A stretch of 24,895 bases of DNA from a virus. The position numbers and the translations under genes are program-made. Positions 1-24,895 of this stretch are shown here, piece by piece; positions within the stretch are counted from its first letter, which is position 1; every line of letters starts with the position of its first letter. The notes beneath the pieces are model-generated. The model ran no database searches, was not told where the DNA came from, and worked only from the letters and a program-made list of their open reading frames with translations. The stretch lies in the IMG/VR virus record IMGVR_UViG_3300014711_000007, positions 1-24,895 of that record, one strand, 5' to 3'.

Positions 1-2
1 AC

Positions 3-194
3 GACACCTGGAAGTCGCCCACGCTCTACGCCGCCGAGATCACGGCCATCAGCGACCTGGTGCACTGGCATAAATTCCAGCTGCAGCAGCTGTCTTACAA
101 AGAGTACGACAACGCCCGCAACTACGCCGTGGCCAAGGTCCGGTCGAGCGGCGGCCGGGCGTTTAACGTGAAGGGAAGCCATGCGAACACTTGA
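3..194 (+). CDS. C-terminal part of an unrecognised phage early-region protein (5' truncated by window edge)
   Basis: An open frame runs from the left edge to a TGA at 192-194 and gives 63 residues beginning DTWKSPTLYAAEITAISDL and ending in a basic, Gly/Ser-containing tail (KVRSSGGRAFNVKGSHANT). I do not recognise the family. It is rich in aromatic residues (W, Y, H, F) and looks like a folded soluble domain without membrane segments. Its last 14 bases overlap the next gene, which starts at 181, so the two are probably translationally coupled in the + strand early operon. It is called coding because the frame stays open to the edge, has normal high-G+C third positions, and is tightly packed against the next start. 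The N-terminus and the true length lie outside the window. Confidence 0.6.
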   Translation, partial: DTWKSPTLYAAEITAISDLVHWHKFQLQQLSYKEYDNARNYAVAKVRSSGGRAFNVKGSHANT

Positions 195-318
195 AGCCAT
201 CGCCGCCATCGTCACCGGCGTGCTGGCCCTGATCGGCCTGTGGACCGTATCAATGGCCGTGCGCATCGAAACCCAGCGCCGCAAACGCATGCAGGAACTG
301 AAGAAAGAGCAGCCATGA
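181..318 (+). CDS. Small single-pass membrane protein, 45 aa
   Basis: This short gene reads ATG at 181 to TGA at 316-318. It begins MRTLEAIAAIVTGVLALIG and has one hydrophobic helix at about residues 6-25, followed by a strongly basic and charged tail (RIETQRRKRMQELKKEQ). The topology is that of a small inner-membrane anchor with a cytoplasmic basic tail. It overlaps the upstream partial gene by 14 bases, and its stop overlaps the next start in an ATGA arrangement at 315-318. That tight packing is the main reason to accept so short a gene. No function can be assigned; small membrane peptides of this type are common in phage early operons and can act in host interference or superinfection exclusion, but nothing here shows that. 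Confidence 0.6.
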   Translation: MRTLEAIAAIVTGVLALIGLWTVSMAVRIETQRRKRMQELKKEQP

Positions 319-503
319 GCACACAAAACATCGAACTGATCGGCACCAAGGACATCAGCCGCATGCTGGGCGTGACGCAGGCGCACTGCGTGGGCCGGGT
401 GATCAAGCGCCCGGATTTTCCGAAGCCTGCCATTGACCTATCGCAGCGCATGCGCAAGTGGCGTAAGGATGATGTTTTGCGGTTTTTGGGGCTGGTGAAA
501 TGA
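315..503 (+). CDS. Small helix-turn-helix DNA-binding protein, candidate excisionase/AlpA-like regulator, 62 aa
   Basis: The start at 315 follows an AAAGAG ribosome-binding site in the sequence AAGAAAGAGCAGCC and overlaps the preceding stop as ATGA. The protein carries a MerR/AlpA/excisionase-type winged-helix pattern: an N-terminal strand (ELIGTKDISRMLGV, about residues 6-20) with the first helix-turn-helix, then RVIKRPDFPKPAIDL and RMRKWRKDDVLRFLG, the W-x-x-x-D-V motif seen in AlpA-like proteins. Such proteins bind DNA as small recombination directionality factors or as activators. The integrase at 1087-2103 lies one gene away and faces it, so a role as Xis is reasonable inference; a transcriptional regulator of the early region is the alternative. 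An ORF from 240 in the same frame contains this gene, but its first 25 residues overlap the membrane-peptide gene and are unlikely to be translated. Confidence 0.65.
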   Translation: MSTQNIELIGTKDISRMLGVTQAHCVGRVIKRPDFPKPAIDLSQRMRKWRKDDVLRFLGLVK

Positions 504-1129
504 AAGAACGTCCAATCCTATTCAGCGCCCCGATGGTCCGGGCGATTCTGGACGGCACCAAGACGCAGACGCGGCGGGTGGCGAAGCTGACCGTCTGGCC
601 ACGGGAAAGCGATGTGCTTCTATGCCCCCACGGCCAGCCCGGCGACCGGCTGTGGGTGCGGGAGACGTGCCGCGCCGATGAACTGCCGGACGGACTGGAT
701 GGAGTGCGCTACTTGGCCGACGATCACTTTGAGCCGATCAAAAGCACCGAAGATGCCGCCGACCAGTGGGTGGCGATGCACAACTACAGAGGTGGCAATG
801 GTGGCGGCCTCATCGGACCGACCGTGCCACCCATCCACATGCCACGCTGGGCCAGCCGCATCACGCTGGAAATCACCCGCGTGCGCGGGGAGCGGTTGCG
901 GGACATCAGTGAGGCAGACGCAATGGCCGAAGGAGCGCGCGAATGCGATCCGGTGAGTGGGCGAGAAGTGCTGCTTGCTGGCCCGAGCCAGCGCGGCAGT
1001 TTCGTGCTTCACTACCGTGACATCTGGGGGCAGATCAACGGCCCCGGCAGCTGGGAAGCCAACCCTTTGGTGTGGGTGGTGGAATTTCAGCCAATCGACG
1101 CCGCCACATCAGCCGCAGTCTCCCGGTAA
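500..1129 (+). CDS. ASCH-like phage protein, 209 aa
   Basis: The start at 500 overlaps the stop of the HTH gene as ATGA. The N-terminus (MKERPILFSAPMVRAILDG, then TKTQTRRV) and the later GDRLWVRET block match a phage family with an ASCH-like fold, often labelled morphogenetic or hypothetical protein in prophages. Conserved-looking residues are K21, T23 and R25 in the first block and the G48-D49-R50 plus W52-R54-E55 block. A further HMPRWASRITLEITRVRGERL stretch near residue 112 supports the match. ASCH domains resemble PUA folds and are thought to bind RNA or modified nucleotides; activity here is unproven. The last 43 bases (1087-1129) overlap the 3' end of the convergent integrase gene, so the two transcripts are complementary at their ends. 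No + strand terminator is visible after it, since the next 970 bases encode the integrase on the other strand. Confidence 0.7.
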   Translation: MKERPILFSAPMVRAILDGTKTQTRRVAKLTVWPRESDVLLCPHGQPGDRLWVRETCRADELPDGLDGVRYLADDHFEPIKSTEDAADQWVAMHNYRGGNGGGLIGPTVPPIHMPRWASRITLEITRVRGERLRDISEADAMAEGARECDPVSGREVLLAGPSQRGSFVLHYRDIWGQINGPGSWEANPLVWVVEFQPIDAATSAAVSR

Positions 1130-2103
1130 TACGCAGCCAGCAGCTGATTCAGATCCCGGTGCCCGCTGATCCGGCTCAGGCGCAGCACATCCATGCGCTT
1201 AGAAAGCCGGGTCAGGGCGCTGGCCCGGCTGTCATGGAAGTGCAGGTTATCGATCAGGAGTCGATCGCGCACGCGCCTGAAGAGCACATCGAGCGAATGC
1301 CCGCTGATCGTGAAATACTCGTCCCGCCCTTCAGCCTTTGCGGCCGCATCCAGCACGGCCAGCACGCGGGCAGCTTTGCGGGTGAAGGGCACAAAGCGCA
1401 CGCCCTCACGCTCAAGCGTTTTGTGGCTGTGCAGGGTGGCCACGCGCTTGGCCAAGTCCACCGTTGACCGTTTGAGCCCCAGCACCTCGCCCGCCCGCAT
1501 GGCGGTGTGGTGCGCCACCAAGTAAGCCCAGGCCACCTGCATTTGGGGCGTGGTGGGGGCCTTGCCCGTCACGTAGCCCATGTGCCGCACGATGCGCCGG
1601 GTTTCCATCCAGCTGCTTTGCCGGGTGCGCGGGTGGGCTTTGGCGGGCAGCTTGATCTTTGACCAAGGCGTGGCCTCGGGGCACCAACCCCATTCCTTGG
1701 CGGCCACCGTCCACACATTGCGCAGCTGGGCCGCTTCGCGCACCACAGACGAATCGCTGACGGCCTTGCGCCGGGCGTCTCGCCACTGGCCAATGTCATC
1801 GGGCGTGATTTTGTGCAGAACTTTTGCGCACAGATCTGGAAAGTCACGCAGCCAGGCGGTGAAGCGCAGGGCTTCGGCCCGGTAGCCCCGTTTGTGGCGG
1901 CTGATCTCTTTTTCGTAGCGGTCGAAGGCCTCGGCCAGGGTGAAGGCGGGCCAGCCGCCTGCAGCGCCCGACATGATCTTGGCCTCTTGCTGCGTGGCCC
2001 AGGCCACGGCCGCGCCCTTGGTGGCGAACACCTTGGACATGCGCACGCCCTGCCGCTGGATCTGAACGCGCACGCCCGTTTTGGTTTTTGTAAAGCTGGC
2101 CAA
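1087..2103 (-). CDS. int: Tyrosine-type site-specific integrase, 338 aa
   Basis: This recombinase would catalyse phage integration and, with a directionality factor, excision. An N-terminal arm-binding region (about residues 1-50) is followed by a SAM-like core-binding domain (about 53-155) and the catalytic domain (about 160-338). Catalytic residues are visible: R203 in TAMRAGEVLGL, K228 in SHKT, H290 and R293 in FHDSRAS, H315 in ISGHRDL, and the nucleophile Y325 or Y326 in LLAAYYRET. The length is normal for phage integrases. The best start is a TTG at 2103-2101 preceded by GGGG seven bases upstream; the next in-frame ATG (residue 22) would cut into the arm domain. The gene converges on the + strand early operon, and its upstream side opens onto the repeat-rich intergenic stretch that is the likely attP. 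A hairpin followed by T residues sits immediately upstream (2120-2143) and may limit read-through into it. Confidence 0.95.
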   Translation of the reverse strand: MASFTKTKTGVRVQIQRQGVRMSKVFATKGAAVAWATQQEAKIMSGAAGGWPAFTLAEAFDRYEKEISRHKRGYRAEALRFTAWLRDFPDLCAKVLHKITPDDIGQWRDARRKAVSDSSVVREAAQLRNVWTVAAKEWGWCPEATPWSKIKLPAKAHPRTRQSSWMETRRIVRHMGYVTGKAPTTPQMQVAWAYLVAHHTAMRAGEVLGLKRSTVDLAKRVATLHSHKTLEREGVRFVPFTRKAARVLAVLDAAAKAEGRDEYFTISGHSLDVLFRRVRDRLLIDNLHFHDSRASALTRLSKRMDVLRLSRISGHRDLNQLLAAYYRETAADVAASIG

Positions 2104-2119
2104 GGCTGCACCCCTGTTT

Positions 2120-2143
2120 AAAAATCCCCCACACGCGGGGGAT
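2120..2143 (-). terminator. Hairpin plus T-run immediately upstream of int
   Basis: On the - strand a 7-bp G/C-rich stem (ATCCCCC at 2143-2137 with GGGGGAT at 2130-2124, 6-base loop) is followed by five T residues (2124-2120, the first belonging to the stem). It ends 16 bases before the TTG start of int. A further GGGGGATT copy on the + strand at 2148-2155 could pair in its place and make an alternative stem. It may stop transcripts entering int from the korA-like operon or act as an attenuator. It could equally be a protein-binding dyad. Confidence 0.4.
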
Positions 2144-2157
2144 AGATGGGGGATTCT

Positions 2158-2176
2158 AATGTGCGACTCGGTTTAA
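2158..2176. repeat. 19-bp direct repeat, copy 1
   Basis: This copy reads AATGTGCGACTCGGTTTAA on the + strand and matches copy 2 (2253-2271) at 17 of 19 positions, 95 bp away. A further ACTCGGT follows ten bases after the first within this copy's right flank (2176-2182), giving helically phased ACTCGGT half-sites. Integrase arm-site binding or DNA bending is a reasonable guess, not shown. Confidence 0.5.
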
Positions 2177-2218
2177 CTCGGTGTTTCTCGCGCTGACTTG
2201 CTTTGCCTCAAAGCCAAC

Positions 2219-2250
2219 AAAAAAGGCCTCGTTTCGCTGGGAAACGGGCC
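2219..2250 (-). terminator. Intrinsic terminator of the korA-like operon
   Basis: On the - strand GGCCCGTTTC (2250-2241) pairs with GAAACGAGGCC (2235-2225, one bulged base) across a 5-base loop, giving a 10-bp stem followed by six T residues (2224-2219). The orientation fits termination of transcripts coming from the two-gene operon that ends at 2413. Confidence 0.8.
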
Positions 2251-2252
2251 TA

Positions 2253-2271
2253 AATGCGCGACTCGGTTTGA
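2253..2271. repeat. 19-bp direct repeat, copy 2, with nested palindrome
   Basis: This copy reads AATGCGCGACTCGGTTTGA and differs from copy 1 at two positions. Unlike copy 1, it continues into a perfect inverted repeat, GCGACTC (2258-2264) with GAGTCGC (2270-2276) around a 5-base loop. It sits just downstream of the korA-like operon and just before its terminator. Confidence 0.5.
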
Positions 2272-2412
2272 GTCGCTGTGGTTCAACGGGTTTTAACCGT
2301 TGGTGCGCGGGGCGTGATTCATAAGCCGTTTGATTTCAACGACTTACAAACACCCTGCGGGATTTGTGCGCGATGCCATCCGCTTTGGGTAGCTGCGAAG
2401 CCTACGATTGTA

Positions 2413-2619
2413 TCAACCCCCAGCCGCGATCTTGGCTAGGTCGAGGCCGTCTTTGGCGCGCTTGACTGCACGGTGGGCCGCCACGTAAGACATGCCGACC
2501 TGTCGGGCCGCGTCTGGCGTGGACATGCTTTGCGTCATCACGAGGCGCGCCGCGTCCTGTGCTGGGCCGGGGCGTAGGCGCAGGAGCTGCGCCAGGGCTG
2601 CAAATTGGGCATCGGTCAT
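2413..2619 (-). CDS. KorA/TrfB-family small HTH repressor, 68 aa
   Basis: The protein begins MTDAQFAALAQLLRLRPGPA and carries a helix-turn-helix at about residues 34-56 (TPDAARQVGMSYVAAHRAVKRAK), the pattern of the KorA/TrfB DNA-binding family. Members of that family repress plasmid replication and transfer operons by binding a GTTTA-containing palindrome. The ATG at 2619 overlaps the TGA of the upstream gene (TGATG), so translation is coupled; a GTG at 2625 is a less likely start. The operon promoter contains the perfect palindrome TACGTTTAAACGTA between -35 and -10 (2877-2890), which includes inverted GTTTA half-sites, so autorepression is a strong inference. A strong terminator follows at 2219-2250. 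KorA-type proteins are better known on plasmids; here it may be a phage regulator or a sign of plasmid ancestry. Confidence 0.75.
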   Translation of the reverse strand: MTDAQFAALAQLLRLRPGPAQDAARLVMTQSMSTPDAARQVGMSYVAAHRAVKRAKDGLDLAKIAAGG

Positions 2620-2822
2620 CAGCACTGCACCAACCGCACCCAGCCGTCGCCATACGATTGAGGCACAGCCCCGCGGCCCCAGTCGGATGTGTCGGGTGTT
2701 GGCCTGGTGCAGATAAGCGCCAACTCCCCATCTTTGAAGTCAATTGCGGCGTGACCGCCTCGGGCCTTGATCGCATCAAAAACGATTTTTGCTTGTTGAG
2801 CGATTGCAGATGTGGTGACCAT
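2619..2822 (-). CDS. Unknown small protein upstream of korA-like gene, 67 aa
   Basis: The gene starts at an ATG (2822) with a good ribosome-binding site (AAGGGAGAAACC). The predicted protein is soluble: an amphipathic N-terminal helix (MVTTSAIAQQAKIVFDAIKARGG) is followed by a mainly beta region containing IDFKDGELALIC and a C-terminal GDGWVRLVQC. I do not recognise a family. Its stop overlaps the start of the KorA/TrfB-like gene as TGATG, and the two form a short operon with its own promoter and terminator. A partner or accessory factor of the repressor is possible but not shown. A longer frame covering 2402-2863 on the same strand is out of phase and lacks the RBS, so it was not adopted. 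Confidence 0.7.
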   Translation of the reverse strand: MVTTSAIAQQAKIVFDAIKARGGHAAIDFKDGELALICTRPTPDTSDWGRGAVPQSYGDGWVRLVQC

Positions 2823-2870
2823 GGTTTCTCCCTTGATTTAGGACCTGCCCTGCGCCTGTCCATGTGATGA

Positions 2871-2900
2871 ATTATATACGTTTAAACGTAAATAAACCAA
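2871..2900 (-). promoter_or_regulatory. Sigma-70-like promoter of the two-gene korA-like operon
   Basis: On the - strand a perfect -10 TATAAT (2876-2871) lies 18 bases downstream of TTGGTT (2900-2895), a 4/6 match to TTGACA. The predicted transcript starts near 2864, about 40 bases before the ATG at 2822. The region is conspicuously A+T rich compared with its neighbours. It is the clearest promoter in the window. Confidence 0.75.
2877..2890. promoter_or_regulatory. Perfect 14-bp palindromic operator inside the promoter spacer
   Basis: TACGTTTAAACGTA is fully self-complementary and abuts the -10 hexamer. It fills most of the 18-base spacer, so a dimer bound there would block RNA polymerase. 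The inverted GTTTA half-sites resemble those of known KorA operators, and a KorA/TrfB-like protein is encoded second in the same operon. Autorepression is inferred from this pairing. Confidence 0.65.
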
Positions 2901-2951
2901 AGCACTCAAAAATATTTATCAGGACAAACCCTGAGCCACACGCCCAAACGC

Positions 2952-2985
2952 AAAAAAGCCCGCCACCCCTTTCGGAGTGGCGGGC
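2952..2985 (-). terminator. Intrinsic terminator of the late/lysis operon
   Basis: On the - strand a 9-bp perfect stem GCCCGCCAC (2985-2977) / GTGGCGGGC (2966-2958) with a 10-base loop is followed by six T residues (2957-2952). It lies 35 bases after the i-spanin stop and separates the long late operon from the promoter of the korA-like operon. Confidence 0.9.
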
Positions 2986-3019
2986 AAGGGCCGCTTGCGC
3001 GGCCTGGAGACACCGGCAA

Positions 3020-3523
3020 TCAGTCGCTGGAATTCGGTCTTGGCCAGGCGTCCAGCAGGGTCAGTCGGTCGGCGTTGAGGCGGTCAGCCGTTGCTGCCAG
3101 GTCTGTAAGAGCGCCCGCACAGTGGCCGAGTAGCTCTCGGGCGGGGTCGGCTCGCTCAGGGGTGGCGGCGCAGGTATTTGCACCGGGGTCAGCGGGGCCG
3201 GTGGGCGGCTGGGCGAGTGCGTGGCGCAGGCGGTCAAGCTCAGTGCGAGCGCTGTCAGCGTCAGCGCGGTGAGCCTGCGCACGGCGGGCGGCTTGGGCAA
3301 TGGCATGGTCTTTGTCCTTTTGAAATTTGGCGGTGATGGCTGCAGCGGCGGCGGCGGATTGCAGGGCGTCGGCTGCGGCCGTGGTGGCGGCTGCCGTGCG
3401 GGTGTTAGCGTGGGCTGCGCGCTCGCCCTGCCAGCGCGCATAAAAGTAGGCGCAGGCCAGGGCCAGGGCGATCAGGGTGATGCGCTTGGCCCACCAGGTG
3501 ATGTGGTCGACGATGCTGGTCAT
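3020..3523 (-). CDS. i-spanin, Rz-like, 167 aa
   Basis: The protein begins MTSIVDHITWWAKRITLIAL and has one N-terminal transmembrane segment (about residues 14-30, ITLIALALACAYFYARW). A long Ala/Arg/Asp-rich stretch with coiled-coil character follows (about 32-110), then a periplasmic C-terminal region with two cysteines. This is the architecture of inner-membrane spanin subunits, which join an outer-membrane lipoprotein to fuse the two membranes after endolysin action. The ATG at 3523 overlaps the endolysin TGA (ATGA). The o-spanin gene lies entirely inside this one in another frame, the classic Rz/Rz1 layout. A frame extending upstream to 3670 exists but enters the endolysin gene and is not adopted. 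Confidence 0.85.
   Translation of the reverse strand: MTSIVDHITWWAKRITLIALALACAYFYARWQGERAAHANTRTAAATTAAADALQSAAAAAAITAKFQKDKDHAIAQAARRAQAHRADADSARTELDRLRHALAQPPTGPADPGANTCAATPERADPARELLGHCAGALTDLAATADRLNADRLTLLDAWPRPNSSD
3061..3306 (-). CDS. o-spanin lipoprotein, Rz1-like, embedded in the i-spanin gene, 81 aa
   Basis: The gene is read in an alternative frame wholly within the Rz-like gene. It starts MPLPKPPAVRRLTALTLTAL and has a lipoprotein signal peptide ending in the lipobox SLTAC with the lipidated cysteine at residue 27. The mature part is short and very proline rich (RPPAPLTPVQIPAPPPL), as expected of Rz1 proteins, with a C-terminal helix (YSATVRALLQTWQQRL). It would sit in the inner leaflet of the outer membrane and bind the i-spanin. 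An in-frame upstream extension to 3441 would place about 45 residues before the signal peptide, so the ATG at 3306 is preferred. The fully embedded arrangement is well known in lambdoid phages. Confidence 0.85.
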   Translation of the reverse strand: MPLPKPPAVRRLTALTLTALALSLTACATHSPSRPPAPLTPVQIPAPPPLSEPTPPESYSATVRALLQTWQQRLTASTPTD

Positions 3524-4173
3524 GCGATGGCCCCTGCTGCGCTGGTGGCCTGTGCGTACAGCTGTTGGCGTTGTGCCAGACCGATGTCGCCCCCGTTGAT
3601 CTTGCGCGTCATGCCGACCACGTCGCCCCGGTCGGCCAAGTCGTTGAGGCCGTTGGCGTGCCAAAACCACCCGGCTGACAAGGCGGCGTTGACAGGCAGG
3701 AGCAGGCGGTCAGGGTCGCCCACCAGGTCTTCGCCGATGGCTTCGCCGCAGTGGCTGTAATTGGCCCGGCCGGTGAGTTGCTTGAGTCCACGGCCCCGGA
3801 ATTTCCAGCCGTCGCCGGGCTGGGTGTTGCCGAGGTTTTTGGCGCCCCACTCGCCGCCGTAAATGAGGCTGGCGATGGCCTGCTGGTCGGCGGGCTGGGT
3901 GGGTGTGCGGCCAAAGCGGCGGGCGTCTGACTCGCTGATGCGGTGACGGCCAAAGAGGCGCAGGAGCGCATCGACTGAATAATTGAGGTCTTCGGACAAG
4001 ACCGACATGCCTTTGCTTTCATGCCCGATTTGGCTGAGGAAGCCTGCCACGCGCCGGGGCGTGTCAATGCGGTAGGCCTTGCACGCGCCTGCCAAAAACG
4101 GCAGAAAGCGTTCGGCCGTGGCCAGCGTGGACCCGGTGGATGCAGCGATCAGGGGCGCGGTGAGCGCGATCAT
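3520..4173 (-). CDS. Endolysin, GH19 chitinase-like lysozyme, 217 aa
   Basis: This is a family-19 glycoside hydrolase of the kind phages use to cleave peptidoglycan. The general-acid glutamate is visible as E52 in FLSQIGHESKGM, and a second acidic site is E61 in SEDLNYSVDALL. The conserved ASLIYGGEWGAKNLGN and GWKFRGRGLKQLTGRANYSHC blocks follow, then the C-terminal AGWFWHANGLNDLAD region. No signal peptide is seen, so export would depend on a holin. The start at 4173 overlaps the stop of the upstream membrane protein as ATGA; a longer frame from 4284 runs through that gene and is rejected. It is followed immediately by the spanin pair, completing a Gram-negative lysis cassette. Confidence 0.95.
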   Translation of the reverse strand: MIALTAPLIAASTGSTLATAERFLPFLAGACKAYRIDTPRRVAGFLSQIGHESKGMSVLSEDLNYSVDALLRLFGRHRISESDARRFGRTPTQPADQQAIASLIYGGEWGAKNLGNTQPGDGWKFRGRGLKQLTGRANYSHCGEAIGEDLVGDPDRLLLPVNAALSAGWFWHANGLNDLADRGDVVGMTRKINGGDIGLAQRQQLYAQATSAAGAIA

Positions 4174-4514
4174 GCCTCGCCCCCCTGACCTGCTTCGCTC
4201 AGGTGTGCGCAGACGTGGTAGCCACGCAGCCACAGCACGAGCTGCAGGGCGAGCAGGCAGCCAGCGGACAAGGCCGATGCCCACAGGGCCAGTGCGATGC
4301 GGTCAAAGATGGCGCTGTGCACGATGAGCACGGCGGCTGCCGCACCCCCTGCCACCGGGCACCAGATCAGCAGGGGCGCGCGCCCCGGCGGCATGAAGTT
4401 GGCCGCGCACACCAGGTGCACAAAGATGCCTGCGCCCAGAGCCGTCAGCGACAGGCGTTGCAGAAATGGCCAGAAAATGTCGATCAGATCGAGGGGGGGC
4501 AGGTCATGCAGCAT
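4170..4514 (-). CDS. Small membrane protein of lysis cassette, holin/antiholin candidate, 114 aa
   Basis: Starting at MLHDLPPLDLIDIFWPFLQR, the protein shows three likely transmembrane helices: about residues 20-38 (LSLTALGAGIFVHLVCAA), 45-68 (APLLIWCPVAGGAAAAVLIVH) and 72-97 (IALALWASALSAGCLLALQL). A short hydrophilic tail (HLSEAGQGGEA) ends it. It lies directly upstream of the endolysin with an ATGA overlap and overlaps the preceding membrane protein gene by 11 bases. Position, size and topology fit a holin or an antiholin, but no signature sequence was recognised. The two consecutive membrane genes suggest a holin/antiholin pair. Confidence 0.65.
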   Translation of the reverse strand: MLHDLPPLDLIDIFWPFLQRLSLTALGAGIFVHLVCAANFMPPGRAPLLIWCPVAGGAAAAVLIVHSAIFDRIALALWASALSAGCLLALQLVLWLRGYHVCAHLSEAGQGGEA

Positions 4515-4896
4515 TGATGCGGTCCTTGAGTGATTTGATGACGACCGGCAGCAGCCAGGGCCACAAGCTGGACAGGATGAGTGCGTTGACGTAGTCGCTG
4601 GCCAAGGACGGGTCGAGGTACTTGGCCACGGCAGCTGCAGACAAGGGCGCGACCAGGCCGCCAATGAGGACGCTGATGCAGCCGTTGACGATGGCATCGG
4701 CCCGTGTGGTGGGTGGGCGCTTGACGTAGACCACCACCGCCCCAAAGGCACCAATGGCCCAGGGCCATGGGTCGGCCCCGGTGCCGGTGGCGGTGCCTGC
4801 AGCCAAGGCCGAGGCTGTGGCAGCGCTGCTGTATTTGTGCGCCATGAGGGCAGCAAGCGTGAGCGGGATGTGTCGCAGTGTGTGGATGATGCGCAT
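4504..4896 (-). CDS. Putative holin, multi-pass membrane protein, 130 aa
   Basis: The protein starts MRIIHTLRHIPLTLAALMAH and ends LLPVVIKSLKDRINAA. Hydrophobic segments occur at about residues 46-60 (PWAIGAFGAVVVYVK), 68-90 (AIVNGCISVLIGGLVAPLSAAAV) and 101-122 (ALILSSLWPWLLPVVIKS), with a basic C-terminus. This resembles phage holins of the three-helix type found next to GH19 endolysins in proteobacterial prophages. The start at 4896 lies six bases after the lipoprotein stop; a frame extended upstream to 5220 overlaps the lipoprotein gene throughout and is not used. Its stop lies inside the start region of the second membrane gene, so the pair is probably coupled. Confidence 0.7.
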   Translation of the reverse strand: MRIIHTLRHIPLTLAALMAHKYSSAATASALAAGTATGTGADPWPWAIGAFGAVVVYVKRPPTTRADAIVNGCISVLIGGLVAPLSAAAVAKYLDPSLASDYVNALILSSLWPWLLPVVIKSLKDRINAA

Positions 4897-4901
4897 GAGG
4901 G

Positions 4902-5255
4902 CTACCGGCTGTCTGGTGGTTTGTGGGGCGTGTGGACGGGGGGTGGCGCTGGGGTGGACATTTGGATCTGCAGCGTGGTGTTGGTCACGGCCTGCAGCAC
5001 GACCTGCCCCAGCCAGCGCAGGATGCGGGTGGTGATGGGGCTGGTGAGCAGGCCCACGGCCGCGCCGGTTTCGCTGCCTTCCATGGCCTCTGCCAGGTCG
5101 GCATCGATGGCGGCCGTGGCTGGCGTGGATGCAGCGGCAGATGGTGCAGGCGCATCGACAGGCGGTGGGTCCGTCGATGCGCAGGCGGTGAGGATGGCCA
5201 TGGCCACAAGGCCTGCGCACAAGGCCAGCGTGCGCGACATGGACAGCGGGCGCAT
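4902..5255 (-). CDS. Predicted lipoprotein of unknown role, 117 aa
   Basis: An N-terminal signal peptide (MRPLSMSRTLALCAGLVAMA) ends in the lipobox ILTAC with the lipidated cysteine at residue 25. The mature chain has a Pro/Ala-rich spacer (PPPVDAPAPSAAASTPAT), a helical acidic part (DADLAEAMEGSE), a hydrophobic stretch (TRILRWLGQVVLQAV) and a Pro/His-rich C-terminus (PAPPPVHTPHKPPDSR). The start at 5255 is preferred; an ATG at 5240 would still leave a usable signal. It sits between tail-fibre genes and the holin candidates. It could be a superinfection-exclusion lipoprotein or a lysis accessory, but no known family was recognised. Confidence 0.65.
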   Translation of the reverse strand: MRPLSMSRTLALCAGLVAMAILTACASTDPPPVDAPAPSAAASTPATAAIDADLAEAMEGSETGAAVGLLTSPITTRILRWLGQVVLQAVTNTTLQIQMSTPAPPPVHTPHKPPDSR

Positions 5256-5262
5256 GGTGGGC

Positions 5263-5694
5263 TTACCAGAAATACAGCTTGCGCAAGGCCATGTTTTCTG
5301 CATCTGCAACGGGCGTGTCGAGGATGGCTGTTTGCATGGCGGGCGTGACGGTGGTGACTTTGGTGCCGATGTAGGCCAGCGCTTGCGCGACCGAGGGGTG
5401 CTTCAGATCCACCCACTTGCGGATGCCGAGGTCGGTGAGCAGTGCTTTGACGCCGGGGTCGGTGGACGTGAGAACGGCCATCTTGGACGCGCCGAAGCGG
5501 TCGTAAAAAGGACCGAGGTCGATGAACCAGGTCCAGACTGGGGGGTCGGGTGGTGCAATGGGCTCTGGCGCGGGCGCTGCGGGCTCGGGCACCAGGCGGT
5601 AGCTGCCCGGGGCGAATGCGCTTTGCATGAATGCGGGGTCTGCGCTGATGGTGTTGGTGACCGCGCCGTTTTTGTCGAGGATTTCGTAAATCAT
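5263..5694 (-). CDS. Unknown tail-fibre-associated protein, 143 aa
   Basis: The N-terminal part (MIYEILDKNGAVTNTISAD) resembles the opening of phage tail-fibre assembly or fibre-associated proteins. A proline-rich linker follows (about residues 36-53, PEPAAPAPEPIAPPDPP), then a globular C-terminal part rich in Leu, Thr and Trp (WFIDLGPFYDRFGASKMAVL onwards). It starts three bases after the stop of the glycine-rich fibre gene, with GGGAGC as ribosome-binding site, which ties it to the fibre. I would call it a candidate chaperone or cap of the fibre; a small virion protein is the alternative. No catalytic motif is seen. Confidence 0.6.
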   Translation of the reverse strand: MIYEILDKNGAVTNTISADPAFMQSAFAPGSYRLVPEPAAPAPEPIAPPDPPVWTWFIDLGPFYDRFGASKMAVLTSTDPGVKALLTDLGIRKWVDLKHPSVAQALAYIGTKVTTVTPAMQTAILDTPVADAENMALRKLYFW

Positions 5695-5697
5695 GAT

Positions 5698-6747
5698 TTA
5701 AGCTCCCAAGAATTGAATGACCACACCGCCGACGCCGCCTCTGCCGCCGGCGAGGTATGAGCCGTTGGCGGCGGATGTGGAGATACCTCCACCACCTCCT
5801 CCCAAAATTCCACCTGGCCCGGCGTTCCCGCTTTTAGAATTAATGAAACAACCGGCCCCGCCCGCGTACACACCTCCAGAGCCGCAGAAATCAGTGAAGC
5901 TCTTAACGCCCCCAGCACCAGCATCACCCGCCAAAAAGGCATAAATAGAAGCATCGCGTGCACCGCGTAGTCCAATCGGGCACAGCAAATTCCCCGCACG
6001 AAAAGATTCACCCTCCAACACATAAGGAATCATGTAATTTGCAGGGGCTACACCCGATTGCAAAAATCTATCGAGATAGTTTGAATCGCCCACATATCTA
6101 GCACCTGCACCAAACCTGGAACCAAAAACCGGACCTGGATAAGCAAAGGTTGACGAATAGCCAGCAGACCCCAGCACCGAGCCACCCCCGTAGTCCGAGC
6201 CACTTGGCGTCACTACCGCATTGGGTGGCGTAAACCCATAAATGCCCACTGCCCCACCCCCGCAAGCCGCACCCGTGGCAGACAGCGTGACCGAATCAGA
6301 GCTGCCGCCCTTCACGTTGATGTCGCCCCCCGTGGCCGTGCCACCGGCTGGGGCTGTGAGGGTGCCAGTGGTGGCGGTGCTTTGGATGCCGCCTGCGCCG
6401 CCGCTGGCAGTCAGGGCCACGCCCGTGCCGGTGACGGTGGTGTTGCCGCCGGCGTTGCCGTTGATGCCTGGCGCGTTGTCCAGTCCACTGACGGCCGCGC
6501 CGCCTGCGCCCACCACCAGCGTGAGGACTTGTCCGGCGGTGAGGTAGGCCATCTCCATGGCCACGCCACCGGCTGCACCGCCGATGGCCGCGCCATTGAG
6601 CGCAGCCTTGGCCCCTGAGCCACCCGCGCCAATGGCCGCAATCAAGTATTTGCCTGCAAACGGGGCCGTGAAAGTGCCCGATTGCAAGATCATGCGCTGC
6701 CAGTTGACAGCGCCGCTGCCGCCCAAAAATTCACTCATCGTGCTCAT
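5698..6747 (-). CDS. Glycine-rich tail fibre / receptor-binding protein, 349 aa
   Basis: The N-terminus (MSTMSEFLGGSGAVNWQRMI, then SGTFTAPFAGKYLIAAIGAGG) is typical of phage glycine-rich fibre proteins. It is followed by repeated GGxGG and GAGG segments (GGAAGG, GGAGGIQ, GGTATGGDINVKGGSSD) and ends with GGGGGGIST and GGRGGVGGVVIQFLGA. Glycine-rich beta-helical sandwiches of this kind form receptor-binding tips. The C-terminal half (about 5820-6240) is clearly more A+T rich than the flanking DNA, as expected of a receptor-binding module exchanged between phages. The start has AAGGAC about 9 bases upstream; M4 is an alternative start. It follows the 228-residue tail protein with an 18-base gap. 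Confidence 0.8.
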   Translation of the reverse strand: MSTMSEFLGGSGAVNWQRMILQSGTFTAPFAGKYLIAAIGAGGSGAKAALNGAAIGGAAGGVAMEMAYLTAGQVLTLVVGAGGAAVSGLDNAPGINGNAGGNTTVTGTGVALTASGGAGGIQSTATTGTLTAPAGGTATGGDINVKGGSSDSVTLSATGAACGGGAVGIYGFTPPNAVVTPSGSDYGGGSVLGSAGYSSTFAYPGPVFGSRFGAGARYVGDSNYLDRFLQSGVAPANYMIPYVLEGESFRAGNLLCPIGLRGARDASIYAFLAGDAGAGGVKSFTDFCGSGGVYAGGAGCFINSKSGNAGPGGILGGGGGGISTSAANGSYLAGGRGGVGGVVIQFLGA

Positions 6748-6765
6748 GTCTGTGTCCTTGGTTGT

Positions 6766-7452
6766 TTATTCAAAAATCCAGCCGCGTGTGGCGTCCGCGT
6801 AAATCAGGGTGCCGAAATACGCGGGGCTGTTGACCACCATGTCTTCGGCGCGGCCCATGATGTTTTTGCCGTTGCGCCCGATGACCGGGGTGGCCGTGCC
6901 GCTGCGGTTGCTGAAGGTGACCCAGTCACCCGCTGCAGGCGATGCGGGCAGCGTGAGGGTGCAGCTGGCCGTGATGACATACAGCGTGAATTTGTTGGCC
7001 GTGGTGTTGGTGCTGATGACCAACACGGCGGGCTTGATGCCGGTAACGGGCTCCCAATTGGTGGGGTCTGCCGACGGGTCGGTGGTGCCTGCACCGGCCG
7101 TGCGGCGGCGGTAGGTCTGGAAGTTGAGCGGGGACCACGCGACGATGCCGATGGCATACGTGGTGCCCGACACCCAGGCGGCGGCTGCGCTGGCTTGCTG
7201 TGCGGCTGTGGCGGCTGTGTTGGCTGCTGTGGCTGAGCCTGCGGCGGCGGTGGCGCTGGCTGCTGCAGCGGTGGCGCGGTCTTGCGCGTGCAGCGCGTTG
7301 GCGTAAGTGTCGGCCGCAAGCTGGTTGACCTGGGGCACCATGGCTTGCTGGGCCAGCAGCGTGGCATCGGCCCGGGCGTCAAAGGTGCCGGGGTCTGACG
7401 TGGTGGGTGGCGTGGGCAGCGGGTTGGCGGGGGTGGGGATGACAAGGGGCAT
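6766..7452 (-). CDS. Tail fibre-like protein with Ala-rich coil and carbohydrate-binding motif, 228 aa
   Basis: Residues 1-25 are proline rich. Residues 50-92 form an Ala/Thr-rich helical coil (AQDRATAAAASATAAAGSAT...). Residues 93-133 match a CBM5/12-like pattern, W-x5-Y...Y-R...DPTNW, with W93, Y99, Y114 and W133 as likely sugar-contacting aromatics. The C-terminal beta-rich region (about 138-228) includes LTLPASPAAGDWVTFSNRSG and ends ATRGWIFE, a typical fibre-tip domain. The overall plan (trimeric coil, binding module, beta tip) fits a tail or side-fibre subunit. It starts 3 bases after the stop of the 304-residue gene. No chaperone-cleavage motif was recognised. Confidence 0.7.
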   Translation of the reverse strand: MPLVIPTPANPLPTPPTTSDPGTFDARADATLLAQQAMVPQVNQLAADTYANALHAQDRATAAAASATAAAGSATAANTAATAAQQASAAAAWVSGTTYAIGIVAWSPLNFQTYRRRTAGAGTTDPSADPTNWEPVTGIKPAVLVISTNTTANKFTLYVITASCTLTLPASPAAGDWVTFSNRSGTATPVIGRNGKNIMGRAEDMVVNSPAYFGTLIYADATRGWIFE

Positions 7453-7455
7453 GGG

Positions 7456-8370
7456 TCAGATCTCTTCCAGGGTGATGGTGGCGGTGGCGTGCGTTGCGCC
7501 GGTCATGCGGATGGGCCAGCTGCGGTAGATGCCCAGGATGAGCAGGCTCTCGAAGTAGCTGTTGTCGGTCTGGTCATCGATGCCGGACCACACAGCGGGC
7601 GTGCTGTCCAGATCGGCCCGCAGTTCTTCGACGGCGGGCACCAGCGCCGCGGGCATGAAAACGGTTTGTGTGGTCTTGGGGGCGGTGCCCACTTTGCGCA
7701 GCGTGGCGTTGCCGAATGCGTCACGGTCGACGCTGCTGAAAGTGAGTCGATCGCTTTCGGGGTCCACCAGCGTGCTGCCCACAAACTGCGCCTGCCCCAG
7801 CACCAGGGCCCCGCATTTGACAGCGCCCCGGGCGCTGCTGAGGCTGACGGTGATGATGCCGTCGGCGTAGGGTGGCAGGTCGAATTTGATGACGCTTTTG
7901 CGGTAACGAAAGCGGCCAAAGAAGTATTGCGTCCAACTGCCCGTGCGGCGAAGTTGCAGGGCTTGCGTGTGGCTGTACACGGGCTGTCCGCCAGACGTCA
8001 TGCTGATCGTGACGCTGTCGGCATCGAGGCCCATGAGGGCGATGCTGTCCACCCGTTGGCCGGGTGTGATGCTGACCGTGATGGTGGCCGTGGGGGTGGC
8101 GGTGACGACCGTCTGGCTGTTGCGCTGCAGGTCAAACATGGCCCATCTGTTCGTGGATGCGACATCCAGCCAGTTGACCGGGTCTGACTCGGGCGCCGTG
8201 GGGGTGGTGCCTGCGACCAGGCGCTCGTAAATGCGGTGGGTGCTGGTGCGGATGACGCGCGCGCCCACGGCGTAGGCGGTGGCGGCTGCCCACGCGGGGT
8301 GGTCGGCCTCGGGCACGGTGGATGCGGTGAGCATCGCCGTGGTGAGGGGGATGGGTGGAATGACTTTCAT
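7456..8370 (-). CDS. Putative tail-tip protein with N-terminal carbohydrate-binding motif, 304 aa
   Basis: This gene lies directly after the tape measure (24-base gap, AAAGAGCAAG as RBS), the position of a distal tail or tip protein. Residues 27-67 contain the same W...Y...Y-R...DP-x-NW layout as the next protein (W27, Y33, Y48, W67). The remainder is beta rich: TPTATITVSITPGQRVDSIA, then SVTISMTSGGQPVYSH and YRKSVIKFDLPPYADG, with a final WPIRMTGATHATATITLEEI. A galactose-binding-like or jelly-roll fold is plausible. I could not match it to lambda M, L, K, I or J, or confidently to a Dit protein, so its structural role is inferred from position. Confidence 0.65.
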   Translation of the reverse strand: MKVIPPIPLTTAMLTASTVPEADHPAWAAATAYAVGARVIRTSTHRIYERLVAGTTPTAPESDPVNWLDVASTNRWAMFDLQRNSQTVVTATPTATITVSITPGQRVDSIALMGLDADSVTISMTSGGQPVYSHTQALQLRRTGSWTQYFFGRFRYRKSVIKFDLPPYADGIITVSLSSARGAVKCGALVLGQAQFVGSTLVDPESDRLTFSSVDRDAFGNATLRKVGTAPKTTQTVFMPAALVPAVEELRADLDSTPAVWSGIDDQTDNSYFESLLILGIYRSWPIRMTGATHATATITLEEI

Positions 8371-8394
8371 GGGCGGTCTTGCTCTTTGGCGGAT

Positions 8395-11300
8395 TTAGGC
8401 GGGCACGGTCCGCATGGCCACACCGTCACGGGTGACTTGCACCAACAGGTCTTTGGTCTTGAGGGTGTTGGTGGCGGTGGCCGCGCCGCTGGCTTCCAGC
8501 CGGGCGACTTGGGCGCGAAGGGCTTGCAGTTCTTGCAGCAAGGCGGCGTTGGGGTCGGCCTGTGGCGATGCGGTGGGCATGCTCAGCGGCTGCAGCTGGG
8601 GCGCAAAGCCTGTGCTGTAAATGGGCTGCGCGGGCGATGCGCCTGCAGGGTTGGTCAAGCTGGCAGCGGACACGGGCCGGCCGCTGATGAGGCCCAGCGT
8701 TTGGGCCAGCATGCCTGCGGTCTGACCCTGGATGCGCTTGAGGTCGATGGCGCTGGTGGCACTTGCAGCAGCGGCGTCGAGCAGCGTTTTGCTGAGCTGG
8801 GGCAGCGACTGCGCGGCGGTCTGGTCACCCGCACGGGCCTGCGCTGTGGCGATGGCAAATTGCGTCTGCGCGGTGGACAGGCTGTAAGCCGTGCCGGTGG
8901 TCAGCACGCCACGGATGCGGTTGATTTCGTCGGTGATGCTGTCGCCGATGCTGGCCCATGCGGAGCGCACCTGCTCTGCAGCGCGGGCCGATTCTTGCGC
9001 GGCCGATGCGGCGGCTGCGGCCTGGTCTTTGGCGGCTTGCTCTGCGGCAGCGTCGGCGGCTTGCTTGTCTTTAAGGGTCTGGATCTGGTCGTACAGGCCG
9101 CGATTGGCCTCGCTGATCGCGTTGCGCTCACGCTCACGCAGGGCTGCCGTGTTGCCCAGCAGTTGGTCGAGTTGGGTTTGCAGGCCTAGTGCTTCTTGTG
9201 TGATGGCTTGCTGGGCTTGGGCGGCTTGTTCTGCGGCTGTGCGGCTGTCTTGCAGGGCGTTGATCTGGTCGTACAGGGCACGGTTGCTTTCGTCGAGCGC
9301 GTTGCGCTCTTTTTCGCGCAGGGCTGCCGTGTTGCCCAGCAGCTGGTCGAGTTGGGTTTGCAGTCCGTCACGCTGTTGGGCGATGGCGGCTTGGGCTTGG
9401 GCGGCTTGTTCTGCGGCCACTTTGCTGTCTTGCAACGAGATGATTTGGTCGTACAGGGCTCGGTTGCTTTCTTGCAGCGCGTCACGCTCAAATTTTCTGA
9501 GCATGACGGTGTTGCCTTCGGCTTGCAGCAGCTGCCGAGTGAGTCCTGCACGCTCTTGCATGGTGGCCGCGTAGATTTGGGCCAGCTGCTGTGCGGTGGC
9601 CCCGGCGCCCAGCACGACTTGCGCCATGCCGTCGGCGCTCTTTTGCAGCAGCTGGTTGATGCGCTCCAGCTTTTGGGGTTCGCTCAGGCCGTCCAGCACG
9701 AGGCCGAGTTGCTCGATGTCGGGGTGCACTTGCACATCGCCCACGGCCATGGTGAATTGGTTGACTTTGTCGGTGCTCAGACCGAGGTCTTTGGCCATTT
9801 GCGCGGTGCTGGTGCGCAGGGTGACAAAAGCGTTTTCCAGAGCGGCGGTTTGGGCTGTGGCGGCAAGGCCTTGCACGCTGTAGCTGGGGCCGTTGAACAG
9901 GGTGCCGCCACGGCGCTGCAGGTCGTAGCTTTGCAAGCTGCCCGTGCCCAGCGTGCCCACCAAGCCACCACCCACGGTTTTTTCGCTTCGGAAAACGCCC
10001 AGGGCGTTGAGCGCGGCCACGGCGGCGGCGACGTAGGGCCCAGCTGCTGCGGCGCTGGCCATGATGGACGAGCCGCCTGCAGCGGCCGTGCCTGCACCGG
10101 CTGCGGTGCCGTAGGCGCCGTTGGCGGCCAGCATGGCACTCAGGCCGTCGCCGTAGACCGCTGCGGCGGCGTTGCCGTAGAGCGTCGCACCCACGTTGGC
10201 GGCGCTCATCGTGCCTGCGGCCCACTGAGCCCCCAGGCTGAATGCGGTGTTGCCCGCCTGGTAGGCGCTGTAAGCGTTGCTGGCAGCGTTGACGCCATTG
10301 ACGCCTTGGGCCGTTGCCATGCCCGGCGCACCCAAGCCCACCGCCCCCATGCCCAGCGTGACCACGCCAGAGATGACTGGGCGTAGGACCATGGTCTTGA
10401 ACATGTTGATCAGCGTGTCGCGCAGGTTTTGCGCAAAGGTTTTGCCGTTTTCAAAACCGCGCATGAGCGCGTCGCTCAGGGCGTCCTGGATTTTGTCGGC
10501 CGTTTTTTGCCATTCTTTTTGCGCGTCTTCGGCCGCTTTGGCGTTGGCTTTGCGCATGTCTTCCAATGTCTCGGCCGTGCCGCGCTCGCGTTTGGCCGCT
10601 GCCAGGTCTCGCAAGGCTGCGGCTTGTTCGCGGATTTTTTTGATGAGCAATTCGGGCTCGCCGGCCTCGGCCATGGTGTTGGCCAAGCGTTCTTTGCTGG
10701 CGGCGCTGTCGATGTATTTGGCGGCCGTCAGGTCGGCAATGGCTTCTTTGGTGAGCCCGATGCTGGCCATGGCTTCGCGCTCAGCTACTGCCTGTTTTTT
10801 GAGGGCTTCTGTGTCTTTTTCTGTTTGGCCGACAGCGGCGGCTTGGAGCTTGATGCTGTCCGAGATGTATTTGGAGACGTCTTTTTCGGCCTCGATGCGG
10901 CGCTGGATGTTTGCGAGTGTTTCGGCCTCGCTCAGGGCCTTGTCTTTTTGCAGGCGCACCTGTGCCGTCAGGTTGCCTTTGAGCTCTTCGCGGATTTTGA
11001 GCACGGCTTTTTCGCCGGTGGTGAGCTTGTCCATTTCGGCGCCTTGCTGCTGCAGGGCGTCCAGGTACAGCTGGGCCTCTTTGACTTGGGCGCGCAGGTT
11101 GGCCGCTTCGGATTCGCCTGCGCCCAATGCGCCACCGCCTTTTTTGGCGTAGCTGGCGCGGATCTGCTGGATGCGCTCTTCGATTTCGGCTTGGGTCTTG
11201 CCCGCCTTGACCATGGTCGCGGTTTGCTGCGCAATGTCGTTGCGCATCTTTTGCTCGTCGCTCAGGTACTTCAGGCCGTCTTGCTGCGCCTTGATGCCTG

Positions 11301-12657
11301 CCTCTTCGCGGGCGATGCGCTCTGCTGCGCTGTCACCGGCACGCTTTTGCAGGCGCTCCATCTCACCGATGTAGCCCACCTGCTCACGCAGCTTGGCGAT
11401 CTCTTTGTCGAGCGCGGGGGCAAAGGCGCTGTCGTTGCTGACGCGCTTGCGCTTTTCCAGCGCGGCTTCGAGGTTCTTTTGCGCCACGCTCAGTTGCGCG
11501 CCAACGCTGACCGGACGTCCCACGCCCAGCATCGCGTCCCATGCACCCGATGCGGCGTTTTTGATGCCGCTCCAGGCCCTCTCGATCGTGCCTGCGTTGG
11601 CCAACACTTCGGCGGTGCGGCCTTTGAGCGCCTGGTTGTAGGCATCTTGCGCCATGCTGGCGGCTTTGGTGGTTTGCCCCAGGTCTTGCGCAGCTTTGAT
11701 TTGCGCGTAGGTGCTGGCCGTCAGGTAGTGCATCGAATCGTTGAGCTTGAGCGATGCGGCCGCAGGGTCTTTGGCCAGGTCTGCAAAGTTTTTGGCGATG
11801 TCTTTGACGGCGATGCCCAGCGTGCGCTCGGCATCGAGGGCGGTGGTGGCAAAGCCCAGCAGGCTGGCGCGGCCCACTTCGCCGGTGGCAGCCAGTTGGG
11901 CCAGGGCGGCAGCGGCTGCGCCGGTGGTTTTGCCCCACCCCGCACCGATGCTTTCGGCCATGCCGGCGAGCTGGGCCACGCTGGCACCGGCGGCGTTGCC
12001 GGTCATGACGAGCGACTTGCGGAATTCTTCGGCCTCCTGACTGCCTTTGTAAATCGCGTAACCCCAAACACCAGCAGCTGCAGCGGCCACGGTGAAGGGG
12101 TTGACCAGGCCGACCACATAGCCGCCCAATGCGCGCGCGGCGTTGCCAGCGCCCCCAAACATGTCTTTGAGCTGCCCGCCTTGCTGCAACAACACGGTGA
12201 GCGGCGCTTGCCCGCCTTGCAACGACGTGACGATGTCGGTGAACTGCGCGGGCACGCCACGCATGGCCGCTGCGGTTTGTTTGGCCGATACGCCCACTTT
12301 GGCGTTGGCTTCTTCCACGGCGCGCATGGCGTCCAGGTGCGGCTTGATGGCGGCCATGTCGAGGCCGCGTTGCTTGGCCAAGACTTCGAAGTATTTGGCG
12401 GTGCCCTTTTCGCCTGCCTCGTATGCAGCGGTGGCGCGCTGCACGCTGGCGATCATGCTGCGTGTGGCGGTCTCTTGCTCTTTGGCGGAGGCTTTGGCTT
12501 GCTCGCCCATGCCTTTCATGGCTTGGGCGGTGTTGGCGGCTTCTTTGCTGACTTGCTGGCCCATGCCTTGGGCAGCGCGCTCAACGCGCTTGAAGCCGTC
12601 TTCGGCCGGGCCAGCGTTGACGCCTATCTCCAGCTGTGCTTTGCGGGTGTCGGTCAT
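8395..12657 (-). CDS. Tail tape measure protein, 1420 aa
   Basis: This protein sets tail length and spans the tail tube. The N-terminal region contains the lambda-type tape measure block at about residues 135-169 (VPAQFTDIVTSLQGGQAPLT onward), then a hydrophobic stretch at about 172-202. Long helical, Ala/Glu/Lys-rich coils run from about 400 to 740, followed by the RGFENGKTFAQNLRDTLINM block near 760 and a long Ala/Gly-rich hydrophobic region. Residues 1040-1219 are three tandem 60-residue repeats centred on NRALYDQI and LLGNTAALRE. The start ATG overlaps the stop of the GT frameshift product (12654-12656), as in lambda where H follows T. By the usual ~1.5 angstrom per residue rule the tail would be roughly 200 nm. 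Confidence 0.95.
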   Translation of the reverse strand: MTDTRKAQLEIGVNAGPAEDGFKRVERAAQGMGQQVSKEAANTAQAMKGMGEQAKASAKEQETATRSMIASVQRATAAYEAGEKGTAKYFEVLAKQRGLDMAAIKPHLDAMRAVEEANAKVGVSAKQTAAAMRGVPAQFTDIVTSLQGGQAPLTVLLQQGGQLKDMFGGAGNAARALGGYVVGLVNPFTVAAAAAGVWGYAIYKGSQEAEEFRKSLVMTGNAAGASVAQLAGMAESIGAGWGKTTGAAAAALAQLAATGEVGRASLLGFATTALDAERTLGIAVKDIAKNFADLAKDPAAASLKLNDSMHYLTASTYAQIKAAQDLGQTTKAASMAQDAYNQALKGRTAEVLANAGTIERAWSGIKNAASGAWDAMLGVGRPVSVGAQLSVAQKNLEAALEKRKRVSNDSAFAPALDKEIAKLREQVGYIGEMERLQKRAGDSAAERIAREEAGIKAQQDGLKYLSDEQKMRNDIAQQTATMVKAGKTQAEIEERIQQIRASYAKKGGGALGAGESEAANLRAQVKEAQLYLDALQQQGAEMDKLTTGEKAVLKIREELKGNLTAQVRLQKDKALSEAETLANIQRRIEAEKDVSKYISDSIKLQAAAVGQTEKDTEALKKQAVAEREAMASIGLTKEAIADLTAAKYIDSAASKERLANTMAEAGEPELLIKKIREQAAALRDLAAAKRERGTAETLEDMRKANAKAAEDAQKEWQKTADKIQDALSDALMRGFENGKTFAQNLRDTLINMFKTMVLRPVISGVVTLGMGAVGLGAPGMATAQGVNGVNAASNAYSAYQAGNTAFSLGAQWAAGTMSAANVGATLYGNAAAAVYGDGLSAMLAANGAYGTAAGAGTAAAGGSSIMASAAAAGPYVAAAVAALNALGVFRSEKTVGGGLVGTLGTGSLQSYDLQRRGGTLFNGPSYSVQGLAATAQTAALENAFVTLRTSTAQMAKDLGLSTDKVNQFTMAVGDVQVHPDIEQLGLVLDGLSEPQKLERINQLLQKSADGMAQVVLGAGATAQQLAQIYAATMQERAGLTRQLLQAEGNTVMLRKFERDALQESNRALYDQIISLQDSKVAAEQAAQAQAAIAQQRDGLQTQLDQLLGNTAALREKERNALDESNRALYDQINALQDSRTAAEQAAQAQQAITQEALGLQTQLDQLLGNTAALRERERNAISEANRGLYDQIQTLKDKQAADAAAEQAAKDQAAAAASAAQESARAAEQVRSAWASIGDSITDEINRIRGVLTTGTAYSLSTAQTQFAIATAQARAGDQTAAQSLPQLSKTLLDAAAASATSAIDLKRIQGQTAGMLAQTLGLISGRPVSAASLTNPAGASPAQPIYSTGFAPQLQPLSMPTASPQADPNAALLQELQALRAQVARLEASGAATATNTLKTKDLLVQVTRDGVAMRTVPA
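9001..9540 (-). repeat. Three tandem 180-bp (60-residue) repeats in the tape measure gene
   Basis: Units run 9540-9361, 9360-9181 and 9180-9001 in coding order, exactly in frame. The last two begin QTQLDQLLGNTAALRE and share long identical stretches of DNA; the first is more diverged (TRQLLQAEGNTVMLRK). Each carries an NR-A/G-LYDQI core. Unequal recombination here would change tail length in 60-residue steps. Confidence 0.85.
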
Positions 12658-13372
12658 GTGTAGGTCTCGCTCAGGGTGTCCAGGGCTTGCGCTTCCAGGG
12701 CGCGGATGTCGTCAAATCGGTCTTGCCAGTCTTGGCCGGTGAGGCCTTGGCGGTCCATCAGGGTGAACAGGGGGCCGTAGTCCAGGCCGATGCGGCGGCC
12801 GTCCATGCCGGCCGTGCGCCACTGGCTGGACACGGCGCAAAACAGGGCCCAGGCGGGCCAGTTTTCGGGCCACAGTTCGACCGGGTCGCTGGCGTAGTCC
12901 TCGGGCTCAAAGCCCGCTGCACGGGCCTCGGCCGCAGAGGGCAGCTGCTCAAATGCGGCCGCTGCCGCCGCCTTCAGTTTCCCAAGCGGCCGGTGGTGAG
13001 CGCGGTGTAGTAATCGCCCACCAGGGCCGCGATGGCCTGGGGCAATTCGTCGTGCAGCTGCATGATGTTGTCTACCGTCAGCTCTTCGTCCAGGCCCCAG
13101 CTGTCGAGCATGTCGAGCACGTCTTCGGCGTTTTTGCGGCTGGCCTTTGCAAACAGCGCGGCCAGGCTGCGCTTGCCGTCCTCGCTGGTGGCTGATTCAG
13201 CGGCGATGGCTTGGTCGGTGCTGGCGGTGATGCGGTCCCAGAACTCTGCAAATTCGCTGCGCGTGCGGTATTTGTAGCTGACGGGGATCAGGCCTTCGCT
13301 GCCGTCCAGCATGGGGACTTTGACGCTGTGGGCGAAGGCTTTGGGGCGGTTGCCCAGCTTGATTTTGCTCAT
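12654..13372 (-). CDS. GT tail assembly chaperone fusion made by -1 frameshift (DUF1799-like extension), 239 aa
   Basis: The first 132 residues are the G-like protein. At GGGAAAC (12983-12977) ribosomes slipping back one base would bypass the TGA at 12976-12974 and continue through CTG AAG GCG for 107 codons to the TGA at 12656-12654. The extension reads LKAAAAAAFEQLPSAAEARA, then GFEPEDYASDPVELW, PENWPAWALFCAVSSQW and GRRIGLDYGPLFTLMD, which matches the DUF1799 pattern of T-like extensions. The T part has no start codon near its beginning, but its coding sense is clear and its stop overlaps the tape measure start. The layout (slippery site, lengths, position before the tape measure) mirrors lambda G/GT, whose site is GGGAAAG. 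The fusion would bind the tape measure and recruit tail tube subunits. Confidence 0.9.
12974..13372 (-). CDS. Tail assembly chaperone, G-like, 132 aa
   Basis: This is the main, non-shifted product, starting MSKIKLGNRPKAFAHSVKVP and ending ALTTGRLGN. Features are an N-terminal beta part (residues 1-35), an aromatic helix (YRTRSEFAEFWDRITA) and an acidic helical C-terminus (ASRKNAEDVLDMLDSWGLDE, then TVDNIMQLHDELPQ). This fits tail assembly chaperones lying between the tail tube and the tape measure. The ATG at 13372 has GGAAA upstream; the frame extends further to 13504, but those 44 residues are low-complexity translation of the untranslated leader. Gene order tube - G - GT - tape measure is preserved from lambda-like tails. 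It is not a virion component in the known systems. Confidence 0.9.
   Translation of the reverse strand: MSKIKLGNRPKAFAHSVKVPMLDGSEGLIPVSYKYRTRSEFAEFWDRITASTDQAIAAESATSEDGKRSLAALFAKASRKNAEDVLDMLDSWGLDEELTVDNIMQLHDELPQAIAALVGDYYTALTTGRLGN
12977..12983 (-). promoter_or_regulatory. -1 ribosomal frameshift slippery heptamer GGGAAAC
   Basis: On the - strand G-GGA-AAC sits in the correct phase (zero-frame codons GGA AAC, then TGA), so both tRNAs can re-pair on GGG AAA. The stop immediately after the site is a common stimulating arrangement. Downstream, GGCAGC and GCTGCC segments could form a stem starting about 14 bases after the heptamer, but that structure is only a by-eye proposal. Confidence 0.85.
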
Positions 13373-13533
13373 GATTTTTTTCCAGTGTTTGCGGGGGTGG
13401 TGGGGTAGTGGGTGTGAAACAAGCCCGTGCCCTGCCCGGCCGCTCCCCCGCAACAAGGAAGCGAACCGGGCTGGGTCGGTGCTCGGTGATGGCCGCCAGA
13501 TCAAGCGATCAGGCGGTCAGTGGTTGACAGGCA

Positions 13534-14181
13534 TCAAGACGCGTAGCGCACCACGCGGCCACGTCCAAAAAAGTTGACCTTGTTGGACATGACGGCACCG
13601 CTGGCCATGGATGGGTTTTCGTTCATGGCCACGGTGCACGACAGCAAGACCACCGCACCGCTGGGCGCCACCATGCGCAGGGCGCTGATGGCGTTGCTGT
13701 CGGTCAGGCCTTTGAGCGCGTTGTAAGACGCGCTGCCCACCAGGTCGGCATCCAGATCGATGCTGTAGCTGGTGGCGCTGAAGCCGGCAAACACGGTTTG
13801 CTCGTCGCCGGTCTCGACGTAGGTGTAGGTCGCTCGCTTGGCATCGCCACCGCTGCTGCTGAGCACCAGCTGCTGAGACAGTTGCACCCAGGTCATGACT
13901 TTGCGCAGGCTTCCAGTGCCCAGGCCGGTGGGGAATTGGGCGGTGTTGGTGGTGTCGCAGCCTTCGAGGGTGATGGCCGTGGCGGTGGCTGTTTTGACCC
14001 GGAAGACGCGGCCGCTGATCTTGGACCAGGTGCTGGTGACCTCGACAAAGTCGCCCGCGACCAGGGTGGCGCCGGTGACGGTCAAGATCGTTTCGGCGGC
14101 GTTGCTGGCCGTGCTGAATGCCAGCGGGGCGGCAAAGGTGGTGGCAATCGACGAGGTCGTGCCATTAGGGGTGCGTGCCAT
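13534..14181 (-). CDS. Tail tube (major tail) protein, 215 aa
   Basis: The protein starts MARTPNGTTSSIATTFAAPL with AAGGAG nine bases upstream of the ATG at 14181. It is rich in Thr, Ser, Ala and Val and mainly beta. A TVTGATLVAGDFVEVTSTWS segment (about 33-52) is followed by VFRVKTATATAITLEGCDTT, and the C-terminal half includes EQTVFAGFSATSYSIDLDAD and ends GRGRVVRYAS. Position between the DUF3168 tail terminator and the G/GT chaperones identifies it as the tube subunit, which would stack as hexamer rings around the tape measure. An upstream extension to 14247 runs through the terminator hairpin and is rejected. A 160-base leader with no gene separates it from the chaperone. Confidence 0.8.
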   Translation of the reverse strand: MARTPNGTTSSIATTFAAPLAFSTASNAAETILTVTGATLVAGDFVEVTSTWSKISGRVFRVKTATATAITLEGCDTTNTAQFPTGLGTGSLRKVMTWVQLSQQLVLSSSGGDAKRATYTYVETGDEQTVFAGFSATSYSIDLDADLVGSASYNALKGLTDSNAISALRMVAPSGAVVLLSCTVAMNENPSMASGAVMSNKVNFFGRGRVVRYAS

Positions 14182-14222
14182 GTGATGGCTCCTTTCAATG
14201 AAAAAAACCGGCATGGCCGGCG

Positions 14223-14253
14223 AAAAAAAAGCCCCGGGCGACTGCACGGGGCT
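14223..14253 (-). terminator. Intrinsic terminator just upstream of the tail tube gene
   Basis: On the - strand AGCCCCG (14253-14247) pairs with CGGGGCT (14236-14230), a 7-bp stem followed by eight T residues (14230-14223, the first in the stem). It stands between the DUF3168 gene and the tail tube start 42 bases later, inside the late operon. No promoter fits between it and the tail tube gene. Confidence 0.75.
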
Positions 14254-14297
14254 TTACGGGGTGGCCTTGCGGCCAAAGGGGTGGTGATGCGGGTCTG

Positions 14298-14660
14298 CTA
14301 TCGGTCAGCCCACACGCTGAAGTCCTGCATGGAGCCGCGCAGGGCCGCGTCTTCGTCATACGCGGCGCTCAGGGCGCTTTGCGCTTGGGCTTGCAGCGTG
14401 GGGTGGGTGGTCAATGCGGCTTCGATGTCGAGGCTGAGCTGGTTGGCCACCAGGCGCGATGCGTGCCACACGTTGATTTGCACCAGGCAGTTGCGGCGGC
14501 CGGCCATGGGGCCTTCGACGTATTGCGCAGCCATGCCGCCCAGCTGGTGCCACACCACATAAGGCGTGTCGGTGCCTTCGGGGGCCACGTCTGGGAAAAC
14601 GCGGGGGCACAGGGCCTGCAGGGCTTGGTGCAGGGTGGCTTCGAGGGTGGTGGTGGTCAT
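14298..14660 (-). CDS. Tail terminator/completion protein, DUF3168-like, 120 aa
   Basis: The protein begins MTTTTLEATLHQALQALCPR and contains the family-type PYVVWHQLGG stretch, followed by the CLVQINVWHASRLVANQLSL segment in which a beta strand leads into a long helix. That alpha/beta plan is the one used by DUF3168 and gpU-like tail terminators, which cap the tail tube and join it to the head. The start overlaps the stop of the gp10-like gene (ATGA-type, 14657-14660). It lies last in the head-tail joining block, just before the terminator and tail tube gene. Length is normal for the family. Confidence 0.85.
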   Translation of the reverse strand: MTTTTLEATLHQALQALCPRVFPDVAPEGTDTPYVVWHQLGGMAAQYVEGPMAGRRNCLVQINVWHASRLVANQLSLDIEAALTTHPTLQAQAQSALSAAYDEDAALRGSMQDFSVWADR

Positions 14661-15103
14661 TTGAATTCTTTGAGGCGCTTGAACAACTCGGTGCGGGTGG
14701 CTTCGATGGCGCGGGGCATGGCGCTTTCGGCGCGGCGCACAAAGCCCACGGGGCGGGTGCGCACGGTGCCGTACTCGACCATGAATCCATAGGGCGCTTT
14801 GCGGTGGTTCCAGCTGATCTGGTAGGTGGCCAGCTGGGGGCCGCTGCTGTCTTGGCTGTACACCTGGTAGATGGACTTGCTGAGCGTGCCTGCGTCAAAC
14901 CAGTATTTCTGGCCGTTTTTTTTGAACGATGTGCCATGGAACCAGTGGCCTTGCGTGCCGCGCGGCACGTTGCGCTGCACTTGCTCATAAAGCAGTTGCG
15001 ACCCGGCTTGCGCGGCGGGGCGTATGGCTTGCTGAACATCGTCACGCAGTGCGCCTACAAAGTCTTGCACGGCGGCCACGTCAAAGCGCATGCTCAGGCT
15101 CAT
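14657..15103 (-). CDS. HK97 gp10-like head-tail joining protein, 148 aa
   Basis: The start region MSLSMRFDVAAVQDFVGALR is followed by a helix and the typical VQRNVPRGTQGHW segment in which a newly folded subunit is expected to place a loop. Then come GTLSKSIYQVYSQDSS and the family-type YGFMVEYGTVRTRPVGFV stretch with the E-Y-G-T and R-P residues. A C-terminal helix (AIEATRTELFKRLKEF) closes it. HK97 gp10-like proteins take part in head-tail connection or tail completion. The gene overlaps both neighbours by four bases, as the head-closure gene upstream and the DUF3168 gene downstream. Confidence 0.9.
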   Translation of the reverse strand: MSLSMRFDVAAVQDFVGALRDDVQQAIRPAAQAGSQLLYEQVQRNVPRGTQGHWFHGTSFKKNGQKYWFDAGTLSKSIYQVYSQDSSGPQLATYQISWNHRKAPYGFMVEYGTVRTRPVGFVRRAESAMPRAIEATRTELFKRLKEFK

Positions 15104-15447
15104 ACCGCCTCACACACCAGATCCACCGCCTCACGCCCTTGCGGCTGGGCGGCGGTGATGCGGTACACGGTGCCGCCGGTGACGGTGTTGCCCGTCAGCG
15201 TGCCGCCAATCACGGCGCGCATGCCGGAGGTGATGCCTTTGCTGCAGGGGGTTTGACGAATGCGCACCGAGGCGCGGTGGTCGCTGCCCAGGCGGTCGGC
15301 GTCCAGGCTTTGCAGGCCGGTTTTGTAGCGCACATCGGCCCACACGCTTTGCGCCAAAGTCCACACCTCGGTGGGCTGGCCCAGGGCGTCAGGCGCGCCG
15401 GTGTTGGCGATGATGTGCACGCGGGTGGTGAGCAGTCCGGCTCGCAT
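15100..15447 (-). CDS. Phage head closure (head-tail adaptor) protein, 115 aa
   Basis: The protein begins MRAGLLTTRVHIIANTGAPD, followed by QPTEVWTLAQSVWADVRYKT. This is the usual opening of SPP1 gp16-like head closure proteins, in which W-x-x-x-x-x-x-W-A-x-V defines the first sheet of a small beta barrel. The C-terminal half (GGTLTGNTVTGGTVYRITAA) completes the barrel. It would bind the connector after packaging and keep DNA in the head until ejection. The ATG at 15447 lies three bases after the stop of the connector gene, and its stop overlaps the gp10-like start. Confidence 0.9.
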   Translation of the reverse strand: MRAGLLTTRVHIIANTGAPDALGQPTEVWTLAQSVWADVRYKTGLQSLDADRLGSDHRASVRIRQTPCSKGITSGMRAVIGGTLTGNTVTGGTVYRITAAQPQGREAVDLVCEAV

Positions 15448-15450
15448 GGG

Positions 15451-16017
15451 TCAGAGGCTCCAAATCTTGTAGGTGTCGAGCAGCGTGTCAGCAAAGTGCT
15501 GGGGCACGGCCGGTTTGTCTGCGCTGCGCTCGCGGTTGGCGTACATGTCTCCAATGGCCAGCAGGATCCATTGGCGAATGGGTGTGGGGATGGCGCTGTC
15601 CGGGTAGCCTGCGGTGTATTCCACCTCGACGGCGTTCACCCGGTCTTGCGTGGCGGGCCAGGCGCGGCCCACGGCGGGCACCAGGTAGCCGGGCTCGCTC
15701 ACGCGGTCCACGATGTAGTCTTGCGGGTCCAGCGTTTGTTGCAGGCCTGCGGGGTCGGTGTATTTGACCGATTCGACACTCAGCACGGGCGGCATGAGCA
15801 GCTCCAAAGCAGCCGGGAAGCTGTCCACCGTGAGGCGGTAGCGCGTGGGCACCAGGGCGCGCTGCAGGCGATCGGCAGCGGCGTCGGTGGCCACGTCGAT
15901 CAGGGCTTGCAGCAGGGCATCTTCGTCAGCACAGTCAGAGCGCACTTGTGCGCGGGCTTGTGCCAGCGTGACGGCCGGTGCGGCCCCGGGGACTGGGGAG
16001 ATTTTGCGGACGGGCAT
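15451..16017 (-). CDS. Head-tail connector protein, HK97 gp6-like, 188 aa
   Basis: An N-terminal helical part (VTLAQARAQVRSDCADEDAL, then LLQALIDVATDAAADRLQRA) has the pattern of gp6-like connectors, in which helices pack below the portal ring. The centre (LLMPPVLSVESVKYTDPAGL and DYIVDRVSEPGYLVPA) is a beta insertion, and the C-terminal helix is IPTPIRQWILLAIGDMYANR. Length (188) is that of the long subgroup containing an extra beta domain. Next comes the head closure gene, so order connector - closure - gp10 - DUF3168 is standard. The start at 16017 follows a 32-base gap after the 133-residue gene. Confidence 0.9.
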   Translation of the reverse strand: MPVRKISPVPGAAPAVTLAQARAQVRSDCADEDALLQALIDVATDAAADRLQRALVPTRYRLTVDSFPAALELLMPPVLSVESVKYTDPAGLQQTLDPQDYIVDRVSEPGYLVPAVGRAWPATQDRVNAVEVEYTAGYPDSAIPTPIRQWILLAIGDMYANRERSADKPAVPQHFADTLLDTYKIWSL

Positions 16018-16049
16018 GGGGGTGGGGTCTCAGGGTCAAATAGGGGCCG

Positions 16050-16451
16050 TCAAACGGGGTCTGCGGTATGGGTTTGCACCATGACCAGGCCCAGCCGGGC
16101 CATGTCTCCAAAGGGATCGCCTGAATCCGTCACATGCACCGCCGATAGCATGGCGCTCAGGGCCTGTGCAGGTGGTGGCGTAATGCCCAAGTGCTGGCAC
16201 AGCCCAGCCAATGCTTCGGGTGGTGGTGTTTCGGTCACGGCCTCTTCGCCTTCGTAGCGGGTCAAGGGCAGGACGGATGCAAACATCTCGTCAATCATCC
16301 CCGCGCTGATCCAGTGCGTGGCAGGCATGGAGCCAGTCGGAGACAGGGGCACCCGGAACATGCCAGCAGCCGCTGGCCCCATAGAGTCGGTCAAAGCTCG
16401 GGCCAGATTGACCCAAGCATCAGGCACGATCATGCAGCGTTGTGTGCTCAT
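16050..16451 (-). CDS. Unknown small protein after the LamG gene, 133 aa
   Basis: The protein begins MSTQRCMIVPDAWVNLARAL and contains GPAAAGMFRVPLSPTGSMPA, an acidic middle (YEGEEAVTETPPPEALAGLC) and the C-terminal FGDMARLGLVMVQTHTADPV. I do not recognise the family. Spacing is tight: its ATG begins two bases after the TGA of the LamG-domain gene, and that coupling suggests a linked role such as chaperone or partner. No signal peptide or transmembrane segment is seen. A frame extending upstream to 16526 overlaps the LamG gene and was rejected. Confidence 0.65.
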   Translation of the reverse strand: MSTQRCMIVPDAWVNLARALTDSMGPAAAGMFRVPLSPTGSMPATHWISAGMIDEMFASVLPLTRYEGEEAVTETPPPEALAGLCQHLGITPPPAQALSAMLSAVHVTDSGDPFGDMARLGLVMVQTHTADPV

Positions 16452-16452
16452 A

Positions 16453-17808
16453 TCAATACGCCCCCGTCTTGCTGTTGACCCAAGCCTCAGCCCCACGGAT
16501 CTGAGCGTCAGAGGACTGAGCGCCACGGACGATCAAAGAGTAGAGGTGGCCGTTGAAGGGCAGTGATGTGCCGCCACGGCGACCGATGTAGAGGGGGTAG
16601 TTGCCGTAGGTGCCGGTTCCTTGGTCTGCGGTGCCGGATGCGGCTTGTGTGCCGTTGATGCGTAAAGACACGCGATGGGCAGCAATGTCAGCCAATCCGG
16701 TCATAACAGCAGTAATTGGAGCAGCCACCCCGCTACTAACCGTCGCGCTGTTGGTTGTTGTTCCGCGAGATGCAAACTGCAAATTGGCTGCTGCACTTGC
16801 TGGCGCATACATTCCAAAAGCGCCGTTGTTTGAACCGATGGTCGCGCTAAGTTCAACCACCGGAGCCGAGGCCGCATCACTCAGCTTTCTCACCCCCGCA
16901 AAAACCGTAATCTTGTCCGTTGACGTGAAGTTGATGCTCGGAGTGACAAGGAAGTCATCAACACCGTCAAAGCGCAAATAGGGCTTGAAGCCTACGGTGT
17001 CATAGTCGGTTGCCGTGTTGACGCGCTGGTAACGGTTGTCGGGCAGACTGTTGGTGACAATCATCTGCGCTTGACCGCAAATGATGCTGCTTACGCCGTC
17101 GCCTTGATGTACAGTGTTTGCTTGGCCTGCACTGTTAGTCAGCATCAGACGGACATTGCTTCCTGTGAACGCCATTTGGTGCGTGAAGGAAAGACTGCAT
17201 CTGTACACGCCTTCCCCAAGCGAAGTAATGGTTGCAACTACGTTGCCCTGAGACGAAACCGCCGTAGTCTCAAGTGTTCCGGTCATCAGGTTGAACACGG
17301 CACCCGGAGCGCCGCCAGCGACGTTTACCGCAAAGAATCGGTTTCCGACGCCTTGCTTCGCTGTAACTGAAATGGTGTACCTTGTGCCGCTTACAAAAGT
17401 AAAACTCTGCGATACACCAAAACCAGTCCCAGATAGTGTGCTTTCAACAACCTCATCGAGCGTACCAAGCACGTTCGGATTTACAACAACGGAGCCGTAT
17501 TTGCTCCACACCGCATCATCAAACTGCTCAGTCTTCGTCAGCAGGTTGTACCGCGCACTAAGCACTGGCCTGCTTGCTGCCGTGGTCTGGGTGGCGTGGT
17601 TGCCCCGGCCTGACTTGTCCAAGATGCGGCCAACAGGCTGCTCCACTGCAGTGACAGGCGTAGTGCCTGCGGCGTCCTGAAACAGCGTGGTAATGTCGCT
17701 CGGGTCGTACCAGACGCCCTGCTCGCCAGCGGAAAACAGGCGGGCCGGGTTGAACAGCGCAGCCACACCAGAGGCGATGGCCGTCATGCGTGTAGATCGC
17801 AGCCGCAT
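16453..17808 (-). CDS. LamG / concanavalin A-like domain virion protein, 451 aa
   Basis: The N-terminal part (residues about 20-90) has the phage-type opening GVWYDPSDITTLFQDAAGTT followed by VGRILDKSGRGNHATQTTAA. The middle (about 95-260) resembles a carbohydrate-binding jelly roll (SFTFVSGTRYTISVTAKQGV, GVYRCSLSFTHQMAFTGSNV). The C-terminal LamG-like jelly roll (about 290-451) includes FAGVRKLSDAASAPVVELSA and FNGHLYSLIVRGAQSSDAQI. Such domains bind sugars and occur on capsid decorations and fibres. The location is unusual for a fibre, inside the head module. DNA from about 16700 to 17500 is more A+T rich than neighbours, consistent with acquisition. It starts two bases after the stop of the preceding gene (17811). 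Confidence 0.8.
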   Translation of the reverse strand: MRLRSTRMTAIASGVAALFNPARLFSAGEQGVWYDPSDITTLFQDAAGTTPVTAVEQPVGRILDKSGRGNHATQTTAASRPVLSARYNLLTKTEQFDDAVWSKYGSVVVNPNVLGTLDEVVESTLSGTGFGVSQSFTFVSGTRYTISVTAKQGVGNRFFAVNVAGGAPGAVFNLMTGTLETTAVSSQGNVVATITSLGEGVYRCSLSFTHQMAFTGSNVRLMLTNSAGQANTVHQGDGVSSIICGQAQMIVTNSLPDNRYQRVNTATDYDTVGFKPYLRFDGVDDFLVTPSINFTSTDKITVFAGVRKLSDAASAPVVELSATIGSNNGAFGMYAPASAAANLQFASRGTTTNSATVSSGVAAPITAVMTGLADIAAHRVSLRINGTQAASGTADQGTGTYGNYPLYIGRRGGTSLPFNGHLYSLIVRGAQSSDAQIRGAEAWVNSKTGAY

Positions 17809-17810
17809 GA

Positions 17811-18233
17811 TCAGCCCAGCTCAGTGATGGCCAGAGAGCCGTTGACGGTAGCTGCGCTTTCGCGGATCGCGGCAATCGTCGCGCTGGCCGGCACAGCAAT
17901 GTCGAGGCGTTCGTCTTGGCCGATGAAGTGACTGGTCGATGCGTCAGCAGTCTGCGCACCAGTGCCCACCACGTAGCGCATGTCGCACCCTCTGGCCCGG
18001 ATGCTCACGCGGCGGCAGGCTGCCGTCAGGGCCACACTGTTGCTGGTGGTGCTGACGGGCAGCTGGCAGGCCACGGTGGGGATGCCCAGCGGCTCGGTGC
18101 TCAGGCGCTGGCTTGCGGCATCACCTGCAGCCGGGTCGCCAACCGACAGTTTTACCACCGGGTAGTGGCCCTTGCCGTCCAACGACTCTTGCACCATGGG
18201 CAGGGTCTGGCCCTGGAATACTTTGTCTGGCAT
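17811..18233 (-). CDS. Unknown beta-rich head-module protein, candidate decoration/anchor, 140 aa
   Basis: The start MPDKVFQGQTLPMVQESLDG has AAGGAA upstream. The sequence is rich in Thr, Ser, Ala and Val: VVKLSVGDPAAGDAASQRLS, then PVSTTSNSVALTAACRRVSI, RARGCDMRYVVGTGAQTADA and finally ERLDIAVPASATIAAIRESA. The VxLTAACRRVSIRA...YVVGTGAQTA...H/FIGQDERLDIAVP stretch resembles small cupin-like or jelly-roll virion proteins. I do not recognise a named family. It lies just upstream of the LamG-domain protein and could anchor it on the capsid; that link is inference. Frames extending upstream to 18461 overlap the papain-like gene and were rejected. Confidence 0.65.
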   Translation of the reverse strand: MPDKVFQGQTLPMVQESLDGKGHYPVVKLSVGDPAAGDAASQRLSTEPLGIPTVACQLPVSTTSNSVALTAACRRVSIRARGCDMRYVVGTGAQTADASTSHFIGQDERLDIAVPASATIAAIRESAATVNGSLAITELG

Positions 18234-18262
18234 AGAGGGTTCCTTTTTAAAAATTGGCGGGG

Positions 18263-18712
18263 TCAGGCGCGGCGAGAAATTTGCACCGCGTGCAAAACGC
18301 CGGGGTGCATGCGCCATGGATCTTTGATGCCGATGACTTGGGCTGCGACTTCGCTGCAAAACCATTTGGTCGGGTGTTCGCGCCCGACAAAGGGCAGCAC
18401 GGTGCGCACGGTGCCGATCAGGTCGTAACCGCTGCCCGCGTGCGCCGACAAAAAGTGCCACACGGCCCCGTCATCGATGCCGTGCACGGGCACCACGTCC
18501 CATTTGTCGGGGTTCAGGCGCATGCGCTTGAGGCGCACACCGCCTTCGGTTTTGACGCTGCTCAGGCAGCCCACCTCGCTCTCAAAAGGGTGGCCCATGC
18601 AGATTTCGGTGTGGCTGTACGCGCTTTTGGTGGCCCAGCGGATCAGCCGATTCATCACGCCGTTCAAGCCGGTGCGCGTGCCTTTGTAGCTGGCCAGGTA
18701 GAGGGTGGGCAT
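18263..18712 (-). CDS. Permuted papain-like (YiiX/NlpC-P60 superfamily) hydrolase, 149 aa
   Basis: The protein begins MPTLYLASYKGTRTGLNGVM. A histidine in the motif AYSHTEICM (H34) comes before the cysteine in KWFCSEVAA (C119), the permuted order (His first, Cys late) of YiiX-type papain-like peptidases. The E36 next to H34 and the intervening GYDLIGTVRTVLPF helix also fit. Members hydrolyse amides or esters, sometimes in peptidoglycan or lipids. Placed between capsid and connector genes, it could be a virion-associated cell-wall hydrolase or a processing enzyme. The ATG at 18712 is chosen because a 21-residue upstream extension has no ribosome-binding site. There is no signal peptide. Confidence 0.75.
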   Translation of the reverse strand: MPTLYLASYKGTRTGLNGVMNRLIRWATKSAYSHTEICMGHPFESEVGCLSSVKTEGGVRLKRMRLNPDKWDVVPVHGIDDGAVWHFLSAHAGSGYDLIGTVRTVLPFVGREHPTKWFCSEVAAQVIGIKDPWRMHPGVLHAVQISRRA

Positions 18713-18791
18713 GGTGGTCTTTCTGGTGGGGCCGGTCAACCGGGTCAGCGAATGGCGCTGCAGGGGCAGTGCCATTGACGGGCCGGGCTGG

Positions 18792-19094
18792 TCAGCGCTG
18801 GTTTTGTTCCAGGCTGGCGGCGTAGGCCACCGCGGTTTTGTGGGTGTCGAGCACGCCAGCGGCTTCCAGGGCTTTGGCTTCGCCTTCAGGCAGGGTCACC
18901 AGGTCGTTGGCTCTGCCGAGATCGCAGTCTTGCAACAGGCGGGCTTTGGTGGGGCGGCCTTTTTTGGCTTCTGCGGTCGCTTGTGCGGCAGCGGCGTCAG
19001 CTTCGGCTTGGGCTCGGGCTGCTGCTTCGGCTGCTGCGGCTTGTGCGGCTGCAATTTCTTCGGCGGTTTGGGGGTTTGTCGTGTCTTCGCTCAC
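18792..19094 (-). CDS. Small Ala/Glu-rich coiled-coil protein after the capsid gene, 100 aa
   Basis: The gene starts with GTG at 19094 behind a strong AGGAG site. Residues 10-46 are almost pure Ala/Glu/Gln helix (EEIAAAQAAAAEAAARAQAE...). The C-terminal half (RPTKARLLQDCDLGRANDLV, then TLPEGEAKALEAAGVLDTHK) looks like a small globular domain, of the type seen in short proteins encoded after phage capsid genes. I do not recognise its exact function; scaffold-like, decoration or head-stabilising roles are options. A terminator and a dyad lie between it and the capsid gene. Confidence 0.7.
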   Translation of the reverse strand: MSEDTTNPQTAEEIAAAQAAAAEAAARAQAEADAAAAQATAEAKKGRPTKARLLQDCDLGRANDLVTLPEGEAKALEAAGVLDTHKTAVAYAASLEQNQR

Positions 19095-19118
19095 GGCGGT
19101 CTCCTGAATGGGGTGAAT

Positions 19119-19153
19119 AAAAAGACCCGCAGGCTTTGCGGGCTGCGGGTCTT
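19119..19153 (-). terminator. Intrinsic terminator just downstream of the capsid gene
   Basis: On the - strand AAGACCCGCAG (19153-19143) pairs perfectly with CTGCGGGTCTT (19132-19122) across a 10-base loop and is followed by T residues (19123-19119). The 11-bp G/C-rich stem is strong. It would end transcripts right after the capsid gene, leaving the downstream late genes dependent on read-through. Confidence 0.8.
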
Positions 19154-19157
19154 AGGC

Positions 19158-19184
19158 TTGTTATCCGGGCAGACCGGATAACAA
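19158..19184. repeat. 11-bp perfect inverted repeat between capsid stop and terminator
   Basis: TTGTTATCCGG (19158-19168) and CCGGATAACAA (19174-19184) form a perfect 11-bp stem with a 5-base loop. It lacks a T-run, so it is not itself a terminator. It begins 13 bases after the capsid stop and may be an RNA-stabilising hairpin or a protein-binding dyad. Confidence 0.75.
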
Positions 19185-19196
19185 TCAGGCCAGTGA

Positions 19197-20477
19197 TCAG
19201 GTGGCCGAGTTTTGGAAGGCCTTGACAGCGCCGCCCACGTCGATCAGGTTGCCGCCTTGGCGGTTGAACGCCACGAAGCCCACTTGGCCTTTGAGCGTGT
19301 AAGCGCTGTCGGTCATGCGGAAAAGGGTCAGGTCCATCACTTCGCGGATGGTGTAGGACTTGAAGTCACCGAACAGCACCGACTTGGCGTTGGCAGCCAT
19401 CTGGGGCATTTCTTGCGAGATGTAAATGGGGCGGCCCATCAGGCGGTCAGGTGCGCCGCCGGGGTTGCCTTGCTCGTAGCCGGGCACAAAGACGGGGCGG
19501 CCTTGGGTGTCCTTGATCTTGCGCAGTGCTTTGAGCGACTGGTCGTGCAGCATGTAACCCGCACCGGCGCGTGCGCGGTAGATCGGGTCCACGCTGTGTT
19601 CCAGATCCACCAAGTCGTCGTAGGTGATGCTGGTGGCAGTGCCTGTAGCGCCGGTTTTACCCACACTGGCGGCGGTGACGATGCCGCGTGGCTGGCTGGA
19701 GCCTGTGCCGGTGGTGAAGTGCTTGGCCGTGATGCGGCCCAGGCGCGTGGCCAACAGGCTGCGAATGTAGGCGTCCAGGTCGAACATGCTGTCTTGGATC
19801 AGCTCAAACGGCAGCGCGATGGACTTGGACGAGTACTTGAACACATCCAAAGTCAGGTTGGCAAATGTGGTTTCGAGCCCAGTGACGGGTGCGTTTTGGC
19901 CGACGATTTCGCCCTCTTCGGTGGTGGCGTCTGCAGTGGGGAACTGCATTTGTGCGCCAGTGCCGGTGGGCATGACGGTGGCCACAGAGCGAATGCCGCC
20001 AAAGGCCTTGAGCGCTTCCGTCAGTTGGCGGTAGTACTCAGTGGCCACGGTGAAGCCGCCTTCAGAGCCGGTGGTGGTGGACATGGCCGCACGAATCTCA
20101 GGCGTGACACGGGCGTTCAGGCGTTGCAGGTCTTCTTGCGCCATGGCGCTGAAGCCGCCACGGAAGTAGGCACGCAGGGCGCGGCTTTCTTCGGTGTTGC
20201 CGTGCTTGCCAGCGTTGCGGGTGAAGGCGTTGCGGTCTTCGTCGCTCACTGCGCCGTTGATGCCGTTCGTGCCGTTGGCAGCGCCCAGGCCGATGGCGGC
20301 CATGGCGTCGTTGTGGCGCTTGATTTCGCCGTCGATGTTGCCGATTTCGGCCATGGCGGTGTCGTACTGGGCCTGGTGTTCAGGCTTCCATTCGGGGGTT
20401 TTGTCCTTGTCAACCAGGTTGGCGAGGTTTTGGGCGAGGGCGTCGCGGCGCTCGCGCAGTGCGTGGATGCCTTTCAT
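19197..20477 (-). CDS. Major capsid protein, HK97 fold, 426 aa
   Basis: The N-terminal delta domain (about residues 1-70, MKGIHALRERRDALAQNLAN onward) is a helical scaffold segment that the prohead protease would remove. The HK97 core follows, with FRGGFSAMAQEDLQRLNARV, then the mature-type TPEIRAAMSTTTGSEGGFTV, VATEYYRQLTEALKAFGGIR, the E-loop (about 175-215, ATTEEGEIVGQNAPVTGLET) and the P- and A-domain parts including DSMFDLDAYIRSLLATRLGR and GTGSSQPRGIV. The start at 20477 has AAAGGAAA upstream; a frame extending to 20528 passes through a terminator and is rejected. Terminator hairpins flank the gene on both sides, and the ClpP-like protease gene precedes it. Confidence 0.95.
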   Translation of the reverse strand: MKGIHALRERRDALAQNLANLVDKDKTPEWKPEHQAQYDTAMAEIGNIDGEIKRHNDAMAAIGLGAANGTNGINGAVSDEDRNAFTRNAGKHGNTEESRALRAYFRGGFSAMAQEDLQRLNARVTPEIRAAMSTTTGSEGGFTVATEYYRQLTEALKAFGGIRSVATVMPTGTGAQMQFPTADATTEEGEIVGQNAPVTGLETTFANLTLDVFKYSSKSIALPFELIQDSMFDLDAYIRSLLATRLGRITAKHFTTGTGSSQPRGIVTAASVGKTGATGTATSITYDDLVDLEHSVDPIYRARAGAGYMLHDQSLKALRKIKDTQGRPVFVPGYEQGNPGGAPDRLMGRPIYISQEMPQMAANAKSVLFGDFKSYTIREVMDLTLFRMTDSAYTLKGQVGFVAFNRQGGNLIDVGGAVKAFQNSAT

Positions 20478-20501
20478 GGCGTTTCCTTTCTTTCGGGGGT
20501 C

Positions 20502-20535
20502 AAAAAAAAGCCGCTGGGCGTGATGCACAGCGGCT
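20502..20535 (-). terminator. Intrinsic terminator just upstream of the capsid gene
   Basis: On the - strand AGCCGCTG (20535-20528) pairs with CAGCGGCT (20516-20509) and is followed by eight T residues (20509-20502, the first in the stem). It lies after the protease gene and only 25 bases before the capsid start, leaving no room for a separate promoter. Confidence 0.8.
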
Positions 20536-20597
20536 GGGGGATTGCCTTGGACGCGCGAGCGCTTCAGGCGGGATGCGGGGAAATGGGTGGCGCTGGG

Positions 20598-21374
20598 TCA
20601 GGCCGGGATGAGTGCCTTGAGAACGGCGCGGCGCATGGCTTCGCGGTCGGGCTGGGCTGCGGTGCTGTTTTGTGCCGGTTTTGCCGGGGTTTGTTCCGTT
20701 TTGGCGGGGTTTGCCGGTTTGGGGGCGTTTTTGAAGGCGCTGGTGTCCCAATTGGTGGGCTTGGCGGCGCTGTTGCTGGCGGTCTCGCCCGAGTCCACGG
20801 CGCTGGCAAAGCCCAGCTCCACAGCGCGGTCGGCTTCGATCCAGGTCTCAGCAGCCATCCAGGCTGCAATGTCTTCGGCGCTTTGGCCGCTGCGCGTGGC
20901 GTAGGTCTTGACCAAGCTGCCGTCGATCTGGTCGAGCAGGTCGGCTTCTTTGCGCAGGTCGTCAGCGTTACCCCACATGCCAGTCCAGGCTTTGTGGATC
21001 ATCAGGAAGCTGCCGGGGGCCATGCGGATCTCGTCCGCCGCCATGATCAGGAAGCTGGCCGCGCTGGCCGCCAAGCCATCCACGTGGGCGATCACTTTGC
21101 TGGTGTGCTGGCGAATGGCCTGCTCCATGGCGCGGGCTGCAAACACACTGCCACCGGGCGAGTTGACGCGCAGATGGATGGTGGGCGCGGTGATCTCGTT
21201 GAGCGCCTTCACAAAAGCCTGTGGGCTCACGCCGCCCCACCACTCAGCCTCATCGTCGGTGCTGACGATCATGTCGTACAGGTAGATGGTGGCCTCTTCG
21301 GCGTCGGTCTTGGCTTCGATCTTGAAGCTGCCTCGGGCCTTGTTGCTGGCCAGCATTTTGAGCATCGGGTTCAT
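20598..21374 (-). CDS. ClpP-like (S14) prohead protease, 258 aa
   Basis: A ClpP-fold serine protease that would cleave the capsid delta domain during head maturation. The oxyanion-loop motif RVNSPGGSV lies at about residues 69-77. The catalytic serine is S104 in HVDGLAASAASFLI, the histidine is H127 in FLMIHKAW, and an aspartate near D148 or D151 (LLDQIDGS) completes the triad. The N-terminal beta part (FKIEAKTDAEEATIYLYDMI) is usual for phage members. The C-terminal 65 residues are Ala/Pro/Lys-rich linker (KPANPAKTEQTPAKPAQN), so the enzyme has a disordered tail, perhaps removed or used in scaffolding. Its start overlaps the portal stop as ATGA. Confidence 0.95.
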   Translation of the reverse strand: MNPMLKMLASNKARGSFKIEAKTDAEEATIYLYDMIVSTDDEAEWWGGVSPQAFVKALNEITAPTIHLRVNSPGGSVFAARAMEQAIRQHTSKVIAHVDGLAASAASFLIMAADEIRMAPGSFLMIHKAWTGMWGNADDLRKEADLLDQIDGSLVKTYATRSGQSAEDIAAWMAAETWIEADRAVELGFASAVDSGETASNSAAKPTNWDTSAFKNAPKPANPAKTEQTPAKPAQNSTAAQPDREAMRRAVLKALIPA

Positions 21375-22669
21375 GCGGTTCCTTGAGGTGGTGTGGGGGC
21401 GGCTGCAGTGGCGTGCACCAGCTGGTCGCCGCCGTCAATGGGGGGCAGGTTCTTGATCTTGCGCACCTCGTTCACGGTCATCCAGCCTGCAGCGCCGGGG
21501 CCGCCAATGGCTTTGCTGAAGTAACCTGCTTGCGCGGCGGCATCGCCTTCGAGCAGGCTGTCGCGGTTGTGCTCGCCGTAGACCTGCCGGTTTTTGGGCC
21601 AGACTTTGCGGTTGATTTCTTGCGACATCGCGTCCAGGTAGCGGCCCACGGTGTAGCGCACAAAGCCAATCGACATTTGTTCCACACCGCTGCCCCAGCT
21701 GGTGGTTTTTTCGGTGTGGCCAATCATGTGCGGCGGCACGCCAAAGATGCGGGCGATGTCTTCGACTTGAAATTTTCGGGTGCTGAGCAACTGGGCGTCT
21801 TCGGCGCTCATGGTCAGCTGTTTCACGTCCAGGCCACCCGTGAGCACGGCGGGCAAGTGGGCGTTGCCCGGGCCGCTGTGTCGTTGCGACCAGGTGGCCC
21901 GCAAGGTTTCCACCTGCTCTTTGTTCAGGCTGCCCGGCGTGGTGAGGGCAAAGTCGGCGCGGGCACCGTTGCTGAAAAAGGCCCCGGCATACTGGTCGGC
22001 AGCAATGGCAATGCCTGCAGACCCGCGCAAGGCGGCGCGCAAAGGCGTCAAGCTGGTCAGGCCATCAAAGCCCACACCCGGGAAGTGCAACATGTCGGCC
22101 GGGTCCACGTAGCGCACGGCACCCGTGGCCCGGTCCACCACGGCATAAGGGTCGGTGGGCTTGCCGCGGCTGCCTTTGTCCACCAAAGCGGGCAACAGGG
22201 GTTCAAAGCCGATGATGTTATTGGTGTAAGGGCTGGCGCGGTGGATTTGCCAAAAGCCGTCCCCGCGCAGGGCCACCGACTGGGCTGCAAACTGCCAAGC
22301 GGCTGCAGCGGTCCAGCCGTCAAACGGCGATTCGTTGAACAACCACCACAGGTCGCTGTCGTAGCGCTCCCGGCCATCGGTGGTGCGCATGAAAAGGTGA
22401 AACGGCATCGATGCAATGGCCCCGCCGATCAGGCCCACGCACGAATACACAGCCGACACGGCCATGGCCGATTGCTCGGTCACATGCACACCCGCCGTCG
22501 GGCCCAGGCTGCCCGTCAAGATGCCAAACAGGTCAGTGCCCAGCGTGATGCTGCTCGCAGCGGTAGAGGCTTGCACCTTGCCCGCCTGCCGCTGCGCCAC
22601 CCAATCATTGAGGATGACGCTGCCCGGCTGGCTGACACGCTCGGCGTTGTACCAGGTTGTTGCAGTCAT
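21371..22669 (-). CDS. Portal protein, HK97 family, 432 aa
   Basis: The protein forms the dodecameric ring for DNA entry and exit. Family blocks are visible: AVYSCVGLIGGAIASMPFHL (about 72-91), the VALRGDGFWQIHR stretch, the DMLHFPGVGFDGLTSLTPLR segment, AGAFFSNGARADFALTTPGS and KFQVEDIARIFGVPPHMIGH, ending with a Pro/Thr-rich tail (AAAPTPPQGTA). The ATG at 22669 overlaps the TerL stop (TTATGA), and its stop overlaps the protease start. Length is normal for the family, and order TerS-TerL-portal-protease-capsid is standard for HK97-type heads. Confidence 0.95.
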   Translation of the reverse strand: MTATTWYNAERVSQPGSVILNDWVAQRQAGKVQASTAASSITLGTDLFGILTGSLGPTAGVHVTEQSAMAVSAVYSCVGLIGGAIASMPFHLFMRTTDGRERYDSDLWWLFNESPFDGWTAAAAWQFAAQSVALRGDGFWQIHRASPYTNNIIGFEPLLPALVDKGSRGKPTDPYAVVDRATGAVRYVDPADMLHFPGVGFDGLTSLTPLRAALRGSAGIAIAADQYAGAFFSNGARADFALTTPGSLNKEQVETLRATWSQRHSGPGNAHLPAVLTGGLDVKQLTMSAEDAQLLSTRKFQVEDIARIFGVPPHMIGHTEKTTSWGSGVEQMSIGFVRYTVGRYLDAMSQEINRKVWPKNRQVYGEHNRDSLLEGDAAAQAGYFSKAIGGPGAAGWMTVNEVRKIKNLPPIDGGDQLVHATAAAPTPPQGTA

Positions 22670-24384
22670 AAAATGATGATTTCCGGGGTATGTTCTTCTT
22701 CCACAGCACCGATTGAGCTGCCCACAGCCATCACAGCCGCGACCATCAGGTCAATGCGGCCGGTGGCCTTTTCTTTGCTCAGCTTGCGGTTTTCCGCGTC
22801 GTCTTGCACGGCCACTGCGTTCGCTGCGCACCATGTAAACACCGGGTTGCCCGGGTGCACCACTTGGCCATTCAGCAGAGCGGTTTCAAATGCTTCCAGC
22901 GCAGGACTCATGTCTTTGTAGCCCTGGCCAAACGGCACCATGTTGGGCAGCTCGATCTGGTAGTCGGCAGCCAGCGCCTTGAAGTCTTCGATGCGCCATC
23001 GGTCAAAGCCAACGGACTGGATGTCAAACATGCTGGCCACTTCGGCCAATCGCTTGATCACGGCCAGCTTGCTGATTGCCCGTCCCGGTGTGGTTTCCAG
23101 GTAGCCCGCCGACTTCCATGCCAAATACGGCACACGGTCTTTGTCTTCCTTGCGGTCCAGATCATCTTCAGGAAGCCAGGCAAAGGGCACCAAGTGCCAC
23201 GGCTCCCCGTCTGTGAGCGGCTCGACATACAGCACCAAGCCGGTCAAGTCGGTCGTGCTCGACAAGTCAAGCCCGGCATAAGCCTTGCGGCCTTGCAGCG
23301 ACTGCCACTCAAACTCACGCTGAGCGCCCAGCCACACATCCGAAGAAATCCATGGGTTTGATGCGTCTGTCCACTGGCAAAAGTTCAGGCGGCGAACCAC
23401 CGACTCTTTGGCAGGCATGCCCCGGGCCTCGGTCACCTGCTCTCGCAGGTACTTCATGCCCGGCAAGTTCGCGCCCTGCAGCGAGGGGTTGACCTTGTAC
23501 CAGCACTTTTCGTCATGGAACGGGTCCTCACCCGGGTCCGTGGCGCACACGTAGCCAAAAAAGCTGTCATCTTGCAGCATGCCTGAGCACACCTTGGCGG
23601 CGTAATCGTGGTATTGCCAGCCGGGCCCGGTTCGGTTCGCGCCAGAGTTGGTGATCATGAAGATCAGCGCTTGGCGTCGGCTCTTGGTGCCCGCCCGCTG
23701 CATCTCAATCACGTTGTTCTTGGGGTGCTCGTGCACCTCGTCAATCAGACTCATGTGCGGGCGCGGCCCGGACTGGCCTTCGTCGGCGCTGATCGGCCTG
23801 AAGAAGCTGCCTTTGTCCAGATAGCCCAAATTCCACACGTTCTCGCCGGTGCCGCTGGCTTTCAGCCGCGTCTTGAGCGCTGGCGACTGCTGCCACATGG
23901 CCACCGCATCGCGGAACAGCACCATGGCCTGATCTCGCTTGGTCGCTGCGGCGTAGATCTCGGCCCGAGGTTCGTTGTCGGCTACCAGGCCATACATGCC
24001 AATGCCTGCTGCAAGCGGGCTTTTTCCTGAACCTTTTGCCGTCTCAATGAAGGCCACCCGAAAGCGCCGCCACCCGTCCGAAGTCTTCCAGCCAAACAAC
24101 GAGCCCACAACGAACTGTTGCCAGTCCAGCAGCTCAAAAGGCAAGCCCTCAAACTCGCCGCCGTTGAGGACCAGCACATCGCGGAAGAACCCAATGGCCC
24201 TTTGCGCAGCCTCAGCGTCAAAGTACAAGCCGCGCTCAGCGCCAGTCTCCAAATCATTCAGGTGCCGGGTGCACGCATCGCGCACATGTGGCCCTGCGAT
24301 CTTCTTGCCGCTGGCCACCGCCTTGGCATAGGCCGAAACGGGGTCAGTGGAAGTACGCCTCCGACTTGTCTTTGGTTTTGCCAT
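22666..24384 (-). CDS. Terminase large subunit, 572 aa
   Basis: The ATPase-nuclease that drives DNA packaging. The N-terminal ATPase contains the Walker A variant AKGSGKS (about 116-122), the Walker B SLIDEVHEH (D215, E216), and a coupling motif near FMITNSGANRTGP. The C-terminal RNase H-like nuclease shows D373 in YAGLDLSSTTDLTG, a second acidic site in VGFDRWRIEDF and a third in GRIDLMVAAVMA. This belongs to the group paired with P27-type small subunits. The start is uncertain: ATG at 24384 is used, but a GTG at 24402 would add six residues and has GGAG 13 bases upstream. The 3' end of the TerS gene overlaps it by 41 bases. Confidence 0.95.
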   Translation of the reverse strand: MAKPKTSRRRTSTDPVSAYAKAVASGKKIAGPHVRDACTRHLNDLETGAERGLYFDAEAAQRAIGFFRDVLVLNGGEFEGLPFELLDWQQFVVGSLFGWKTSDGWRRFRVAFIETAKGSGKSPLAAGIGMYGLVADNEPRAEIYAAATKRDQAMVLFRDAVAMWQQSPALKTRLKASGTGENVWNLGYLDKGSFFRPISADEGQSGPRPHMSLIDEVHEHPKNNVIEMQRAGTKSRRQALIFMITNSGANRTGPGWQYHDYAAKVCSGMLQDDSFFGYVCATDPGEDPFHDEKCWYKVNPSLQGANLPGMKYLREQVTEARGMPAKESVVRRLNFCQWTDASNPWISSDVWLGAQREFEWQSLQGRKAYAGLDLSSTTDLTGLVLYVEPLTDGEPWHLVPFAWLPEDDLDRKEDKDRVPYLAWKSAGYLETTPGRAISKLAVIKRLAEVASMFDIQSVGFDRWRIEDFKALAADYQIELPNMVPFGQGYKDMSPALEAFETALLNGQVVHPGNPVFTWCAANAVAVQDDAENRKLSKEKATGRIDLMVAAVMAVGSSIGAVEEEHTPEIIIL

Positions 24385-24847
24385 GGCTTGGGAAAAGTTC
24401 ACTCTGTGGGTTCAACTCCACACGCGTCCGGTCTTGCGGGGTGCCGCCAAATTTGCTCAGCCACACCGCCATTTGTTTGCTGCTCATGCTCTTGACCATG
24501 GCCCATGGGTTCAAGTGTTCGCCTGCGGACACAGGCTGGCCAGTCTCTTCGTCCACGACCATCTTGGCCTTCACGTCGTCCTCGCCCGTCTTGGCCACAG
24601 CGCGCCGGTAATCGGCAGCTGCTTGGCACAGCGCGGCAAAAGCCATCACATCAATCTCGGTCAGAAGACGGGCCTTGCGAAACTTTGGGGCCTCTTGCAG
24701 CCACACTACACGCGCCCCATCGCTCAGCCAGTCGGGCGGCGTCAGGTCGGCTAGGTAATCCGGGTCGGGCTCTTTGGTCTTGGTGCTGCGCTTGCCAGGA
24801 TTCCCCATGATCTCCTTGATCGCAGTCGGTGTTTTTGGTCTTGCCAT
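24344..24847 (-). CDS. Terminase small subunit, P27 family, 167 aa
   Basis: The opening (MARPKTPTAIKEIMGNPGKR) and the following TPPDWLSDGARVVWLQEAPK, LTEIDVMAFAALCQAAADYR and AVWLSKFGGTPQDRTRVEL match the P27-type small terminase. These proteins recognise the packaging site and start DNA translocation by TerL. GAGGGG lies eight bases before the ATG at 24847. It is the first structural gene of the block; the packaging site would normally lie upstream, beyond the right edge. The sequence from 24848 to the edge is A+T richer and holds no gene. Confidence 0.9.
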   Translation of the reverse strand: MARPKTPTAIKEIMGNPGKRSTKTKEPDPDYLADLTPPDWLSDGARVVWLQEAPKFRKARLLTEIDVMAFAALCQAAADYRRAVAKTGEDDVKAKMVVDEETGQPVSAGEHLNPWAMVKSMSSKQMAVWLSKFGGTPQDRTRVELNPQSELFPSHGKTKDKSEAYFH

Positions 24848-24895
24848 GGGTGTAAACCCCTCAAATTAGGTTGACCCCTCCCCCCTATCCATTTC

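Follow-up and report, generated by a model that had tools for sequence, protein, structure and literature searches.

The tail region of this virus record, whose 24,895 bases we refer to as the window, raises a simple question: how is a conserved tail protein domain translated when its reading frame has no start codon of its own? The head and tail genes lie on the minus strand in the order terminase, portal, protease, major head protein, connectors, tail terminator, tail tube, G, T and tape measure; terminase and protease were identified by reading the open reading frames, and the other calls come from profile searches. Both members of the pair in question are recognised without difficulty (Table 1), G scoring 89.4 bits against Phage_TAC_4 (curated cut-off 21.1) and T 93.5 bits against DUF1799 (curated cut-off 26). 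The T frame is open from 13196, and its earliest ATG, GTG or TTG codons are GTG 12833 and ATG 12806, both within DUF1799, so that no such start lies ahead of the domain in the window. T thus overlaps the end of G in the -1 frame and has no start of its own, with the tail tube gene upstream and the tape measure gene downstream, which is the layout of a G/GT-type pair. We consider it very likely, with a probability of about 0.93, that a low-frequency programmed -1 ribosomal frameshift yields a G-T fusion chaperone, and hence that two tail-assembly chaperones are made from one start.

Table 1. Positions of the tail genes and of the elements around the putative shift site in the window
Feature	Coordinates	Strand	Evidence
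Tail tube	14247-13534	minus	PF08813
G, tail assembly chaperone, 132 aa	13372..12974	minus	Phage_TAC_4 PF08748 E 2.7e-25; PHROG 569 E 1.4e-17
GGGAAAC slippery heptamer	12977..12983	minus	in phase G_GGA_AAC; sequence and conservation
T extension, DUF1799, 107 aa + stop	12654..12977	minus	PF08809 E 9.4e-27; PHROG 680 E 2.9e-28
G+C-rich stretch 3' of slip site	12918..12974	minus	family structure peak; window weakly above expectation
Tape measure protein	8395..12657	minus	PF06791 TMP_2 E 2.1e-72

The zero-frame product begins at the ATG at 13372 and ends TTG GGA AAC TGA, with the stop at 12976-12974. The heptamer has the phase X_XXY_YYZ relative to G and abuts the stop, AAC being the last sense codon. 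After the heptamer, the -1 frame reads CTG AAG GCG and continues for 107 codons to a TGA at 12656-12654, and the reading frames of G and the extension together give a GT fusion of 239 aa. Most of what the preliminary description had claimed for this region was borne out: the G gene, the -1 frame and the 239-residue length from the reading frames, the phase-correct GGGAAAC at 12983..12977, the absence of an ATG-started gene for T, the DUF1799-like character of the extension by the profile search that it had proposed (PF08809, E 9.4e-27), and the end of the T frame in the start of the tape measure gene. Two of its statements need adjustment. It placed the heptamer one codon before the stop, which is right as to neighbourhood and loose as to distance, since AAC is itself the final sense codon and the heptamer touches TGA; and its 324 bases between G and the tape measure gene are the length of the T frame from 12977 to 12654, while the gap from the G stop to the tape-measure ATG is 316 bases.

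GGGAAAC occurs once on the coding strand of the whole window. The other genes of the window contain in-phase XXXYYYZ heptamers of any type at a rate of 20 per 4959 codons, and from this rate the chance of a stop-adjoining heptamer in a single gene is about 0.4%; chance becomes untenable as an origin because the heptamer is conserved in relatives. Elsewhere in the window, an AAAAAAC lies in phase at 14921-14915 within the neck gene (15103-14657). Because the -1 frame entered there closes after 6 codons, this heptamer was rejected as a second shift site and is probably incidental.

Near relatives were drawn from IMG/VR and a Pelomonas genome. In all 27 of those with both G and T (L003-L028 and L030), T lies in the -1 frame and GGGAAAC is present in phase, with Gly always GGA; this is the conservation that the preliminary description had named as support, and neither a broken heptamer nor an independent T start, its two grounds for refutation, was seen among them. 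A wider set was assembled from named phages and DUF1799 matches from about 800 genomes. At every locus where similarity identified G, a search that imposed no frame found T in the -1 frame; at loci whose G was too divergent for this, a -1 partner reading frame was sought by frame alone, and this applies to the pooled table as well. The 95 loci reduce to 85 that are non-redundant at 90% T identity. An in-phase RRRAAAC is present in 80 of these 85 (44 AAAAAAC and 36 GGGAAAC); of the rest, 1 has AAAAAAG, 3 have no heptamer and 1 has no -1 partner. Three loci (L052, L067 and L072), with the heptamer 34-61 nt from the stop, are less certain. The 3 DUF1799 loci without a heptamer are those of Rogunavirus AHS24, Xanthomonas phage Valrath and Webervirus N141 (L043, L044 and L048); read by eye, two have A_AAA near the stop and one has A_AAG, which suggests that they use single-tRNA Lys slip sites.

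This breadth bears on the idea that a recent frameshift mutation or a sequencing error has split a once-fused G-T gene in which no programmed shift occurs. Fused or joined forms do exist, as indicated by the PHROG profile phrog_17368, which spans G and T within one protein. However, the same -1 relation and in-phase heptamer recur in the 27 close relatives and, with few exceptions, across the 85 diverse loci, and the recurring loci come from independent assemblies; such an accident is barely credible.

Chance across the family was addressed by synonymous recoding of the G genes. Over 500 recodings, an RRRAAAZ heptamer appeared in a mean of 5.4 of 84 loci, with a maximum of 11, as against 81 of 84 observed (the one AAAAAAG among them), and a chance heptamer was rejected on this null. 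Judged by sequence comparison, the slippery signal is real, strongly conserved and far beyond chance. Its form is also difficult to reconcile with the proposal that the heptamer is kept only for a Gly-Asn end of the G protein and has nothing to do with slippage. At the protein level, the near clade does conserve a C-terminal T/E-G-R-L-G-N. But Gly is encoded by GGA in 36 of 36 GGG loci, though GGA makes up 7.6% of Gly codons, and Lys by AAA in 44 of 44 AAA loci, where AAA usage is 36%; moreover, swaps between Gly-Asn and Lys-Asn keep the slippery form. The best T tree requires at least 10 switches of the heptamer from GGG to AAA or back, 3 of them forced by well-supported branches, and the slippery pattern was kept throughout. 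Codon choice and these switches together led us to reject protein-level conservation alone, which we regard as very improbable.

The stop codon next to the heptamer is the second conserved element. In 69 of the 81 loci the zero frame terminates immediately after the heptamer (45 TGA, 15 TAA and 9 TAG), and the first T residue is Leu in 79. Among these Leu-first loci an adjoining stop is found in 69 of 79, compared with about 11% expected when Leu codon usage is combined with the base that follows; since the comparison takes related loci as independent, the binomial odds against chance are overstated. The rare Leu codon CTA is used 24 times, forming TAA or TAG. On such codon statistics, the position of the adjoining stop looks to be under selection.

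The same codons speak to the remaining alternative, that T is a separate gene translated by re-initiation at the overlapping CTGA (CTG 12977) or from another non-standard start once G has terminated. The first -1 codon in the window is indeed a CTG overlapping the TGA, a layout like ATGA coupling, and the VarioGold, Aval and Marilyn records annotate T as a separate gene that starts further downstream. Against this, the place of the CTG is taken by CTA, which is not a start codon, in 24 loci and by CTC in 9, and because of these 33 loci CTG re-initiation was rejected. The window has no ATG, GTG or TTG from which T could be re-initiated ahead of its domain, and re-initiation leaves the fixed GGA and AAC upstream of the stop unexplained. 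Hence, we consider a separately initiated T improbable and programmed frameshifting the better account.

A more specific reading of the frameshift, possible though doubtful at present, is that DUF1799 chaperones form a stop-coupled -1 class, in which R_RRA_AAC runs straight into any of the three stops and slippage competes with the release factor. The A site would then be empty, with tRNA-Asn in the P site, while slippage vied with release-factor binding. In the family the last base of the heptamer is nearly fixed as C (80 of 81 loci), even though AAG is the shiftier codon in E. coli.

Candidate stimulators are seen as family averages. Predicted RNA structure peaks directly 3' of the heptamer in both the GGG and AAA groups (mean z of -1.64 and -1.50 at +4), with 34-44% of loci below a z of -2, as against roughly 7% elsewhere. 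Relative to synonymous recodings the mean z is -1.11 and -1.31 at this position and -0.31 and -0.57 further downstream, and in 27 of 80 loci the downstream structure exceeds the recodings at p<0.05. A Shine-Dalgarno (SD)-like peak lies 7-15 nt upstream of the heptamer in both groups. In the GGG group 81 of 100 recodings were equally strong, so that conserved residues explain the signal, whereas in the AAA group none of 100 recodings was as strong and the signal goes beyond recoding. As a family rule, then, RRRAAAC with an immediate stop is accompanied by added structure on its 3' side and by an SD-like peak on its 5' side.

The window itself follows this average poorly. Structure immediately downstream of its heptamer is not significant against synonymous recodings (z_syn -0.48) and is average for its composition (z of -0.46 at +4 and -2.1 at +28), and a consensus fold of 24 near loci predicted no pairs for a downstream hairpin. 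About 10 nt upstream an SD-like site is absent, the value of -1.7 kcal/mol being that of the gene body, and a dnaX-like, SD-stimulated -1 frameshift was rejected for the window on this ground. For these reasons the stimulators are described for the family only. Ribosomes of E. coli shift far less readily on A_AAA_AAC than on A_AAA_AAG (PMC5009743), and with no strong stimulator beside it the efficiency at the AAC site is uncertain.

Comparison with lambda shows both how close and how distant the parallel is. The order of tail tube, G, T and tape measure, a -1 shift near the end of G, a heptamer beginning GGGAAA and a T end overlapping the tape-measure start are common to both, whereas the lambda heptamer is GGGAAAG, 15 nt ahead of the G stop. 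The preliminary description saw a T-like gene repeating lambda G/GT. This holds for position and arrangement and fails for sequence: no relation between lambda T and DUF1799 was detected (hhalign probability 0.2%), and a profile search found no match in the window T to Phage_tail_T (PF06223), the family of the lambda and HK97 T proteins. Since no sequence relation to lambda T was found, we describe the window T as lambda-T-like in proposed action and do not assign it to that family. AlphaFold2 applied to T alone predicts a compact fold (mean pLDDT 92.9) whose top viral fold matches are annotated tape measure chaperones; no solved structure related to T was found by sequence or fold search.

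Among other phages, -1 frameshifting in tail chaperones is already known, including at GGGAAAC, and the window pair belongs to this known kind, as the following cases indicate. In Burkholderia phage KL1, a -1 shift was predicted for gp18/gp19 at a GGGAAAC directly before the TGA of G (PMC3483164), the same arrangement as in the window; there, however, T is Phage_TAC_18, to which no homology of the window T was detected, T is separated from the tape measure gene by an additional gene, and the shift is a prediction only. GGGAAAC is also the slippery site predicted for the archaeal virus HCTV-1 (PMC5009743) and reported for the pre-tape-measure chaperone of Caulobacter phage CcrColossus (PMC3556154, our source for that site), a protein remote by sequence whose fold matches the T model weakly (TM 0.73 by query length, E 0.19). 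The record of Serratia phage vB_SmaS-Smarc2 joins G and a DUF1799-type T as one frameshift product, in this case with AAAAAAC then TGA. The final C that the preliminary description singled out is present in the window; it is nothing peculiar, being the rule among DUF1799 loci and reported in other phages.

The same T family occurs in Vibrio phage Marilyn, Acidovorax phage Aval, Pseudomonas phage YMC11/02/R656 and Klebsiella phage RCIP0075, where the DUF1799 domain is likewise in the -1 frame and the stop follows GGGAAAC at once; their T identity to the window is about 45-50%, and their records split the pair into two genes or lack T. In Aval, the DUF1799 T (gp32; L032 859-1170) is labelled "FAD-dependent oxidoreductase", an evident misannotation, and in RCIP0075 T (L038 842-1155) is unannotated though the -1 frame after GGGAAAC TGA encodes DUF1799. 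Within the open literature, a scope that leaves out Xu and colleagues (2004), we found no match for DUF1799 with frameshifting, and the rule of RRRAAAC followed by a stop has perhaps been reported.

The mechanism that we propose follows lambda, where the G/GT frameshift is proven, with a G:GT ratio of about 30:1, and where binding to the tape measure protein falls to G and recruitment of the tube protein to T (PMC5009743). Most ribosomes would terminate at TGA 12976-12974 and release the 132-aa G, while a few, perhaps a few percent, would slip back one base on G_GGA_AAC, with the Gly tRNA leaving GGA to re-pair on GGG and the Asn tRNA leaving AAC to re-pair on AAA. The slipped ribosomes would read on through CTG AAG and complete the 239-aa GT. 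On the lambda model, G would form a coat on the tape measure protein, and tail-tube subunits would be recruited by the T portion of the scarce GT molecules. Reporters from a phage tail-chaperone cluster, not identified as DUF1799, gave a 6-7% shift (PMC3711429).

Translation of T would end at the TGA that overlaps the tape-measure ATG (12657-12655) as ATGA, and because of this overlap it is possible that tape-measure translation is coupled to that of GT or re-initiates after it. In 25 of the 81 loci the next long reading frame begins at or overlaps the T stop. In the head region, the major capsid gene (19197-20528) matches the DNA of Burkholderia phage KS9 (68%), whereas the G/T of KS9 is of a different kind, with AAAAAAA, which suggests that the histories of the head and tail modules differ.

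For the family, the outcome is a corrected gene model, with a predicted 239-aa GT in place of what public records split, truncate, miss or misname. RRRAAAC with a stop and a DUF1799 domain in the -1 frame is a simple rule that could annotate these chaperones automatically. Should the adjoining stop take part in the mechanism, these loci would offer a ready-made collection on which to study the competition between termination and -1 slippage in bacteria.
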